Below are positions 1 through 64,000 of a DNA stretch of 64,000 nucleotides, piece by piece. A model generated the notes under the pieces. That model was given only the letters and a program-made list of their open reading frames with translations. It was not told the origin of the DNA and made no database searches. Made by a program: the position numbers and the translations under genes. The stretch comes from Aliiroseovarius sp. S1123 (GTDB taxonomy: Bacteria > Pseudomonadota > Alphaproteobacteria > Rhodobacterales > Rhodobacteraceae): contig NZ_JALKBE010000004.1 of NCBI RefSeq assembly GCF_023015885.1, positions 124,001 through 188,000 of the forward strand, given 5' to 3'. Position 1 is the first letter of the stretch; each line of letters starts with the position of its first letter.

Positions 1-97
1 CATTGCGTCCATCCTTGGCCAAGTGGCTACGGGTGGTGTTGGCGGAGGTGTGTTGCTTGCTGTGGTAGGCGTTGTGCGCAACATGCTGGCGAAATAA
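1..97 (+). CDS. 3' end of an unidentified protein (partial)
   Basis: Only the last 31 codons are inside the window. The frame beginning at base 2 stays open to a TAA at 95-97. The tail is Gly/Val/Leu-rich and hydrophobic (GGVGGGVLLAVVGVV), then a short basic end (RNMLAK), as in a small membrane or membrane-associated protein. A strong terminator follows at 123-148, which supports a real gene end here. The family cannot be decided from this fragment. Confidence 0.55.
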   Translation, partial: IASILGQVATGGVGGGVLLAVVGVVRNMLAK

Positions 98-122
98 GCA
101 CCAAAGTTATTTAGCGAGTGGT

Positions 123-148
123 GGGGAGGCTTCGGTCTCCCCTTTTTT
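123..148 (+). terminator. Rho-independent terminator of the partial first gene
   Basis: An 8-bp stem GGGGAGGC/GTCTCCCC (one G-U pair) closes on a TTCG tetraloop and is followed directly by six T. This is a textbook intrinsic terminator. It lies 26 bp after the stop of the upstream gene and isolates sseA from read-through. Confidence 0.9.
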
Positions 149-228
149 CGTGGGCAGCTCGACGCAATTACTTGCCTATCGGTGCGTCCGGGACTAGGCA
201 GTAATGAACACTGACCGGAGGGAAAGCC

Positions 229-1083
229 ATGCCGCATAGCGACCCGAAAACGCTGGTCTCGACCGACTGGCTGGCGAAACATTTGAAAGACCCGGATCTG
301 CGCATCCTTGATGCCAGTTGGTACATGCCGGATATGAACCGGGACGCGAAGGCGGAATATGACGCCGCGCACATCCCCGGCGCGCGCTATTTCGACATCG
401 ATGAAATTGCCGACCTGCGCTCGGACCTGCCACACACGATGCCTCCGGTGGAAAAGTTCATGTCCCGCGTGCGCGCGTTGGGCGTGGGCGACGGCCATCA
501 GATCGTTGTTTATGACGGTATGGGCCTGTTTTCTGCCGCCCGCGTCTGGTGGATGTTCCGCCTGATGGGTCACAAGGACATTGCCGTTCTGGATGGCGGT
601 CTGCCGAAATGGCAAGCCGAGGGCCACCCGACCGAAGACATGCCTCCCGTCATCCGTGACCGCCACATGACCGTCACCCGTCAGGCGCACATGATCAAGG
701 ACGTGACACAGGTTGCGGCTGCCTCGAAGCTTGGCGACTACGAGATCATTGACGCCCGTGGCGCAGAACGCTTCCGCGGCGAGGTTCCGGAACCCCGTGA
801 GGGTTTGCGCGCCGGGCACATCCCGAACTCGAAAAACGTACCTTTTGCCACGCTTCTGAACGCGGACGGCACGATGAAATCCCCCGAAGACACCCGCGCA
901 ATTTTTGAAGCCGCGAATGTCAATCTGGACAAACCCGCCATCCTCAGCTGCGGCTCGGGCGTGACGGCCGCGATCCTTGCGCTTGCGCTTGAGCGTCAGG
1001 GCCATGACCGCCACGCGGTCTATGACGGCAGCTGGTCCGAATGGGGCATGTATTCCGACCTGAAAGTCGAAACCGGAGAGTAG
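229..1083 (+). CDS. sseA: 3-mercaptopyruvate sulfurtransferase (tandem rhodanese domains)
   Basis: This 284-residue protein has the two-rhodanese-domain layout of the SseA/TST family: a catalytically silent N-terminal domain (about residues 9-130) and an active C-terminal domain (about 155-277). The active loop reads CGSGVTA with the catalytic Cys near residue 241. That loop is typical of mercaptopyruvate sulfurtransferases; thiosulfate sulfurtransferases usually carry CRKGVT. Expected activity is transfer of sulfur from 3-mercaptopyruvate to a thiol or cyanide acceptor in the cytoplasm. The start has a good ribosome site (GGAGGG, 8 bp upstream). The aminotransferase gene begins only 3 bp after its stop. 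The two are probably one operon, and a transaminase supplying mercaptopyruvate from cysteine would make sense, though that link is inference. Confidence 0.93.
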   Translation: MPHSDPKTLVSTDWLAKHLKDPDLRILDASWYMPDMNRDAKAEYDAAHIPGARYFDIDEIADLRSDLPHTMPPVEKFMSRVRALGVGDGHQIVVYDGMGLFSAARVWWMFRLMGHKDIAVLDGGLPKWQAEGHPTEDMPPVIRDRHMTVTRQAHMIKDVTQVAAASKLGDYEIIDARGAERFRGEVPEPREGLRAGHIPNSKNVPFATLLNADGTMKSPEDTRAIFEAANVNLDKPAILSCGSGVTAAILALALERQGHDRHAVYDGSWSEWGMYSDLKVETGE

Positions 1084-1086
1084 ACG

Positions 1087-2271
1087 ATGTTCACCAACCT
1101 GAAAGCCCAGCCCAAAGACAAGATCATGGCGCTGATGCAGCAGTACCGCGAAGACCCGCGCGAAGGCAAAATCGACCTTGGCGTTGGCGTTTATAAGAAC
1201 GCGCAGGGTGTCACCCCTGTGATGCGCGCTGTCAAAGCCGCCGAGAAGGTTCTGTGGGACGTTGAAAGCACCAAATCCTATACCGGTCTGGCCGGCGATC
1301 CGGCCTATGGCAACGCGCTGACCAAGCTGGTTCTGGGCGACGTGATCCCGTCCGAGCGCCTGTCGATGGCTGCCCAACCCGGCGGCACCGGCGCGATCCA
1401 CCAAGCGGTCGAGCTGATCAAGATGGCCTCGCCCGACGCCACGATCTGGCTGTCGGCACCCACCTGGCCGAACCACCCCTCGATCATCAAGCATCTTGGC
1501 ATGAACATGGCCGAGTACCGCTATTTCGACAACGAAAGTCGCGCGGTTGATTTCGACGGGATGATGGAAGACCTGAAGGGCATCAAGGCGGGCGACGCTG
1601 TGCTGCTGCACGGTTGCTGCCACAACCCGACCGGCGCAAACCTGACCCTGCCCCAGTGGAAAGAGGTCGCGGACCTGATCGTTGAAAAAGGCGCGACCCC
1701 GCTGATCGACATCGCCTATCAGGGCTTTGGCGACGGTCTGGAGGAAGACGCGGCTGGCGTGCGCCTGATCGCACAAGCCGTGCCGGAAGCGATGATCGCG
1801 GCCAGCTGCTCGAAAAACTTCGGCATCTATCGCGAGCGTACCGGTCTTCTGACCTGCATCTCGGAGAACGCCGAGCAAGCAGGCGTGACCCAGCAGAACC
1901 TGACCCACCTGAACCGTCAGAACTTCAGCTTCCCGCCCGATCACGGCGCCCGTCTGGTGACCATGATCCTTGAGGATGAAGGTCTGAAAGCCGACTGGAT
2001 GGCCGAGCTGGAAGAGGTTCGCACCGGGATGCTGGCCCTGCGCGAAAAGCTGGCAGGTGAACTGCGCGCCCGCTCTGGTTCAGACCGCTTTGGCTTTATC
2101 GCCGACCACCGCGGCATGTTCTCGCGCCTCGGCGCCACTCCCGAACAGGTCGAAGCCCTGCGCGTGGATCACGGCATCTACATGGTCGGTGACAGCCGCA
2201 TGAACATCGCGGGTCTGAATGAGGAAACCGTGCCGTTGCTGGCAGCAGCGATTGTGAAGGTTGGGGTTTAG
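1087..2271 (+). CDS. Class I aromatic/aspartate aminotransferase
   Basis: 394 residues, the usual length of the AspC/TyrB class I PLP aminotransferases. The PLP lysine lies in CSKNFGIYRERTG (Lys about residue 243), and the HNPTGAN motif and the DIAYQGFGDG segment of the cofactor pocket are present. These features match the aspartate/tyrosine aminotransferase subfamily Ib rather than the alanine or LL-DAP types. It would interconvert aspartate or aromatic amino acids with their 2-oxo acids using 2-oxoglutarate. It sits 3 bp after sseA and is followed by a strong terminator. Substrate preference (Asp versus Tyr/Phe) cannot be settled by reading, so no symbol is given. Confidence 0.92.
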   Translation: MFTNLKAQPKDKIMALMQQYREDPREGKIDLGVGVYKNAQGVTPVMRAVKAAEKVLWDVESTKSYTGLAGDPAYGNALTKLVLGDVIPSERLSMAAQPGGTGAIHQAVELIKMASPDATIWLSAPTWPNHPSIIKHLGMNMAEYRYFDNESRAVDFDGMMEDLKGIKAGDAVLLHGCCHNPTGANLTLPQWKEVADLIVEKGATPLIDIAYQGFGDGLEEDAAGVRLIAQAVPEAMIAASCSKNFGIYRERTGLLTCISENAEQAGVTQQNLTHLNRQNFSFPPDHGARLVTMILEDEGLKADWMAELEEVRTGMLALREKLAGELRARSGSDRFGFIADHRGMFSRLGATPEQVEALRVDHGIYMVGDSRMNIAGLNEETVPLLAAAIVKVGV

Positions 2272-2299
2272 GCCCTAACCGTTAGCAAAAACACTCCAA

Positions 2300-2328
2300 A
2301 GGTTGGGGCTAAGGCCCCAACCTCTTTT
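2300..2328 (+). terminator. Intrinsic terminator of the sseA-aminotransferase operon
   Basis: A perfect 9-bp GC-rich stem GGTTGGGGC/GCCCCAACC with loop TAAG is followed by TCTTTT. A weaker related stem overlaps the end of the coding region (about 2259-2280), so two hairpins are arranged in tandem. Confidence 0.88.
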
Positions 2329-2340
2329 CAAAGAACTGCC

Positions 2341-2940
2341 TTACTCCTGACCAGAATCAAACGGTGCAGGATAGAGTGATTGCACAAAGCTCTCGTGCGC
2401 TTTCTGATGGCCAGAGTGATAAATCGTCGAGTTCTGATCTCTGGTTTGGGCTATCAAAAACCGGCCATTTTGGTTTGCGAACGTAAAGGCAAACACGCCG
2501 TTTGCACCGGCAGAGACAACCACGTGTTTACCGTCGAGGTTGCCAATTGATCCTTCGGTAGACAAAAGCGCCAAGCCCCGTAGTCCATCGTGCATTGTCT
2601 GATTGCCAATGAACGCTAAAACATTGTTTAGATCCAAAGTTCCATTGCGCCTCTGGAGGACACTGAACTCGGCAAGGTATTCACCTTGCACAAATTCAGG
2701 AAGATCATAGCGACTCTCATCTACATCCGGCAAACGAGACCAAACGGATGGCAACGCGCACACCTCTCCGTGCTTACCTGTCGGGGTGCAAACTTCACCG
2801 ACTTCGTCGTCAAACCTCCAAAACCCATCATCGTAGATAAGGGCTGGGCCACCCTTCACTTGAACATTTGCGATCACTTCGCGGGCAGACGCCGCAGAAG
2901 CTGCAAGCACAATACACAACGAGAAAAGAGCTAATTTCAA
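2341..2940 (-). CDS. Hypothetical secreted protein
   Basis: 199 residues with a clear Sec signal peptide (MKLALFSLCIVLAASAASA, cut after ASA). The mature part has paired cysteines (VCTPTGKHGEVCALP), a run of aromatic and acidic residues and no membrane segment, so it is probably periplasmic. I do not recognise the family. Codon use is noticeably more A+T-rich than in the flanking housekeeping genes, with several TTG, AAA and GAT codons, suggesting acquisition or weak expression. The stop is 69 bp from that of the convergent aminotransferase gene. No close Shine-Dalgarno is seen; the nearest GGAA is about 15 bp upstream. Confidence 0.7.
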   Translation of the reverse strand: MKLALFSLCIVLAASAASAREVIANVQVKGGPALIYDDGFWRFDDEVGEVCTPTGKHGEVCALPSVWSRLPDVDESRYDLPEFVQGEYLAEFSVLQRRNGTLDLNNVLAFIGNQTMHDGLRGLALLSTEGSIGNLDGKHVVVSAGANGVFAFTFANQNGRFLIAQTRDQNSTIYHSGHQKAHESFVQSLYPAPFDSGQE

Positions 2941-3066
2941 AACGAACTTCCGATTTTTCCATTCAGACGAGCCACCGTGCTCGTCATCAAAATCAACCTA
3001 CGGTTAGTATCACACTATTTCAAGTCGGGAGCCAAGGTCCCAATGGTGTTTCGATTGCGAACAAAC

Positions 3067-3089
3067 GAAAAGAGGGCCTTCCAGCCCCC
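3067..3089 (-). terminator. Intrinsic terminator after the DUF2892 gene
   Basis: Read on the minus strand, the stem GGGGGC/GCCCTC (one G-U) has a 6-nt loop TGGAAG and is followed by TTTT. It lies 68 bp downstream of the DUF2892 stop. Confidence 0.75.
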
Positions 3090-3156
3090 TTCGGAAATCT
3101 AGCGTCCAGTTGCATAAAAGCGCTGCGAGGACGACAGAGGACCATTGCCCTCAGAA

Positions 3157-3369
3157 TTAAGTGGCAGGTCTCAGCCCGAGCTTCACGAGAATTCTTGTCA
3201 AAGGACAAAAGCCCGTCAGTCCGGCTTGGAACAGATTCAGGCCAACGAAAGCCGTGAACCAAAGCCAGCTCACCGAGGTGATATCGATCTGCCCATTGGC
3301 TTGAGCCAATCCAAGGCTGATCAGAACGAACAGTCCTGCGATGGACATTGTTGCGCGTTGTGCATTCAT
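3157..3369 (-). CDS. DUF2892 (YgaP-like) small membrane protein
   Basis: A 70-residue protein with two hydrophobic segments and the characteristic DUF2892 ending, WFTAFVGLNLFQAGLTGFCP followed by LTRILVKLG. The family consists of short inner-membrane hairpins, also found as the C-terminal anchor of the rhodanese YgaP. Its function is not known. I chose the start MNAQRA because it gives the usual family length and has a GGA element 9 bp upstream; an in-frame ATG 15 codons earlier lacks a ribosome site. It lies alone between terminators on the same strand as amtB. Confidence 0.8.
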   Translation of the reverse strand: MNAQRATMSIAGLFVLISLGLAQANGQIDITSVSWLWFTAFVGLNLFQAGLTGFCPLTRILVKLGLRPAT

Positions 3370-3483
3370 TTTCGCTATCCAGTATCTTTGTGACCTAGTT
3401 GCACCCTCTATCACATATTATTTTATGAATGTGAAGACTTGTCATTGTCGCAGCGCAGGCCGTGAACGGCATAGGGATAACGC

Positions 3484-3511
3484 AAAAAGAAAAGGGGACC
3501 TTGCAGCCCCC
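3484..3511 (-). terminator. Intrinsic terminator of the glnK-amtB operon
   Basis: On the minus strand the stem GGGGGC/GTCCCC (one G-U pair) with loop TGCAAG is followed by TTTTCTTTTT. It lies 73 bp after the amtB stop and closely resembles the terminator at 3067-3089, so the two may be duplicates of one element. Confidence 0.85.
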
Positions 3512-3583
3512 TTTTCCACCCTGTTGGCCTTGGCGTTTGCGCGGCCAGCGTGTGCCGGGGGTTAATCCCCCGGCGTTTATGTC

Positions 3584-4891
3584 TTACCCGTTGGTGAATT
3601 CCGGGTAGGCTTCCATGCCCAGTTCGGACATGTCCAGTCCGTTCACTTCTTCCTCTTCGCTGACCCGCAGACCCATGGTGGCCTTGATGATCGAGAAGAA
3701 GATGTAGCTTACGACGAAGACGAAGATGCCGATTGCCAGGAAGCCCATGATCTGGGTGCCAAAGCTGGCGTCGGTGTTGGTCCAAGCCACGATGAATGTA
3801 CCCCAGAAGCCTGCAACCAGGTGTACCGGGATGGCACCAACCACGTCGTCGATCTTCAGGCGGTCCAGCAGCGGCACCACGAAGACCACGATCGCGCCAC
3901 CTACGCCACCGATGATCAGCGACTGGAACAGCGTCGGGGCCAGAGGCTCGGCGGTGATCGAGACCAGACCAGCCAGTGCGCCGTTCAGGGTCATCGTCAG
4001 GTCGACCTTCTTGAACATCAGCTGGGTCATGATCATCGCAACCACAGCACCGGCGGCAGCAGCCATGTTGGTGTTGGCGAAGATACGTGCCACGTCCGAA
4101 ACATCGCTGATCGTGCCCATGGCCAGCTGCGAGCCGCCATTGAAGCCAAACCAACCCAGCCACAGGATGAACGTCCCCAGAGTAGCCAGCGGCAGGTTCG
4201 AACCCGGCATCGGGATCGTGCGGCCGTCTTTGTACTTGCCGATACGCGGTCCCAGGATCAGGACACCCGCCAGAGCTGCGAAGCCACCTGCTGCGTGCAC
4301 CAGTGTCGAGCCAGCGAAGTCCGAGAAGCCAGCTTCCGACAACCAGCCGCCGCCCCACTGCCAGCTTGCTTCGATCGGATAGATGAAGCCGGTCAGGACA
4401 ACAACGAAGGCCAGGAAGGGCCACAGTTTGATACGTTCAGCCAGCGTACCCGATACGATCGAGGCCGTGGTGGCACAGAACATCAGCTGGAAGAAGAAGT
4501 CCGATGCGCCCGAGGCATAGCTTACGTCCACGGCATCAGCAGCAACCCCAACCGGGTCAAGCGAGGTCACGGCGAAGAACGGGCCAAGCCAGCCTTCGAC
4601 CAGCCAGTCACCCGGATACATGATGCCGTAGCCCGCCAGCCAATACATGATCGCCGCGATCGAGAAGAGCGCGATGTTTTTGGTCAACTGCATGGTCACG
4701 TTCTTGGAACGCACCAGACCAGCTTCCAGCATGGCAAAACCAGCGGCCATCCAGAAGACCAGAATGCCGCCCAGAAGGAACAAGACCGAAGTCAGGATGA
4801 AACCGGTGTGTGGCGCGGCTTCGCCTTCTGCGAAAGCCAACCCCGGCAGTGCGGCCAACAGGGCCGTCGAAATCAGAAGTTTGCGTGTCAT
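3584..4891 (-). CDS. amtB: Ammonium transporter
   Basis: A 435-residue Amt-family channel with a cleavable signal peptide (MTRKLLISTALLAALPGLAFA) and about 11 membrane segments. Family hallmarks are visible: the GFAMLEAGLVRSKN segment and the two conserved pore histidines in VHAAGGFAALAG and HLVAGFWGT. It conducts ammonium/ammonia across the inner membrane and is blocked by the PII protein GlnK when nitrogen is ample. The start is the ATG preceded by AAAGGACAG; an in-frame GTG five codons earlier would remove that ribosome site. It lies 17 bp downstream of glnK, the classic coupled pair. Confidence 0.96.
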   Translation of the reverse strand: MTRKLLISTALLAALPGLAFAEGEAAPHTGFILTSVLFLLGGILVFWMAAGFAMLEAGLVRSKNVTMQLTKNIALFSIAAIMYWLAGYGIMYPGDWLVEGWLGPFFAVTSLDPVGVAADAVDVSYASGASDFFFQLMFCATTASIVSGTLAERIKLWPFLAFVVVLTGFIYPIEASWQWGGGWLSEAGFSDFAGSTLVHAAGGFAALAGVLILGPRIGKYKDGRTIPMPGSNLPLATLGTFILWLGWFGFNGGSQLAMGTISDVSDVARIFANTNMAAAAGAVVAMIMTQLMFKKVDLTMTLNGALAGLVSITAEPLAPTLFQSLIIGGVGGAIVVFVVPLLDRLKIDDVVGAIPVHLVAGFWGTFIVAWTNTDASFGTQIMGFLAIGIFVFVVSYIFFSIIKATMGLRVSEEEEVNGLDMSELGMEAYPEFTNG

Positions 4892-4908
4892 CGTCTGTCC
4901 TTTCACGC

Positions 4909-5247
4909 TTATACGGCGTCAACGCCAGTTTCGCCGGTGCGCACGCGCATGGCGTCCGACACGTCGAGGGTGAAGATTTTGCCATCACCGATCTTGCCGG
5001 TATGTGCGGCCTTCGAGATGGTCTCGACGACTTCGGCGGCAAGGTCGTCATTCACGACGATCTCAAGCTTGATTTTCGGCAAAAAGTTCACGGCGTATTC
5101 TGCGCCGCGATAGATCTCGGTGTGACCCGACTGGGCCCCAAAGCCCTTGATTTCAGAAACCATCATGCCGGTGACGCCTACGGTGGTCAGGGCCTCGCGT
5201 ACGTCTTCCAACTTGAACGGTTTGATCGCTGCAATGATCAGTTTCAC
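4909..5247 (-). CDS. glnK: Nitrogen regulatory protein PII
   Basis: With the GTG start after AAAGGAAAG, the protein is 112 residues, the canonical PII length. The T-loop contains Tyr51 (YRGAEYAVNF), the residue uridylylated by GlnD, and the C-terminal signature TGKIGDGKIF is intact. PII trimers sense 2-oxoglutarate and ATP/ADP and control AmtB, GlnE and NtrB. Position directly before amtB argues for GlnK rather than the glnA-linked GlnB. A longer in-frame reading to 5328 only adds a non-homologous N-terminal extension. Confidence 0.95.
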   Translation of the reverse strand: MKLIIAAIKPFKLEDVREALTTVGVTGMMVSEIKGFGAQSGHTEIYRGAEYAVNFLPKIKLEIVVNDDLAAEVVETISKAAHTGKIGDGKIFTLDVSDAMRVRTGETGVDAV

Positions 5248-5533
5248 GTTCTTTCCTTTCCCTTTTCGGCATGGCGTGGTCACCATGCGCTTGAGGCAAG
5301 TCAGACGCCGCAGCGCAGAAAAATGCACGGGAGTGAGCAGAAATTGGGCAGGAAAGCTGACCTGAAAACCGGGTGCGCTTGGAAAATGACGCGGTTGCCT
5401 AGGGCTGTGCTGAAAAATGCAGCAGCGCGAAAAGTCGCGCGCTAACAGGCTTCGGGCTACACTTGCCCGTAACGAATCGCTAAGTCACAAAGACAAGCCC
5501 TGAGCAGACACCGAGCAGACCCGGACAAGTATC
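5248..5533. promoter_or_regulatory. Divergent promoter region of glnK and the PBP gene
   Basis: This 286-bp interval separates glnK (leftward) from the penicillin-binding protein gene (rightward), so it should carry both promoters. A small perfect stem GCGCGA/TCGCGC with an AAAG loop is seen at 5425-5440. NtrC control of glnK would be expected from other alphaproteobacteria, but no convincing NtrC or sigma-54 site was recognised. Confidence 0.4.
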
Positions 5534-7759
5534 ATGAGCCAATCTGGCCAAAAGCGCCCCACCCTGGTGGCAGACAAGCGTTACCCTGCGAAAAAGGCGG
5601 CGCCCAAAAAGCCTGCGCGCAAGACGACGACCACCAAGCGCAAAGCCGCCACCAAGCGTCGCGGCGCGGGTGGCGGTGGCCCAAAGAAGCCACGCTCTAT
5701 CCTGATGTGGCCCTTCGTCCTGATCGGCTGGGTGTTCCGACTGTTCTGGCGCCTGATGTGGAAGGGCGCGGTGGTGACCGCGCTGCTTATCGGCGTTGCG
5801 GTGTTCTATTTCGCGTCAACGATGCCAGAGCTGAACACAATGCTGGATGGTCGGGCCAAAGGCTCGGTCACAATTCTGGACCGCTATGGCGAGGTCTACG
5901 CCTGGCGCGGAGACCAACGCGGGCGCACCATCACCACCGAAACCGTCAGCCCACATCTGAAGAACGCTGTTGTCGCGACGGAAGACAAACGGTTCTACGG
6001 CCATTTCGGCCTCAGCCCACGCGGGATTGCCAGCGCTGTGCGGATTAACATGCGCGAAGGGCGCGGGCCTTTGTCGGGTCACGGCGGCTCGACCCTGACG
6101 CAGCAGGTCGCCAAGCTTCTGTGCCTTGGCGTGCCCTATGATCCCGACCAATGGAAGAACGAAGCGGCCTATGAAGCCGACTGCCGCCAAGGGTCCTTGT
6201 GGCGCAAGATGAAGGAAGCCGTCTATGCGATGGCATTGGAGACCAAGTTCACCAAGGACGAGATCCTGACGATCTATATGAACCGCGCCTATCTGGGTGC
6301 GGGATCGTTCGGGTTCGACGCGGCATCGCAACGCTATTTCGCCATCCCCGCGTCCGAGCTGAATCCGGCGCAGGCCGCTATGCTGTCGGGTATGCTGACG
6401 GCGCCGTCACGCTTTGCCCCGACCAACGACCTGAAACGCTCGCAGGATCGCGCGGCCACTGTTCTGCGCCTGATGAACGAACAAGGCTTTCTGTCGGACA
6501 AGGAAACCGCACAGTATCAAGCGAACCCTGCCACTCTGTCGAAAGCCGCCAAGGCGCAGGCGGGTGGGTATTTCGCGGATTGGATCATGGGCGACCTGCC
6601 GGCTTTCCTGACCCGCAAGACGACCGAGGACGTGATTATCAAGACCACGCTGGATCCGCGTATTCAGAAAGCGGCGGAAGATGCGATGGCCAAGATCTTT
6701 GACGAAAAGGTCTCGGATGGATCGAAAGCGCAGGCCGCGATTGTGGTGATGAGCGCCGATGGCGCGGTCCGGGGTCTGGTGGGAGGACGTGAAACCCGCG
6801 TGACGGGGGCGTTCAACCGCGCCACACAAGCCAAGCGCCAGACTGGCTCGGCCTTCAAGCCCTTCGTCTACGCCGCTGCGCTGGACATGGGGTTCCAGTG
6901 GAATGACTTCGTCATCGACGAGCCCTATTGCCTGAACATCGCGGGCTCGGGCGAATGGTGCCCCAAGAACTACTCGAAAAAATTCTATGGCCCGGTCAGC
7001 TTCACCGAAGCCTTGGCCAAATCCCTGAACATCCCCGCCGTAAAAGTGTCCGAGGAAGTCGGGCGCGAGGCCGTGCGCTCGGTCGCGTCAATGTTTGGCA
7101 TCGAAAGCGATCTTGCCGCGGGGCCCGCGCTTGCGCTTGGCGCGTCGGACGGCACGCTTCTGGAAACCACCGGCGCCTATGCGGGCATCCTGAACGGCGG
7201 CTCATCCGTGACACCCTATGGCCTGACCGAGCTAAGCCTCGTCGGTGACCGTGATCCCCTGATGACCCAGACCGGCGGCATCGGCGAGCGCGTAATCTCG
7301 CGCGAGGCCGCCGCGCAGCTAACATATATGATGCACCGCGTGATCCAAGAAGGCACCGGCACACGCGCGCGGATCGACGGGCTTGAGATCGCAGGCAAGA
7401 CCGGCACCAGCCAATCGGCGCGCGATGCGTGGTTCATCGCCTTCACGGCGGATTACGTGATGGGCATCTGGATGGGCTATGACGACAACACGCCCCTGAA
7501 AGGCGTGACCGGCGGCGGTCTTCCGGCCGAGATGTGGCGCGAGGCGATGGTGAACATTCAGTCTCAACTGGTCCCCACACCGCTGCCGATGATCCGCCCG
7601 GATTTCGTGCCGCAGTTCGACGGACGCACGATGAACTCGGGTGACACCCCCGGCTTCCAAGGCATCCCGCAAAACGGTCGGGGTGGTGGGTCGGTCGGCG
7701 AAGCTGTCGAGGATGTGTTTATCGGTGTGCTCCGGTCGATCTTCGGCCAAGGCAACTGA
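5534..7759 (+). CDS. Bifunctional penicillin-binding protein, PBP1A family
   Basis: 741 residues. A very basic Lys/Ala/Arg-rich cytoplasmic tail (1-55) is followed by one membrane anchor (about 58-95), a GT51 transglycosylase domain with catalytic Glu in TEDKRFYGHFG (about residue 150), and a transpeptidase domain. The transpeptidase has all three motifs: S439-x-x-K442 (TGSAFK), the SLN triad in AKSLNIPAVK, and KTGT near 622. It polymerises and cross-links peptidoglycan in the periplasm. The length and compact C-terminus fit the smaller alphaproteobacterial class A PBPs, without the long OB-fold insert of enterobacterial PBP1A. It is a single gene followed by a strong hairpin. Confidence 0.93.
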   Translation: MSQSGQKRPTLVADKRYPAKKAAPKKPARKTTTTKRKAATKRRGAGGGGPKKPRSILMWPFVLIGWVFRLFWRLMWKGAVVTALLIGVAVFYFASTMPELNTMLDGRAKGSVTILDRYGEVYAWRGDQRGRTITTETVSPHLKNAVVATEDKRFYGHFGLSPRGIASAVRINMREGRGPLSGHGGSTLTQQVAKLLCLGVPYDPDQWKNEAAYEADCRQGSLWRKMKEAVYAMALETKFTKDEILTIYMNRAYLGAGSFGFDAASQRYFAIPASELNPAQAAMLSGMLTAPSRFAPTNDLKRSQDRAATVLRLMNEQGFLSDKETAQYQANPATLSKAAKAQAGGYFADWIMGDLPAFLTRKTTEDVIIKTTLDPRIQKAAEDAMAKIFDEKVSDGSKAQAAIVVMSADGAVRGLVGGRETRVTGAFNRATQAKRQTGSAFKPFVYAAALDMGFQWNDFVIDEPYCLNIAGSGEWCPKNYSKKFYGPVSFTEALAKSLNIPAVKVSEEVGREAVRSVASMFGIESDLAAGPALALGASDGTLLETTGAYAGILNGGSSVTPYGLTELSLVGDRDPLMTQTGGIGERVISREAAAQLTYMMHRVIQEGTGTRARIDGLEIAGKTGTSQSARDAWFIAFTADYVMGIWMGYDDNTPLKGVTGGGLPAEMWREAMVNIQSQLVPTPLPMIRPDFVPQFDGRTMNSGDTPGFQGIPQNGRGGGSVGEAVEDVFIGVLRSIFGQGN

Positions 7760-7827
7760 TCCAAGAGACGTACAAAGAAAATGCCCCGGCACATTGGTGA
7801 CGCATTCCGTGTGGTGGGACACAAATA

Positions 7828-7865
7828 GGGCCCCGGCGCCAGCTACGCCGGGGTCCAAAATTTTT
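7828..7865 (+). terminator. Strong hairpin after the PBP gene
   Basis: An 11-bp stem (7828-7838 with 7846-7856, one G-U) around a 7-nt loop is followed by AAAATTTTT. The gap of four A before the T run is slightly atypical, but the stem is very stable. It lies 69 bp after the PBP stop. Confidence 0.75.
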
Positions 7866-8106
7866 GATGGCGAATTTCAATTCTTCTTCAACATCTTCAA
7901 CGGTTCAATTCGGAAGGGTCCAAATCCGGCCCCAACCGGACATTGGATTTGGTATATGGCGCCGCAGCGCAGCTTCATTGATCCGGTCATTTGCTGCGGA
8001 TGTTCTTTCAAGAGGTGGCGCACTCATAATCTGCAGAGCAACGCCGGCATCCGCGACTAAACAACGAACGTCCGCTCCGGAAGTCACTTGAAAAAGTGGA
8101 CAGGCC
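7866..8106. other. Non-coding flank of an accessory islet
   Basis: Between the PBP hairpin and the stop of the leftward beta-lactamase-fold gene, no reading frame looks like protein: the open frames are compositionally poor and lack ribosome sites. The sequence is lower in G+C than the neighbouring genes. It forms one flank of the TetR/CPBP/hydrolase islet and may be a remnant of older sequence. Confidence 0.45.
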
Positions 8107-9279
8107 TCATTGAGTAGCCGACCCGATCAGCGCCTCTGCCAAGGCAATCTCTAACGCAGAAACAAGGTCTGTCGCATCATCGAGAACTCCCACATCAGAA
8201 TTGATCTGAAAAGCGATTGTGAGGTCATGGTCGGCGTAGTGCCTGACGCTCGAGACGTAGCCCGGAATCCAGCCGCCATGCCCAAAGACTGGGCCATGTG
8301 GCGTATCTTGATAGATGGCAACACCACTGCCGTAAATTATTCCGGGCGCGTCCGGGTGAACCGGAACACCGTCAAGCAATCGGTCAAGATATTCGGACTC
8401 CATGGCTTCCCCATTGAACAAGGCCTGCCCCCATTTGGCGAGGTCTGCCGAGGTCGATGCAAAGCCTCCACCCGTCCATTCTATGGCTGGGTTCCAAGCC
8501 AGACTTCCACTCTCGTCCATCGTGCGCGGCGGAAGGCCGAACGGATTGCTCTCCTCGGTGTAGCCGACGGCCAGACCCTCGATCCCTGGGGCGTTGGACG
8601 GGTTCGTTCTTGTCAAATCCAGCGGTATAAGGAACCTCTTCCGGGCAAGGTCAAATACGTCCTCGCCAGTCGCCGCCTCGATCACCAAGCCAAGCAAAAG
8701 ATAGCCAGTATCGGTGTAAGCCCATGCCGACCCCGCCTCGAATAGCGGGGGTTCGTCCAGAATGAATGCGATGATCTCGTCCGGCTCAAAGGGCGTTCGC
8801 AACCCCAGGGCAATCAGCGAAGCAGCGACATCTTCCATATGAACGTGGTCCGGCAGGCCGGCACTGTGGGTCAAGAGTTGACCGACAGTCATGGTATCCG
8901 CATTTGGGAGGCGATCAAACCACGGAAGATGGCCGAGGTGGTCAGAGACAAGATCGGCACGGCTTAGCGCTCCTTCCGACTCAAGCGAGAGCGCCAAAGC
9001 CCCCCAGATCATCTTTCCGATGCTCGCCGCCAGCATTCGGCTTTCTGTCGTCATCGGGACACCGGCCTCGACGTCCGCAAGACCGATTGCAAGCGTCTCA
9101 ATGTGGCCATCCGCCAGTGAGAACGCGACAGTTGCGCCGGGGAAGCCGTAAGTCTGCTGGAAGTCTTCAAGCAAACCCTGGACCCTTTCGCGCGCGCTGT
9201 TTTCTGCTGCACTTACCGGCAGGGAAATCACGAAGGGCAGGACGAGAAGCGTGACGATATGTAATAGAGGGCGTTTCAC
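8107..9279 (-). CDS. Serine hydrolase, beta-lactamase (class C)/PBP4* fold
   Basis: 390 residues with a Sec signal peptide (LLVLPFVISLPVSAAE). The catalytic SxxK is S86-I-G-K89 (AASIGK), the YxN-type motif reads Y-T-D in WAYTDTGYL, and the third motif is HGG in FGHGGWIPG. These are the marks of family S12 (DD-peptidase, esterase, class C beta-lactamase-like). The Asp in the second motif and the HGG box argue against an efficient beta-lactamase. A periplasmic peptidase or esterase is more likely. Its start overlaps the CPBP gene stop by 4 bp, so the two are translationally coupled in a TetR-led operon. Confidence 0.85.
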   Translation of the reverse strand: MKRPLLHIVTLLVLPFVISLPVSAAENSARERVQGLLEDFQQTYGFPGATVAFSLADGHIETLAIGLADVEAGVPMTTESRMLAASIGKMIWGALALSLESEGALSRADLVSDHLGHLPWFDRLPNADTMTVGQLLTHSAGLPDHVHMEDVAASLIALGLRTPFEPDEIIAFILDEPPLFEAGSAWAYTDTGYLLLGLVIEAATGEDVFDLARKRFLIPLDLTRTNPSNAPGIEGLAVGYTEESNPFGLPPRTMDESGSLAWNPAIEWTGGGFASTSADLAKWGQALFNGEAMESEYLDRLLDGVPVHPDAPGIIYGSGVAIYQDTPHGPVFGHGGWIPGYVSSVRHYADHDLTIAFQINSDVGVLDDATDLVSALEIALAEALIGSATQ

Positions 9280-10118
9280 AGGCTCGCTCCCCCATTGTCA
9301 GGAATGACCTCCGTCACCGAACCGGTACGGTGAAGCATTGTCTCTCGGTTCCACCACACGACGACGACGGTGACCGCCACCAGAATCCATGTATCAAAGG
9401 GTTGTGCATCCGGCCAGATTGGAAGGATCAACTGCCAATGGAACAGCATCGGCCAGAGAAGGCTGCCGCGTGACGTGTTAAAGATTGGTGTCACAAGAAC
9501 TGCAAGGGTGATGTTGCCGACGAGAAAGGGAAAGAAGTTCCACCCGGCAAAGACGGTGCCGGATAGAAAAAACGCAGGCAGGTGCCAGATCCCCCAGAGT
9601 GTGCCGATGATCACACCGGCCCAGAGCGGTGCCATGCGCCGTTGCAGAATTGGCTGCGCGATGCCCCGCCAGCCAAATTCCTCGATTGGTCCGAGAAAGA
9701 GCATCATCAGAGTGAGCGCGCCGACGGCGCCGACCCCCTCTGGTGGGAGCGGCGCAAAAAACGGCCCGCCTTTCATCAACGACCCCATCATGAAGACAAG
9801 CGGTATGCCGATCAGGATAAAGACCACCCAAGGCGGCGACCCCCGCCACATGAAGAGCCGCGACAGAAAGGATTTCAGGCCTATCAATCCCCCAAAAAAG
9901 AGAACAACTGCAAAGGCCGAGATCGCCGGCGCCCATGTTGCAAGAAAGAAGAACGGGTGTGATCCGCTGATCTCGCCGAAAGTTGCCGCGGCCCAGTCAG
10001 GCGCAAGGATGTAGCCACCAACGAGCCCCCAGGTAATCGCGAACGTCAGAGCGTAGAAACCGATGATCGCGCGGGATGGTACCTGAACGGTGTGAGTTTT
10101 TGAGGCAATATCTGCCAT
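9276..10118 (-). CDS. CPBP-family intramembrane metalloprotease
   Basis: 280 residues with about eight hydrophobic segments. The Abi/CPBP motif EExxxR appears as PIEEFGWRG, and a second motif His follows in GIWHLPAFF, so the glutamate-type intramembrane protease centre is complete. Family members process prenylated proteins, act in bacteriocin immunity or regulate signalling; the substrate here is unknown. I chose the ATG of MADIASK because it follows a GGGGGAAA element. The in-frame ATG 34 codons earlier gives an atypical hydrophilic leader. It is the middle gene of the TetR-CPBP-hydrolase operon. Confidence 0.85.
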   Translation of the reverse strand: MADIASKTHTVQVPSRAIIGFYALTFAITWGLVGGYILAPDWAAATFGEISGSHPFFFLATWAPAISAFAVVLFFGGLIGLKSFLSRLFMWRGSPPWVVFILIGIPLVFMMGSLMKGGPFFAPLPPEGVGAVGALTLMMLFLGPIEEFGWRGIAQPILQRRMAPLWAGVIIGTLWGIWHLPAFFLSGTVFAGWNFFPFLVGNITLAVLVTPIFNTSRGSLLWPMLFHWQLILPIWPDAQPFDTWILVAVTVVVVWWNRETMLHRTGSVTEVIPDNGGASL

Positions 10119-10253
10119 GGGAGTTTCCCCCGTGTATAGAGTTGAAGCAGGGCAAGCCGGGGCGCTTTTGGCCCTCGAATTGCAAATAAGAACAGCCTTC
10201 CGATCCGCAGGATGCGGCACTGGAAAACCTTGTCTGTTTCTTTGCTCATGCCT

Positions 10254-10886
10254 CTACTCCACGGTCCGGATCGGGTTCATGAAGTCAAAACTCCCCGGCT
10301 TGGCGCCGAGTGCTTTTTCTATGATTGTTTGCATCACCAAGCGCCTTGCACGGAGTTCGGCCTCGGAGAACCCAAACATGCTGCCGTCGGTCAGGAACTG
10401 CGCACCGGTGAAAAGAAACTGGATCGTTTCAAGTGGCTTCTCGACCTCGAAAACACTTTCACCAACCCCCTGCTCGACGATCTGCGCCAGAATCGGTGAG
10501 AGTTGGAGAACAGTCTGAATGTTGGTGAGTTCGTGAAGCTCGCGGTTCTCTGGAAGGTGCAGCATTTCGGCGACTTCAAGGCTGCCGTCGTCGCCGATGT
10601 GGCTGTTTCCCAAGAGAGCTTCCATCTTCTGCATTGCTGTCAGTGAGGGTTCGTCAGCAATGCCTTTGGCAGACTCGACAATTTGGGCGAGGGTTTTGTC
10701 AACGATTGCTTCGAGGATGTCCGGCTTGGATTTGAAATAATAATAGAAGGTCCCTTTTGCGACGCCAATCTCGCGAATGATCATCTCAACCGAGCATTTG
10801 GCATAGCCATGCTCGCGAAACAGCCGATCCGCTGTTTCGACGATTTCGGCGCGCCGTTCTTCAGGGGCTTTGACGATTCGTGCCAT
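10254..10886 (-). CDS. TetR-family transcriptional regulator
   Basis: 210 residues. The N-terminal helix-turn-helix (about residues 10-56) has the TetR signature GYAKCSVEMIIREIGVAKGT then FYYYFKSKPDIL. The C-terminal ligand domain is unassigned. It heads a leftward operon with the CPBP protease and the serine hydrolase. A perfect palindromic operator lies 26 bp upstream of its start, so autorepression of the whole operon is very likely. The ligand cannot be guessed; TetR plus membrane or envelope enzymes suggests a response to a membrane-active compound. Confidence 0.92.
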   Translation of the reverse strand: MARIVKAPEERRAEIVETADRLFREHGYAKCSVEMIIREIGVAKGTFYYYFKSKPDILEAIVDKTLAQIVESAKGIADEPSLTAMQKMEALLGNSHIGDDGSLEVAEMLHLPENRELHELTNIQTVLQLSPILAQIVEQGVGESVFEVEKPLETIQFLFTGAQFLTDGSMFGFSEAELRARRLVMQTIIEKALGAKPGSFDFMNPIRTVE

Positions 10887-10911
10887 TACGATCCTCCGTT
10901 GGTCATTTGTT

Positions 10912-10932
10912 ACTGACTGACCGTCAGTCAGT
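10912..10932. promoter_or_regulatory. Palindromic TetR-type operator
   Basis: A perfect inverted repeat with 10-bp half-site ACTGACTGAC and its exact complement around one central C. It is 26 bp upstream of the TetR gene start. The size and the TGAC/GTCA core are typical of TetR-family operators, and no other palindrome of this quality is nearby. Confidence 0.82.
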
Positions 10933-11451
10933 CAAGAGCAAGCTTAACTTCGAAGAGTGCGTTCTGACGCAGAATGGACGTTTAGCTTGTCGGCAGTATT
11001 CGTGAAGAGTTGGCTTGCGGCATTGCAGAGCAAAACGGGATAAGACGTCGCCTGAATGTCGACTTCCAACTCTACGGCATGTTTGGCTCGCACATGCAGC
11101 GAATGACCGGAATCCCCCCTGTTTACCTAGCGACGGGAACGGCCCAGACCTGACTTTTAGCCGTGCTATGCTACGTTGCGTTGCGACCCAAGACGACCAC
11201 CGTTCGCTGCGCCAGCAAGATCGACAACTCGGCGAACTGTCGATCAGCGGGACAAAGCCGAGTATTCGCGTTGCACGTGGTACGCCATGCATGCGACGTT
11301 CAAAACGCATTGCCCATTAGGGTGGTGGCGCATCTCGGGATTCTGATCGACCGCGAGATTAAGAAGGTCAGTTTCTTCAACCTCGCCGATATGTCAGTTG
11401 CGCTCGGCCCAGACCGGCCGACGATCCAAACCGACTTTCCTGTTCAAAAAC
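10933..11451. other. Non-coding interval, no gene recognised
   Basis: More than 500 bp with no convincing protein in any frame. The open frames are rich in Arg, Ser and Cys, as expected of shadow frames, and lack ribosome sites. It lies between the TetR operator and the mlaC terminator and mirrors the non-coding flank on the other side of the islet (7866-8106). Degraded sequence left by the insertion or loss of genes is the simplest reading. Confidence 0.45.
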
Positions 11452-11479
11452 AAAAACCTGCCGCGATGAACGCGACAGG
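11452..11479 (-). terminator. Intrinsic terminator of the mlaA-mlaC operon
   Basis: On the minus strand a 9-bp stem CCTGTCGCG/CGCGGCAGG (one G-U) with loop TTCAT is followed by TTTTTG. It lies 79 bp downstream of the mlaC stop. Confidence 0.88.
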
Positions 11480-11557
11480 TTGTCTTGTTGGCATGTCCCA
11501 ACTCACGGAATGCGTCAGCACATTGGCCGGGGCTTTCTTCATTCTATGGGGCGAAGA

Positions 11558-12172
11558 TCAGCCCTTTTGTAGATCCGCGATCAGCTGGTTCAGATCACCC
11601 TTGCGGCGGTCCAGCATCGCGCCGATTTCCTTGCGCTCGGATTTCACGATCGAAATCCCTTCGACCTGCATGTCGATGAACTTGCCGTTGCTGGCTGCCA
11701 CGACAAACACGACGTCGAACGGCGAATGACCTTTCAGCGTGGTCTTGGTCAGCACCTCGAAACGGCTTTTCACTTGCGTCGTGCTGACGACATCAATGCG
11801 ACCACCTTCAAACTCGCGGAAGCGGCTGCCATAACGGCGCGCCATGTAGGTACGGAACGCTTTGACGAAGGCGCTTTTCTGCGCGGCGCTGGCCGACCGG
11901 CCATCCGGGCCAAGCGCGGACAGGGCAATGAAATTCACATCAGCGTATTCCGCGAACACGCCTTCGAACCGCTTGATCATCGTCGCCTCTGACGCACCCG
12001 AGTTGATGATCCCGTTAATGTCGCGCACAACCTTGCCAATCAGGCTTTCCGCCTGAGACGCGGAAATCGCAGCCAGTGCACGGCCCGGCATCGCAGCCAA
12101 TACGCCCAAACCAGCCAGCCCGCCAACAAAGGCGCGACGTGTCATAGAGGTCTCGTTACCCATCATACGCAT
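11558..12172 (-). CDS. mlaC: MlaC-family periplasmic phospholipid-binding protein
   Basis: About 204 residues with a twin-arginine-like signal (MTRRAFVGGLAGLGVLAAMP). The mature protein is a Tol-tolerance/MlaC (Ttg2D) domain with the typical segments YARRYGSRF-like (MARRYGSRFREF) and VRDINGII. MlaC shuttles phospholipids between the outer-membrane MlaA and the inner-membrane MlaFEDB complex. The start at 12172 follows GAGGA by 8 bp and lies inside the mlaA end, so the genes overlap; starts at 12166, 12163 or 12145 are also possible. No mlaFED genes are in the window, so the inner-membrane complex is encoded elsewhere. Confidence 0.87.
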   Translation of the reverse strand: MRMMGNETSMTRRAFVGGLAGLGVLAAMPGRALAAISASQAESLIGKVVRDINGIINSGASEATMIKRFEGVFAEYADVNFIALSALGPDGRSASAAQKSAFVKAFRTYMARRYGSRFREFEGGRIDVVSTTQVKSRFEVLTKTTLKGHSPFDVVFVVAASNGKFIDMQVEGISIVKSERKEIGAMLDRRKGDLNQLIADLQKG

Positions 12173-12899
12173 CGTAAATATCCTCAAGCTCGTCATCTTC
12201 TACTTCAACGCCAAGTTCGTAGCGGCGCGAGTCCAGATAATAGAGCTGCATCAGCTCATAGCCTTCTTCGCTTTCGTAAAACTCTTCAATCGTACCGCTG
12301 AACTGATAGCGATCACCAAACTTAGACAGAACCCAGGCCGCTTTGGGAAGATGTTTCACTTCCGTCGGCAAAGCCAAGCTTAGTGGGTTCAACACGAAGT
12401 CCACCACGATACCGACGGCATCACGCTCGGTCGACGGGCCAAAGAAGGGCAGAACCACATAGTCCCCTTCCGCGGCGCCCCACACATGCAGGGTTTCGCC
12501 AAAATCGCTACCACGTTCCTCCAGACCAATATCGGTCGCCACGTCGAATATGCCAAGCAGACCTAACGTAGAATTGAACACGAAACGGACCGTGTTGTGG
12601 ACGGCGTCTTCAACATTGCCCTGCAACAGGTTGTTCGCAACCACCCCCGGCAAGGATGCATTGTCCGAGAACGCCGAAACCGAATCGCGCACTGGTTGCG
12701 GCAGAAGGCTGCCATAGGTATTGGACGCAGGCGACACCAGCGCTTTGTCCAAATTGACATTGGCACGGTGCGTCCGGCGGTTCTGATCCTCGTGCGGATC
12801 TGCATAGCCAGAAGGCGCAGGCGCTGTTGCGCAAGCGCTTAGCCCCATCAGCGCCAGACCGGCAAGCGCCACCACATATTTCGAATTTCTTTTCTTCAC
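12156..12899 (-). CDS. mlaA: MlaA/VacJ outer-membrane lipoprotein
   Basis: About 247 residues from a GTG start. The signal peptide ends in a lipobox (LMGLSAC), so the protein is lipidated. The MlaA core is clear: DPHEDQNRRTHRANVNLDKA, the PQPVRDSVSAFSDN segment and NNLLQGN, then the FVFNSTLGLLGIFDVA helix. MlaA removes mislocalised phospholipids from the outer leaflet of the outer membrane and passes them to MlaC, the next gene. The GTG is chosen because it starts a normal signal peptide (KKRNSKYVVALAGLALMG); an ATG 16 codons upstream is open but neither has a clear ribosome site. Confidence 0.9.
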   Translation of the reverse strand: MKKRNSKYVVALAGLALMGLSACATAPAPSGYADPHEDQNRRTHRANVNLDKALVSPASNTYGSLLPQPVRDSVSAFSDNASLPGVVANNLLQGNVEDAVHNTVRFVFNSTLGLLGIFDVATDIGLEERGSDFGETLHVWGAAEGDYVVLPFFGPSTERDAVGIVVDFVLNPLSLALPTEVKHLPKAAWVLSKFGDRYQFSGTIEEFYESEEGYELMQLYYLDSRRYELGVEVEDDELEDIYDAYDG

Positions 12900-13092
12900 G
12901 TGAACTATCGCTAAACTTGGTGTTTTCCGCTTATTCGGGCAACACATAATAGATGCAGACCAATTGCACAGATGTTAAGGCTTCCGCAGCTATTGAATGT
13001 GACTATTTGGCGACAGGTGCAAGCAGAAACCTGCCAAGCGTCAAAGGCCGTCCGGGCTGCAGACAGGCGTTTATAGGAATAAACAGACCGAC

Positions 13093-14820
13093 ATGAAACA
13101 GAACCAACTGATTCAAGGGCTGGAAGAGCTCCGATCTCAGCGCCGCAAGCTGCACGGGTTGATGTGGAGCGTTGCGCTGTTCTCGGTCTTTGTGAACCTG
13201 CTGATGCTGACGGCACCAATCTATATGCTGCAGCTGTATGATCGGGTGCTGGGCAGCCGGTCTGAGGCGACGCTGATCGCCCTGACCCTGCTGATGGGCT
13301 TTCTGTTCCTGATGATGGGCATTCTGGACTATGCCCGCGCGCGCATTCTGGCGCGCGCCGGGGCGCAGTTTCAGGCCTCGCTTGATCATCGGGTGTTTTC
13401 AGCCGTGATGCGCCACCCCAGCAAAGACGGCGGCACGTCGGCTGGGCTAAAGGATCTCGAGGCGGTGCAAAAGCTGCTCTCCAGCCCGGTCATCACCGCC
13501 GCCTTCGACATTCCTTGGACCCCGTTTTTCCTGTTTGCCATCAGCATCTTTCATCCGTGGCTGGGCATTTTGGCCATCGCGGGTGGGGCCGTGCTGATCG
13601 GCATCACGATACTGAACCAGATCATGACCAAGGGGCCCCTGACCAAGGCCACGATCGCCACCCACCACGCAGATCGAATGGCCGAACAGATGCGCGTCGA
13701 AGCCGAGATGGTCCGCGCGCTTGGCATGTCCAGCGGTGCGTATAAGCGCTGGCATCAGTCGCGCGACGTGTCGCTATATGAAAACCTGCGCGCCTCGGAT
13801 CGGCTGGGGCAGTTTTCCGCCATGTCCAAGACCTTCCGCCAGTTTCTGCAATCCGCGATGCTGGGACTTGGGGCGTATCTGGCCTTGAAAGGAGAGATAT
13901 CTCCGGGCGCGATGATCGCGGGATCAATCCTGCTGGGCCGCGCCCTTGCGCCCGTGGATATGGCCGTGAGCCAATGGCAACTGGTGCAACGCGCACGGTC
14001 CGGCTGGCAGGCATTGGCCGAGCTTTTGGCCGAAACGCCCCCCGAACAGGAACGCACCACGCTGCCGCGGCCGGACGCGAAGCTGAAGGTGGACAAGCTG
14101 ACGGTCATTCCCCGTGGGGCAAGCCGCGCCGTCCTGCGACAGGTCACGTTCGACCTGAACCCAGGAGAGGCGCTGGGGGTCATCGGCCCATCCGGGTCGG
14201 GTAAATCGACCCTCGCGCGGGTGTTGACTGGCGTTGTCACGCCAGATGCTGGCACGGTCCGCTTGGGCGGTGCATCGCTGGACAATTACACACCCGAGGC
14301 CTTGGGGCAGTATATCGGCTATCTGCCGCAGCGCGTGCAGATGTTCGAGGGTACGATTGCCGAAAACATCGCGGGGCTTGAACTGCAGCCCGACGCAGCC
14401 GCAGTCGTTGCCGCCGCTCAGATGGCCGGTGCGCATGATCTGATCCTGTCGCTGCCCGACGGCTATGACACACGACTGTCTCCGGGGGGGGCGCCCCTGT
14501 CCGGCGGCCAGATGCAGCGTGTCGGCTTGGCCCGCGCGATCTATGGCGAACCAGTCATTCTGGTGCTGGACGAACCGAACTCGAACCTCGACAACGAAGG
14601 CACGCAGGCGTTGAACAACGCGATCCGCGCGGTGAAAGACCGCGGCGGTGCCGTGATGATCATGGCCCACCGTCCCGCCGCCATTCGGGAATGTGACCTG
14701 CTGCTGATTATCGACGATGGCGTCGCACGCAGCTTCGGCCCGCGCGACGAGGTGCTGAACAAGCATGTTCAGAATGCGCAGCAGATCCAGTCGGCCCAGA
14801 CCAACGGGGGCACGCAATGA
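13093..14820 (+). CDS. Type I secretion ABC transporter (permease/ATPase)
   Basis: 575 residues, the PrtD/LapB-like size without an N-terminal C39 peptidase or C39-like domain. A six-helix exporter membrane domain (about 20-300) precedes the ATPase: Walker A GPSGSGKST from residue 365, signature LSGGQ near 469, and Walker B LVLDEPNSNLD about 20 residues later. Such proteins energise export of RTX or other C-terminally signalled proteins in one step to the medium. The next gene overlaps by 4 bp (ATGA) and encodes the HlyD adaptor. No TolC-type outer-membrane channel and no substrate gene is adjacent. Confidence 0.93.
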   Translation: MKQNQLIQGLEELRSQRRKLHGLMWSVALFSVFVNLLMLTAPIYMLQLYDRVLGSRSEATLIALTLLMGFLFLMMGILDYARARILARAGAQFQASLDHRVFSAVMRHPSKDGGTSAGLKDLEAVQKLLSSPVITAAFDIPWTPFFLFAISIFHPWLGILAIAGGAVLIGITILNQIMTKGPLTKATIATHHADRMAEQMRVEAEMVRALGMSSGAYKRWHQSRDVSLYENLRASDRLGQFSAMSKTFRQFLQSAMLGLGAYLALKGEISPGAMIAGSILLGRALAPVDMAVSQWQLVQRARSGWQALAELLAETPPEQERTTLPRPDAKLKVDKLTVIPRGASRAVLRQVTFDLNPGEALGVIGPSGSGKSTLARVLTGVVTPDAGTVRLGGASLDNYTPEALGQYIGYLPQRVQMFEGTIAENIAGLELQPDAAAVVAAAQMAGAHDLILSLPDGYDTRLSPGGAPLSGGQMQRVGLARAIYGEPVILVLDEPNSNLDNEGTQALNNAIRAVKDRGGAVMIMAHRPAAIRECDLLLIIDDGVARSFGPRDEVLNKHVQNAQQIQSAQTNGGTQ

Positions 14821-16130
14821 CACAGGATATTCACGCCCCGAACTTCTCGGCCCGCCGCCCGCTGATCCTTGGATTCATCGCCTTGCTGGTCCTGATCGGC
14901 GGCTTTGGCACATGGTCCGTCGCCAGCAAATTGTCTGGTGCCGTGATCGCCGAAGGGCAGGTGCAGATCGAGCAGAACCGCAAGGTCGTTCAACACCCAG
15001 ACGGCGGCGTCGTGACCGAGATCCTGATCAAAGAAGGCGACGTGGTGCAGGCCGGCGATGTGCTGGTACGCTTGGATGCGGGGCAACTGGCGTCACAGCT
15101 GACGATCATCGAAGGCCAGTATTTTGAACTTCAGGCACGCCAAGCCCGGTACGAGGCCGAGCGTGACGGCGCTGACGGCTTGACGTTTGATCCCGAACTG
15201 ATCGAAGCCGCCGCGAACAACCCGGAAATCGACAGCCTGATGAAGGGCCAAACGCGCCTGTTCAATTCGCGCATGGACGGGATGTCGACGCAGCTTGAAC
15301 AGCTCGAGAAACGCAAGACCCAGATCTCGCGCCAACTGGACGGGCTGGACGCACAAACCACCGCGCTACGCGAGCAGTTGGCCCTAATCCGCGAGGAACT
15401 GACAAATCAGCAAGCCCTGCTGGACAAAGGCTTGTCTCAAGCCTCGCGCGTGCTGGGGTTGAAGCGCGAAGAAGCTGGAATATCCGGACGTCTGGGCGAA
15501 CTCTCTGCCTCTCGCGCCGAAGCCGAGTTGCGCATCACCGAGACGGAATTGCAAAGCATCTCTTTGCAAACAGACCTGCGCGAAAAGGCGATTTCAGAGC
15601 TGCGCGATTCCCGCGCCAACACGCGCGATCTGTCCGAGCAGCGCCGCAATCTGCTGGAGCAGTTGGACCGCCTGGAAATCCGCGCACCGGTCACTGGCGT
15701 GATCCACGGATTGCAAGTCTTTGCGGAACGCGCGGTGATCCAACCGGCCCAACCCTTGCTGTATGTCGTCCCGCAGGACCGCAATCTGGTGATCAACTCG
15801 CGGGTTGAGCCGCTGCACGTTGATCAGATTTTCTTAGGGCAGAAGGTGTATCTGCAGTTTCCCGCTTTCAACAGCCGTGAAACCCCAGACCTTTTGGGGC
15901 ATGTCACACGCATTTCGGCGGATTCCTTTGTGGATGACGTGACCGGACAAGCATTCTATGTGGCGGAAATTCAGATGGACGAAGGCGAGATCGCACGTCT
16001 ACCCGAAGGGGCTGTTCTGCTTCCGGGCATGCCGGTGTCCGCGTTCATCCGCACGTCGGATCGCAGCCCAATCCTGTATCTGATCGAACCCCTTTCGGAC
16101 TATTTCAAGAAAGCCTTCCGCGAGTCCTGA
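14817..16130 (+). CDS. HlyD-family type I secretion adaptor (membrane fusion protein)
   Basis: 437 residues: one N-terminal membrane anchor (about 16-38), a split lipoyl/biotinyl-like domain (VIAEGQVQIEQNRKVVQHPD and IRAPVTGVIHGLQV), a long alpha-helical coiled coil (about 130-290) and a C-terminal beta-barrel. This is the adaptor that bridges the inner-membrane ABC transporter and the outer-membrane TolC-like duct. Its start codon overlaps the ABC gene stop, so subunit ratios are probably set by translational coupling. The two genes form a complete inner-membrane half of a T1SS. Confidence 0.93.
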   Translation: MTQDIHAPNFSARRPLILGFIALLVLIGGFGTWSVASKLSGAVIAEGQVQIEQNRKVVQHPDGGVVTEILIKEGDVVQAGDVLVRLDAGQLASQLTIIEGQYFELQARQARYEAERDGADGLTFDPELIEAAANNPEIDSLMKGQTRLFNSRMDGMSTQLEQLEKRKTQISRQLDGLDAQTTALREQLALIREELTNQQALLDKGLSQASRVLGLKREEAGISGRLGELSASRAEAELRITETELQSISLQTDLREKAISELRDSRANTRDLSEQRRNLLEQLDRLEIRAPVTGVIHGLQVFAERAVIQPAQPLLYVVPQDRNLVINSRVEPLHVDQIFLGQKVYLQFPAFNSRETPDLLGHVTRISADSFVDDVTGQAFYVAEIQMDEGEIARLPEGAVLLPGMPVSAFIRTSDRSPILYLIEPLSDYFKKAFRES

Positions 16131-16248
16131 TCCAGCGCGACGGGGAAAAGCACGAAGGCGTCGGTTTCCCCCTTCCCCTGATCCCGGACGCGGGCTAGCG
16201 TCCTGAAAAGGCCCGCCCCTTGGGCCTGCTACTTGAAAGGATCGCCCG

Positions 16249-16710
16249 ATGAGCGCTTTTGAAACCCGCCTTGCTGAACTGGGCGTCACCCTGCCTGACG
16301 CCCCTGCCCCTGCTGCCAACTATGTGCCTTATGTTCAGGTCGGAGACCTCGTGCATGTCTCGGGCCAGATCTCGATGAAAGACGGCGCGTTCCTGACCGG
16401 CAAGCTGGGCGACGACATGACCGCCGAAGAAGGCGCCGACGCTGCGCGCAGCTGTGCCATCGCCCTGCTGGCCCAAGTAAAAGCCGCTTGTGGTGGCGAT
16501 CTGGACCGCCTGCAGCGCGTCGTAAAACTGGTGGGCTTCGTGAACTCGGCCGCCGATTTCGGTGACCAGCCGAAGGTGATCAACGGCGCTTCGGACTTCA
16601 TGGTCGAAGCCTTGGGCGATGCAGGCCGGCACGCGCGCTCGGCCGTATCTGCCGCCAGCCTGCCCTTTGGCGTGGCCGTGGAAATCGAAGGCATCTTCCA
16701 GATCAAATGA
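16249..16710 (+). CDS. RidA/YjgF-family protein
   Basis: 153 residues, longer than RidA proper (about 128) and matching the subgroup often annotated as YjgF/YER057c/UK114-like. The conserved segment LVHVSGQISMKDG and the FVNSAADFGDQPKV region are visible. The canonical RidA arginine motif (R-x-C/x-x-V) is replaced by RSAVSAASLPFGVAVEIE, where Arg is retained. RidA enzymes hydrolyse reactive enamines and imines; the activity of this subgroup is less certain. Its stop overlaps the start of the phosphodiesterase gene by 4 bp. Confidence 0.88.
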   Translation: MSAFETRLAELGVTLPDAPAPAANYVPYVQVGDLVHVSGQISMKDGAFLTGKLGDDMTAEEGADAARSCAIALLAQVKAACGGDLDRLQRVVKLVGFVNSAADFGDQPKVINGASDFMVEALGDAGRHARSAVSAASLPFGVAVEIEGIFQIK

Positions 16711-17474
16711 CCCGCAAACCCGTCCCCCTGCCGCGAAGCTTCTTTGACCGCCCCATCGCCCACCGCGCCCTGCACGACCTGTCGGCAGGCCGCCCGGAAA
16801 ATTCGCGCGCGGCCATTCGCGCCGCTGTGGATGCGGGCTACGGGATCGAGATTGATTTGCAGATGTCGAAAGACGGGCAGGCCATGGTCTTTCACGACTA
16901 TGACCTGTCCCGCCTGACCGGCGACACGGGTCCGGTGCGCGGACGCAGCGCGGTAGAACTGGGCGCGATCGGGCTGACCGGCGGGGACGAAGGCATTCCA
17001 AGCTTCGCCGAAGTGCTGGATATCGTCGCCGGCCGCGTACCCCTTCTGGTCGAACTCAAGGACCAACACGGTGCGATGGGTCCGCATGACGGGGTGATGG
17101 AGAAAGCCACAGCCGAGGCGCTTGAAGGTTACACGGGCGATGTCGCCGTCATGTCCTTCAACCCCCATTCGGTCGAGGAATTCGGCAAGCACAACACCTC
17201 CCTCCCCCTTGGCCTGACGACCGAGGCCTACAGGGATGAAGACACCTCGCTTCTGCCCGCCGCAACGCGCGCGCGCCTGCGCGACATCCCCGACTTTGAC
17301 CGGGTGGGCGCAAGCTTCATCAGCCATGACGTGCGGGATCTGGACAACCCGGCGGTCACACGCCTGAAGGATCGCGGCGTGCCGGTTCTGTGCTGGACGG
17401 TGCGATCGCAAGAGGTCGAGGCCGAGGCCCGCAAGATCGCCGACAACGTCACGTTCGAAGGCTATCTGGCTTGA
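16707..17474 (+). CDS. ugpQ: Glycerophosphodiester phosphodiesterase
   Basis: 255 residues of GDPD fold. The catalytic and metal-binding signature is complete: HRALHD near residue 18, PENSRAA, EIDLQMSKDGQAMVFHDYDL with the second catalytic His, and VELKDQ. It hydrolyses deacylated phospholipids (glycerophosphocholine and similar) to glycerol-3-phosphate. No signal peptide is seen, so it is cytoplasmic like UgpQ. It is co-transcribed with the RidA-like gene (ATGA overlap), and the next gene follows after 31 bp. Confidence 0.9.
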   Translation: MTRKPVPLPRSFFDRPIAHRALHDLSAGRPENSRAAIRAAVDAGYGIEIDLQMSKDGQAMVFHDYDLSRLTGDTGPVRGRSAVELGAIGLTGGDEGIPSFAEVLDIVAGRVPLLVELKDQHGAMGPHDGVMEKATAEALEGYTGDVAVMSFNPHSVEEFGKHNTSLPLGLTTEAYRDEDTSLLPAATRARLRDIPDFDRVGASFISHDVRDLDNPAVTRLKDRGVPVLCWTVRSQEVEAEARKIADNVTFEGYLA

Positions 17475-17505
17475 CCAGCCCAGCTCTCTACCCCTCAATA
17501 GGACC

Positions 17506-18693
17506 GTGAGCGAAACCCAAGTCGACATCCGCACCCACCAATCCCTTGCTGCCATCCGCGCAAAGGATTGGGATGCCTGCGCCTGCCCCGAACGGGTCGC
17601 GGGCGGGCGGGCCATGGACCCGTTTACCACCCACGCTTTCCTGTCGGCGCTGGAGCGTTCGGGATCGGTCGGGGAAGGCACAGGCTGGCATCCGCAGCAT
17701 CTGACGGTGCACGCGGGCGAACAGGTCATCGCGGTGATGCCGCTTTACGTAAAAACCCACAGTCAGGGCGAATATGTGTTCGATCACGGCTGGGCGGATG
17801 CGTACGAACGCGCGGGCGGGCGGTACTATCCAAAGCTGCAATCCGCCGTCCCGTTCTCGCCCGTCACGGGGCGCCGCTTCCTGACCCGCCCCGGCCACAC
17901 GCAGATCGGACAAGCGGCCCTTGTGCAGGGCATGGTGCAGATCGCGGCAGACAACCAGATTAGCTCGGCCCATGTGACCTTCTGCACGGGGGACGAGGCT
18001 GCGGCGGGCAAGGCCATGGGGTTGTTGGCGCGCGAAGGGCTGCAATATCACTGGCAGAATGACAGCTACGCGGACTTCGATGCGTTCCTGAATGCACTGA
18101 GTTCCCGCAAGCGCAAGCAGATCCGCAAGGAGCGCCGCATTGCGCAAAGCTTTGGCGGTGACATCCTCGCCCTAACCGGCGACCAGATCCAACCGCAGCA
18201 TTGGGACGCGTTCTGGCATTTCTATCAGGACACCGGCGCCCGCAAATGGGGCCGCCCCTATCTGACCCGCGCCTTCTTTGATCAGCTCCATGACACGATG
18301 GCTCAGGATGTGCTTCTGGTGCTGGCCGAACGTGACGGGCGCCCCGTGGCCGGCGCGCTAAACGTGATTGGCCGCGACACGCTGTTCGGCCGCTACTGGG
18401 GTTGTGTCGAGGACCACCCGTTCCTGCATTTCGAGCTGTGCTATTACCAAGCCATAGACTTTGCCATTCAGCACGGTCTGACCCGTGTCGAGGCCGGCGC
18501 GCAGGGCGAACACAAACTGGCACGCGGTTATCTGCCCGCCGCCACCCATTCGCTGCACTGGATCAACGACCCCGGCTTTCGCGAGGCCGTCGACCAGTTT
18601 CTTCGCTCAGAACGCAGGGCCGTGGCGCAGGATATCGACATCCTGACATCCTACGGCCCGTTCAAATCCGTGGACGTGTCGGAACACGACTAA
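17506..18693 (+). CDS. GNAT/FemAB-like acyltransferase family protein (COG3146 type)
   Basis: 395 residues with a GTG start preceded by a weak AGGA. The protein resembles the COG3146/DUF482 family predicted to be FemAB- or GNAT-like acyltransferases: a duplicated N-acyltransferase fold, the RKRKQIRKERR basic patch, WDAFWHFYQDTGARKWGRP, and an ending GAQGEHKLARGYLP. The substrate is unknown; peptidoglycan or lipid acylation has been proposed for relatives. It lies at the end of the rightward RidA-GDPD run and converges with the peroxiredoxin gene, only 5 bp apart. Confidence 0.82.
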   Translation: MSETQVDIRTHQSLAAIRAKDWDACACPERVAGGRAMDPFTTHAFLSALERSGSVGEGTGWHPQHLTVHAGEQVIAVMPLYVKTHSQGEYVFDHGWADAYERAGGRYYPKLQSAVPFSPVTGRRFLTRPGHTQIGQAALVQGMVQIAADNQISSAHVTFCTGDEAAAGKAMGLLAREGLQYHWQNDSYADFDAFLNALSSRKRKQIRKERRIAQSFGGDILALTGDQIQPQHWDAFWHFYQDTGARKWGRPYLTRAFFDQLHDTMAQDVLLVLAERDGRPVAGALNVIGRDTLFGRYWGCVEDHPFLHFELCYYQAIDFAIQHGLTRVEAGAQGEHKLARGYLPAATHSLHWINDPGFREAVDQFLRSERRAVAQDIDILTSYGPFKSVDVSEHD

Positions 18694-18698
18694 AAGGC

Positions 18699-19193
18699 TT
18701 AGCCCCGAATGGCCTCGAGCATCGATTCCCCAGCCGAGATACCGCACATGCCGGGGTTGTCCTCGATATGCAGGATCTTCACCTCGCCATCCACCACATA
18801 GGCTCCGTAGCGCTTCGAGCGGTTGATCAGGCCCGCAGGCGGCGCGGTGAAATCCATGCCAACGGCTTTGGTGAACTCGGATTGCGGGTCGCCCAAGAAC
18901 AACAGCCCTGCCTCGGCCGCTCCGGTGCTGTCCGCCCAGGCGCTCATCACAAACGCATCATTGACGGAAATGCAGATCACATCGTCCACCCCGGCCTCAC
19001 CCAGCGCGGGTTTGGTACGAATATAGCTGGGGACATGAGCGTTCGAGCAAGTGCCCGAGAACGCCGCAGGCACAGCAAAGATCACCACGTTACGCCCCGC
19101 CAACAGGGACGACAGGCTGACAGGTTCGGGGCCTTCCGCGCCCATCCGCAACAGATTTACATCGGGTAACGTGTCACCAACACTCAGGGTCAT
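18699..19193 (-). CDS. Peroxiredoxin (Prx5-type)
   Basis: 164 residues. The peroxidatic Cys49 is in AAFSGTCSNAHVPSY, the Prx5/AhpE-like version of PxxxTxxC. The chain has the Prx5 length and the GDTLPDVNL opening. Cys74 (DVICISV) and a C-terminal GMCGIS Cys are candidate partners, so a glutaredoxin- or thiol-recycled mechanism is likely. It reduces hydroperoxides in the cytoplasm. It is divergent from the flavoprotein reductase across a 152-bp promoter interval. Confidence 0.9.
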   Translation of the reverse strand: MTLSVGDTLPDVNLLRMGAEGPEPVSLSSLLAGRNVVIFAVPAAFSGTCSNAHVPSYIRTKPALGEAGVDDVICISVNDAFVMSAWADSTGAAEAGLLFLGDPQSEFTKAVGMDFTAPPAGLINRSKRYGAYVVDGEVKILHIEDNPGMCGISAGESMLEAIRG

Positions 19194-19345
19194 TCGCGCA
19201 TTCCTTACTTATGATTCAGCAAATTGACTTTTGACTTATTTCAGCGCCATGTCATCCAACAATCTTGTGTAGAGAAAGAACGCAAATCGTTGCCAAAGCA
19301 ACTATTTTCGGCCTATCGTCCCCTGACAGAAACGCGGAGAAAACC

Positions 19346-20554
19346 ATGAGCCATATCGTCGTGATCGGAGCCGGACAGGCCGGAGCATCGCTGGTCGCCA
19401 AACTGCGCAACACGGGCTTCGACGGAGAGGTCACTTTGATCGGCGCGGAAAGCGCGCCGCCCTATCAGCGCCCGCCCCTGTCCAAGTCCTATCTGCTGGG
19501 CGAGATGGAGCTGGAGCGCCTCTATCTGCGCCCCGAAAACTTCTATGCCGACCAGAACATCACCCTGCGGCTGGACACCCGCGTGGACGCGATTGACGCG
19601 GCGGCGAAAGAGGTGGTGATCGGGGATGAGCGGATCGCCTATGACCAACTGGCCATCACCACCGGATCGACGCCGCGTTATCTGCCTGCTGCGATTGGTG
19701 GCGAACTGGACGGCGTCCATGTGGTGCGCACCTTGGCCGATGTGGACGGCATGGCGCCCGAGTTCGCCGAGGGTCGCAGCGTGTTGATCATCGGCGGCGG
19801 CTATATCGGGCTTGAGGCCGCAGCGGTGGCCGCCAAGAAGGGCTTGAAAGTCACGCTGGTCGAAATGGCTGACCGCATTCTGCAACGGGTCGCCGCGCCC
19901 GAGACCTCGGACTATTTCCGCGCGCTGCATGCCTCGCACGGCGTCGACATCCGCGAAGGCGTCGGGCTGGACCGTCTGACCGGTGAGGGGCGTGTGACGG
20001 GTGCCACCTTGTCGGATGGAACTGAGCTGGAGATTGATTTCGCCATCGTTGGCGTCGGGATCGCCCCCGACAGCGCACTGGCCGAAAGCGCGGGGCTTGA
20101 GCTGGAAAATGGCATCAAAACCGACGCGGGGGGCCGCACCTCGGATGCGTCGATCTGGGCAGCGGGCGATTGCGCGTCCTTCCCCTATCGCGGCGAGCGG
20201 ATCCGTCTGGAAAGTGTCCCTAACGCCATTGATCAAGCCGAGATCGTCGCCCGCAACATGCTGGGCGAAGGCGTCGACTATGTCGCCAAGCCGTGGTTCT
20301 GGTCGGATCAGTATGACGTGAAGCTGCAAATCGCGGGGCTGAACACGGGCTATGACAACATCGTCACCCGCCCCGGCGACAAGGACGGCAGCGTCAGCTT
20401 CTGGTACTATCAGGGCGACACCCTGCTGGCCGTGGACGCAATGAACGAACCCCGCGCCTATATGGTCGGCAAGCGGTTGGTCGAAGGCGGCAAATCGCCC
20501 GACAAAGCAGCCGTGGCCGATCCCGAGACCGAACTGAAAGCCCTATTGGCATGA
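19346..20554 (+). CDS. FAD-dependent NAD(P)H:ferredoxin/rubredoxin reductase
   Basis: 402 residues from the ATG preceded by GGAG. Two dinucleotide-binding motifs are present: IVVIGAGQAGASL at the N-terminus (FAD) and VLIIGGGYIGLEAA near residue 150 (NAD(P)H), plus the IWAAGDCA flavin motif. The PPYQRPPLSKSYL segment is typical of the ferredoxin reductase group serving Rieske oxygenases and P450s. No oxygenase or ferredoxin gene is next to it, so its partner must be encoded elsewhere. Its end overlaps rsmD by 4 bp. Confidence 0.9.
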   Translation: MSHIVVIGAGQAGASLVAKLRNTGFDGEVTLIGAESAPPYQRPPLSKSYLLGEMELERLYLRPENFYADQNITLRLDTRVDAIDAAAKEVVIGDERIAYDQLAITTGSTPRYLPAAIGGELDGVHVVRTLADVDGMAPEFAEGRSVLIIGGGYIGLEAAAVAAKKGLKVTLVEMADRILQRVAAPETSDYFRALHASHGVDIREGVGLDRLTGEGRVTGATLSDGTELEIDFAIVGVGIAPDSALAESAGLELENGIKTDAGGRTSDASIWAAGDCASFPYRGERIRLESVPNAIDQAEIVARNMLGEGVDYVAKPWFWSDQYDVKLQIAGLNTGYDNIVTRPGDKDGSVSFWYYQGDTLLAVDAMNEPRAYMVGKRLVEGGKSPDKAAVADPETELKALLA

Positions 20555-21111
20555 GGATCATCGCAGGACGTTTTCGCGGGCTGGCACTGGCAAGTGTCGG
20601 CAAGGGGGATGCGGGCGCACATTTGCGCCCCACCACCGACCGCGTGCGTGAAAGTCTGTTTTCCATGCTGACAGGCGGGCGCTTTGGAGACCCCATCGAC
20701 GACGCACGCGTGCTGGACCTGTTCGCAGGCACCGGCGCGCTGGGGCTTGAGGCGCTCTCGCGCGGGGCCTCCCATGTCACCTTGGTGGATGACGGACGAA
20801 AGGCGCTGTCGCTGATCCGCGAGAACATCCAGAAATGCCGCTGCGCCGACGAGGCAACGGTGCTGAAACGCGACGCCACCCGGCTGCCCGAAGGTACACC
20901 GCACGACCTGATCTTTTTGGACCCGCCGTATGGCAAAGGGCTGGGGGAAAAGGCGTTGGCGGCGGCGATCAAATCAGGCTGGGTCGCAGACGGTGCGCTG
21001 ATCGTGTGGGAAGACAACGTGCCGGTGATCCCGCCCGCGGGCGTCACCCAGTTGGATAGTCGCCGCTATGGTGACACGGTGATCACGATCTGCGAGTACG
21101 CCGAAACGTAG
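20551..21111 (+). CDS. rsmD: 16S rRNA (guanine(966)-N2)-methyltransferase
   Basis: 186 residues, the usual RsmD size. It begins MRIIAGRFRGLAL and carries RPTTDRVRESLFSML, the SAM-binding VLDLFAGTGALGLEALSRGA and the catalytic DPPY motif (LIFLDPPYGKG). It methylates G966 of 16S rRNA in the assembled 30S subunit. The ATG overlaps the preceding reductase stop (ATGA). Confidence 0.94.
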   Translation: MRIIAGRFRGLALASVGKGDAGAHLRPTTDRVRESLFSMLTGGRFGDPIDDARVLDLFAGTGALGLEALSRGASHVTLVDDGRKALSLIRENIQKCRCADEATVLKRDATRLPEGTPHDLIFLDPPYGKGLGEKALAAAIKSGWVADGALIVWEDNVPVIPPAGVTQLDSRRYGDTVITICEYAET

Positions 21112-21146
21112 CAGGCACCACAGATTCAAAGAGAATTCGGTGACTA

Positions 21147-21172
21147 GGGGGAAACCTCAGAAAGTTTCCCCT
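21147..21172. terminator. Hairpin between convergent rsmD and map
   Basis: An 8-9-bp stem (GGGGAAAC with GTTTCCCC) around an 8-nt loop, in the 76-bp gap between two convergent genes. There is no T run on either side, so it may act as a bidirectional 3'-end stabiliser rather than a strong terminator. Confidence 0.5.
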
Positions 21173-21187
21173 AAGTAAACTTTCCTA

Positions 21188-22036
21188 TCAACCCCACGTC
21201 GGGTGGAACTTCCCGGCGGGCGACAGGGTGAAGATCTCGCAGCCATCCGCCGTCACGCCGACCGAGTGTTCGAACTGCGCCGACAGCGACTTGTCGCGGG
21301 TGATCGCGGTCCAATCATCGGACAGGATCTTGGTTTCCGGACGGCCCAGATTGATCATCGGTTCGATGGTGAAGAACATGCCTTCTTCCAGCACGGCGCC
21401 CGTACCCGGACGGCCATAGTGCAGCACGTTGGGCGGCGCGTGGAACACGCGACCCAGACCGTGGCCGCAGAAATCGCGCACGACGGACATACGCTGCGCC
21501 TCGGCGTATTTCTGGATGGCGTTGCCGATGTCGCCGAAGGTGTTGCCCGGCTTGACGGCGGCGATGCCCTCCATCAGCGCATCATGGGTTACTTGAATCA
21601 GACGGTCCGCATAGGGTTTGACCGCGCCAACCTTGTACATGCGGCTGGTGTCGCCATACCACCCATCGACGATCACGGTGACGTCGATGTTAAGGATATC
21701 GCCCTCGACCAGCTCGTCATGTTTGCGGCCGGTCTTGTCATTCTTCATCTTCGGCGTTTTCGAGCCGGGAATGCCGTGACAAACCACATGGTTCAGCGAG
21801 ATACACGACGCGTGCTTATAGCCCTTATAGCCGATCGTGGCCGATACGGCGCCCGCTTCGTCCACCATCGCCTCGATCGCGGCGTCCAGTTCGGCGGTGG
21901 TCACACCGGGGGCGATCATCGGGGCCACACGGTCCAGAATCTCTGCCGCCAGCTTACCCGCTGCATGCATGCCGGCGAAATCCGCCGGGTCATAGAGGCG
22001 AATGCCTTCCTTGGTTACGCGCATCTTGTCGTCCAT
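21188..22036 (-). CDS. map: Type I methionine aminopeptidase
   Basis: 282 residues with the five metal ligands of MetAP in order: Asp in NIDVTVIVDGWYGD (two Asp), His in CGHGLGRVFH, Glu in FTIEPMI and Glu in QFEHSVGV. The segment NHVVCHGIP is the conserved substrate-side motif. It removes initiator methionine from nascent proteins. A good ribosome site (AAGGAAACCACC) precedes the start. It is followed upstream, same strand, by sfsA with a 35-bp gap. Confidence 0.95.
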   Translation of the reverse strand: MDDKMRVTKEGIRLYDPADFAGMHAAGKLAAEILDRVAPMIAPGVTTAELDAAIEAMVDEAGAVSATIGYKGYKHASCISLNHVVCHGIPGSKTPKMKNDKTGRKHDELVEGDILNIDVTVIVDGWYGDTSRMYKVGAVKPYADRLIQVTHDALMEGIAAVKPGNTFGDIGNAIQKYAEAQRMSVVRDFCGHGLGRVFHAPPNVLHYGRPGTGAVLEEGMFFTIEPMINLGRPETKILSDDWTAITRDKSLSAQFEHSVGVTADGCEIFTLSPAGKFHPTWG

Positions 22037-22071
22037 GGTGGTTTCCTTCTTCTGCCCCCTAGATAGGGCGT

Positions 22072-22782
22072 TCAGGCCAAAGACGCCAGAGGGGCTGCGA
22101 CATCGACCCCAGACGGCGAAATTGTCGTGCCCAGAACGATCACCTCGACCCCGGCGGCGCGTGCCGCGTCGAAGGCCCGCCCATAGGCGGGATCAATGTC
22201 CCGCGCCAGATCGAACCGGTCGCAATCCGTGCGCTGCACCAGATAAAGCATCACGGCCCGGTGGCCTTCGCCGACCATATTCGCCAGCTCTCCCAGATGC
22301 TTGGTGCCGCGCGCAGTGACGCTGTCGGGAAACTCGGCCAGACCGGCTTGGCGGGACAGGGTGACGGACTTCACCTCGACATAGGTCAGGCCACTACCTT
22401 CCAAGCCGCCTTCCAACAGGAAATCAATGCGGCTTTTCTCACCGTATTTCACCTCGGCCCGGACAGAGTGATAGTCGCCCAGCCCCGGCACGGCGCGTGC
22501 TTCAAGCGCGGCTTTCAGTGCCCGGTTCGGGACCGAGGTATCGACGCCGGTGAAATGCCCATCCGCGTGTTCGACCAAACGCCAACCAAAATTCAGCTTT
22601 TTCTTGGGATCGTCGTTGGGCTCCAACCAGATTTTCGACCCCGGCTCGGCCAGCCCCATCATGGATCCGGGATTGGCGCAGTGGGCTGTCACTTCGCGAC
22701 CATCTGTCAACAGGCAGTCGGCAAGAAAGCGTTTATAACGACGGACAAGCGTGGCGGGCACAAGAGGGCTGGGAAATTCCAT
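22072..22782 (-). CDS. sfsA: SfsA family DNA/RNA-binding protein
   Basis: 236 residues with the SfsA hallmarks: LVRRYKRFLAD (OB-fold nucleic-acid-binding region), TAHCANPGSMMGL, and the nuclease-like core RIDFLLEG followed by YVEVKSVTL. SfsA was named for sugar fermentation stimulation in E. coli, and a nuclease fold is established, but its cellular role is poorly defined. It is probably co-transcribed with map and is divergent from the cinA-like gene. Confidence 0.92.
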   Translation of the reverse strand: MEFPSPLVPATLVRRYKRFLADCLLTDGREVTAHCANPGSMMGLAEPGSKIWLEPNDDPKKKLNFGWRLVEHADGHFTGVDTSVPNRALKAALEARAVPGLGDYHSVRAEVKYGEKSRIDFLLEGGLEGSGLTYVEVKSVTLSRQAGLAEFPDSVTARGTKHLGELANMVGEGHRAVMLYLVQRTDCDRFDLARDIDPAYGRAFDAARAAGVEVIVLGTTISPSGVDVAAPLASLA

Positions 22783-22820
22783 ATCCCGGGCCTATACCGG
22801 AAACAGGAAAGGAACAAGCG

Positions 22821-23549
22821 ATGCCCAACCCCTCTGCCGCAATGCTGGTGATCGGAGATGAAATCCTGTCGGGCCGGACGCGGGATGCGAATATGCATCA
22901 CCTTGCAGGCCGCCTGACCGAGCACGGTATTGATCTGAAAGAGGTGCGCGTGGTGTCCGACGACGCAGACGCCATTGTGTCCGCCGTGAAAGCCCTTTCC
23001 GCCGGGTATGACCATGTGTTCACGTCCGGCGGGATCGGTCCGACGCATGATGACATCACCGCCGACTGCATCGCCCGCGCCTTTGACGACCATATCGACA
23101 TTCGCGACGACGCCCGCGACCTGCTAGCCGCCTATTACGCTGAGAACGGCCGCGAGTTCAACGCTGCCCGCCAACGCATGGCGCGCATCCCGGATCGGGC
23201 CACGCTGATCGACAATCCTGTCTCGGTCGCGCCCGGATTTACGCTGGAAAACGTGCATGTGATGGCAGGCGTCCCGTCGGTCTTCACAGCCATGGTCGAA
23301 AGCGTCCTGCCCGGCCTGACCGGCGGCGCGCCATTGGTGTCGAGGACCGTGCGGATTAACCGGGGCGAAGGCGACATTGCCGGACCTTTGGGGCAGCTTG
23401 TCCAGCACTATGCTACACTCAGTTTCGGATCCTACCCTTTCATTGAAAACGGCGCATTCGGCGTCAACATCGTTATTCGCGGCACGGATGTGGCCCTGTT
23501 AGACAACGCCACCCGCGCGCTTCAAGACCAGTTCAAGGAGGCCACATGA
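22821..23549 (+). CDS. CinA N-terminal-like molybdopterin-binding domain protein
   Basis: 242 residues made of one MoaB/MogA-type (competence/damage-inducible protein A N-terminal) domain. It starts AAMLVIGDEILSGRTRD and carries VFTSGGIGPTHDDIT, the family signature. The deamidase (CinA C-terminal) domain is absent. Related stand-alone proteins are annotated as molybdopterin-binding proteins or ADP-ribose/NMN-related enzymes; the true activity is not established. Start has AAAGGA 8 bp upstream. The GNAT gene overlaps its end by 4 bp. Confidence 0.88.
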   Translation: MPNPSAAMLVIGDEILSGRTRDANMHHLAGRLTEHGIDLKEVRVVSDDADAIVSAVKALSAGYDHVFTSGGIGPTHDDITADCIARAFDDHIDIRDDARDLLAAYYAENGREFNAARQRMARIPDRATLIDNPVSVAPGFTLENVHVMAGVPSVFTAMVESVLPGLTGGAPLVSRTVRINRGEGDIAGPLGQLVQHYATLSFGSYPFIENGAFGVNIVIRGTDVALLDNATRALQDQFKEAT

Positions 23550-24277
23550 AAACGCCCCATCTTCCCACCGCCGAGCAATTGATCGAGGTCTGTGAAGCAA
23601 CCTGGCCCCCGGCCGCCACGCATCGTGTTGGCGCATGGGTGGTGCGTGATGGCGCAGGCGGCGGCAAACGCGTGTCCGCCGCGACCGAGAACTGGCCGAC
23701 CACCGAAGCCGACCTGCCCGCCGCCGAGAAAGCCATGCGCGACATGGGCATGGACCCGCTGTTCCAAATCCGTGCAGGCGACGAGCATCTGGACGAGATG
23801 CTGGGCAAACACGGTTATGATATTGTTGACCCGGTGAACATCTGGGTCATTCCCGTGGCCGAGCTGACCCGCGACCCGCTGCCGCCAGTGTCGGCCTTTG
23901 CAATCTGGCCTATGCTGTCGATCATGACCGAGCTGTGGGAAGAAGGCGGCATCCACGAACACCGCCGCGCCGTGATGGACCGCGCGGATTGCCCCAAGAC
24001 CGCCCTTCTGGCGCGCACCGATGACACCCCTGCGGGCGTAGGCTTCGTGGGTGTCCATGACGGCATCGCCATGGCCCACGCGCTGCATGTCGATCCCAAG
24101 CTGCGTCGCATGGGCACTGGGCAAAACCTGTTGAAGCAGGCGGCTAAGTGGGCCGAAGATCAGGGCGCCGAGTTCCTGTCCCTGATCGTGACCCAAGGCA
24201 ACCACGCCGCAAATCCGCTATATGCAAATCTTGGCATGCATCTGGTTGGGCACTACCATTACCGTGCGAAACGCTAA
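23546..24277 (+). CDS. GNAT-family N-acetyltransferase
   Basis: 243 residues. The C-terminal half contains the GNAT acetyl-CoA loop in LHVDPKLRRMGTGQNLLKQA and ends with the NPLYANLGM strand common to the family. The N-terminal half (about 1-110) is a second, degenerate GNAT-like lobe. The substrate is unknown. It overlaps the cinA-like gene (ATGA) and is followed after 12 bp by the AhpD-like gene, making one operon of four genes that ends with OmpA. Confidence 0.85.
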   Translation: MKTPHLPTAEQLIEVCEATWPPAATHRVGAWVVRDGAGGGKRVSAATENWPTTEADLPAAEKAMRDMGMDPLFQIRAGDEHLDEMLGKHGYDIVDPVNIWVIPVAELTRDPLPPVSAFAIWPMLSIMTELWEEGGIHEHRRAVMDRADCPKTALLARTDDTPAGVGFVGVHDGIAMAHALHVDPKLRRMGTGQNLLKQAAKWAEDQGAEFLSLIVTQGNHAANPLYANLGMHLVGHYHYRAKR

Positions 24278-24289
24278 GAAGGACACAGT

Positions 24290-24865
24290 ATGTCGCAAAA
24301 AACGAGCCCTGTAACCGCCCTTGACCTGCCGATGGTCGACCCCCTGCCTGACGACATCCAGAAATACTTCGACATCTGCGATGAAAAGCTGGGGCTGATC
24401 CCGAATGTGCTGCAAGCCTATGCGTTTGACATGGCAAAGCTGCGCCCCTTCATGGACATGTATAACGAGGTGATGCTGGACGACAGCGGGCTGTCCAAAC
24501 TGGAACGCGAGATGATCGCGGTGGTCGTCAGCTCGATCAATCGGTGCTGGTATTGTCAGGTCGCCCATGGCGCTGCCGTGCGCCAATTGTCGGGCAATCC
24601 GCAACTGGGCGAGGCGATGGTGATGAACTGGCGCATGGCCGATCTGGATGCGCGTCAGACTGCGATGCTGGCATTCTCTGAGAAGATTACCAAAGCCTCC
24701 TCGGAAACCTCGGAAGCGGATCGTCAGGCGCTGCGCGATGTTGGGTTCTCGGATCGGGACATCTGGGACATCGCGGCGACGGTTGGGTTCTTTTCGATGT
24801 CCAACCGCATGGCATCCGCCGTCGGGATGAAACCAAACGACGAATATCACGCCCAAAGCCGATGA
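24290..24865 (+). CDS. AhpD-like peroxidase-related enzyme
   Basis: 191 residues of carboxymuconolactone decarboxylase/AhpD fold with the redox motif C-W-Y-C-x3-H (NRCWYCQVAHGAAVR). Length and the ending ASAVGMKPNDEYH match the 'uncharacterised peroxidase-related' family. It probably reduces organic peroxides with a disulfide relay, or acts as a thiol oxidoreductase. It has a good ribosome site (AAGGACACAGT) and overlaps the OmpA gene by 4 bp. Confidence 0.88.
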   Translation: MSQKTSPVTALDLPMVDPLPDDIQKYFDICDEKLGLIPNVLQAYAFDMAKLRPFMDMYNEVMLDDSGLSKLEREMIAVVVSSINRCWYCQVAHGAAVRQLSGNPQLGEAMVMNWRMADLDARQTAMLAFSEKITKASSETSEADRQALRDVGFSDRDIWDIAATVGFFSMSNRMASAVGMKPNDEYHAQSR

Positions 24866-25785
24866 TCCTGCCCCGCCGCCTGTTTGCTCTTGTCTGTGTG
24901 GTCGCCACGCTTCCCTTCGGGGCAGCGGCCTTGGACTTGCCCGCAGGCTCCAGACTTCAGGCTGAGGTCGCGGAAAATGGCCAAGCGGAAATCGCCACAA
25001 GCCGATTTGACGGCGTGGCCGTTCCTGCGACCACCGCCGTCGGTCATGTGACCCGGCAGGCATGGCGCGCGCCCGGTCAGGCCCAACGCAGTTACCAGAT
25101 CCTGACCTCGTTGCGGGATCAGTTGCGCAAAGACGGCTATCGCATCCTGTATCAATGCCAAGCCGTGTCCTGTGGCGGGTTCGATTTCCGGTTTCAGATC
25201 GGGCATTTCGGGTCTCCGGACATGTTCGTCGACCTAGGAGACTATCACTTTCTAAGTGCCCGCAAGGATGACAGCTTCGCCCAGATATTGCTTAGCCAAA
25301 GCGCGCAGGACGCATTCTTCGAACTGACTTTCGTGACATCACCGAAAGACGCCGCGCCGCTTCTGACGACGGCCGAAGTCGCTCCGATTTCGACACCGCA
25401 GCCAAGCGATCCGTTGGACGTACAGCTATCGACCCTTGGGCATGTGGTTTTATCGGGCCTGACATTCTCGACCGGATCGGCAGAGCTTGCCGATGGCGTC
25501 GTACCTGCACTGTCTGACTTGGCAGCTTTTCTGGCCGCTGACCCCAACCGGCGGATCGTACTGGTCGGTCATACGGATGCCGAAGGCAGTCTGGACGGCA
25601 ACGTCGCTCTGTCCCGCAAGCGCGCCGCATCGGTGATGGAGCGTCTGATCAACGGCTATGGCGTGGACGCAGCTCAACTGTCTGCCGATGGCGTGGGCTA
25701 TCTATCCCCCTTGGCGGGGAATGCCACAGCCGAGGGGCGCGAGTTGAACCGCCGCGTGGAAGCGGTGCTGCTGAACACAAACTAA
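24862..25785 (+). CDS. OmpA-family outer-membrane/peptidoglycan-binding protein
   Basis: 307 residues with a Sec signal peptide (LFALVCVVATLPFGAAA). A unique middle region (about 25-185) precedes a C-terminal OmpA domain: LTFSTGSAELADG, the core VGHTDAEGSLDGNVALSRKR and the ELNRRVEAVL end that binds diaminopimelate of peptidoglycan. There is no obvious N-terminal beta-barrel, so it is a soluble or peripheral peptidoglycan-tethering protein rather than a porin. It is the last gene of the cinA-GNAT-ahpD-like run. Confidence 0.88.
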   Translation: MILPRRLFALVCVVATLPFGAAALDLPAGSRLQAEVAENGQAEIATSRFDGVAVPATTAVGHVTRQAWRAPGQAQRSYQILTSLRDQLRKDGYRILYQCQAVSCGGFDFRFQIGHFGSPDMFVDLGDYHFLSARKDDSFAQILLSQSAQDAFFELTFVTSPKDAAPLLTTAEVAPISTPQPSDPLDVQLSTLGHVVLSGLTFSTGSAELADGVVPALSDLAAFLAADPNRRIVLVGHTDAEGSLDGNVALSRKRAASVMERLINGYGVDAAQLSADGVGYLSPLAGNATAEGRELNRRVEAVLLNTN

Positions 25786-25790
25786 CCCGC

Positions 25791-25816
25791 AAAAAAACGG
25801 CGGGACCAGCCCGCCG
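25791..25816 (-). terminator. Intrinsic terminator of the LysR gene
   Basis: A perfect 7-bp stem CGGCGGG/CCCGCCG with a 5-nt loop is followed on the minus strand by seven T. It lies 30 bp after the LysR stop and, as a stable hairpin, may also help end the convergent OmpA transcript. Confidence 0.9.
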
Positions 25817-25846
25817 CAGATGCTCTTCGCTGTTTCTGCTCTGCCT

Positions 25847-26752
25847 TTACCAGATGTCTGGCCCTTTATTTGCAAAGGCTTGCACCAGAAAATCAATGAA
25901 CGCGCGTACTTTGGGTTGCGTGAACCGGCCCGGAGGGTAGACCGCATAGATCCCCTGCACGTCGGCGGGCAAATCGGGAATGGCCTCTTCCACCAACCCT
26001 TGCTCTAACGCATCGGCGTAGAGGAAGCTTGGCAGATACGCGATGCCCAGACCCGAGATCGCGGCGTTCAGAAGCGACTGCCCGTCATTCACGCTAAGCC
26101 ACCCGGCCGAACGCACCTGTCGCAGCTCACCCGACGGGGCGGGGATCTTCCACACATTGCCCGAGCTTTGGCTGGAATAGTGCAGAAGCTTGTGATTGTT
26201 CAGATCGTCAATGCGCTGCGGGCGTCCGTAGTGCTCGAAATAGGCGGGGCTGCCAACCATTTTGCGCGTGGTTTCAGCGATCTTGCGCGCGCGCAGCGAG
26301 CTATCCTCCAGCTCGCCCACACGGATGGCCATGTCGAACCCTTCCGAGATCAGCTCGACATACCGGTTTGCCAGTTCCATGTTCACGGTGACGTCGGGAA
26401 AGTCCTTCAAGAACTCACCCAGTACCGGGCTCAGGTGATTGACGCCAAAATCTGTCGCGACCGAGATGCGTAGCATCCCTGCCGGGGCCGATTGCATGGA
26501 CGTCACCAATGCATCCGCCTCGCCCGCATCATTCAGCACACGCCGCGCGCGGTCGTAATAGGCAAGTCCAATCTCGGTTGGGCTGACACGCCGTGTCGTC
26601 CGGTTCAGAAGCCGCGCACCCAAACGCGCTTCAAGACTGGACACATGCTTTGATACAGCAGACTTCGAGATCCCCATCTTCTTGGCGGCATCAGTGAATC
26701 CCCCTTGATCCACAACTGTCGCGAATGCCTCCATTTCGGTCAATCGATCCAT
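25847..26752 (-). CDS. LysR-family transcriptional regulator
   Basis: 301 residues with the LysR winged helix-turn-helix at the N-terminus (MEAFATVVDQGGFTDAAKKM and KSAVSKHVSSLEARLGARLL) and a periplasmic-binding-type effector domain. It resembles the DsdC/AaeR-like group that controls neighbouring metabolic or efflux genes. The start ATG is immediately preceded by an in-frame GTG, so the chain could be one residue longer. The adjacent genes (AEC transporter, dienoyl-CoA reductase) are on the same strand and separated by 238 bp, so the target is uncertain. Confidence 0.92.
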   Translation of the reverse strand: MDRLTEMEAFATVVDQGGFTDAAKKMGISKSAVSKHVSSLEARLGARLLNRTTRRVSPTEIGLAYYDRARRVLNDAGEADALVTSMQSAPAGMLRISVATDFGVNHLSPVLGEFLKDFPDVTVNMELANRYVELISEGFDMAIRVGELEDSSLRARKIAETTRKMVGSPAYFEHYGRPQRIDDLNNHKLLHYSSQSSGNVWKIPAPSGELRQVRSAGWLSVNDGQSLLNAAISGLGIAYLPSFLYADALEQGLVEEAIPDLPADVQGIYAVYPPGRFTQPKVRAFIDFLVQAFANKGPDIW

Positions 26753-26990
26753 CACTCACTCTCTAAAAAAAATATCCTCGCAGCCATGTTTGTATCGCCA
26801 CAAATTGGGGCAAGACTGTGAAGACCTGCCGACATTAAGGGGGTAATTTGATTTATGTTTACGATCTGGAAACAAGACAATTTTACAGGTCTCAAGCGCC
26901 TCACAACCCAAAGCTGCAAGCGGGAACGTGTCTATTGGCAAGAACTGCCAAACCTCAACTAAAGAACAGCCATCCGAACATGCACCCACC

Positions 26991-27911
26991 CTAACGTAAG
27001 GTAAACACTACTTCGGCGATTGTTATCCAAAGGGGCAGGCTGAGGGCGGACAGCAAAGTCGTTTGTGCAATCAATGTGGCCACAAGACGGCGATCTGCCC
27101 CAAATGCGGACGCAAGCACATGTGCAGCCGACGCCGTTGGAAGCGCTGCGAACACCACCAGAACAGAGGCAACTCCGGGCGTCAGACCCAAGACAAGGCC
27201 GCAGGCAAGCGCAAAGGCAGGCAGAGCCACCAGTTTGATCGCTGAAATGGCGGCGCTGAACTGGTTCAATCGCGCCAGAGCCTTCCACTCCATCGTGGCC
27301 CCGATGGACAACAGCGCGACGGGAATGGCGGCTTTTGCCAACAACTCGAGCGGTGCAAGGATTGGTTGTGGGATCTGGATTTTCAGAAGGCCCACACACA
27401 GGCCCGACAGGCTGGCAAGAAGGAAAGGGTTCAGCGCGATCTTCTGAAGCGTCTGTTTCAGCCCCATCGCTCCACCACGCGACAGCGCACTGACCGCAAA
27501 TAGGTTGGCGACGGGTACGCCCATGCCGACGGCCACGGCCATCTCGCCCAGACCGCCCTGCTGCAAGAGGCCCACGGCCACCAGCCCCAGCGCGGTGTTA
27601 AAGCGCCATGTGACCTGCCACGCGCCTGCAAAATCCAAAAAGCGCTCTGGCCCGATGCGGCGCGTCAGCCAGCCCAGAACCAGCCCCATCCCCAGAATTG
27701 CCCAGACCACGGGCGCCATGGTGATGACCTGTGCAATCTCGATCGGACGGCTGGCGGCGGCGACGAACAGAAGGGCGGGGAACAGGATCTCGAAATTCAG
27801 GCGATCCAGCCCCTGCCACGCGTTGTCAGACAGGCGCCCACGCACTAGCCCGCCCAGCCCTATCAGAAGGAAGCTGGGTAGAAGTCCCAAAAAGATCGAC
27901 AGGAATAGCAT
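26991..27911 (-). CDS. AEC-family transporter (auxin efflux carrier type)
   Basis: 306 residues with about ten hydrophobic helices in two repeats of five, the AEC/BASS-like inverted-repeat arrangement. The motif LNFEILFPALLF and the C-terminal half GVASVLVVFAALPTASAAHV with its conserved Pro-x-Ala region are typical. Bacterial members move malate, malonate or other organic acids. It starts 27 bp downstream of the dienoyl-CoA reductase gene's end on the same strand, so co-transcription is likely and an organic-acid or acyl-derived substrate is possible. Confidence 0.87.
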   Translation of the reverse strand: MLFLSIFLGLLPSFLLIGLGGLVRGRLSDNAWQGLDRLNFEILFPALLFVAAASRPIEIAQVITMAPVVWAILGMGLVLGWLTRRIGPERFLDFAGAWQVTWRFNTALGLVAVGLLQQGGLGEMAVAVGMGVPVANLFAVSALSRGGAMGLKQTLQKIALNPFLLASLSGLCVGLLKIQIPQPILAPLELLAKAAIPVALLSIGATMEWKALARLNQFSAAISAIKLVALPAFALACGLVLGLTPGVASVLVVFAALPTASAAHVLASAFGADRRLVATLIAQTTLLSALSLPLWITIAEVVFTLR

Positions 27912-27938
27912 GGGGCCTCCTTACAGGCCCCTACCAAA

Positions 27939-30020
<2,082 letters not shown>

Positions 30021-30144
30021 TCACCTGAAACGCTGCGTAACCTAGAGTGTTCGATCTTTTAATTCGATCACGACGTGACACGAATGTCCCGAGAACGCCG
30101 AAGCCGTGGCAGAGTATTCGTGTTTCAAGTCTAAGATCGACCAC

Positions 30145-30630
30145 TCAGAAGTCGATCAGGGCTGCCAGCATGCCGATCTGTTCCGAAGAAAACACCTGCA
30201 CCCCGGCCTGTGTCAGCGCCGCGGTCACGACTCCCATTCCGGCGCGCCGAACGCCGTCATGGTGGCCGCTATAGATCACATCGGTTCCGCAAGAGGGGCT
30301 GGCCTCGGTCAGAAGCGCGAATTTGCATCCGTGCTTCTGCGCCGTGACTACAGCGATCTTGGCGCCCTGCAAGAAAGCATCCGTCACGTCGCCACCATGC
30401 AGGTCCAGAATACGCCCCTGCCCCGACAGGACCGACGCACCATCATGGCCCGGTTCGATTTCGGCGGGCAGGCGTGGGACCGGCAGACCGCCCAGAAGCT
30501 CGGGGCAGATCGGATGCAGCCAGCCCCTCTCGGCCCAACGGCTTAGTCGTTCATCATCAAGCGTTTTCGCCGCCCCGTCATAGCGTACTTTCTGCCCCAG
30601 CAGGCACGCACTGACGAGGATCGAGGTCAT
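30145..30630 (-). CDS. DUF523 family protein
   Basis: 161 residues matching DUF523: it begins ILVSACLLGQKVRYDG, continues ICPELLGGLPVPRLPAEI, and has the Cys pair of the family (the ACLLG Cys and SPSCG). Conserved cysteines suggest a metal or Fe-S site. Function is unknown; related domains occur next to DUF1722 and in tRNA/sulfur-related proteins. Its start overlaps the end of the upstream hypothetical gene by 4 bp, so the two are coupled. Confidence 0.85.
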   Translation of the reverse strand: MTSILVSACLLGQKVRYDGAAKTLDDERLSRWAERGWLHPICPELLGGLPVPRLPAEIEPGHDGASVLSGQGRILDLHGGDVTDAFLQGAKIAVVTAQKHGCKFALLTEASPSCGTDVIYSGHHDGVRRAGMGVVTAALTQAGVQVFSSEQIGMLAALIDF

Positions 30631-31007
30631 GCGTCGTCACCCGCTTGGCAATGCCGACGGAAGGCCCGCTTCAGCATGTCGAGTTCCGAACGCAGAAGAT
30701 CCATCTCAGCCCGGATGTCCGCTTGAAGCGGCTCGCCCGTGACAATCACGAAACTGTCCAGCGTCTGCCCGGTCGCTTTGTCCTGAATGACGAAGGTCTG
30801 GATGCCGTCGCCCAGCAGCGCGGCCGGGATCGGAACACGCACGTTGAACTGGCCGGGCTGGCCGTCCAGAGCGGTCACCTCGATCCCTGAAACCACCTGC
30901 GCCTGATGCATCACCTGAAGCGCGGGCGCGGCATCGACGGGCGCAGTCAGGACACCTTCCCAGATGCCTGCGTGAATGCGGGCTTTCTCAAGCGACATGT
31001 CAGCCAT
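30627..31007 (-). CDS. Conserved hypothetical protein with C-terminal coiled coil
   Basis: 126 residues, no signal peptide and no membrane segment. The middle is beta-rich (VTALDGQPGQFNVRVPIPA), and the last third (DIRAEMDLLRSELDMLKRAF) has a heptad pattern that would form a short coiled coil, suggesting oligomerisation. I do not recognise a named family. It is coupled to DUF523 (4-bp overlap) and lies 25 bp from the DUF6478 gene, so all three probably form one transcript. Confidence 0.75.
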   Translation of the reverse strand: MADMSLEKARIHAGIWEGVLTAPVDAAPALQVMHQAQVVSGIEVTALDGQPGQFNVRVPIPAALLGDGIQTFVIQDKATGQTLDSFVIVTGEPLQADIRAEMDLLRSELDMLKRAFRRHCQAGDDA

Positions 31008-31032
31008 GAGTGCTCCTTCTCAACTGGTGGCC

Positions 31033-31806
31033 TTAAATCTCGGCACGGGGATAACGGTACAGTGTCAGATCGCGCAGCGTTATCTGGTTCATTTCAGGAT
31101 CACCGAACACCAGATCCACCCACATTTTCTGCACCCGCTTTTCGTTCATCCCGGAATAAGCGAGGTCGAATTCGAACTGCGCGCTGCCGTTCCTAAGGGT
31201 TTGTTTGTCGGGCAACTGTTCGTGGTTCGGGCCGTGCTGGATGTTCAGACGCGCGAAGACGTCCATGGAGCGCTCGGACTCGGCAGTCACGGACAGGCGC
31301 ACGATGTGGTTGCGATGCAGGCCGTCGGTTGCGGCCTCGGGAAGCTCGACCGCAAAGGACAGGAACGAACCTTCGAAGCCAAACACCTCGAGCGACACGC
31401 CAAACGGGGCAAGGTCCGCTTCGCGCGTGTTGCGCACCTGGCGGACGGCGACCTCGGCCAGGGGGCAATCGTGAAACAGCTTCACCTCGTCCCCGAAGGG
31501 CGTCGCGTTTTTGATCGACGCCACGCCGGATGGCTCTAGCGGACCACGCCACGCTTCCGGGCGGTACGCCCAATCGGAATGCAGCGGCTTTTGAAACGTA
31601 TTCGACCCCAACGCGGGCAGGGCCAAGCGGCTGTCAGCGGTGTAGAGCACCTGATCCAACTGCTGTCGCAACTGCCGGGCCCGCACACGTGCGTTCCGTA
31701 GCGCGGGCTTATCGACAGCCCCCGCATCGCGCGCCGCGCGCGCCCAACGGCGCAGCGCGCGGCGGTCGGCCAAGCGATCCGAAAGCGAGGTAATCCAGCT
31801 TTGCAT
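31033..31806 (-). CDS. DUF6478 family protein
   Basis: 257 residues. The N-terminal Arg/Ala-rich helix (LADRRALRRWARAARDAG), the WAYRPEAWRGPL segment and the conserved VFGDPEMNQITLRDLTLYR end match DUF6478, a family restricted mainly to Rhodobacterales. No catalytic motif is evident; the middle is beta-rich like a carbohydrate-binding or lectin-like sandwich (inference). It is the first gene of the DUF6478-hypothetical-DUF523 run. Confidence 0.8.
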   Translation of the reverse strand: MQSWITSLSDRLADRRALRRWARAARDAGAVDKPALRNARVRARQLRQQLDQVLYTADSRLALPALGSNTFQKPLHSDWAYRPEAWRGPLEPSGVASIKNATPFGDEVKLFHDCPLAEVAVRQVRNTREADLAPFGVSLEVFGFEGSFLSFAVELPEAATDGLHRNHIVRLSVTAESERSMDVFARLNIQHGPNHEQLPDKQTLRNGSAQFEFDLAYSGMNEKRVQKMWVDLVFGDPEMNQITLRDLTLYRYPRAEI

Positions 31807-31926
31807 GTCTGTGTCTCTGCCCGTTCTGGTGGTGATCAGGTGTCAGGATGGCCGCACTTAATCAGATAATCGTTAATTTCGCAATTTGCGAAAAGTTGAC
31901 GCCGCGCCACCGACACCAACGCGGTT

Positions 31927-32637
31927 TCAGGGGTTGGCCTTTTCGATCGCCGCGATGAATTTATCCAACTGCGCCAGACCATTGCGCTGATCAAGCGGAT
32001 GCTCTGTGAACCCGGTGACGCTGGCGACGACAAGTTTGTCACCAACCGGCAGGAACGCACGCCATGTCGTGTCCGACAAGGATTCCGGACGATTATCCGA
32101 GCTGTCGTGCGTCAGCACTTTCACCACGCCCGACGCGGTCTTCAGGTCCAGAACGGTCACGGTGCTGGCATCGCCCGAGCGGCTGAGCGCGGCACGACCA
32201 GCGGTGCTTTCCAGAAAGCGGCGCGCCTACGCCGTCAACGCGGCTGGATCCTTGTCGGCCACGGCTGCGCCAGCAGGCTGGTCTGTCACGCTTGCCGCCA
32301 GAAAAGCAGGGGACTTGGGGCTGGGATCGGCAGCATTGCGCGTCAGGGCTGCGCAGGCGCCGAGCGGCACGAACGCCCCCGACGTCTGATCCCGCAGCGA
32401 ACTGACATCGACGCAATATCCCTTGGGCGCGGCGATGGTTACAGCCCCGGACATGACCGTCCGCCGCCGCACCAAATCGCGCGACGCCGATGGCGCTTGC
32501 TTTGAAAACAAAGGGCTGTTTCGGATGTCATCTGACTTGGCGCCTCCGAAACAGCCAGCAAGGGCCGCGGTCAGGGCAGCCCCCACCACCCAACGTATGT
32601 GATGCCTGAAAACTCCGGCTTTTCGACTACTTAACAC
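31927..32637 (-). pseudogene. Lipoprotein gene interrupted by an in-frame amber codon
   Basis: A lipoprotein starts at 32637 with a signal ending in LTAALAGC (lipobox) and runs 136 codons to a TAG at 32227-32229. The same frame then stays open for another 99 codons (RRFLESTAGRAALSR through to FIAAIEKANP). No insertion or deletion is needed to join the halves, and the joined 236-residue chain has uniform composition. A TAC/TAT to TAG change is the simplest explanation. Either this is a recent nonsense mutation or sequencing error, or the first half alone is a functional 136-residue lipoprotein. I do not recognise the family. Confidence 0.75.
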
Positions 32638-32792
32638 CTACACACTCAACCCTGCACAATTTCTGGTTCCCTTCTGATCGGATAGCAACTCTGAGCGGCA
32701 GGGCGCAAGTCACGGAAAACCTGATTGTCCTTTTCGGCGATCCACGACACATTTGTCGGGACTATCCAGTTGAAGTGTACAGGAGCCGTCCC

Positions 32793-33719
32793 GTGACCCC
32801 CGCCCCCCAGTCTTACTTCTGGTCCGCTGCGCAGCACTCCTGCCAGATCTGGCGGTCCGTTCTTGGCTTCACCCTGATCCACGTGGTCTTTTTCGCGGCC
32901 ACCTTTGCGATATTCATGGGCGGCGCGTGGCTGATTGACAAAGATCCCGCCACCATCCTGGACGGGGCAACCCCAACACATACAGCGATCTTCTTTCTGA
33001 CCTTCTTGGGCTATCACCTTGGCCTGTGGCTGGTCGTACGGTTTCTGCACAAACGCAGTTTTCTGACCCTCTTTGGCCCGCAGAAACGCGTGCTTTGGCG
33101 ACAGTTCCGCATCGGCATCCTGATCGCTTTAGGGATCAGCTTTGCCGCCGGCCTGCTGCAAATGTTCGAACCGCTCCTCATCGCGCCGCAAGATCAGACC
33201 CAGCTTGAACGCAACCTGCCAACGCGCGAATGGCTGCTGATCCTTATCCCCGCCCTGATTCTGATCTTCATCCAGATTTTCGCCGAGGAACTGGTTTTTC
33301 GCGGCTATATGCTTCAACAACTCCGCGCCCGGTTTCAGTCGGTCTGGATCTGGGCGGTCCTACCCTCGGTCGCCTTCGGCCTTCTGCACGCGGACCCCTC
33401 TACCTGGGGCATCAACGCGGTGTTTTATGTCATCCACACCAGCGTCGTGGGCATCGTACTAAGCTTCGTGACACTCCGCACCGGCAATATCGGCGCCGCC
33501 GCCGGTCTGCACTTCGGCAACAACATGTCGATGGTGCTGATGGGCAATGCGGGAAGTTTGGATGGTTTTTCCCTTTTCGTGGCCGAGGTCGATCTGATGG
33601 GATGGACCACGTCGGCCTCGGTGATGCTGCAAACCGTGCTGGTTCTGGTCGCATTTGTAATCTGGTGGAAGCTCACGCAGCGGCAAGCCCCAATTGCAAA
33701 TGCCGTCAAGGCAGACTAA
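32793..33719 (+). CDS. CPBP-family intramembrane metalloprotease
   Basis: 308 residues from a GTG preceded by AGGAG at 7 bp; an earlier in-frame GTG at 32775 has no ribosome site. It has about eight membrane helices and all CPBP motifs: EELVFRGYML (Glu-Glu...Arg), the FGLLHADP His motif and HFGNNMSM. Substrate unknown. It directly precedes accD (31 bp). It is the second CPBP protein of the window but not close in sequence to the one at 9276-10118, so the two are not a recent duplication. Confidence 0.88.
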   Translation: MTPAPQSYFWSAAQHSCQIWRSVLGFTLIHVVFFAATFAIFMGGAWLIDKDPATILDGATPTHTAIFFLTFLGYHLGLWLVVRFLHKRSFLTLFGPQKRVLWRQFRIGILIALGISFAAGLLQMFEPLLIAPQDQTQLERNLPTREWLLILIPALILIFIQIFAEELVFRGYMLQQLRARFQSVWIWAVLPSVAFGLLHADPSTWGINAVFYVIHTSVVGIVLSFVTLRTGNIGAAAGLHFGNNMSMVLMGNAGSLDGFSLFVAEVDLMGWTTSASVMLQTVLVLVAFVIWWKLTQRQAPIANAVKAD

Positions 33720-33750
33720 CTAAGGCCAAACGCAACAAGGAAGTCTGGCG

Positions 33751-34704
33751 ATGAACTGGATCTCGAACTACGTCCGCCCCCGCATCAACTCGCTTTTTTC
33801 GCGACGCGAGGTGCCGGAAAATCTGTGGACCAAATGTGGTGAATGCGGAACCATGCTGTTCCACCGCGAATTTGCCGAGAACCAGAATGTCTGTACCAGC
33901 TGCGATCATCACATGGCGATCACGCCGCGTGAGCGCTTTATGCATCTGTTTGACGGCGGCATCTTCACCGAGGTGGACGTCCCCGCCCCGATCGACGATC
34001 CGCTGCAGTTCAAAGACCAGAAGAAATATCCCGAGCGTATGAAGTCCGCCCGCAAGGGCACCGGCGAACGCGAAGCGATGCTGGTGGCGGAAGGCGAAAT
34101 CGGCCGCACCCCGATCATCGCGGCGGCGCAGGATTTCAGCTTCATGGGCGGCTCGATGGGCATGTATGTGGGCAACGCAATCATTGCGGCTGCCGAACGT
34201 GCCGTGGCTCTGAAACGTCCGCTGGTGCTGTTCTCGGCCGCAGGTGGCGCGCGGATGCAGGAAGGCATCCTGTCGCTGATGCAGATGCCGCGCACCACGG
34301 TTGCCGTGCAGATGCTGAAAGAGGCGAACCTGCCCTATATTGTTGTTCTGACCCACCCGACCACGGGTGGCGTGACGGCCTCCTACGCGATGCTGGGCGA
34401 CGTGCATATTGCCGAACCCAACTCCCTGATCTGCTTTGCAGGCCCGCGCGTGATCGAACAGACTATCCGTGAAAAACTGCCCGAGGGCTTCCAGCGCGCT
34501 GAATACCTGTTGGATCACGGCATGCTGGACCGCGTGACGCACCGCAAGGACATGAAGGACGAGCTGGTGACGATTCTGCGCATGCTGACCGGCCAACCGC
34601 CTGCAGTGATGGGCGATCTGCCGAAGCCCGAGCCGGAAGCTGAAGCCGAACCGGCTCAGACCGAAGAGGTGTCCGCAGACGCCGAAAAGGCTGACAAAGC
34701 GTGA
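33751..34704 (+). CDS. accD: Acetyl-CoA carboxylase carboxyltransferase subunit beta
   Basis: 317 residues. The N-terminal four-Cys zinc ribbon ([10 protein letters not shown] and VCTSCDHHM, about residues 28-50) and the carboxyltransferase core ([50 protein letters not shown]) are intact. A 25-residue acidic Glu/Ala-rich tail follows. It forms the alpha2beta2 carboxyltransferase with AccA, which is encoded 26 kb away in this window, making malonyl-CoA for fatty-acid synthesis. folC overlaps its stop (GTGA). Confidence 0.96.
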
Positions 34705-35975
34705 GCGCCCAAGGCTCGGACGTCATCCTTGACCGGATGATGTCGCTGCACCCGAAAATCATCGACCTGACGCTTGATCGTGTTTGGCGGCTTCTGAAGG
34801 CCGTGGGCAACCCGCAGGACAAGCTGCCTGCCGTGATCCATCTGGCGGGCACGAACGGCAAGGGCTCGACCCAAGCGATGATCCGCGCGGGGCTTGAGGG
34901 CGCGGGCAAGGCGGTGCACGCCTATACCTCGCCGCATCTGGCGCGTTTCCACGAACGCATCCGCCTGGCGGGCGAGCTGATCAGCGAAGACGCCCTGAGT
35001 GAGGTGTTGGACCGCTGCTATGCCGCCAATGGCGGCGAGAACATCACATATTTCGAGATCACGACCGTCGCTGGCCTGATGGCCTTTGCCGAAACGCCAG
35101 CCGATTACACCTTGCTGGAAACCGGGCTGGGTGGACGGCTGGACGCGACCAACGTGGTCGAGAAACCCGCGCTGACCGTGATCACCCCGATCTCGATCGA
35201 CCACACACAGTTTCTGGGCGAAACCCTGCCCGAGATCGCGGGCGAGAAAGCCGGCATTCTGAAACGCGGTGTGCCCTGCGTGGTTGGCCCGCAGAAAGAC
35301 GAAGCGCTCGAGGTGATCGAGGCGCGCGCCGCCAAGCTGGGCTGCCCGCTGTTCGTACATGGTCAGCACTGGCATTTCTGGGAAGAACGTGGCCGCCTGA
35401 TTTTCCAAGACGAAAACGGGCTACTGGATCTGCCCCTGCCCGCCCTGATCGGCCCGCACCAAATCGAAAACGCTGGCGCCGCAATTGCCGCGCTGCGCGT
35501 TCTGGGCTTTGACGAAGCTGCCTGTGAAGCCGCGATGCGCGACGTCACATGGCCCGCACGGATGCAGCGTCTGAAAACCGGCCCGCTGATCAACGCTGCG
35601 GGTGACGCCGAGCTGTGGTTGGACGGCGGTCACAACCCGGCAGCGGGCGAGATGCTGGCAGGCGTTCTGGCCGATCTGCCCAAGCGGCCAACTCATCTGA
35701 TCTGCGGGATGCTGAACACCAAAGACATCGCGGGCTATCTGCGCCCCTTGGCAGGCGTGGCCGACAGCCTGACCGCCGTGTCCATCCCTGACGAGCCCAA
35801 CACCCTTCCTGCCGAGACCACGGCGGATGAGGCCACAAAAGTCGGGATGACGGCGCGCACCGCAGACACGGTCGAGGCTGCAGTCACCACCATCACGAAA
35901 GCCGATCCGCAATCACGCATCCTGATTTGCGGATCCTTGTATCTGGCGGGCGCAATCCTGCGCGAAAACGGCTGA
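34701..35975 (+). CDS. folC: Bifunctional folylpolyglutamate/dihydrofolate synthase
   Basis: 424 residues with a GTG start overlapping accD. The Mur-ligase-like ATP loop is [14 protein letters not shown], followed by [15 protein letters not shown], the omega-loop region and [13 protein letters not shown] near the C-terminal domain. It adds glutamate to dihydropteroate and to folates. The accD-folC order is a widely conserved coupling. It is followed by the structured non-coding interval. Confidence 0.95.
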
Positions 35976-35991
35976 GATAGCGACTTTCACA

Positions 35992-36027
35992 GGCGTGATC
36001 ACAAAATTAATTTTGCGCGGTCACGCC
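35992..36027. repeat. Nested inverted repeat after folC
   Basis: The outer 7-bp arms GGCGTGA and TCACGCC enclose a perfect 14-bp palindrome CAAAATTAATTTTG (36002-36015). It lies 16 bp after the folC stop. It could act as a terminator for folC, although the T-rich stretch is inside the loop and not after the stem. Confidence 0.6.
35995..36009. repeat. 15-bp direct repeat, copy 1
   Basis: GTGATCACAAAATTA is identical to 36253-36267, 258 bp further on. A 15-bp exact match inside 400 bp of non-coding DNA is unlikely by chance. It contains the palindrome GTGATCAC. Confidence 0.7.
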
Positions 36028-36063
36028 CGATCGCTTCAAGAACACGAGTCAAACCCCGGAAAA

Positions 36064-36105
36064 GAATCACTTTTTTGCCCGATTCGCGAATCGGTAGTGA
36101 TTCTA
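36064..36105. promoter_or_regulatory. GANTC cluster inside a palindrome
   Basis: Four GANTC motifs lie at 36065, 36082, 36089 and 36100, with a fifth at 36220. Two of them form the perfect 16-bp palindrome CCGATTCGCGAATCGG (36080-36095), which is itself flanked by the inverted arms AGAATCAC (36064-36071) and GTGATTCT (36098-36105). GANTC is the CcrM methylation site, read by GcrA at promoters in alphaproteobacteria (established knowledge). Its position just upstream of the predicted promoter suggests cell-cycle control (inference). Confidence 0.6.
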
Positions 36106-36115
36106 TGTAAAACAT

Positions 36116-36144
36116 TGACGGTTTAAGGGGTTAGCGCCTATAAA
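36116..36144 (+). promoter_or_regulatory. Predicted sigma-70 promoter reading into non-coding DNA
   Basis: TTGACG and TATAAA are separated by exactly 17 bp, one mismatch each from consensus, the best such match noticed in the window. The predicted start is about 36151. The inverted arms GCCTATA (36136-36142) and TATAGGC (36155-36161) straddle the -10 and start site, like an operator. Confidence 0.6.
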
Positions 36145-36252
36145 TAGAGTATTCTATAGGCAAAGTCCGCATGAAGTGGACGGCTTATCGAGCAGTACAT
36201 TTCGCCGGGGCGGCAAAGTGATTCGCACGGGGCAAGAATTATCCATGCCCTT

Positions 36253-36267
36253 GTGATCACAAAATTA
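36253..36267. repeat. 15-bp direct repeat, copy 2
   Basis: Identical to 35995-36009 (GTGATCACAAAATTA). The pair could bound an inserted segment or be two binding sites of one regulator. Confidence 0.7.
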
Positions 36268-36346
36268 CATCGTGACTCTTTGCCTAACCCAGCGGCGCTT
36301 CGGGGTATTCCGACCCCATCCGAGTTAGGCAGGCAGGTGAAAACCT

Positions 36347-36372
36347 GAGGGGTCGCAGACGCGCGGCCCCTC
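36347..36372. terminator. Hairpin 10 bp after the zapE stop
   Basis: A 9-bp stem GAGGGGTCG/CGGCCCCTC as read on the plus strand (one G-U); on the minus strand one A-C mismatch occurs instead, followed by AGGTTTT. It can end both the leftward zapE transcript and the predicted rightward small RNA. Confidence 0.5.
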
Positions 36373-36381
36373 GTCACGCCG

Positions 36382-37467
36382 CTAGACGTCCATTCCCCAG
36401 TCTTTATCCTGCATCTCGCGCAAGCGACTGGCCGTGCGTTCGAACTCGAACGAGCCTTCCCCTTCGACATACAGCATTTCCGGCAGAGCCGCAGCGGATG
36501 CGATCAGACGAACTTTGGCCTCGTAAAGCGCGTCGATCAGCGTCACAAAGCGCTTCGCCTCGTTGAAGTTCTGACGGCTCAGGCGCGGGATGTCTTCCAG
36601 CACCAGCAGCTTCACCGCATTGGCGACGGTCAGATAGTCACCCGGCCCAAGCATCGCACCACACAGATCGTGGAACCGTGCGCGCGCGGCGCCATTGCGA
36701 TAGGCGGGCAACACGACCTCGCGCCCTTTGACGGTCAGGACAAGCGGCTCGGCCTGCCCGCCCGTCATATCCTTCCACAGCGCATCAATCGCCTGACGCG
36801 CATCGGCGTTCGCGGGGCTGAAATAAACCTGCTCGCCTGCCAGACGGTCTTGGCGATAGTCATTCGGGCTGACCAGTTCATGCACCACCATCTGATCTTT
36901 CAAAAGCGCGATGAAGGGCAGGAACAGTTGGCGGTTCAGCCCGTGCTTATACAGCTCATCAGGGTGGCGGTTCGATGTGGTGACAACAACGACGCCCGCT
37001 TCAAACAGCTTTTCGAACAATCGCCCGACGATCATAGCGTCGGTGATGTCGGTGATTTGCATTTCGTCAAAAGCAAACAGTTTCACATCGGCGGCGATCT
37101 TCGCGGCGACCGGCGCCAGCGGATCATCTACACCGGTCTTGCGCGCTGCGTTCATGCCCTCGTGCACTTCCTGCATGAAGGCGTGGAAATGCACGCGACG
37201 GGCTGCAGTGTTCTCAAGACTATCGACAAAAAGATCCATCAGCATCGACTTGCCACGCCCTACCCCGCCCCAAAGATAAAGACCCTGCGGAACGTCTTCG
37301 GGCTTGGAATGAAACAGCCCGCCCAGAATGCCGCGCTTGCGCTTGGGGGCAGCGTCCAGATGTTCGCGGATGTCCTCAAGGCCCGGCAGGCAGGCCTCTT
37401 GCGCGGGGTCACGGGTAATCTCGCCGGATTGGGCAAGGGCATCATAGGTTTGGATCAAGTTCGCCAT
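36382..37467 (-). CDS. zapE: Cell division ATPase ZapE (AFG1 family)
   Basis: 361 residues. An AFG1-type AAA ATPase with Walker A LWGGVGRGKSMLMDLF, Walker B LFAFDEMQITDI and the arginine region TTSNRHPDELYKHGLNRQLF. ZapE is a Z-ring-associated ATPase in Gammaproteobacteria; its alphaproteobacterial role is inferred from the family. I start at MANLIQTYDA because this aligns with the usual family N-terminus; in-frame codons extend 39 residues further but look non-coding. No good Shine-Dalgarno is seen at this start. It is divergent from the MFS gene. Confidence 0.9.
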   Translation of the reverse strand: MANLIQTYDALAQSGEITRDPAQEACLPGLEDIREHLDAAPKRKRGILGGLFHSKPEDVPQGLYLWGGVGRGKSMLMDLFVDSLENTAARRVHFHAFMQEVHEGMNAARKTGVDDPLAPVAAKIAADVKLFAFDEMQITDITDAMIVGRLFEKLFEAGVVVVTTSNRHPDELYKHGLNRQLFLPFIALLKDQMVVHELVSPNDYRQDRLAGEQVYFSPANADARQAIDALWKDMTGGQAEPLVLTVKGREVVLPAYRNGAARARFHDLCGAMLGPGDYLTVANAVKLLVLEDIPRLSRQNFNEAKRFVTLIDALYEAKVRLIASAAALPEMLYVEGEGSFEFERTASRLREMQDKDWGMDV

Positions 37468-37565
37468 GAGTGACAGATAAAACGCCGCGTCACATAAAGA
37501 AAGGTTAAGTGGCACATCAAAAAGCAAGAATTGACGCAGTGCGGCAATTGTCTGACATTGTGTGA

Positions 37566-38807
37566 ATGACTGAGACGCGCGCACCCCTTATCACCCCGGT
37601 CCTTGTGGCTGGTTGCCTTATCATCCTGATCAGCTTTGCGATCCGGGCCAGCTTCGGTGTGTTCCAGATCCCGATTGCCACCGAATTCAACTGGCCGCGT
37701 GCCGAGTTTTCGCTGGCGATTGCGATCCAGAACCTTGCCTGGGGCATTGGGCAACCCATCTTCGGCGCGATTGCCGAGAAGATTGGGGACCGTAAGGCCA
37801 TCATCATGGGCGCGATCATCTATGCAGTCGGGCTTGTGGCAAGCTCGATGGCTGTCACGCCGGAAGCGCATCAGATGCTTGAGGTATTGGTGGGCTTCGG
37901 CATTGCGGGCACCGGGTTTGGCGTCATTCTGGCTGTCGTGGGACGCGCTTCCAGCGACGAGAACCGCTCGATGTCACTGGCGATTGCCACCGCTGCCGGG
38001 TCCGCCGGTCAGGTCTTTGGCGCGCCGTTGGCGGAATACCTGCTGAGCTTCATGACATGGCAAAACGTCTTCGTGGTCTTTGCCGCGGCCATTTTGGCCA
38101 CGCTGGCATTGCTGCCGCTGATGAAGACAGAACCCCTGGCCAGCAAGTCCGAGCTGGAAGAGAGCATGGGGCAGATCCTGATCAAGGCGTTCAAGGATCC
38201 CAGCTATACCCTGATCTTTCTGGGCTTCTTTTCCTGCGGATATCAGTTGGCCTTCATCACCGCCCACTTCCCCGCCTTCGTGACCGAGATGTGCGGCGCC
38301 ATAGATCCGTCGGGCACGCTGGCGGCGGTTGGGGTCTCGACGACCTCGGCATTGGGGGCGATTTCTATTTCGTTGATTGGGTTGGCGAATATCGCGGGTA
38401 CGCTGTTTGCGGGTTATCTGGGCAAGACCTATTCGAAGAAGTACCTGCTGGCGGCGATCTATACTGGGCGCACGATTGTGGCGGCCTTGTTCATCCTGAT
38501 GCCGATCACGCCGACCTCGGTGATCATCTTCTCGATCGCGATGGGATCGCTGTGGCTGGCAACCGTCCCACTGACCTCGGGCCTTGTCGCGCATATCTAT
38601 GGGCTGCGGTACATGGGGACGCTCTATGGCATCGTCTTCTTCTCGCACCAGTTGGGCAGCTTCCTGGGTGTCTGGCTGGGGGGCCGGATGTATGACGCGT
38701 TTGGCGACTACACGATGGTTTGGTGGATCGGTGTGGGGGTCGGGGCGTTTTCGGCCATTGTGCATTTGCCGGTGAAAGAGCAGCCTTTGTCGGCGCGTAC
38801 AGCCTAG
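37566..38807 (+). CDS. MFS transporter
   Basis: 413 residues with 12 hydrophobic segments. The loop between helices 2 and 3 reads GAIAEKIGDRKAIIMG, the major facilitator signature. The opening FGVFQIPIATEFNWPRAEFSLAIAI and a charged central loop resemble the oxalate/formate antiporter or monocarboxylate subgroup. Substrate is not assignable. The start has no obvious ribosome site, possibly leaderless. It is followed by hairpins and the shared 24-bp motif at 38881. Confidence 0.85.
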   Translation: MTETRAPLITPVLVAGCLIILISFAIRASFGVFQIPIATEFNWPRAEFSLAIAIQNLAWGIGQPIFGAIAEKIGDRKAIIMGAIIYAVGLVASSMAVTPEAHQMLEVLVGFGIAGTGFGVILAVVGRASSDENRSMSLAIATAAGSAGQVFGAPLAEYLLSFMTWQNVFVVFAAAILATLALLPLMKTEPLASKSELEESMGQILIKAFKDPSYTLIFLGFFSCGYQLAFITAHFPAFVTEMCGAIDPSGTLAAVGVSTTSALGAISISLIGLANIAGTLFAGYLGKTYSKKYLLAAIYTGRTIVAALFILMPITPTSVIIFSIAMGSLWLATVPLTSGLVAHIYGLRYMGTLYGIVFFSHQLGSFLGVWLGGRMYDAFGDYTMVWWIGVGVGAFSAIVHLPVKEQPLSARTA

Positions 38808-38815
38808 GCTTTGGT

Positions 38816-38904
38816 GGCTCACTGCGTGAGCCTGAAGGGCGCTGCCCCTTGCATGAGTTTCCTTCGGAAATTCATGCTACCCCGGGATATTTATGACAAG
38901 AAAA
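38816..38904 (+). repeat. 3'-end hairpins plus shared 24-bp motif, copy A
   Basis: Directly after the MFS stop come GGCTCA/TGAGCC (38816-38832), then an 11-bp stem CATGAGTTTCC/GGAAATTCATG (38852-38876), then the motif CCCGGGATATTTATGACAAG plus AAAA at 38881-38904. An exact copy of the 24-bp motif occurs at 57363-57386 on the other strand, also after a gene end and a GC hairpin. It looks like a lineage-specific 3'-end element. Confidence 0.7.
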
Positions 38905-38916
38905 TGCGGGGGCGTA

Positions 38917-39375
38917 TTAGACGGGCAGCGCCGTGGTTTTGAACACCGTGCGTAGGGCAAAGCTGGATTGCATGCCTTGAACGCCGGGTAGACGGGCAAG
39001 GTATTGGCGGTGGATGCGCGCGAAATCTTCGGTGTCTTGGGCGACAACTTTTAGCAAATAGTCCGCCGTGCCTGCCATCAGGTGGCATTCCAAAACGTCC
39101 GGCACGCGCGCGACCTCGCGTTCGAAGGCGTCCAGCACCTCGTCGGCCTGACCGGACAAGGTAATCTCGACAAAGACCGTGGTCGGGCAATTCAGTTTGC
39201 GGGCATCCAGAAGGGCCACGTAGTTTTTGATGAAGCCCTCGGCCTCGAGCCGTTGCACGCGTCGATGGCAAGCAGATGGGGACAGGTTCACCTTCTCGGA
39301 CAGTTCCGCGTTCGAGATGCGACCTGTGCGCTGCAAGGCTCGTAGGATGCGACGATCCACACTATCAAGTTCCAT
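38917..39375 (-). CDS. Lrp/AsnC-family regulator, likely of alanine dehydrogenase
   Basis: 152 residues: an N-terminal AsnC helix-turn-helix ([20 protein letters not shown] and [19 protein letters not shown]) and a C-terminal RAM ligand domain ([17 protein letters not shown]). It is divergent from the alanine dehydrogenase gene across 161 bp. Lrp-type regulators (AldR, or Bkd-like) in this arrangement activate ald in response to alanine. That role is inferred from position and family. Confidence 0.93.
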
Positions 39376-39536
39376 TTTCGATCACATTCCTTGCGCTGTT
39401 TGCGCCATCAGCGCAGATTTCTTCGAAAAAACATATCCGCAACGCCACATCTTTTCAAAGCAATTGCATCGGAACACCCCCAAGATCAATGGAAGAGAGA
39501 GATATTCTCAGCGCCAGGGAGAAGGAGGACACCCCC

Positions 39537-40655
39537 ATGCTGATCGGATGCCCAAAAGAGATCAAGCCACAGGAATTTCGCGTCGGATTGACGCCCGCCG
39601 CTGCCGGCGAGGCCATCGGACGCGGTCATTCCGTCATCGTCGAAACCAATGCCGGGATGGGCGCTGGGTTCTCGGATGACGATTACCGCGCCATTGGCGC
39701 CACTGTTCTGGACACGGCGGAAGAGATTTTCGCCAAGGCCGACATGATTGTGAAGGTGAAAGAGCCGCAGGCCGTAGAGCGCAAGATGCTGCGCGAAGGT
39801 CAGCTTCTGTTCACCTATCTGCATCTGGCCCCGGATCCCGACCAGACCCATGACCTGCTGGCCTCGGGCTGTACCGCGATTGCGTACGAGACCGTGACCG
39901 ACAGAAATGGTGGCCTGCCCTTGCTGGCCCCGATGTCCGAGGTTGCAGGGCGTCTGGCCCCTCAGGTGGGGTCGTGGACCCTGCAGAAGGCCAATGGCGG
40001 CCGTGGCGTCTTGATGGGCGGCGTTCCCGGCGTTGGTCCGGCCAAAGTCGTCGTAATCGGTGGCGGTGTCGTCGGCACCCATGCAGCCAAGATCGCCGCT
40101 GGCATGGGCGCGGATGTGACCGTGCTGGATCGCTCGCTGCCGCGTCTTCGCTATCTGGATGACGTCTTTGGTGGCACCTTCAAGAATCAGTATTCGACCG
40201 CTGCGGCCACCGCAGAGCTGGTCCAGCAGGCTGACATGGTCATCGGTGCTGTTCTGATCCCGGGCGCTGCCGCACCCAAGCTGATCAGCCGTGCGCAGCT
40301 TTCGACAATGAAGCCGGGCGCCGTACTGGTGGATGTTGCCATCGACCAAGGTGGCTGCTTCGAGACCTCGAAGGCAACCACCCACGCCGACCCGATCTAT
40401 GAGGTCGACAACGTGATGCACTATTGCGTGGCCAACATGCCGGGCGCGGTTGCGCGCACCTCGACCATCGCGCTGGGGAACGCCACCCTGCCCTTCATGC
40501 TGTCGCTGGCTGATAAGGGTTGGAAAGAGGCCTGCGCCGCCGATCCGCACCTGCTGAACGGCCTTAACGTACACGCCGGCAAGCTGACCTATGCGGCTGT
40601 GGGTGAAGCCCTTGGTCTGGACAGCATCACCGGACAAGACGCGCTGAACATCTGA
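39537..40655 (+). CDS. ald: Alanine dehydrogenase
   Basis: 372 residues from the ATG after a strong AAGGAGGACACC. It begins [20 protein letters not shown], has the Lys/His substrate region VKVKEPQ and TYLHLAPD, and the NAD-binding loop [20 protein letters not shown]. It interconverts L-alanine with pyruvate and ammonia using NAD, a main route for ammonia assimilation or alanine use. The divergent Lrp regulator and the terminator right after the gene make it a single-gene unit. In-frame codons upstream to 39276 overlap the regulator and are not used. Confidence 0.95.
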
Positions 40656-40682
40656 TCCTCCCTTCCCAGATATCACGCATTG

Positions 40683-40715
40683 AAAGCCCCGCCATTGTGC
40701 GGGGCTTTTATTTTG
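40683..40715 (+). terminator. Intrinsic terminator of ald
   Basis: A 10-bp stem AAAGCCCCGC/GCGGGGCTTT with loop CATTGT, followed by TATTTT. It is 28 bp after the ald stop. Confidence 0.93.
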
Positions 40716-40732
40716 GCGCCTGAATGTCCTGA

Positions 40733-40766
40733 AACGAAAGAAGCCCTGCTTTTGACAGCAGGGCTT
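40733..40766 (-). terminator. Intrinsic terminator of tRNA-Met
   Basis: On the minus strand a 9-10-bp stem AAGCCCTGC/GCAGGGCTT is followed by CTTTCGTTTC. It begins 16 bp after the 3' end of the tRNA gene. Confidence 0.88.
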
Positions 40767-40781
40767 ACTTCAAGATTGAGA

Positions 40782-40858
40782 TGGTAGCGTGGGGCGGACT
40801 TGAACCGCCGACCCCAGCATTATGAGTGCTGTGCTCTAACCAGCTGAGCTACCACGCC
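40782..40858 (-). tRNA. tRNA-Met (anticodon CAT)
   Basis: A 77-nt cloverleaf. The acceptor strand GGCGTGG pairs with CCACGCT (first pair G-U). The D arm is GCTCAGCTGGTTAGAGC and the anticodon arm CAGCA-CTCATAA-TGCTG has CAT at 40822-40824. The T arm has GGTTCAAGTCC and CCA is encoded at the 3' end. The G-U first pair, not the C-A mismatch of initiators, makes this the elongator tRNA. It reads AUG codons. Confidence 0.97.
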
Positions 40859-40944
40859 ATCTCATATCGGAGGTCCGAATATTCTGGCACGCTTCCAGTG
40901 TCAAACGAAAAACGCCAGAAATTCGAAAACCCGGGCAGAAATTT

Positions 40945-40976
40945 CAAACAAAAGGGCGCCGGGTTTTCCGACGCCC
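40945..40976 (-). terminator. Intrinsic terminator of mscL
   Basis: On the minus strand a 9-bp stem GGGCGTCGG/CCGGCGCCC (one G-U) with loop AAAAC is followed by TTTTGTTTG. It lies 25 bp after the mscL stop. Confidence 0.85.
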
Positions 40977-41000
40977 ATTCGCGGTCCAATTCGGCCCGTT

Positions 41001-41429
41001 TTATTTCTTCAAAGCGTCGCGAATCTCGGTCAGCAGATCCAGTTCGCTGGGGCCTGCGGGGGCCTCTTCCACGGCCTCCTCTTCCTTCTCGGCGGCTTCT
41101 TTCGCCTTATTGACCATCTTCACCAGCATGAAGACCACCCACGCGATGATCAGGAAGTTGATTACGGCCATGATGAAGGCGCCATAGGCGAATACGGATG
41201 CGCCTGCCTCGCGCGCAGCTTCAAGCGAGGAACCCGCAGCCACGTCGCCCGCCAGAACGGCGAACTTGTTGGTGAAATCCACGCCGCCGGTGAACAGACC
41301 AATGATTGGGTTGATAAGGTCGTCGACCATAGATTTGACGATCGCGGTAAAGGCGGCGCCGATGATGATACCAACGGCCATGTCCATGACATTGCCCTTG
41401 GCGATGAAATCTTTGAATTCTTTAAGCAT
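41001..41429 (-). CDS. mscL: Large-conductance mechanosensitive channel
   Basis: 142 residues, the normal MscL length. The first helix is [20 protein letters not shown] with the Gly/Ala gate, then the [10 protein letters not shown] loop, a second transmembrane helix (about 70-95) and an acidic C-terminal bundle. The homopentamer opens on hypo-osmotic shock to release solutes. The ATG is preceded by GGGGAT. It lies alone between its terminator and ytoQ. Confidence 0.96.
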
Positions 41430-41558
41430 ACTATCCCCGTATGTTTCATGATCGCGCAACCTGCGTGATCCCGTTCGCATTAGACATAATAATACACGGA
41501 GTCCGTGCGTTTTGCTGGGGAAAATTCACGCGCGTGTCACCGCAAACTGACGTCTGGG

Positions 41559-42008
41559 TCAGCTTGGGAGGGTGCCGTTCAGTACATAGGCCAGGATCTC
41601 GACCACTTGCGCAGGCTCGCGGGCGACCGCAAGTGCGGCTGCGTCGACCTCTTTCAAGGCGTGGTCATGTTCGGGCATCTGCAGGATGATCAGCGACTTA
41701 CCCTTGGCGGCGGCATATCCCGCGTCGAAGGCCGCGTTCCACTGGCGGTACTTCTCGCCAAAGCGAACGACGACAACGTCGGCGTCCTCGATCCCCTTCC
41801 GGGTGCGGATGGCATTGATCATCGCGCCTTTGTGGTCGTGCCAGTATTTGTTGGGCTCTTCGCCCAAAATGGCCACACCGCAATCGTCCGAGGCATCATG
41901 ATCCGTCACAGGGGCCGAAAAAGTAACATCCAGATCCTTGGCGCCGTCGATGATCTGCTCGCGCCAGTCGGTGTGGATTTCGCCGGAAAGATAGACGGAA
42001 AGTGTCAT
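41559..42008 (-). CDS. YtoQ family protein
   Basis: 149 residues. The sequence VYLSGEIHTDWREQI followed by FSAPVTDHDASDDCG matches the YtoQ family, which has a nucleoside 2-deoxyribosyltransferase-like fold. Function is unknown. The start ATG follows AAAGGACTTCCT; an in-frame ATG five codons upstream would consume that site. It lies 115 bp downstream of pheT, separated by two GC-rich hairpins, so it is probably transcribed mainly on its own. Confidence 0.85.
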   Translation of the reverse strand: MTLSVYLSGEIHTDWREQIIDGAKDLDVTFSAPVTDHDASDDCGVAILGEEPNKYWHDHKGAMINAIRTRKGIEDADVVVVRFGEKYRQWNAAFDAGYAAAKGKSLIILQMPEHDHALKEVDAAALAVAREPAQVVEILAYVLNGTLPS

Positions 42009-42063
42009 AGGAAGTCCTTTCATCCCCAGACGTTAGGCACGCGACCGCACGGGTGGGCGTGGA

Positions 42064-42093
42064 ACACGCCCGCCATGGGGCGGGCGGGCGTGT
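42064..42093 (-). terminator. GC-rich hairpin after pheT
   Basis: A perfect 11-bp stem ACACGCCCGCC/GGCGGGCGTGT around an 8-nt loop, next to a second stem (CCGGG/CCCGG with CGC/GCG) at about 42095-42115. No T run follows, so a Rho-assisted or processed 3' end is possible. Confidence 0.5.
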
Positions 42094-42123
42094 GCCGGGC
42101 CGCAAAGCGCCCCGGCGAAAGAT

Positions 42124-44520
42124 TTAGCCGCGCAGGCTGCCGCCCGTGGCCTTCTCAACCTTCTGGACGATCTTCTGACTGACAGCCTCGATGTCCTTGT
42201 CGGTCAGGGTCGCGTCACGCGGCTGCAGGCGCACGGTGATGGCGAGGGATTTCTTCCCCTCACCCAGCGATCCGCCGATGAATTCGTCAAAGACGTTCAC
42301 ATCGGTGATCAGCGCCTTGTCGGCGCCAGCCGCAGCGTTCACCAGATTGATGGCTTCCACATCGGCGTCCACCACGAAGGCAAAGTCACGCTCGACCGGT
42401 TGCAGGTCCGATGCGCCCAGCGCCGCGCGGCCCGCACCTTTGGCTTTCGGGAACGGTACTTTCGCCAGATGCACGGCGAAGGCCACAACGGGGCCTTTCA
42501 CGTCCATCTCGGCGATGGTTTTCGGGTGCAACTCGCCGAACGCGCCAAGGATGTTTTTCGGTCCCAGACCCAGCTTGGCCGAACGACCCGGATGCCACCA
42601 CGCGTTCATGTCGCGCACATAGGTCAGCTTGGCCGGCGCACCGATGGCAGCCAGAACGGCCTCGACATCTGCTTTGGCGTCATAGGTATCCACAGGGCGA
42701 CGTGCGCCGAAACGGTCGCGCGGGCCGGTGTGACCGACGAGGATCCCGGTGACCATCTGTTCGTACTCATCCGGCTCGCCGCCGCTGAACACAGGGCCAA
42801 CCTCGAACAGGGCCAGATCCATGAAACCACGCGCTTGGTTGCGGGCGGCGGCTTGCAGCAGACCGGGCAGCAGCGACGGGCGCATGTGGCTCATCTCGGA
42901 CGAAATGGGGTTCGCCAAGGCCACGTTGTCACCGCCAGTGCCGAAGCGTTCAGCACTTGCCTGATCAATGAAGCTGTAGGTCACGCATTCGTTGTAGCCC
43001 AGCGCCGCCACGGTGCGCCGCGCAATGCCTTCGCGCTTTTGCATCGGGGTCAGGATCGCTTTCGGCACACCCACATGGCTGCGCGGAAGGGGCTTGCCGA
43101 CCAGCTTGGTCAGGGACGCCACACGGGCCACTTCCTCGACCAGATCGGCCTCGCCCAGCACGTCGGGGCGCCACGACGGCACATGCGCCATGTCACCGTC
43201 GATGGTGAAGCCCAGCGCGGTCAGCGTCTTGCGCTGCTCATCCGCCGGGATGTCCATCCCCACCAGCGACTGCACGCGGTCGGTGTCGAGCTTGTAGGCG
43301 CGGCTCACGTCCGGCACTTCGCCAGCCACCACAACGTCCGATGCCTCACCGCCGCAGAGATCAAGGATCATTTGGGTCGCGGCTTCGATCGCCGGGGCGT
43401 TATATTCCGGGTCAATGCCGCGTTCGTTGCGGTAACGCGCGTCCGAGTTGATCTTCAGCGCGCGGCCGGTTTTCGCGATCTGGATCGTGTCCCAGACAGC
43501 GGCTTCAAGAAAGACATTGGTGGTCTCAAGGGTCGCACCCGTGGGCAGACCGCCCATGATGCCCGCAATCGATTCCACGCCTTCCGCGTCCGAGATCACA
43601 ACGGCGCCCTCGGGGAAGGTGTATTCCTTCTCGTCCAGACCAACCAGCGTCTCGCCACCCTTCGCGCGATGCACGCGCAGGTCGCCTTTGACCTTGTCCG
43701 CGTCAAACACGTGCAGCGGGCGGTTCATGTCGTAGGTGAAGAAGTTGGTCACATCGACAAGGGCCGAGATCGGGCGCAGGCCAACCGCTTTCAGACGCGC
43801 CTGAAGCCACGCAGGCGACGGGCCGTTCTTCACGCCTTTGATCAGACGGCCCATGAAGACGGGCGCATCATCGCGGGTGTCGTCATCAATGGTTACGTTG
43901 ATTGGGCTGGGGCCGTTGCCCTCGACCTTATGCTCTTTCAAAGGCTTCAGCGTGCCCAAACCTCGGGCAGCCAAGTCGCGCGCAATGCCGCGCACGCCCA
44001 GCGCGTCGGGGCGGTTCGGCGTGATGGCGATCTCGATCACCGGGTCGACCTTCTCGGGGTCATTGGCGGCGAGCCAATCGACGAACTTGTCGCCCACTTC
44101 GCCCGAGGGCAGCTCGATAATGCCGTCATGCTCGTCCGACAGCTCCAGCTCGCGCTCGGAGGCCATCATGCCGTGGCTTTCCACGCCGCGGATTCTGCCG
44201 ACCGAGAGCGTCACGTCGATGCCGGGCACATAGTCGCCGGGCTTGGCGAGCACCACGGTGATGCCCTCGCGCGCATTCGGCGCACCACAGACGATCTGCT
44301 TTTCGCCCTCGTTGGTTTCAACGGTGCAGACGCGCAGACGGTCGGCGTCGGGGTGCTTTTCAGCCGATTTGACCTTGGCAATGGTGAAGGCACCCAGACG
44401 GTCCATGGGGTTGAAGATATCCTCAACCTCGAGCCCCAGATCGGTGCAGGCCTCGGCGATTTCGTCAACCGAGGCTTCGGTGTCGAGGTGGTCTTTCAGC
44501 CAGGAGATGGTGAATTTCAT
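42124..44520 (-). CDS. pheT: Phenylalanine--tRNA ligase subunit beta
   Basis: 798 residues, the full bacterial PheT length: an N-terminal tRNA-binding OB domain (about 40-150, PDADRLRVCTVETNEGEKQIVCGA), B3/B4 editing domain, B5 domain (RVQSLVGMDIPADEQRKTL), the inactive synthetase-like domain and the C-terminal ferredoxin-fold anticodon-binding domain (PRDATLTDKDI). It charges tRNA-Phe as an alpha2beta2 enzyme with PheS. Its ATG shares one base with the TAA of the inserted gene upstream (TAATG), so it is coupled to that gene rather than directly to pheS. Confidence 0.97.
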   Translation of the reverse strand: MKFTISWLKDHLDTEASVDEIAEACTDLGLEVEDIFNPMDRLGAFTIAKVKSAEKHPDADRLRVCTVETNEGEKQIVCGAPNAREGITVVLAKPGDYVPGIDVTLSVGRIRGVESHGMMASERELELSDEHDGIIELPSGEVGDKFVDWLAANDPEKVDPVIEIAITPNRPDALGVRGIARDLAARGLGTLKPLKEHKVEGNGPSPINVTIDDDTRDDAPVFMGRLIKGVKNGPSPAWLQARLKAVGLRPISALVDVTNFFTYDMNRPLHVFDADKVKGDLRVHRAKGGETLVGLDEKEYTFPEGAVVISDAEGVESIAGIMGGLPTGATLETTNVFLEAAVWDTIQIAKTGRALKINSDARYRNERGIDPEYNAPAIEAATQMILDLCGGEASDVVVAGEVPDVSRAYKLDTDRVQSLVGMDIPADEQRKTLTALGFTIDGDMAHVPSWRPDVLGEADLVEEVARVASLTKLVGKPLPRSHVGVPKAILTPMQKREGIARRTVAALGYNECVTYSFIDQASAERFGTGGDNVALANPISSEMSHMRPSLLPGLLQAAARNQARGFMDLALFEVGPVFSGGEPDEYEQMVTGILVGHTGPRDRFGARRPVDTYDAKADVEAVLAAIGAPAKLTYVRDMNAWWHPGRSAKLGLGPKNILGAFGELHPKTIAEMDVKGPVVAFAVHLAKVPFPKAKGAGRAALGASDLQPVERDFAFVVDADVEAINLVNAAAGADKALITDVNVFDEFIGGSLGEGKKSLAITVRLQPRDATLTDKDIEAVSQKIVQKVEKATGGSLRG

Positions 44521-45119
44521 TAGTTCTTCTCCAGTCGAGCAATCGGATTTAAGTGACGTTCGATAAGTTGCACAGCGTCCGCTACGGACTGCCCCAATTC
44601 ATCACGATCCGAAAAACTGCCATACATATCATGCCTTAGTTTGATTTTGTGGTCGCGCTCTTCGAGTGTCCGTGCTCCGACATCGTCGCGGATGTAGTCA
44701 GCGAGCAACTCAATTGCGATTGCCACTCTTTGACGAGCCTTGAAAAGCAGCTCAACGGCACCGTCCACTTCCTTGTCGCCGATTACAGCTCGCACTCTGA
44801 TCTGAGCGTCTCTGAGGCTCTTGAAAAGATCATTATATTTCACGATGCGTTCGTATCGCCGCTGGTAGGCATATAGTTTGTCGCCCGCTTTATCCTTCGG
44901 GATAGAGTCCATGGGATTTCTAATATCGCGCAGCGCATCATCTACGTTATGTGCTAGTGCAACAAGCTCCTCCGCCACCTCTGAGCGTCGTAGCTGCCGA
45001 GCGGTTCTGCGTGCCTCATTCAACTTTGAGTTCGCACCGAATAAACCCACAACCACCGCCACGGCACCAACAGCCGCTGCAATTGCATTTATCCAATCCG
45101 GGATTGAGGGGTCACTCAA
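44520..45119 (-). CDS. Unknown membrane-anchored helical protein inserted between pheS and pheT
   Basis: 199 residues. A membrane segment lies at about residues 10-30 ([18 protein letters not shown]), followed by a long, charged, mostly helical region with coiled-coil character ([20 protein letters not shown] onward). No enzyme motif is seen and I do not recognise the family. The start codon is TTG, overlapping the pheS stop by 4 bp (TTGA), and the stop shares one base with the pheT ATG. Codon use (TTA, CTA, AGA, ATA) and lower G+C differ clearly from both neighbours, so it looks acquired. Its translation should be coupled to the phe operon. Confidence 0.75.
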
Positions 45120-46189
45120 CGCGACAACCCCCCACGCATGGTCGGCACGTCCAGCGAGCTGAAACCATAGTGGCGCAGCCAGCGCAGGTCGCTGTCAAAG
45201 AAGGCGCGCAGGTCGGGGATGCCGTATTTCAGCATGGCCAGACGGTCGATGCCCAGACCGAAGGCAAAGCCCTGCCACTCGTCAGGGTTCACGCCCGCCG
45301 CCGACAGCACTTTCGGGTGCACCATGCCGGAACCGAGGATTTCCATCCAGTCGTCGCCCTCGCCCAGTTTCAGGGTGCCGCCTTCCCACGAGCAGCGGAT
45401 GTCGACTTCTGCCGACGGCTCGGTGAAGGGAAAATGTGACGCGCGGAAGCGCAGTTCGATGCCGTCGATTTCAAAGAAGGCGCGGCAGAACTCTTCCAGC
45501 GTCCATTTCAGGTTCGCCATCGAGATGTCTTTGTCGATCGCCAGCCCCTCGACCTGATGGAACATCGGGGTGTGGGTCTGGTCGTAATCCGAGCGATAGA
45601 CGCGGCCCGGTGCAATCACGCGGATCGGCGCGCCGGTCTTCTCCATCGCGCGGATTTGCACGGGCGATGTGTGGGTGCGCAGCACGTGCGGCGGGCGGTT
45701 GTCGCCCTCGTCACGGTGCATATAAAAAGTGTCGAACTCCTGCCGCGCGGGGTGGTGCGGCGGGATGTTCAGGGCGTCGAAGTTGTACCAATCGCTTTCG
45801 ATCTGCGGACCTTCCGCAACCGAGAAACCCATGTCGCCGAAGATGGCCGAGATTTCCTCGGTCACTTGGCTGATCGGGTGGATCGTGCCTTGGCGCGCGG
45901 GGCGGCCCGGCAGGGTGACGTCCAGCCATTCGGTGCGCAGACGTTCGTCAAGTGCTGCATCGGCCAGCCCGGATTTCTTGGCGGCAATGGCCGAGTTGAT
46001 CTCGTCCTTCAGCGCGTTCAGCTTGGGGCCAGCCACTTGGCGTTCCTCGGGCGTCATCTTGCCCAGCTCGCGCATTTTCAGCGCGACTTCGCCCTTTTTG
46101 CCGACCGCCTGCACGCGGATATCTTCCAGCGCCGCTTCGTCAGCGGCCCCACCGATTGCGTCCAGATATTTTGTTCTGAGCTCGTCCAT
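45116..46189 (-). CDS. pheS: Phenylalanine--tRNA ligase subunit alpha
   Basis: 357 residues. The N-terminal coiled coil is followed by the class II catalytic core: motif 1 region [10 protein letters not shown], motif 2 [18 protein letters not shown], the phenylalanine pocket [17 protein letters not shown], and motif 3 [19 protein letters not shown]. The start MDELRTKY follows AAGGGACCGAG; seven upstream in-frame codons are excluded. It makes phenylalanyl-adenylate and charges tRNA-Phe together with PheT. Confidence 0.97.
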
Positions 46190-46259
46190 CTCGGTCCCTT
46201 TGCTTCGCACCGCTTCCAGCTAGCGAATAGAGGGCAAAATGGCAAGCGGGGGAAGGGGT

Positions 46260-47507
46260 TCAGGGCGCGTTCAATGCGTGAAGGCGGCTTTCAAGGAACG
46301 CTGCCTGCGCGGGGGCGTCCGACAGGGCGATGGCGGCGCGATAGCTTTCGGCGGCGTCGCGGTCGCGCCCAAGGCGTGCCAGAAGATCAGCACGACAGGC
46401 GTGGAACGGTTGATAGCGGGCGAATTTGCCTTCCGCTTCGACCGAGTTCAGTAGGGACAGACCGGCCTGTGGGCTATCTGCATAAGACAGCGCCACGGCT
46501 TGATTGATCCGCAAAACCGGGTTGGGCTGGCGCGTATAAAGCACGTCATAGAGCGCCACGATCTGCGCCCAGTCGGTCGACGCAAAATCGGCGGCCTGCG
46601 CGTGTACTGCGCTGATCGCCGCCTGAAGCGCGTAAGGACCGGCAGGACCCATGGTCAAAGTGGTTTCGACCAACGCCAGCCCCTCGGCGATCTTGGCGCG
46701 GTCCCATCGGGCGCGGTTCTGAAGTTCCAGCGGGATAAACGCCCCGCCCTGCCCTTGCCGCGCCAACCTGCGGCTTTCGCCAAGCAGCATCAGGGCCAGA
46801 AGGCCATGTGCCTCGGCATGATCGGGAAGCAGACCCGTCAAAATGCGCCCAAGCCGGATCGCTTCGGCCACCAGATCGCCGCGGGTCAGCTGGCCGTCAG
46901 ACGCTTGATAGCCTTCGTTGAAGATCAGATAGATGACGCGCAACACGGTGTCGGTGCGGTCGTGCAGATCCTCGGGCTCGGGCAGTTTGAAGGGGATGCC
47001 GGCACCCGCGAGCTTTTTCTTGGCACGGGTCAGGCGGGCGGCCATCGCGTCGGTTTTGTCCAGAAACGCGCGGGCAATCTCGGCGGTCGTCAGCCCGCCC
47101 AGCGCGCGCAGAGTAAGCGCCACGCGGGACTTTTCTTCAAGCGCGGGGTGACAGCAGGTATAGATCAGCTCCAGCCGGTGGTCGGTGATCAGCATCGGCG
47201 TATCCTCGGGGTCGCTTTGGTGCTGCTCTAGCCAAAGGGTCAGTTCGGCTGCATTTCGGGTCGCGGTGGCGGTTCGGCGCAGACGATCCAACGCCTTGCG
47301 CTTCGCGACCGAGATCATCCACGCATCTGGATGGCGTGGTGCGCCCTTCGTGGGCCAGACCTCGAGCGCTTTGATAACCGCATCCTGCAAGCTGTCCTCG
47401 GCCAGCGCGTAATCACCAATCGAGGACACAAGCGCCGACAGGATGCGCCCCCAGTCTTCACGGATCAACCGCGTGATCAGCGTTTGAGCTTCAACCGGGG
47501 GCAGCAT
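46260..47507 (-). CDS. ECF-type sigma factor with C-terminal DUF6596/TPR extension (ECF42-like)
   Basis: 415 residues, much longer than a standard ECF sigma (about 180-200). Sigma region 2 (about 15-75, DYALAEDSLQDAVIKALEVW) and region 4 (about 120-170) are followed by a roughly 230-residue helical extension (DTVLRVIYLIFNEGYQASDG, the DUF6596 start) with TPR-like repeats. ECF42 sigma factors carry this extension instead of an anti-sigma gene and are linked to YciI/DGPF proteins (established for the family). The DGPF gene lies 6 bp upstream on the same strand, which supports that grouping. Confidence 0.92.
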   Translation of the reverse strand: MLPPVEAQTLITRLIREDWGRILSALVSSIGDYALAEDSLQDAVIKALEVWPTKGAPRHPDAWMISVAKRKALDRLRRTATATRNAAELTLWLEQHQSDPEDTPMLITDHRLELIYTCCHPALEEKSRVALTLRALGGLTTAEIARAFLDKTDAMAARLTRAKKKLAGAGIPFKLPEPEDLHDRTDTVLRVIYLIFNEGYQASDGQLTRGDLVAEAIRLGRILTGLLPDHAEAHGLLALMLLGESRRLARQGQGGAFIPLELQNRARWDRAKIAEGLALVETTLTMGPAGPYALQAAISAVHAQAADFASTDWAQIVALYDVLYTRQPNPVLRINQAVALSYADSPQAGLSLLNSVEAEGKFARYQPFHACRADLLARLGRDRDAAESYRAAIALSDAPAQAAFLESRLHALNAP

Positions 47508-47513
47508 GTGGGA

Positions 47514-47864
47514 TCAGTCGAAAACCATGATCGGACGGACTTCCACCCGGCCATATTTCGCATCCGGGATCTTGGCGGCATATTTCAGCGCCTCGTCCAG
47601 ATCCTTGCAGTCGAGGATATAGTAACCGCCCAGCTGCTCCTTGGTTTCGGCAAAGGGGCCGTCCACGACCTCGGTCTTGCCGTCCCGCATGGATACGGTG
47701 GTGGCGGTCGCCACGGGATTAAGGGCGTTGCCCCCAACCATCACACCTGCGTCCTGCACTTCCTGCGTGTAGTCCACATAGGCCTGCATATAGGGGCCAA
47801 ATTCGTCGGTGCCGGGCTGCGGGCCGTTATCCTCGGCATTATAAATCAAACAGATATATTGCAT
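47514..47864 (-). CDS. YciI-like DGPF-domain protein
   Basis: 116 residues from an ATG after AAAGGAAAACCG. It begins MQYICLIYNAED and contains the diagnostic VVDGPFAETKEQLGGYYIL segment (DGPF box), ending EVRPIMVF. It has the ferredoxin-like fold of YciI. DGPF genes accompany ECF42 sigma factors and are their typical targets, so self-activation of this two-gene operon is expected. The biochemical role is not known. Codons upstream to 47960 are open but have no ribosome site. Confidence 0.92.
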   Translation of the reverse strand: MQYICLIYNAEDNGPQPGTDEFGPYMQAYVDYTQEVQDAGVMVGGNALNPVATATTVSMRDGKTEVVDGPFAETKEQLGGYYILDCKDLDEALKYAAKIPDAKYGRVEVRPIMVFD

Positions 47865-48059
47865 CGGTTTTCCTTTCGTCTGTTGGGAAAGGTCTATGCC
47901 TTTCTGTGTACCAGACGTTTGAAGATCGGCAAAATCGACATCGCCCCGAGATTTTTTCACTCTGCCCCAATTGATCTGAAGAAGCTAAAAACAGACTGAA
48001 GACCCAAAATCGTGTAGATACTAGCCCCTTATGGAACATTTTACACAGAAGGATTCATT

Positions 48060-48395
48060 TTGCCCTTTCCTGATTTCATAAAAGAATTACCCAGCATCGA
48101 CGTTCCGTTCCCCGAAGATGTGGTGCAAACGGCAGTTGTGCGATCAGACCATGGTTTGGTTGCCTTCTTCACATTCCTCAAAGACATGGAGCTTCCGCCG
48201 CATTCACACGGGCCGCAATGGGGCACGGTTGTCGAAGGCGAGATCGAGCTGACCATCGGCGGCGAGACACGAACCTACAGGGCAGGCGACAGTTACAACA
48301 TCCCGGCAGGCGTCGTGCATGGCGGACGGATTAAGGCTGGAACACGTGCTATCGACGTCTTTGCCGAGGCGGATCGATACCCAATCAAGGAATAG
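48060..48395 (+). CDS. Cupin-domain protein
   Basis: 111 residues from a TTG start, chosen because AAGGA sits 7 bp upstream and no ATG is in frame. It has the two cupin motifs: PPHSHGPQWGTVVEGEIEL (His-x-His...Glu) and NIPAGVVHGGRI (final His). It is a small metal-binding beta barrel, probably an enzyme or sensor domain of unknown substrate. It converges with the GT-C-like gene 17 bp away. Confidence 0.82.
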   Translation: MPFPDFIKELPSIDVPFPEDVVQTAVVRSDHGLVAFFTFLKDMELPPHSHGPQWGTVVEGEIELTIGGETRTYRAGDSYNIPAGVVHGGRIKAGTRAIDVFAEADRYPIKE

Positions 48396-48412
48396 CGGCC
48401 AGTTCGCCGCCC

Positions 48413-49954
48413 CTAGGGACACACCCGCGTGTAATAAAGGAACCGCAGCGGGTTTGGTGCCTCTTCGCCCCTTGCGGCAAGATATTCTGAATAATGGACC
48501 GGTTCGATCACTTGCTGGTAGCATCGGGCAAACTCGGGCAGGTTCTCCAGCTCCTTCCCTGACAGAAACCAAGCCTCGGCGACATTGACGCCGTGGGCTG
48601 GGCCGATGATGATCCGGTCGGGCGCGCGGGACAGCACGTAGACGCCGTCCCCCTTGGCGTGACCCGGCCAGCTTTGGCGCTCGGTCAAGATCGGAACATT
48701 CTTGCGTTTGGCAATCACCGGATCATTCAAGCCCAGCATGTCGATGAAGGTGCGGTTCTGGCCGGCGAAAAAGGGGGTCGCCCCCGCCGTATTCAAGGCA
48801 ATCGTGATGCCTTCCGGCCAAGTGTTATTGATGTGATGGCCAATAATCTCGCCGAAATGGGCGGCGTGATCCCGCGTTTTCGGAGGCTCAACCAAAGCCA
48901 CGATCAAAGTCGCAAGGACCGATGTTCCGACAACGATATTCCGTGTCTGCAACTCCGTTGCGGTCAAGCATGCCAGAAGCAACAGGGCCAGCGGCGCAAG
49001 CAACGGCACCAGCATCCGCGCCCACGGCATGTGGTCGCCCCCGGCCCAACAGATGTAGAGCAGCTGCATGACCGTCGCACACAGCAGGAACTTCACGGCC
49101 GGGGTCGACCCCGCCGTTTTCCGCAGGATGACCACAGCGCCCAAGGCAATGCCCAAGGTCGGGATCGTCACCAGCATGTCGGACAGATACTCGGCACCGT
49201 TCAGAAGCTTTTCCGACAGGGGCAGATCGGCTTTGGCATAGAACGTCAGGGGGAAGAGCTCACCATAAATCTGCCAGCGGATCCCCATTTGAAGGAACGA
49301 GACCGCCGCCGGGATGCCAACGACGATTGTGGCCCCCATCACGCGGGCAGATTTGGTGCCGGACCCGGCCACCAGCAGCCCAAGCCCCGACCCCGCAATA
49401 AACACAGACGCATCCAACCGCGTCAGCACGGCCAGCGCATAGGCGATGGCTGCCAACAGCAACAGTCCGGTGTGGGGTCGGCGCAGATAAGTCAGCAATG
49501 CGGCCACGCCGCTGGCAAGGAGCGCCGCGACGACCACCGCCTCAAGCCCGCCGAGCACCCAGAGCGCAATCGGGGTCGAACCCGCAACCGTCAACACGGT
49601 CAGCCCTCGCCCCAGCCGGTTTTCCCGGCCCGGCAGCACCGCACGCGCCGCGACAGCCGTCATCACCAGCAAGACGAAAACCGCGATGGCATTCACCATT
49701 TGCGCCGCGGCAACCGCCGAGGCGCCAAGCCGCATGACCCAGCCTGTCAGCACCACGTGCAGCAAGCTGGTATAGCCCTCGGCCCATTCGCCGGGATTCC
49801 ACTGGATCAAGCCGGTTTCCGCAAAGGTCCGTGCATAGCGCAGGGTGATATAGGCATCATCGTGAAAAAAGCCGCTGTGCTTGGACAGAAGATAGGCCAG
49901 CACGGCCAGCGCAACAATCACCGCAAGACTGTCGCCTGATATGCGTCTCAACAT
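48413..49954 (-). CDS. Polytopic membrane protein, GT-C glycosyltransferase-like
   Basis: About 513 residues with roughly 10-12 membrane helices. The first periplasmic loop has FFHDDAYITLRYARTFAETG followed by WNPGEWAEGYTSLLH. The paired Asp and the E-G-Y-T-S motif resemble GT-C (polyprenyl-phosphate-sugar-dependent) transferases such as arabinosyl- or mannosyltransferases. A C-terminal soluble domain begins about residue 370 with FIDMLGLNDPVIAKR. The acceptor is unknown. The ATG at 49954 is taken; a TTG 11 codons upstream is possible. No polysaccharide genes are adjacent. Confidence 0.75.
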   Translation of the reverse strand: MLRRISGDSLAVIVALAVLAYLLSKHSGFFHDDAYITLRYARTFAETGLIQWNPGEWAEGYTSLLHVVLTGWVMRLGASAVAAAQMVNAIAVFVLLVMTAVAARAVLPGRENRLGRGLTVLTVAGSTPIALWVLGGLEAVVVAALLASGVAALLTYLRRPHTGLLLLAAIAYALAVLTRLDASVFIAGSGLGLLVAGSGTKSARVMGATIVVGIPAAVSFLQMGIRWQIYGELFPLTFYAKADLPLSEKLLNGAEYLSDMLVTIPTLGIALGAVVILRKTAGSTPAVKFLLCATVMQLLYICWAGGDHMPWARMLVPLLAPLALLLLACLTATELQTRNIVVGTSVLATLIVALVEPPKTRDHAAHFGEIIGHHINNTWPEGITIALNTAGATPFFAGQNRTFIDMLGLNDPVIAKRKNVPILTERQSWPGHAKGDGVYVLSRAPDRIIIGPAHGVNVAEAWFLSGKELENLPEFARCYQQVIEPVHYSEYLAARGEEAPNPLRFLYYTRVCP

Positions 49955-50073
49955 AGATGCGCCTATAAATGCATTAACTACTTGCAACCTAGCGCGAAAG
50001 CTTCGCCCCGCAATGATAAGTTGATCTTTTCGCCCACTTCCGGCGGTCTCAGCGGCAAAATCGCACCATCAAA

Positions 50074-50107
50074 CGAAAAAGCCGCGAAGGTTCCCCCTCG
50101 CGGCTTT
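50074..50107 (-). terminator. Intrinsic terminator of rpmI-rplT
   Basis: On the minus strand a perfect 10-bp stem AAAGCCGCGA/TCGCGGCTTT with a 10-nt loop is followed by TTCGTTT. It lies 24 bp after the rplT stop. Confidence 0.9.
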
Positions 50108-50130
50108 CGAATTCTTTGCTGTGATCAGGC

Positions 50131-50496
50131 TTAGGCAGCCAGAGCAGCCTGTGCTTTTTCAACGATCGCGCCGAATGCTTCGGGCTCGTGAACGGCCAGG
50201 TCGGCCAGAACCTTACGGTCCACTTCAACGCCAGCCAGGTTCAGGCCGTTGATGAAGCGCGAGTATGTCAGGCTTTCGTCATGCGAACGGACAGCAGCGT
50301 TGATACGCTGGATCCACAGCGCACGGAACTGACGCTTGCGGTTCTTACGGTCACGGGTTGCATACTGGTTCGCCTTGTCGACGGCCTGACGGGCAACTTT
50401 GAAGTTGCTCTTACGACGGCCGTAATAGCCTTTAGCGGCCTTGACGACTTTACGGTGACGGGCGTGGGTTGTGGTTCCACCTTTAACGCGGGACAT
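50131..50496 (-). CDS. rplT: 50S ribosomal protein L20
   Basis: 121 residues, very basic N-terminus ([20 protein letters not shown]) and the conserved [37 protein letters not shown] and [10 protein letters not shown] segments. It binds 23S rRNA early in 50S assembly. It is 14 bp downstream of rpmI, forming the usual rpmI-rplT pair. infC is not next to it here, so the pair is separate from the infC operon seen in many bacteria. Confidence 0.98.
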
Positions 50497-50510
50497 ATCA
50501 GTATCTCCTC

Positions 50511-50711
50511 TTAGCGGTCGTAGGGCATGTAGCCCTTGACGATCTTAGCGTCGGGGGCGGACAGAGCGGACGTACCGCGTGCGTTGCGGATGAATTTCTT
50601 CGTCCGTTTGATCATTCCGTGCTGTTTACCAGCCTGGGCTCCGATGACCTTGCCGGTCGCGGAAACCTTAAAGCGCTTCTTGGCGCTCGATTTGGTCTTC
50701 ATCTTGGGCAT
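50511..50711 (-). CDS. rpmI: 50S ribosomal protein L35
   Basis: 66 residues: [20 protein letters not shown] then the [17 protein letters not shown] and VKGYMPYDR segments of L35. The start follows GGAG by 7 bp; the 14 in-frame codons upstream are not part of the protein. It is the first gene of the rpmI-rplT operon. Confidence 0.98.
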
Positions 50712-50843
50712 TTTCGTCTCCAAACAAAGGTTACGTTGATGCACGGCGGGCATGCCACATTAGCCCACACGCACATGAAGTTGGCCGTATAGGGGCAGAT
50801 CGCGCGACTCGCAAGCGTTTTTTCTGGGGAAATCGGCTTCGGA

Positions 50844-51080
50844 TCAGGCGCCCAGATAGGCAACGTAGTGGCTGATCACCGCGTCAATGACCTGTGGGAT
50901 TGTACTGATCGAATAGGCGTTGGGTTTGGCGCTGATCGCAACCACGATCAGCCCCCCACCAATCAGCAACATGAGACCCGGAATGCGAGGTGTCTGCCCA
51001 CGCCGAAACGCGCCCAGAATTGCTGGAATTGCCAGTACCAGAATAAAAAGCCCGGCAACAAAAAAGGTATCATACGTCAC
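50844..51080 (-). CDS. Small two-helix membrane protein, unknown
   Basis: 78 residues from a GTG preceded by AGGAGG at 7 bp, the strongest ribosome site in this part of the window. Two hydrophobic helices (about 6-24 and 34-52) are joined by a basic loop (RRGQTPRIPG), so a hairpin with its loop in the cytoplasm is likely. A short C-terminal helix follows. I do not recognise the family. It lies between pyk and rpmI on the same strand with a 63-bp gap to pyk. Confidence 0.75.
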   Translation of the reverse strand: MTYDTFFVAGLFILVLAIPAILGAFRRGQTPRIPGLMLLIGGGLIVVAISAKPNAYSISTIPQVIDAVISHYVAYLGA

Positions 51081-51143
51081 GCAAGAACCTCCTTCAAACT
51101 CAGCTAACTTGATACAAACTGCACCAAGTATAGCTCAATCTGA

Positions 51144-52583
51144 TCAGGTTGCGTAGATCATACTTTCGTCACAGGGCGCCACGCGCAGAATGTTGGTGGT
51201 TCCGGGCACATTGAAAGGCACGCCGGCGGTCACAACAATCTGGTCTGTTTCTTCCGCAAAACCAGCACTTCTGGCAGCGCGCGCAGCAGATACCACTGCC
51301 GCCTTGAAGCGCTCAACCTCGCCGGCGGTCACGAAACAGTTGGTCCCCCAGGACAGGCACAGACGGCGCGCCGTACCACGCAACGGGGTCAGCGCGATAA
51401 TCGGCACACGGGGACGTTCCCGCGATGTCAAAAGCGCCGTGGTGCCAGATTGGGTAAAGCAGCAGATTGCCTTGATGTCCGTGGTTTCCGCGATCTCGCG
51501 TGCGGCGGCCACGATGGCATCATTGATGCCGGACCGACTTGCCACGCGGGAGGCTTCGACCTGCGCGCGGTAGGTGTCATCATTCTCGACCTCGATGGCG
51601 ACGGCGTTCATGGTGGACACGGCCTCGACCGGGTATTGCCCAGCGGCACTTTCAGCCGACAGCATCACCGCATCCGCACCATCATAAATCGCGTTCGCCA
51701 CGTCCGAGACCTCGGCCCGCGTCGGCATGGGGCTTTCGATCATGCTTTCCAGCATCTGTGTGGCAACAATGACCGGCTTGCCCGCACGACGGCAGGCAAG
51801 GACCAAGCGCTTTTGGATCGGTGGCACGGCGTGTACGGGCAGCTCAACACCAAGGTCGCCACGGGCAACCATGATCCCATCAGACGCTTCAAGGATGGCG
51901 CTAAAAGCATCTACCGCGGCGGGTTTTTCGATTTTCGACAAAACCGCGGCACGCCCTTTTGCCAGATCGCGGGCTTCCTCGACGTCTTCCGGGCGCTGCA
52001 CAAAGCTGAGCGCCAGCCAGTCCACGCCCAGTTGACAGGCAAATTCCAGATCCGCGCGATCCTTGTCAGACAGCGCCGCAAGCGGAAGCACCACGTCCGG
52101 CACGTTGACACCCTTGCGGTCAGAAATCGTTCCGCCGACCTCGACCTCGCAATCGGCAAAATCCGGGCCGCATTCCTTGACCTTCAGACGCAGCTTTCCG
52201 TCATTCACCAGAAGGGTCGATCCGGGCTTCAGCGCCGCGAAGATCTCGGGATGGGGCAGGCAGACGCGATGCCCTTCGCCGGGGGTCTCGTCCAGATCAA
52301 AGCGGAACTCTTGCCCCTCTTCGATATCGGCGGCCCCGGCAGAGAACACACCGCAGCGCAGCTTCGGTCCCTGTAGGTCGGCCAAGATCGCAATCGGGCG
52401 GTCCAGATCTTTTTCCACCTGACGCACCAGGGCATGACGCGCGCGCTGCTCGTCATGGGTGCCGTGGGACATGTTCATGCGAAATACATCGGCCCCAGCT
52501 TCGAACAGCGCACGAATTGTATCGTAGTCACTTGAAGACGGGCCCAGTGTTGCGACGATCTTGACATTACGATGGCGTCTCAC
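51144..52583 (-). CDS. pyk: Pyruvate kinase
   Basis: 479 residues from a GTG after GAGAGG. It begins RRHRNVKIVATLGPSSSDYD and has the FRMNMSHG, ILADLQGPKLR, LSKIEKP and MVARGDLGVELP metal/substrate motifs, and the MLESMIESPMPTRAEVSDVANA region. It converts phosphoenolpyruvate and ADP to pyruvate and ATP. An ATG six codons earlier is possible but lacks a ribosome site. Two LacI-type operators lie 54-87 bp upstream, so control by sugar metabolism is likely. Confidence 0.96.
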   Translation of the reverse strand: MRRHRNVKIVATLGPSSSDYDTIRALFEAGADVFRMNMSHGTHDEQRARHALVRQVEKDLDRPIAILADLQGPKLRCGVFSAGAADIEEGQEFRFDLDETPGEGHRVCLPHPEIFAALKPGSTLLVNDGKLRLKVKECGPDFADCEVEVGGTISDRKGVNVPDVVLPLAALSDKDRADLEFACQLGVDWLALSFVQRPEDVEEARDLAKGRAAVLSKIEKPAAVDAFSAILEASDGIMVARGDLGVELPVHAVPPIQKRLVLACRRAGKPVIVATQMLESMIESPMPTRAEVSDVANAIYDGADAVMLSAESAAGQYPVEAVSTMNAVAIEVENDDTYRAQVEASRVASRSGINDAIVAAAREIAETTDIKAICCFTQSGTTALLTSRERPRVPIIALTPLRGTARRLCLSWGTNCFVTAGEVERFKAAVVSAARAARSAGFAEETDQIVVTAGVPFNVPGTTNILRVAPCDESMIYAT

Positions 52584-52636
52584 GGCGCACCTCTCTTTCA
52601 TTTCTTACGCGGGGTCAGCCGCTCTATGCCCTAATT

Positions 52637-52670
52637 TGTTAGCGCTGACAACAAAATGTTAGCGCTCACA
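52637..52670. promoter_or_regulatory. Tandem LacI-family-type operators upstream of pyk
   Basis: Two 14-bp near-palindromes, TGTTAGCGCTGACA (52637-52650) and TGTTAGCGCTCACA (52657-52670), each one mismatch from perfect symmetry. Their centres are 20 bp apart, about two helical turns. A central CG within inverted half-sites is typical of LacI-family regulators. The pair lies in the divergent region between pyk and the N-formylglutamate amidohydrolase gene. No LacI-family gene is in the window. Confidence 0.7.
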
Positions 52671-52729
52671 TGTGGCGCTCGGCTTTGACCTCGCTTAAAG
52701 GGGATGTGAAACAGAAAAACAACACCATC

Positions 52730-53470
52730 ATGACATACCTTCCATTTCACGTTCATGGGCCGGATCGGCCCTCGCGCTGGCTGATCACGTGTGACCATGC
52801 CGCAAATACCGTGCCCACCTGCGTCGGCAACGGCGATCTGGGCATCGCACCCGAGGATATGAACCGCCACATCGCTTATGATGTTGGCGCCGCCGGGGTC
52901 AGTATCCATCTGGCCGAGCTTCTGGACGCGCCCGCGATCCTGTCCAACTTCTCGCGCCTTGTGATCGACCCCAACCGGGGCGAGGACGATCCGACATTGT
53001 TGATGAAGCTTTACGACGGCACCGTGATCCCCGCGAACCGCCATGCGGATGCAACCGAAAAAGCCCGCCGTCTGGAGGCCTTCCACCGCCCCTATCACAA
53101 CGCGCTGGCAGATATGGCCGCCCGTCAGGACAATACGGTGATCGTGGCGATGCATTCCTATACGCCACAACTGAACGGCCGCGATCCGCGCCCGTGGCAC
53201 GTTGCAGTCCTGCATGAAAAAGACAGTCGCATCGCGACGCCTCTGATCAAGAAGTTGGAGCAGGACCCCGATCTTTGCGTCGGTGAAAATGAACCTTATG
53301 GCGGCCATCTGGACGGCGACAGCATCGACCGTCACGCGGTGCTGCAAAAGCGCCCCAATGTGCTGATCGAGATCCGCAACGACTTGATTGAGACGGAAGA
53401 GCATCAGCGCGCTTGGGCCGAACGTCTGGCACCGATCCTGATGGAAACTCTGGCCGAAACGGGGCTCTGA
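52730..53470 (+). CDS. N-formylglutamate amidohydrolase family protein
   Basis: About 246 residues. The N-terminal segment WLITCDHAANTVP, the SRLVIDPNRGEDD box and the HSYTPQLNG motif are those of the N-formylglutamate amidohydrolase (HutG-type) zinc hydrolases, which release glutamate and formate. No hut genes are adjacent, so the real substrate may be another N-acyl amino acid. The start MTYLPFHVHGP has no good ribosome site; GTG at 52706 or ATG at 52670 are alternatives in the same frame. The next gene begins 1 bp after its stop. Confidence 0.85.
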   Translation: MTYLPFHVHGPDRPSRWLITCDHAANTVPTCVGNGDLGIAPEDMNRHIAYDVGAAGVSIHLAELLDAPAILSNFSRLVIDPNRGEDDPTLLMKLYDGTVIPANRHADATEKARRLEAFHRPYHNALADMAARQDNTVIVAMHSYTPQLNGRDPRPWHVAVLHEKDSRIATPLIKKLEQDPDLCVGENEPYGGHLDGDSIDRHAVLQKRPNVLIEIRNDLIETEEHQRAWAERLAPILMETLAETGL

Positions 53471-53471
53471 C

Positions 53472-53807
53472 ATGCCACATATCCGCATCGAATACACCGG
53501 CGAGGCTGACGCGGCCATGCAAGCCCTGTGCGAGGCGTTGCTTGACGCGCTGTCATCCCATGACGCCATCCCCAACCCCGCTTCGATCAAGGTCCGGGCG
53601 CTGCCGACCGCCTATGCCGTGATGGGCACCGAGGCGCAAAGCTTTGCCCACGCGCAATTCGCACTGCTTCCCGGGCGCTCCGAAGCCGTGAAATCCGACC
53701 TTTCCAGGCTGATCCTATCCACCATGCGCGCCCATCTGCCGCAGATCGCCAACCTATCCGTTGACGTCGAAGACCTCAGCCCCTCCTATGCCAAAGACGT
53801 TCTCTAA
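53472..53807 (+). CDS. 5-carboxymethyl-2-hydroxymuconate isomerase (CHMI) family protein
   Basis: 111 residues of tautomerase-like fold. The start MPHIRIEYTG exposes Pro2, the family's general base after Met removal, and RSEAVKSDLSRLIL lies at the expected distance. The founding enzyme isomerises an intermediate of homoprotocatechuate breakdown, but no hpa genes are adjacent, so the substrate here is open. It sits between the amidohydrolase (1 bp) and DUF1244 (12 bp) genes in one run. Confidence 0.82.
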   Translation: MPHIRIEYTGEADAAMQALCEALLDALSSHDAIPNPASIKVRALPTAYAVMGTEAQSFAHAQFALLPGRSEAVKSDLSRLILSTMRAHLPQIANLSVDVEDLSPSYAKDVL

Positions 53808-53819
53808 GGAGTAACCCAC

Positions 53820-54134
53820 ATGGACGACCAGACCCGTATCGAGATCGAAGCCGCAGCCTTCCGCCGCCTGCAAAAGCACCTGATGGAAGACCGCACTGAC
53901 GCGCAGAACATCGACATGATGAATCTGGCCGGCTTTTGCCGCAACTGCCTTGCCCGCTGGTATCAGGAAGCCGCCAACGATCGCGGCATCGAAATGTCGA
54001 AGGAAGAAGGTCGCGAAGCGTTCTATGGCATGACCATGGCCGAGTGGAAGGCGAACTATCAGACCGACGCCAGCCCGGAAAAGCAGGCCGCGTTCGAAGT
54101 GGCGTTCAAAGAGAACGTGACGGACAAGCAGTAA
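53820..54134 (+). CDS. DUF1244 family protein
   Basis: 104 residues. The central block MMNLAGFCRNCLARWYQEAA with two Cys, followed by the EGREAFYGMTMAEWK segment, is the DUF1244 signature, a small helical domain common in Alphaproteobacteria with no known activity. A strong ribosome site (AAGGAGTAACCCAC) precedes the start. It is the last gene of the amidohydrolase-CHMI-DUF1244 run. Confidence 0.9.
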   Translation: MDDQTRIEIEAAAFRRLQKHLMEDRTDAQNIDMMNLAGFCRNCLARWYQEAANDRGIEMSKEEGREAFYGMTMAEWKANYQTDASPEKQAAFEVAFKENVTDKQ

Positions 54135-54141
54135 ACATCAC

Positions 54142-54176
54142 CGGAAGCTTCTGGGAAAATTACCCGGAAACTTCCG
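54142..54176 (+). terminator. Hairpin after DUF1244
   Basis: A 13-bp stem with one mismatch and one G-U (arms 54142-54155 and 54163-54176) around AAAATTA, starting 8 bp after the stop codon. No T run follows, so termination strength is uncertain. It separates the run from parA. Confidence 0.6.
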
Positions 54177-54250
54177 TACAATATATCCTATCGCTCCTCC
54201 CCCCCAAGTGGTATGCTGCAGCGCAGAAACGACATTTGGAGGCTTGACCA

Positions 54251-54889
54251 ATGAGCAGTCGGATCATCTGCGTGGCGCAGCAGAAGGGTGGCGCGGGCAA
54301 AACAACGCTCGTCTCGAACCTGGCCATCGCGTTCCTGTCCGAGGGAAAAAGCGTGGCTCTGTTGGACACGGATCCCCAAGGCAGTCTTGGTAAGTGGTTG
54401 GATATTCGCGAAGAAACGCTGGGCGAGGATGAAAATCTTCAGTTCGCGACCGCCACCGCCTATGGCATCTCGCGCGCCATTCGTGGGGTCAAGGAACAGG
54501 CCGACGTCGTTCTGATCGACACGCCCCCCAAAGCCGACAGCGACGTGCGCTGGGTGCTAAGTGAGTCGGATCTGGTGCTGGTCCCCGTCTCGGCCAGCAA
54601 GGCCGATGTCTGGGCAACCAATGATGTTCTGGACTTGGCGGACCGGGCTGGGAAACCAACGAATGTTGTCATGAACCGCACACGTAATGGGACGCGCGTT
54701 GGCGAACAGGTGTCCACTGCGGTCGCCGAGCTTGGTGCAAAACCGTTGCAGTCATCCCTGTCCAGCAGGGTAATTTATGCCGAGGCGCTCGGTCGCGGAC
54801 TGGGTGTGTTGGAAGCGAAACGAACTGGTCCCGCGGCGGACGAAGTACGCGCACTGGCGGCCGAGGTGGCTGCCGCTTTGAAGCTGTAA
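54251..54889 (+). CDS. Orphan ParA-family ATPase
   Basis: 212 residues. It has the deviant Walker A of the ParA/MinD class (VAQQKGGAGKTTLVSNLA), the switch DTDPQGSLGKW and the Walker B-like VVLIDTPPKADSD. The N-terminal DNA-binding domain of plasmid ParA is missing, as in small ParA proteins that position protein clusters or small plasmids. No parB, parS-like repeats or chemotaxis genes are next to it. Possible roles are partition, positioning of a cellular cargo, or a genomic remnant. It follows a ribosome site (GGAGGCTTGACC). Confidence 0.9.
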   Translation: MSSRIICVAQQKGGAGKTTLVSNLAIAFLSEGKSVALLDTDPQGSLGKWLDIREETLGEDENLQFATATAYGISRAIRGVKEQADVVLIDTPPKADSDVRWVLSESDLVLVPVSASKADVWATNDVLDLADRAGKPTNVVMNRTRNGTRVGEQVSTAVAELGAKPLQSSLSSRVIYAEALGRGLGVLEAKRTGPAADEVRALAAEVAAALKL

Positions 54890-54909
54890 AGCCGCACGCA
54901 CCTGTTCAA

Positions 54910-54937
54910 CAAAAAGGGGCCGCAACTGCAGCCCCTT
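54910..54937 (-). terminator. Intrinsic terminator of the D-amino-acid transaminase gene
   Basis: On the minus strand a 7-bp stem AAGGGGC/GCCCCTT is followed by TTTG; its loop can pair further. It is 22 bp after the transaminase stop and 21 bp after the convergent parA stop. Confidence 0.8.
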
Positions 54938-54958
54938 CGGAATTCGATACCTTTTGGC

Positions 54959-55813
54959 TTAGACGGCCTTCTTCAGGCTCTCATCCAGATAGATCTCGCG
55001 CAGGCGCAGGGCCACGTTGCCCGGCGCACCATCGCCCAGCGCCTTGCCGTCGATTTCCACAACCGGCATCACGAAGGCCGAGGCCGAGGTGAAGAATGCT
55101 TCATCCGCATTCTGCGCTTCTTCGATGGTGAAGTTACGCTCTTCGATCTCCATCTGGGCTTCTTCGGCGAAGCGCAGAACAGCGGCACGGGTGATGCCGT
55201 GCAGAATGTCGTTGGACAGGCCGCGCGTGATGATCTTGCCGTCTTTCACGATGTACACGTTGTTCGACGTGCCCTCGGTCACGAAGCCATCTTCCACCAG
55301 CCACGCATCATCTGCACCAGCCGCCTTAGCCATCATCTTGCCCATCGACGGGTACAGCAGCTGAACCGTTTTGATGTCGCGACGACCCCAGCGGATATCC
55401 TCGATCGAGATCACCTTCATCGGCTTCACAGTCGCAGCCAGACCCGGCTTGTTCTGGGTGAACAGAACCACGGTCGGCTTCACCTTCTCGGGGTCCGGGA
55501 AGACGAAATCACGGTCGCTGTCCGCCCCGCGCGAAATCTGCAAATAGACCAGACCCTCGTCAATCTCGTTCACGCGCACCAGCTCGCGGTGGACTTCCAG
55601 AAGATCTTCTTTCGAGATCGGGTTCTCGATCCCCAGCTCGTTCAGCGAACGCGCCAGACGCACGGCGTGACCCTCGAAATCAATCAGCTTGCTGTTCAGC
55701 ACGCTGGTTACCTCATACACCGCGTCCGCAAACAGGAAACCACGGTCAAAGATCGAGACGCTGGCTTCGGTCTCGGGCAGATATTCTCCGTTTACGTAAA
55801 CGGTGCGGGTCAT
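54959..55813 (-). CDS. dat: D-amino-acid transaminase (class IV PLP)
   Basis: 284 residues, the DAAT length. The PLP lysine is in RRDIKTVQLL (about residue 146). DRGFLFADAVYEV and the VTEGTSNNVYIV phosphate-binding region are those of D-alanine/branched-chain class IV enzymes. The DRGFLFADAVYE version favours D-amino-acid transaminase. It would interconvert D-alanine and D-glutamate. Gene neighbours for D-glutamate breakdown (dgcA, dgcN) about 0.5-1.6 kb away support a role in D-amino-acid metabolism. No good ribosome site except AAGGAGACCTGAC 7 bp upstream, which is strong. Confidence 0.9.
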   Translation of the reverse strand: MTRTVYVNGEYLPETEASVSIFDRGFLFADAVYEVTSVLNSKLIDFEGHAVRLARSLNELGIENPISKEDLLEVHRELVRVNEIDEGLVYLQISRGADSDRDFVFPDPEKVKPTVVLFTQNKPGLAATVKPMKVISIEDIRWGRRDIKTVQLLYPSMGKMMAKAAGADDAWLVEDGFVTEGTSNNVYIVKDGKIITRGLSNDILHGITRAAVLRFAEEAQMEIEERNFTIEEAQNADEAFFTSASAFVMPVVEIDGKALGDGAPGNVALRLREIYLDESLKKAV

Positions 55814-55930
55814 GTCAGGTCTCCTTCATGTGACGCTCGGGCATGTGACGCTGCGGGCCATTTGACCCGTGCGGCATTTCCTGTTTGGGGTGTTGATACA
55901 AATACCGACGCCAGAGTCAAAGGAAACCCC

Positions 55931-56380
55931 ATGCCCAGTGCCACGCAATCCGCCGCCATCATGTTGACCGCCGGGATTGGCATTCCGGTTCTGGCCGCGC
56001 TGAACGCCGCTTTGGGCCAACGCATGGGGTCGCCAATTGCGGCGGGTTTGATCCTGTTCGTGGTGGCGTTCCTGACCACCGGCGTCGTGTTCCTTTTGTC
56101 CGGCGCGTCGCTGAAAGGCGCGGTGGGGTCTCCGCCACACCTGTTCTTCGCGGGCTGCCTTGTGGCGTTCTACGTCCTGACCATTACCTGGGTTGCGCCC
56201 AGCTTTGGTGTCGGAAATGCCGTGTTCTTTGTGCTGATCGGACAGTTGATCGCCGCCGCCGCCATTGACCATTTCGGCCTGTTTGGCGCGAATATCACGC
56301 CCCTGACCTTCTGGCGCGTGGCCGGAATTTCGGTCATGGGCGTAGGCGTTTTCCTGACCCAGATTGCAGGGCGCGGCTGA
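55931..56380 (+). CDS. DMT-superfamily transporter, DUF606 type
   Basis: 149 residues with five hydrophobic helices; this is the half-size DUF606 (EamA-like) type that must dimerise. The conserved LAALNAALGQRMGSPI segment and the ending VAGISVMGVGVFL are typical. Substrate unknown. A strong AAAGGAAACCCC precedes the ATG. The gene sits divergent from dat and convergent with dgcA (2 bp between stops), so it might move an amino acid or derivative used by the cluster, which is inference from position only. Confidence 0.87.
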   Translation: MPSATQSAAIMLTAGIGIPVLAALNAALGQRMGSPIAAGLILFVVAFLTTGVVFLLSGASLKGAVGSPPHLFFAGCLVAFYVLTITWVAPSFGVGNAVFFVLIGQLIAAAAIDHFGLFGANITPLTFWRVAGISVMGVGVFLTQIAGRG

Positions 56381-56382
56381 CA

Positions 56383-57348
56383 TTAGCCCCAGAGTGCGGC
56401 ACTAGGCGGGTGAACGCCCGCATCGTCAAACAGAAGCGGCGTGTCGCGGTCCTCGGCCAGCAGCAGCGGCCCATCCAGATCAGTGACCATCGCGCCCTGC
56501 GCCACCAGCGTGGCAGGCGCCATCGCCAGGCTTGATCCGACCATACAGCCAACCATTACCGCATAGCCTTCGGCCAAGGCGGCCTCGCGCAACGCCAGCG
56601 CCTCGGTCAGCCCGCCGGTCTTGTCCAGCTTGATGTTCACCACATCATACTTGCCCTTCAACTTGGGCAGGCTGGTGCGATCATGGCAACTTTCATCGGC
56701 ACAAACGGGCACCGGACGCTCCATCCCGATCAGCGCATCGTCTTCACCCGCAGGCAAAGGCTGCTCAACCAAATCCACGCCCAGACGCACCAGATGCGGA
56801 GCCAGATCGGCATAGACCTCGGCCGACCAACCTTCGTTGGCGTCGACGATGATGCGCGAGGTGGGGGCACCTGCCCGCACGGCCTCAAGCCGGGGCATAT
56901 CGTCCGGCGTGCCAAGCTTGATCTTCAGCAAAGGACGATGCGCGTTCTTCGCAGCTTGCGCCTGCATCTCGGCAGGTTCGGCCAGCGATAGGGTATAGGC
57001 GGTGATCTCAGGCCCCGGCGCAGTCAGCCCGGCCAGCTCCCACGCACGTTTACCCGCGCGCTTCGCCTCCAGATCCCACAACGCACAGTCGACGGCATTG
57101 CGCGCCGCACCGGCGGGCAACAGATCATACAGCGCCGCACGGGTCACATCCGCAGGCAGCCCCATGATCTCGTCCGTCACACTTTCCAGCGTCTCGTCAT
57201 AGCGCGCATAGGGCACACATTCTCCCCAACCCAAATGATTGCCATCCTGAACCCGAACGGTCAGAACCTTCGCTTCGGTCCGCGACCCGCGCGAGATGGT
57301 GAACACCTGCGCCAGCTTGAACACGTCCGGAGTGACTGAGATTTCCAC
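56383..57348 (-). CDS. dgcA: Dipeptide epimerase-family protein, DgcA-type
   Basis: 321 residues of enolase superfamily, muconate-lactonising/AE-epimerase group. Catalytic lysines are in LLKIKLG (KxK) and NIKLDKTGG; metal ligands are Asp in VDANEGW, Glu in VEQPLP and Asp in ADESCHD. The family was named for L-Ala-D/L-Glu epimerase. With an adjacent DgcN gene, it matches DgcA, which racemises N-acetyl-D-glutamate in the marine D-glutamate pathway. It is 83 bp downstream of dgcN on the same strand. Confidence 0.88.
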   Translation of the reverse strand: MEISVTPDVFKLAQVFTISRGSRTEAKVLTVRVQDGNHLGWGECVPYARYDETLESVTDEIMGLPADVTRAALYDLLPAGAARNAVDCALWDLEAKRAGKRAWELAGLTAPGPEITAYTLSLAEPAEMQAQAAKNAHRPLLKIKLGTPDDMPRLEAVRAGAPTSRIIVDANEGWSAEVYADLAPHLVRLGVDLVEQPLPAGEDDALIGMERPVPVCADESCHDRTSLPKLKGKYDVVNIKLDKTGGLTEALALREAALAEGYAVMVGCMVGSSLAMAPATLVAQGAMVTDLDGPLLLAEDRDTPLLFDDAGVHPPSAALWG

Positions 57349-57362
57349 GCGCCTGCCCTCTT

Positions 57363-57408
57363 TTTTCTTGTCATAAATATCCCGGGGGTCTGGGGGCCGA
57401 GCCCCCAG
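57363..57408 (-). repeat. 3'-end hairpin plus shared 24-bp motif, copy B
   Basis: On the minus strand, after the dgcN stop, an 8-bp stem CTGGGGGC/GCCCCCAG (57390-57408) is followed by the motif CCCGGGATATTTATGACAAG plus AAAA (57386-57363). The 24 bp are identical to copy A at 38881-38904, and order and orientation relative to the upstream gene are the same. Confidence 0.7.
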
Positions 57409-57431
57409 CCACCAGAGCCGCTAACGCACTA

Positions 57432-58433
57432 TCAGATCGCTTCCAGCGCATCCACCAGCTTGCCCGCGCCATAGCGGAACGGGTCGGTCGCGGGCAGGCC
57501 CATGTCGGCCTCAACCTTCGCCAGATAGGCCTTGGCGTCGTCATCCGACATGTGCTGCGTGTTGACCGAAACGCCAATCACCTGACAGGCCGGGTTCGCC
57601 ACTTTCGCCAAGTTCAGCGCCGTGTCGCGCAGCGCTTCCAGCGAGGGCTGGGTGTACTCGGGCAGACCGCGCATATGCTCGCGAGTCGGCTCGTGCGCCA
57701 GAACCAGCGCGTCCGGCTGACCGCCATGGATCAGCGCCATGGTCACGCCCGAATAGGACACGTGGAACAGCGACCCCTGACCTTCGATGTGGTCCCAGTG
57801 GTCCTCGTCATTGTCCGGGGTCAGATACTCGACCGAACCCGCCATGAAGTCGGCGATCACAGCATCCAGCGGCACGCCGTCGCCGGTGATCAGGATACCG
57901 GTCTGGCCAGTGGCGCGGAAGGTCGACTTCAGGCCGCGCTCGCGCATTTCAGCATCCATGCACAGGGCCGTGTACATCTTACCGACCGAGCAGTCGGTGC
58001 CCACAGCCAAACAGCGCTTACCTGTGCGTTTCTTGCCATTTGCAATCGGGTAGTCGACCTCGGGGATGCGCACGTCGTGCAGCTCTTGGCCGGTCGCTTC
58101 AGCCACGGCAACCAGATCGGGCTCGTCGCGCAGCAGGTTGTGCAGGCCCGAGGCCAGATCGAACCCTTCTTCCAGCGCAGTGACCAGCACCTTCTTCCAC
58201 TCTTTGGAAATCACGCCGCCACGGTTGGCCACGCCAACAACCAGCGTTTTCGCGCCAGCGGCTTTAGCTTCGGCCAGCGTCATGTCGGTCAGACCCAGAT
58301 CCGCGCCGCAGCCTTCCATACGGAACTGACCCACGGCGTTTTCAGGGCGCCAGTCACGGATGCCGATGGCCACTTTGGCGGCCAGTTGGTCGGGCGCGTC
58401 GCCCAGGAACAGAAGATACGGTGTCTTGATCAT
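57432..58433 (-). CDS. dgcN: DUF1611 protein, DgcN-type N-acetyltransferase
   Basis: 333 residues. The DUF1611 P-loop-like segment GTDCSVGKMYTALCM (about residue 150), the GILITGDGVPLDAV motif and the VLAHEPTREHMRGLP end are visible. DgcN proteins acetylate D-glutamate with acetyl-CoA, and DgcA then converts N-acetyl-D-glutamate to the L-form (established for marine Proteobacteria). The start MIKTPYLLFLGD follows AAGGG; codons further upstream overlap the divergent malyl-CoA lyase region and are excluded. Confidence 0.87.
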   Translation of the reverse strand: MIKTPYLLFLGDAPDQLAAKVAIGIRDWRPENAVGQFRMEGCGADLGLTDMTLAEAKAAGAKTLVVGVANRGGVISKEWKKVLVTALEEGFDLASGLHNLLRDEPDLVAVAEATGQELHDVRIPEVDYPIANGKKRTGKRCLAVGTDCSVGKMYTALCMDAEMRERGLKSTFRATGQTGILITGDGVPLDAVIADFMAGSVEYLTPDNDEDHWDHIEGQGSLFHVSYSGVTMALIHGGQPDALVLAHEPTREHMRGLPEYTQPSLEALRDTALNLAKVANPACQVIGVSVNTQHMSDDDAKAYLAKVEADMGLPATDPFRYGAGKLVDALEAI

Positions 58434-58706
58434 GGCCGTGGCCCTTTCGATGAGTGGTGGAGATATCCGTCGCGTCATTTTGACGATTATCCGGCGTATT
58501 TTCTTCCGAACTCCCTTCGAAACGCGGCAATTTCGCAAATTCCTTCGTCTAATCGACATCCTTGCGCAAGTTTCTTCGACGCAACGTCGGTTTATCCAAG
58601 AATCCGCCCGCCGATGCTGCGGGCGCAAAATAACCTTGCGGGCAGCGCAGCAATTTAATAACGATTGCACCCAAGAAATCGCAACATCATTACCGAGAGG
58701 CCCGTC

Positions 58707-59666
58707 ATGTCCTTCCGACTGCAACCTGCCGCCCCGTCCCGCCCGAACCGCTGCCAACTGTTTGGCCCGGGCTCGAACACCAAGCTGTTCCCGAAAATGG
58801 CGGCCTCGGCTGCTGACGTGATCAACCTCGACCTCGAGGACTCGGTGGCCCCTTCGGACAAAGATGTGGCCCGTGCCAACATCATCGAAGCGCTGAACAC
58901 CATTGATTGGGGCAACAAATACATGTCGGTGCGTATCAACAGCCTCGACACCCCCTATTGGTACCGCGATGTTGTCGACCTGCTGGAACAAGCCGGCGAC
59001 CGCATCGACCAGATCATGATCCCGAAAGTGGGCTGCGCTGAAGACGTCTACGCCGTGGACGCGCTGGTCACCGCCATCGAACGCGCCAAGGGCCGCACCA
59101 AGCCGGTCAGCTTTGAGGTGATCATCGAATCGGCCGCTGGCATCGCCCATGTAGAAGCCATCGCGGCCTCGTCGCCTCGCCTGCAGGCCATGTCACTAGG
59201 TGCTGCTGACTTTGCAGCCTCGATGGGCATGCAGACCACCGGCATCGGCGGGACGCAGGAAAACTATTACATGATGCGCGAAGGCGTGAAGCACTGGTCC
59301 GACCCGTGGCATTGGGCGCAGGCCGCCATCGTCGCCGCCTGCCGCACCCACGGCATCCTGCCGGTCGACGGCCCGTTCGGCGATTTCTCGGACGACGAAG
59401 GATACATCGCGCAGGCCAAACGCTCGGCCACTTTGGGCATGGTCGGCAAATGGGCCATCCACCCCAAGCAGATTGCGCTGGCGAACGAGGTCTTCACCCC
59501 GTCGGAAGAAGCCGTCGTCGAGGCCCGCGAGATCCTTGCCGCCATGGAACAGGCGAAAGCCAACGGCGAAGGCGCAACCGTCTACAAAGGCCGTCTGGTC
59601 GACATCGCGTCGATCAAACAGGCCGAGGTGATCGTGGCACAGTCCGAGCTGATCGCTGGCAGCTAA
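58707..59666 (+). CDS. mcl1: L-malyl-CoA/beta-methylmalyl-CoA lyase
   Basis: 319 residues of the CitE-like lyase family. The opening SRPNRCQLFGPGSNTKLFPK, the INLDLEDSVAP metal/CoA region, FEVIIESAAGIAHVE and SLGAADFAASMGMQTTGIGG match Rhodobacter-type Mcl1. It cleaves malyl-CoA and beta-methylmalyl-CoA to glyoxylate plus acetyl- or propionyl-CoA in the ethylmalonyl-CoA pathway. Its start follows GAGAGGCCCGTC. A 98-bp palindromic element and then a terminator follow. The 273-bp divergent region to dgcN contains the palindrome CTTGCGCAAG but no recognised operator. Confidence 0.92.
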   Translation: MSFRLQPAAPSRPNRCQLFGPGSNTKLFPKMAASAADVINLDLEDSVAPSDKDVARANIIEALNTIDWGNKYMSVRINSLDTPYWYRDVVDLLEQAGDRIDQIMIPKVGCAEDVYAVDALVTAIERAKGRTKPVSFEVIIESAAGIAHVEAIAASSPRLQAMSLGAADFAASMGMQTTGIGGTQENYYMMREGVKHWSDPWHWAQAAIVAACRTHGILPVDGPFGDFSDDEGYIAQAKRSATLGMVGKWAIHPKQIALANEVFTPSEEAVVEAREILAAMEQAKANGEGATVYKGRLVDIASIKQAEVIVAQSELIAGS

Positions 59667-59764
59667 AGCGTTATCAGGAATCAGCAATCCGTATGTGGAC
59701 GCAATCGCGTTCGAGCCGAAGGCGAGAGGCAGCGAATGCAGCCACATGCGAACCTGAAAACGCT
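59667..59764 (+). repeat. 98-bp imperfect palindromic element after mcl1
   Basis: Begins at the base after the mcl1 stop. The arms match over most of their length: AGCGTTATCAGG against CCTGAAAACGCT, GTATGTGG against CCACATGC, GCAATCGC against GCGAATGC, and a central GAGCC-GAAG-GCGAG-like turn. It would form a single long hairpin in RNA. It has the character of a REP- or MITE-like intergenic element; no transposase is seen. Confidence 0.6.
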
Positions 59765-59790
59765 CTAACTAAAAGAATATTCCCCGACTG

Positions 59791-59817
59791 GCCCCGCGTT
59801 TACGCGGGGCTTTTTTT
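59791..59817 (+). terminator. Intrinsic terminator of mcl1
   Basis: A perfect 8-bp stem GCCCCGCG/CGCGGGGC with loop TTTA followed by seven T. Confidence 0.95.
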
Positions 59818-59924
59818 ATGCGCGGTCAACTGGTCGCATGGGCAATCGCGTGTCGGGGGCTAAGGTGGGCGCGGGTCATGACGAGGCCCGTTTGGGGACG
59901 CATCCCAAACTGAAAGACACAAAG

Positions 59925-60353
59925 ATGAAACCGCTTCTTATCGCCACCGCGCTCACCCTTGGCCTGTCCGGGGCTGCTCTGGCACAAATGCAACCCTCCA
60001 ACCCCGCGAAAACCGGCCTGTCGCGCCCGGTGATCCAACTGACCGGCATTCTGGCCAAAAACATGGACGTGCTTCAGCTGAACGACGAACAGCGCGCGGA
60101 TGTGAAAAACTGGGTCGCCAGCATGCCCGCTAACCGCAAGGCGCTTGAGTCTGAAACGGTCGAGCTGCGTGCAACCCTGCGCCAAGCCATCGTGGATGGC
60201 AAACCCACCGCCGAGCGTCAGGCCATCGCCGACAAGATCGGCGCGAACGAGGTCAAATTGGTGATGATGCGGTCAAACTGCGCCGATCACTGGCGCGTGG
60301 TTCTGACCGAAGAGCAGTTCGCCAAACTGCTGGAAATCGCAGGCGTATCCTGA
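59925..60353 (+). CDS. LTXXQ-like small periplasmic protein
   Basis: 142 residues with a Sec signal peptide (MKPLLIATALTLGLSGAALA). The mature part is helical and contains two LTxxQ-like motifs (LNDEQRADVKNWV and LTEEQFAKLL), resembling the CpxP/Spy family of periplasmic stress proteins. Whether it acts as a chaperone or metal binder is unknown. The chosen ATG follows AGACACAAAG; 29 codons upstream are open but have no signal peptide or ribosome site. Downstream is a 40-codon membrane peptide on the other strand. Confidence 0.75.
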   Translation: MKPLLIATALTLGLSGAALAQMQPSNPAKTGLSRPVIQLTGILAKNMDVLQLNDEQRADVKNWVASMPANRKALESETVELRATLRQAIVDGKPTAERQAIADKIGANEVKLVMMRSNCADHWRVVLTEEQFAKLLEIAGVS

Positions 60354-60360
60354 TCCTGTA

Positions 60361-60387
60361 GGGCGGCGGCACAGCGTGTTGCCGCCC
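60361..60387. terminator. Hairpin between convergent genes
   Basis: An 11-bp stem with two G-U pairs (GGGCGGCGGCA against TGTTGCCGCCC) around CAGCG, 7 bp after the LTXXQ-like stop and 9 bp after the stop of the small peptide on the other strand. No T run is seen. Confidence 0.55.
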
Positions 60388-60396
60388 TCACTGTTC

Positions 60397-60519
60397 CTAC
60401 AGCCCGACCAGCACCTCGGACGTCGCAACTGCGGCGAAGCTTAGGGTCATCAGCAAGACCAAATAGCTGGCGGTGAAGGCTCGAAAGGCGCGGCGTTTCG
60501 AGAATATGGTCTGTGTCAT
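60397..60519 (-). CDS. 40-residue single-pass membrane peptide
   Basis: A short frame of 40 codons (ATG at 60519, TAG at 60397). It begins MTQTIFSKRRAFRAF, basic, then has one hydrophobic helix (about residues 19-32, YLVLLMTLSFAAVA) and a short end, ATSEVLVGL. GGGAG lies 7-8 bp upstream of the ATG. The basic residues before the helix predict the N-terminus in the cytoplasm. Function unknown. Too short to be found by length-based gene prediction. Confidence 0.6.
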   Translation of the reverse strand: MTQTIFSKRRAFRAFTASYLVLLMTLSFAAVATSEVLVGL

Positions 60520-60711
60520 GCGTCTGCTCCCTTCGCGTTTCGACGTGGTCTGATCCAAATGGCCAAAGCGGTCATCTAATTATCAAACGCGCGTGCTGGG
60601 GATTCCCGTCGCCGGAATCGACATTTTGAGCAGTCTGGATTTTTGCCCCCCGTTGCAAAGCCGCTTCCCAAGCGTCATATAGTCATGAACATTGTGTAAT
60701 CAGGCAGGCCC

Positions 60712-61677
<966 letters not shown>

Positions 61678-61764
61678 CATCCTGATCACGCTTTCGTGGG
61701 GCGGGTTGGAAGCCCGGCCCGCGTCCACAATATTCACGGGAACCACACATCAGGAGGGTTCCCC

Positions 61765-62100
61765 GTGGATTGGAAAGCATTTCTTGCAGAAACCGAAGGC
61801 AATATTGGACATCTGGCCAAGGACGTTCCGGCCACGATGAAAGGCTTTGGTCAAATGGGTGCTGCGGCTAAGACCGACGGCGTGCTCAGCGAGAAGACCA
61901 AGGAATTCATTGCCCTCGGCATCGCCATCTCGACCCGCTGCGATAGTTGCATCGGCTTTCACGTGCGGTCACTGGTCCGACTGGGCACCACGCTGGATGA
62001 GCTGAACGAGGCCTTGGCCATGGCGACCTATATGGGCGGCGGCCCGTCGCTGGCGTACAGCGCCAAGGCGCGTGAAGCCTATGAGCAGTTCAGCGCCTGA
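61765..62100 (+). CDS. Carboxymuconolactone decarboxylase/AhpD-family protein
   Basis: 111 residues from a GTG after CAGGAGGGTTCCCC. The redox motif C-D-S-C-x3-H (STRCDSCIGFHV) is typical of small AhpD-like proteins that reduce peroxides or act as thiol relays. The two-helix hairpin DELNEALAMATYMGGGPSLAY follows. It lies 87 bp after accA, so read-through from accA is possible. An in-frame upstream extension to 61696 lacks a ribosome site. Confidence 0.88.
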   Translation: MDWKAFLAETEGNIGHLAKDVPATMKGFGQMGAAAKTDGVLSEKTKEFIALGIAISTRCDSCIGFHVRSLVRLGTTLDELNEALAMATYMGGGPSLAYSAKAREAYEQFSA

Positions 62101-62103
62101 CAG

Positions 62104-62709
62104 CTACCACATCGACGATTTCGCACGTTCCGGCCACTCCTTATCATAGCTGGCCCCATCAAACGCGCCGGACGTCATCTCTTTCAGCATGTCGCCGACG
62201 CTGGGCAGGTCTGCGCTTTCATCGCCGGCGCTCCAAATCTTCGAGCGCATGATGGCGCGGGCGCATTGAGAATAGATCTCGTGAATCCGGATCACGGCCA
62301 CAGTCCGGGGCTGTTTTCCGGTTTTCTCGAACCGGGCGCGCAGGTCGGGATCGGCGGTTAGCTTGGCCTCGCCATTCACGCGAACCACATTGTTCGAACC
62401 CGGCACCATGAACATCATGGACACGCGCGGGTCATTGACGATGTTGCGCAAGCTGTCGATCCGTTCGTTGCCACGCCAATCGGGCAAGGCAAGGTGACGT
62501 TCGTCCAACTCTAGCACCACGGGGCCATCGTCCCCACGTGGGCTGCCATCGGTGCCTTCCGGGCCCACCGTCGTCAAAATGCAAAAGCGGGATGCCATGA
62601 TCCAAGCGCGATAGGTGGGCGTCAGATGATCGGCGACTTTGACCAAAGACGCCTCTCCCGGGGTGCCGTAAAGCGTTTCAAGTTCTTCGGTACTTTCGAT
62701 GAAATCCAT
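62104..62709 (-). CDS. Pyridoxamine 5'-phosphate oxidase-family FMN protein
   Basis: 201 residues, split-barrel flavoprotein of the MSMEG_1061-like PPOX group. Diagnostic segments are FCILTTVGPEGTDGSPRGDDG, ALPDWRGNERIDSLRNIV and VRVNGEAKLTAD. It likely binds FMN or F420; the substrate is unknown. Its ATG shares one base with the plsC-like stop (TAATG), so it is translated as the last gene of the ftsX-plsC-PPOX run. Confidence 0.88.
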   Translation of the reverse strand: MDFIESTEELETLYGTPGEASLVKVADHLTPTYRAWIMASRFCILTTVGPEGTDGSPRGDDGPVVLELDERHLALPDWRGNERIDSLRNIVNDPRVSMMFMVPGSNNVVRVNGEAKLTADPDLRARFEKTGKQPRTVAVIRIHEIYSQCARAIMRSKIWSAGDESADLPSVGDMLKEMTSGAFDGASYDKEWPERAKSSMW

Positions 62710-63443
62710 TATGTCTCCAGCTTAAATCCGGCCTCTTCCATCAACGCGTCCGAGCCGCTTTCCACCACATCCTCGATCCGCTCCATAAACGCGCCAAGCT
62801 TAAGGCCTGGCTCGATCGGGTCGTGGAATTCCAGCACCGCAAGCCCCGGATGGCGCATGATCCCATGGCGTTTCCAGAACACGCCCACATTGGTCGACGC
62901 GGGAATGACAGGTTGTCCAGTTTCCTTGTACAGAACGCCCGTGCCAACCTTATAGGGTTTCTTGGCCCCCGCCGCGACGCGCGTCCCTTGCGAGAAGATC
63001 ACAAGCTGCCCGGGCTTCGACTGCCCATCCTTCACGGCCGCAACCATCTGTTTGATCGCAGCCCCCTTCTTACCGCGGTTCACCGGGATCGAGTTGGTAT
63101 AGACCGCGTAGATGTTGATGATCGGCGCCCATTTCAGCTGGCTTTTATAGATGAACTTCAAGCGCGGCAGGACCGAGGCCAGCAGCAGAATGTCAAAGAA
63201 TGACTGATGTTTCGCGGCGATCAGAACCTCGCCGGTTGGCACCTCGCCCCGGATTTCGCTTTTCAGCCCGACCATCCAGGACGCTGTCCAGCGGACCCAG
63301 TTGCAGTAAAAACGGATCACCTTGAACGCATTGTCGCGCTTGATCCAGACAAGGGGGACACCGATAAAGCCGACGATCGGCAGCATGATGTACATCTGAG
63401 TGATGAACAGAAGCGAGCGCAGCCATTGAATTGCGTTCCGCAT
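62709..63443 (-). CDS. plsC: 1-acyl-sn-glycerol-3-phosphate acyltransferase-family protein
   Basis: 244 residues: an N-terminal membrane helix (LFITQMYIMLPIVGFIGVPL), the catalytic HxxxxD box (KHQSFFDILLL, about residue 79) and the FSQGTRVAAG substrate motif. It transfers an acyl chain to lysophosphatidic acid at the inner membrane. Start follows AGGAGAAACGCTG. It overlaps ftsX by one base and the PPOX gene by one base, a tightly coupled trio. Confidence 0.9.
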   Translation of the reverse strand: MRNAIQWLRSLLFITQMYIMLPIVGFIGVPLVWIKRDNAFKVIRFYCNWVRWTASWMVGLKSEIRGEVPTGEVLIAAKHQSFFDILLLASVLPRLKFIYKSQLKWAPIINIYAVYTNSIPVNRGKKGAAIKQMVAAVKDGQSKPGQLVIFSQGTRVAAGAKKPYKVGTGVLYKETGQPVIPASTNVGVFWKRHGIMRHPGLAVLEFHDPIEPGLKLGAFMERIEDVVESGSDALMEEAGFKLET

Positions 63444-64000
63444 CAGCGTTTCTCCTGCAAGGTTGTCAGGGCGGCTTGGCGGGTGGCAAGGAACGCCACC
63501 AAAGCCGCGAAGGGTGGGATCAACAGGGGCCAGAGCCACTGCCAGCCTTGAAGGCCAAGCCCGGTCAGGAAGCCACCTTCCGACCCAGCCGAGGGCAGCA
63601 AGAACAGCGCCAGCGCGCCCAGAACGGTGCCAACAGCGGACCCGCCCAGCGCGCGCAGCGTGTAGCGGCGCACAAAGGCATGGGCGATATAGCTGTCCCG
63701 CGCACCGATCAGACGCAGCACGCGGATCACCTGTTCGTTGGCAGATAGCGCAGCCGAGGCCGCCAGCGTGATCACCACCCCTGCCAGCGTCGTGATCAGG
63801 ACAATCGCGACGAAGCCCAATGACCGCAGACGCGTGGCGGCTTTCACCAAAGGTTCGCGCCAGCGGGCGTGATCATCCAGAATGGCACCGGGGGCTTCGC
63901 CCGCCAGTCGGGCACGCAACCCGTCGGCATCAAAGCCCTCGTCATTCTCGATCACTTCGACAAGTCGCGGGATCGGCAGACGGTCAAGCGGCAGATCCGG
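63443..64000 (-). CDS. ftsX: Cell division protein FtsX (C-terminal part, runs off the window)
   Basis: The frame continues past the window edge; about 186 residues are visible. It includes the end of the extracytoplasmic domain (DLPLDRLPIPRLVEV... RLAGEAPGAILDDHARW) and the last three membrane helices (FVAIVLITTLAGVVITLAAS, with RLIGARDSYIAHAFVRRYTL between helices). FtsX with the ATPase FtsE controls peptidoglycan hydrolases at division. ftsE should lie upstream, beyond 64000. Confidence 0.9.
   Translation of the reverse strand, partial: PDLPLDRLPIPRLVEVIENDEGFDADGLRARLAGEAPGAILDDHARWREPLVKAATRLRSLGFVAIVLITTLAGVVITLAASAALSANEQVIRVLRLIGARDSYIAHAFVRRYTLRALGGSAVGTVLGALALFLLPSAGSEGGFLTGLGLQGWQWLWPLLIPPFAALVAFLATRQAALTTLQEKR

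Follow-up and report, generated by a model that had tools for sequence, protein, structure and literature searches.

Results

Organization of the folC-zapE interval

The window, by which we mean the whole 64,000-nucleotide stretch of DNA analyzed here, carries folC (34701..35975, + strand; an open reading frame with Mur ligase middle and C-terminal domains) and, convergent to it, zapE (36382..37584, - strand; an open reading frame with an AFG1-like ATPase domain match). The nearest named relatives of the genome are Aliiroseovarius; its ZapE is 98% identical to that of A. marinus. Directly 3' of folC, on the + strand, sequence inspection identifies a terminator-like inverted repeat (35992..36027) that contains the first of two GTGATCAC palindromes. 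This palindrome, putative operator 1 (GTGATCACAAA, 35994..36006, no strand assigned), lies approximately at -151 from an ATTCT landmark, and putative operator 2 (TTGTGATCACAA, 36251..36262, likewise strandless) at approximately +106. Between them are a five-site GANTC cluster of the CcrM/GcrA type (36046..36103, strandless; sites at 36046, 36064, 36081, 36088 and 36099) and a conserved sigma-70-like promoter on the + strand (36115..36144). The -35 hexamer TTGACG (36115-36120) and the -10 hexamer TATAAA (36139-36144) of the original prediction are both present; they are separated by 18 bp, and the predicted spacer of 17 bp is obtained only when the -10 element is taken as CTATAA. A stricter promoter scan of the locus returned no match; it demands T as the sixth base of the -10 element, which TATAAA lacks.

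Downstream of the promoter, folding and divergence delineate a proposed non-coding RNA of approximately 220-225 nt (36148..36372), with a predicted start near 36151; it and the features within it that follow are on the + strand. The 5' leader forms a double hairpin (36157..36187) supported by compensatory changes, to which the stem GTCCGC-ATGAA-GTGGAC (36165-36181) belongs, and is followed by the leader motif CGAGCAGTAC (36189..36198), identical in 16 of 16 loci. In the window clade, the stem GCCTAAC...GTTAGGC encloses an inner hairpin (36282..36330). Toward the 3' end, GGCAGGCAGG (36328..36337), which is common to Shimia and the 3' UTR of an intact operon in Rhodalgimonas, runs into a GNRA-capped hairpin, CAGGT-GAAA-ACCTG (36334..36347; the loop is GCAA in five of seven window-clade loci), and then into a GC hairpin, GAGGGGTCGC/GCGGCCCCTC (36347..36372), that we read as the descendant of an operon terminator. 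By inspection, the GC stem has ten pairs, one of them G-U, where 9 bp had been predicted. No terminator-type U-tract follows it on the + strand of the window, by inspection or by scan; U-rich tails follow the 3' hairpin in some other genera (e.g. L043).

The stem-rich character of the interval holds, with the leader, GNRA-capped and GC hairpins all in place: a 229-nt stretch folds at -90.8 kcal/mol, compared to -74.1 ± 4.9 kcal/mol for shuffled sequences (z = -3.4), and none of 200 shuffles folded as well. The + strand has no sizeable frame, as had also been noted; the only open reading frames of at least 30 aa inside the interval are 43 aa and 31 aa long. A 110-aa frame on the minus strand (36138-36470) overlaps the element and the end of zapE. 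The interval sequence is present as a single copy in the genome at E ≤ 0.001.

An Rfam search of positions 35940-36420 returned nothing at E ≤ 10, in agreement with the original prediction, which could not match the interval to tmRNA, SRP RNA, RNase P or a familiar riboswitch class; the interval is novel to the extent that it falls outside the Rfam families. In the 16 frame-less loci scanned, no Rfam match exceeded the gathering score. The suggestion that the RNA is 6S-like did not survive this search. It resembles 6S RNA (RF00013) only in approximate length and in having stems; the interval has no match to the model and the genome has another candidate (G000:C1:64621; E = 1.9e-6, with 39.5 bits where the family cut-off is 46.4). 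Alpha-tmRNA (RF01849) was likewise set aside, as its model does not match the locus and the genome's alpha-tmRNA is at C11:703572.

A rhodanese-LysM operon at the same place in relatives

Frame-less intervals of 399-500 bp are found in 16 of 21 genomes of the genus (G000-G020; loci L001-L016). Other genomes have rhodanese and LysM genes here. This operon is seen between folC and zapE with both flanks in A. lamellibrachiae (L037) and Rhodalgimonas (L109), with the folC side only in G019 (L017) and G013 (L129), and with the zapE side only in Lentibacter (L088, L091) and an uncultured relative (L072), where the two genes are 690 bp apart. At L017 and L037, a window-type promoter and leader (39.4 and 28.8 bits, respectively, with leader model R1) run into the ATG of a rhodanese-domain protein whose start resembles a signal peptide by eye, and a LysM protein follows. 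As expected of a UTR-derived RNA, the leader precedes the rhodanese start at these two loci, and the 3' block of the window resembles the 3' UTR and hairpin of the L109 operon. In A. subalbicans (L038), the rhodanese gene is broken. The upstream stretches inspected for intact operons (L072, Lentibacter, Rhodalgimonas) contain 2-5 GANTC sites.

The interval is evidently a remnant of a rhodanese-LysM operon, in which both frames were lost and the promoter, 5' leader and 3' UTR/hairpin were kept. Insertion of a rhodanese operon into an older sRNA gene is less likely, because the operon is also found at this position in Lentibacter, Rhodalgimonas and L072, all of which the tree places at a distance from Aliiroseovarius. 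By sequence identity, rhodanese genes related to the A. lamellibrachiae copy are present in G007 (96%), G013 (100%) and G019 (62%). A distant paralogue (41-45% identity; L172, G000:C18:160158-160718) is present in all eight genus genomes searched, and the lost copy may thus have been redundant. In G000, G008, G016, G001 and G010 (the last 56% complete), only the distant rhodanese was found. In the intact operons L088 and L109, the 5' UTR sequence CCGCCTGCC might base pair with GGCAGG of the 3' UTR; inspection by eye showed this complementarity for Lentibacter and Rhodalgimonas, but it was not apparent in Shimia, and we set it aside.

Outside the genus, frame-less loci occur in Pseudooceanicola (5), Shimia/Pseudopelagicola (4), and Cognatishimia and an uncultured relative (3). 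Loci were assigned to this class ('RNA_only') when they had three or more GANTC sites clustered within 120 bp and an interval below 520 bp; L018-L030 were left out as chance matches, and L033-L036 as duplicates of L003, L006, L008 and L009. The element is absent from six 'no_cluster' loci with gaps of 190-350 bp (L044, L055, L069, L078, L099, L112). On a quick FolC+ZapE tree of 93 rows, 15 of which have no state because folC was not found in the locus, the frame-less label needs five changes, at least four of them forced by starred branches, though such counts cannot separate gain from loss. In one record titled Nocardioides marinus (L042), folC and zapE group with Leisingera, and the record is mislabelled or contaminated. 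A DNA search of 61 genomes gave convincing scores in Aliiroseovarius only, the best E value among the 40 genomes outside the genus being 0.004. The leader covariance model matched 9 of 390 genomes in a drawn sample of the order, six of them from this genus, with nothing convincing beyond it; by eye, the match L130 resembles coding sequence of ilvD, and neither folC nor zapE was matched at L130-L132.

GANTC cluster and AkgR-type palindromes

At the background frequency of the window, the chance of five GANTC sites in a given 58 bp is 2.5e-9. The window contains 62 GANTC sites, 4.6-fold below the Markov expectation of 283, and its densest spot outside the interval has 2 per 100 bp. At least 5 GANTC per 100 bp were reached in 20 of 200 Markov simulations because these hold 4.6-fold more sites than the window; our clustering argument uses the real background, not the Markov model. 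Across the 28 frame-less loci, GANTC density is 13.55 per kb versus 0.73 per kb in the flanks, a comparison that is partly circular since the cluster defines the class, and 117 of the 145 sites are of the YGAKTCK type. The count made in the window is free of this circularity. By eye, 12 loci of other genera have a GANTC site between the -35 and -10 elements. The genome encodes GcrA and a CcrM-like methylase with a RAMA domain.

GANTC is depleted in genomes yet enriched between genes (PMC3973325). Methylated YGAKTCK sites are the presumed points of GcrA action in Caulobacter, and in Brevundimonas GcrA did not favor an extended form of the GANTC motif (PMC7987155). With the Caulobacter and Brevundimonas promoters of that paper, the window shares GANTC sites, mostly YGAKTCK, and the presence of GcrA- and CcrM-type genes. 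It differs in that its nearest upstream site (36099-36103) lies just upstream of the -35 element.

The two GTGATCAC palindromes flank the promoter at a separation of 255-258 bp in 16 of 16 loci (operator 1 of L008 is one base off). In the window they are 258 bp apart and the second falls inside the proposed transcript. The distance between operator and promoter is constant while the surrounding sequence changes. L038 has kept the first palindrome and its second is degraded; in A. lamellibrachiae, the second lies within N-terminal codons of the rhodanese gene. G019 has neither palindrome at the locus, as expected if the two act together, and has seven TTGTGATCACA matches elsewhere. In the window genome, TTGTGATCACA has nine matches at six places, whereas the control has none. 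Two of the places are within coding sequence, identified by eye as mfd and ntrX; the others are upstream of sdhC, upstream of sucC, at a gene for a GntR/FCD regulator and at this locus. Within an 18-kb stretch (L119, L120 and L122; G000:C19:128206-146132), pairs of GTGATCAC precede sdhC and sucC and a single palindrome is at the GntR/FCD gene. This stretch is a probable AkgR-type TCA regulon of Aliiroseovarius, and its GntR/FCD protein, judging by domains and neighborhood, would be the AkgR orthologue. We take AkgR to be RSP_0981.

GTGATCAC is an AkgR motif (PMC6365646), and the Rhodobacter sphaeroides GntR protein RSP_0981 was predicted to control the succinyl-CoA synthetase and succinate dehydrogenase genes (PMC4344238). 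The window genome is like R. sphaeroides in the motif, in the sites before sdhC and sucC, and in the GntR/FCD gene of the 18-kb stretch; the pair of widely spaced sites with one in a proposed transcript is, in contrast, a feature of the present locus, and no sRNA member of the regulon appears in the available text of the two papers (PMC6365646, PMC4344238). TGTGATCACA together with Rhodobacter gave no match in the open-licence literature.

Divergence, folding and compensatory changes

Within the window clade (7 species), p-distances were 0.073 for the leader, 0.024 for the 3' block, 0.045 for the promoter, 0.11 for the GANTC block, 0.0 for operator 1 and 0.119 for operator 2, compared to 0.202 for the spacer, 0.22-0.24 for the middle and 0.388 for fourfold sites of folC/zapE. 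The corresponding values in the other clade (9 species) were 0.054, 0.106, 0.155, 0.225, 0.051 and 0.048, compared to 0.370, 0.33-0.45 and 0.477. The contrast weakens when the two Aliiroseovarius subclades are compared with each other, with RNA ends and promoter (leader, 0.202; 3' block, 0.279; promoter, 0.251) only about 2-fold below fourfold sites, which at 0.513 are near saturation; the operators differ by 0.028 and 0.1, the spacer by 0.53 and the middle by 0.51-0.61. Folding z-scores were between -1.9 and -5.5 in all 19 loci tested, out of the 28 frame-less, with RNA bounds in the relatives set by motif and hence rough. The middle folds unlike between the two subclades.

Some compensatory base changes, for which the original prediction had proposed comparing the interval among relatives, were found in the leader and in second-clade stems. 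In the leader, 3 of 18 pairs change on both sides, and 98.3% of cells are paired versus 31-53% when the pairing is slid; at least three compensated pairs occurred in 138 of 500 shuffles, while the covariation score, and likewise the other leader measures that exceed shuffles, was reached by none of 500. The outer leader helix has no compensatory change. Second-clade stems have 6 two-sided changes among 37 pairs (94.3% of cells paired versus 43-58% slid), a number reached by 2 of 500 shuffles. Support from the window clade by itself is weak: both partners change in only 2 of 70 predicted pairs, with an unfavorable covariation term (+0.97). The terminators of Shimia and Cognatishimia covary. In L008-L016 of the second clade (alignment A7, columns 59-68 and 142-152), the G-rich stretch that preceded the old start codon now belongs to a covarying stem.

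Discussion

Operon ancestry, loss of the frames, conservation of RNA ends and control sites, and some compensatory changes can all be read from the sequence. The original prediction of a regulatory RNA stands insofar as the interval is a conserved, structured, non-coding unit with low divergence, compensatory changes and lost coding constraint; its 6S-like label does not. The GANTC cluster, the two palindromes and the operon origin go beyond that prediction. We conclude that this unit is probably a genuine small RNA with ties to methylation in the cell cycle and to control of the TCA cycle, and retention of the control region together with the RNA ends suggests that the RNA itself has a job. 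We favor, with some confidence, a model in which a rhodanese-LysM operon lost its frames but kept its promoter and ends to leave an sRNA of approximately 220 nt, which would be controlled by GcrA and AkgR and would act in trans.

In this model, transcription would begin near 36151 and GcrA would activate it at CcrM-methylated GANTC sites. An AkgR-type GntR regulator bound to the two promoter-flanking operators could modulate transcription across their 258-bp separation, probably via a DNA loop or a downstream roadblock. The RNA may base pair in trans through the conserved CGAGCAGUAC and GGCAGGCAGG and, in this way, could adjust mRNAs for the envelope or the TCA cycle to the stage of the cell cycle and the supply of carbon. 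A count of GTACTGCTCG, which is complementary to the leader motif, gave no hint of a target: it occurs less often than its control (3 versus 11), and one of the three occurrences is the locus itself.

A plainer account is that the interval is a fossil operon, with a decaying promoter and UTRs that are perhaps transcribed but functionless, and that its conservation is merely slow decay. The broken rhodanese of L038 would then be decay in progress, the middle does diverge at half to nearly the full fourfold rate (0.22-0.45 versus 0.39-0.48), and a rhodanese relative in every genus genome searched could have made the lost copy dispensable. However, within each subclade the promoter, leader and 3' UTR/hairpin are 3-16-fold less divergent than fourfold sites, so operon decay alone is not an easy explanation. 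In the window clade, these three blocks fall 5-16-fold below fourfold divergence and 3-9-fold below the interval's own spacer and middle. With compensatory changes in the stems as well, we consider a fossil unlikely. Compensation also bears on the idea that conservation serves GANTC methylation and AkgR binding, as a regulatory element or chromosomal landmark, with the RNA a by-product. Such a DNA element would account for the GANTC cluster and the fixed spacing of the operator pair, but the leader and 3' hairpins have neither GANTC nor operator and are about as conserved as the promoter. Since paired positions change in compensation, DNA sites alone are insufficient, and we see rather little chance that this account is correct.

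The last hairpin stops 9 nt short of the zapE stop codon and, on the zapE strand, is followed by AGGTTTT, which would suit a local role in cis: a convergent transcript and hairpin that keep transcription of folC and zapE apart, or an antisense RNA to the 3' end of zapE. Such a role requires neither a regulated promoter nor a covarying leader, and Ruegeria has folC-zapE gaps of 33-148 bp without the element; we regard it as improbable. Finally, a remnant of the rhodanese N-terminus could be made as a short protein, given that an ATG TTT start with 37-43 codons is left in 8 of 16 loci and that L012 keeps a TTG start with 52 codons. Against this, the first 28 codons of the leftover frame give a pN/pS of 0.83 in the second clade, so that the frame evolves almost neutrally there, and the seven window-clade loci keep only a 12-codon GTG frame. 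A protein product thus seems very improbable.

The model of an sRNA left by the operon has a bolder extension, which we put forward tentatively and at less than even confidence. The rhodanese-LysM mRNA could already have had two functions, with trans-acting ends, and Aliiroseovarius, Pseudooceanicola and Shimia/Cognatishimia could have independently dropped the proteins and kept a free sRNA that couples CcrM/GcrA replication timing with TCA-cycle control by AkgR.

sRNAs built from mRNA UTRs are known, and include the 3'-end sRNA SdhX (PMC9438474). The RNA proposed here is similar in its origin from untranslated regions and in a putative TCA-cycle link. Unlike in those cases, where parent mRNAs are still coding, the coding part here is lost and leader and 3' UTR form one short unit; the window hairpin also has no + strand U-tract, and so is not an intrinsic terminator of the kind associated with UTR-derived sRNAs. 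EcpR1, described in Sinorhizobium (PMC4414408), is an alphaproteobacterial sRNA linked to cell-cycle control. Among titles and the opening lines of abstracts in the open-licence literature, we found nothing on point for sRNAs born from lost coding genes, and that literature yielded no folC-linked sRNA in Rhodobacterales. An sRNA that remains after loss of the coding part, perhaps several times, would be a variant of the known UTR-derived sRNAs.

Births of sRNA genes are hard to trace because these genes change fast. In Aliiroseovarius, an intact operon, a broken operon and a frame-less unit occupy the same site and the control region has been kept, and a possible sRNA birth by coding loss can thus be followed stepwise. 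The candidate RNA may be connected both to a methylation signal of the cell cycle and to the regulator of the TCA cycle. If the ancestral mRNA did have two functions, deletion of its coding part would have given birth to an sRNA gene repeatedly.
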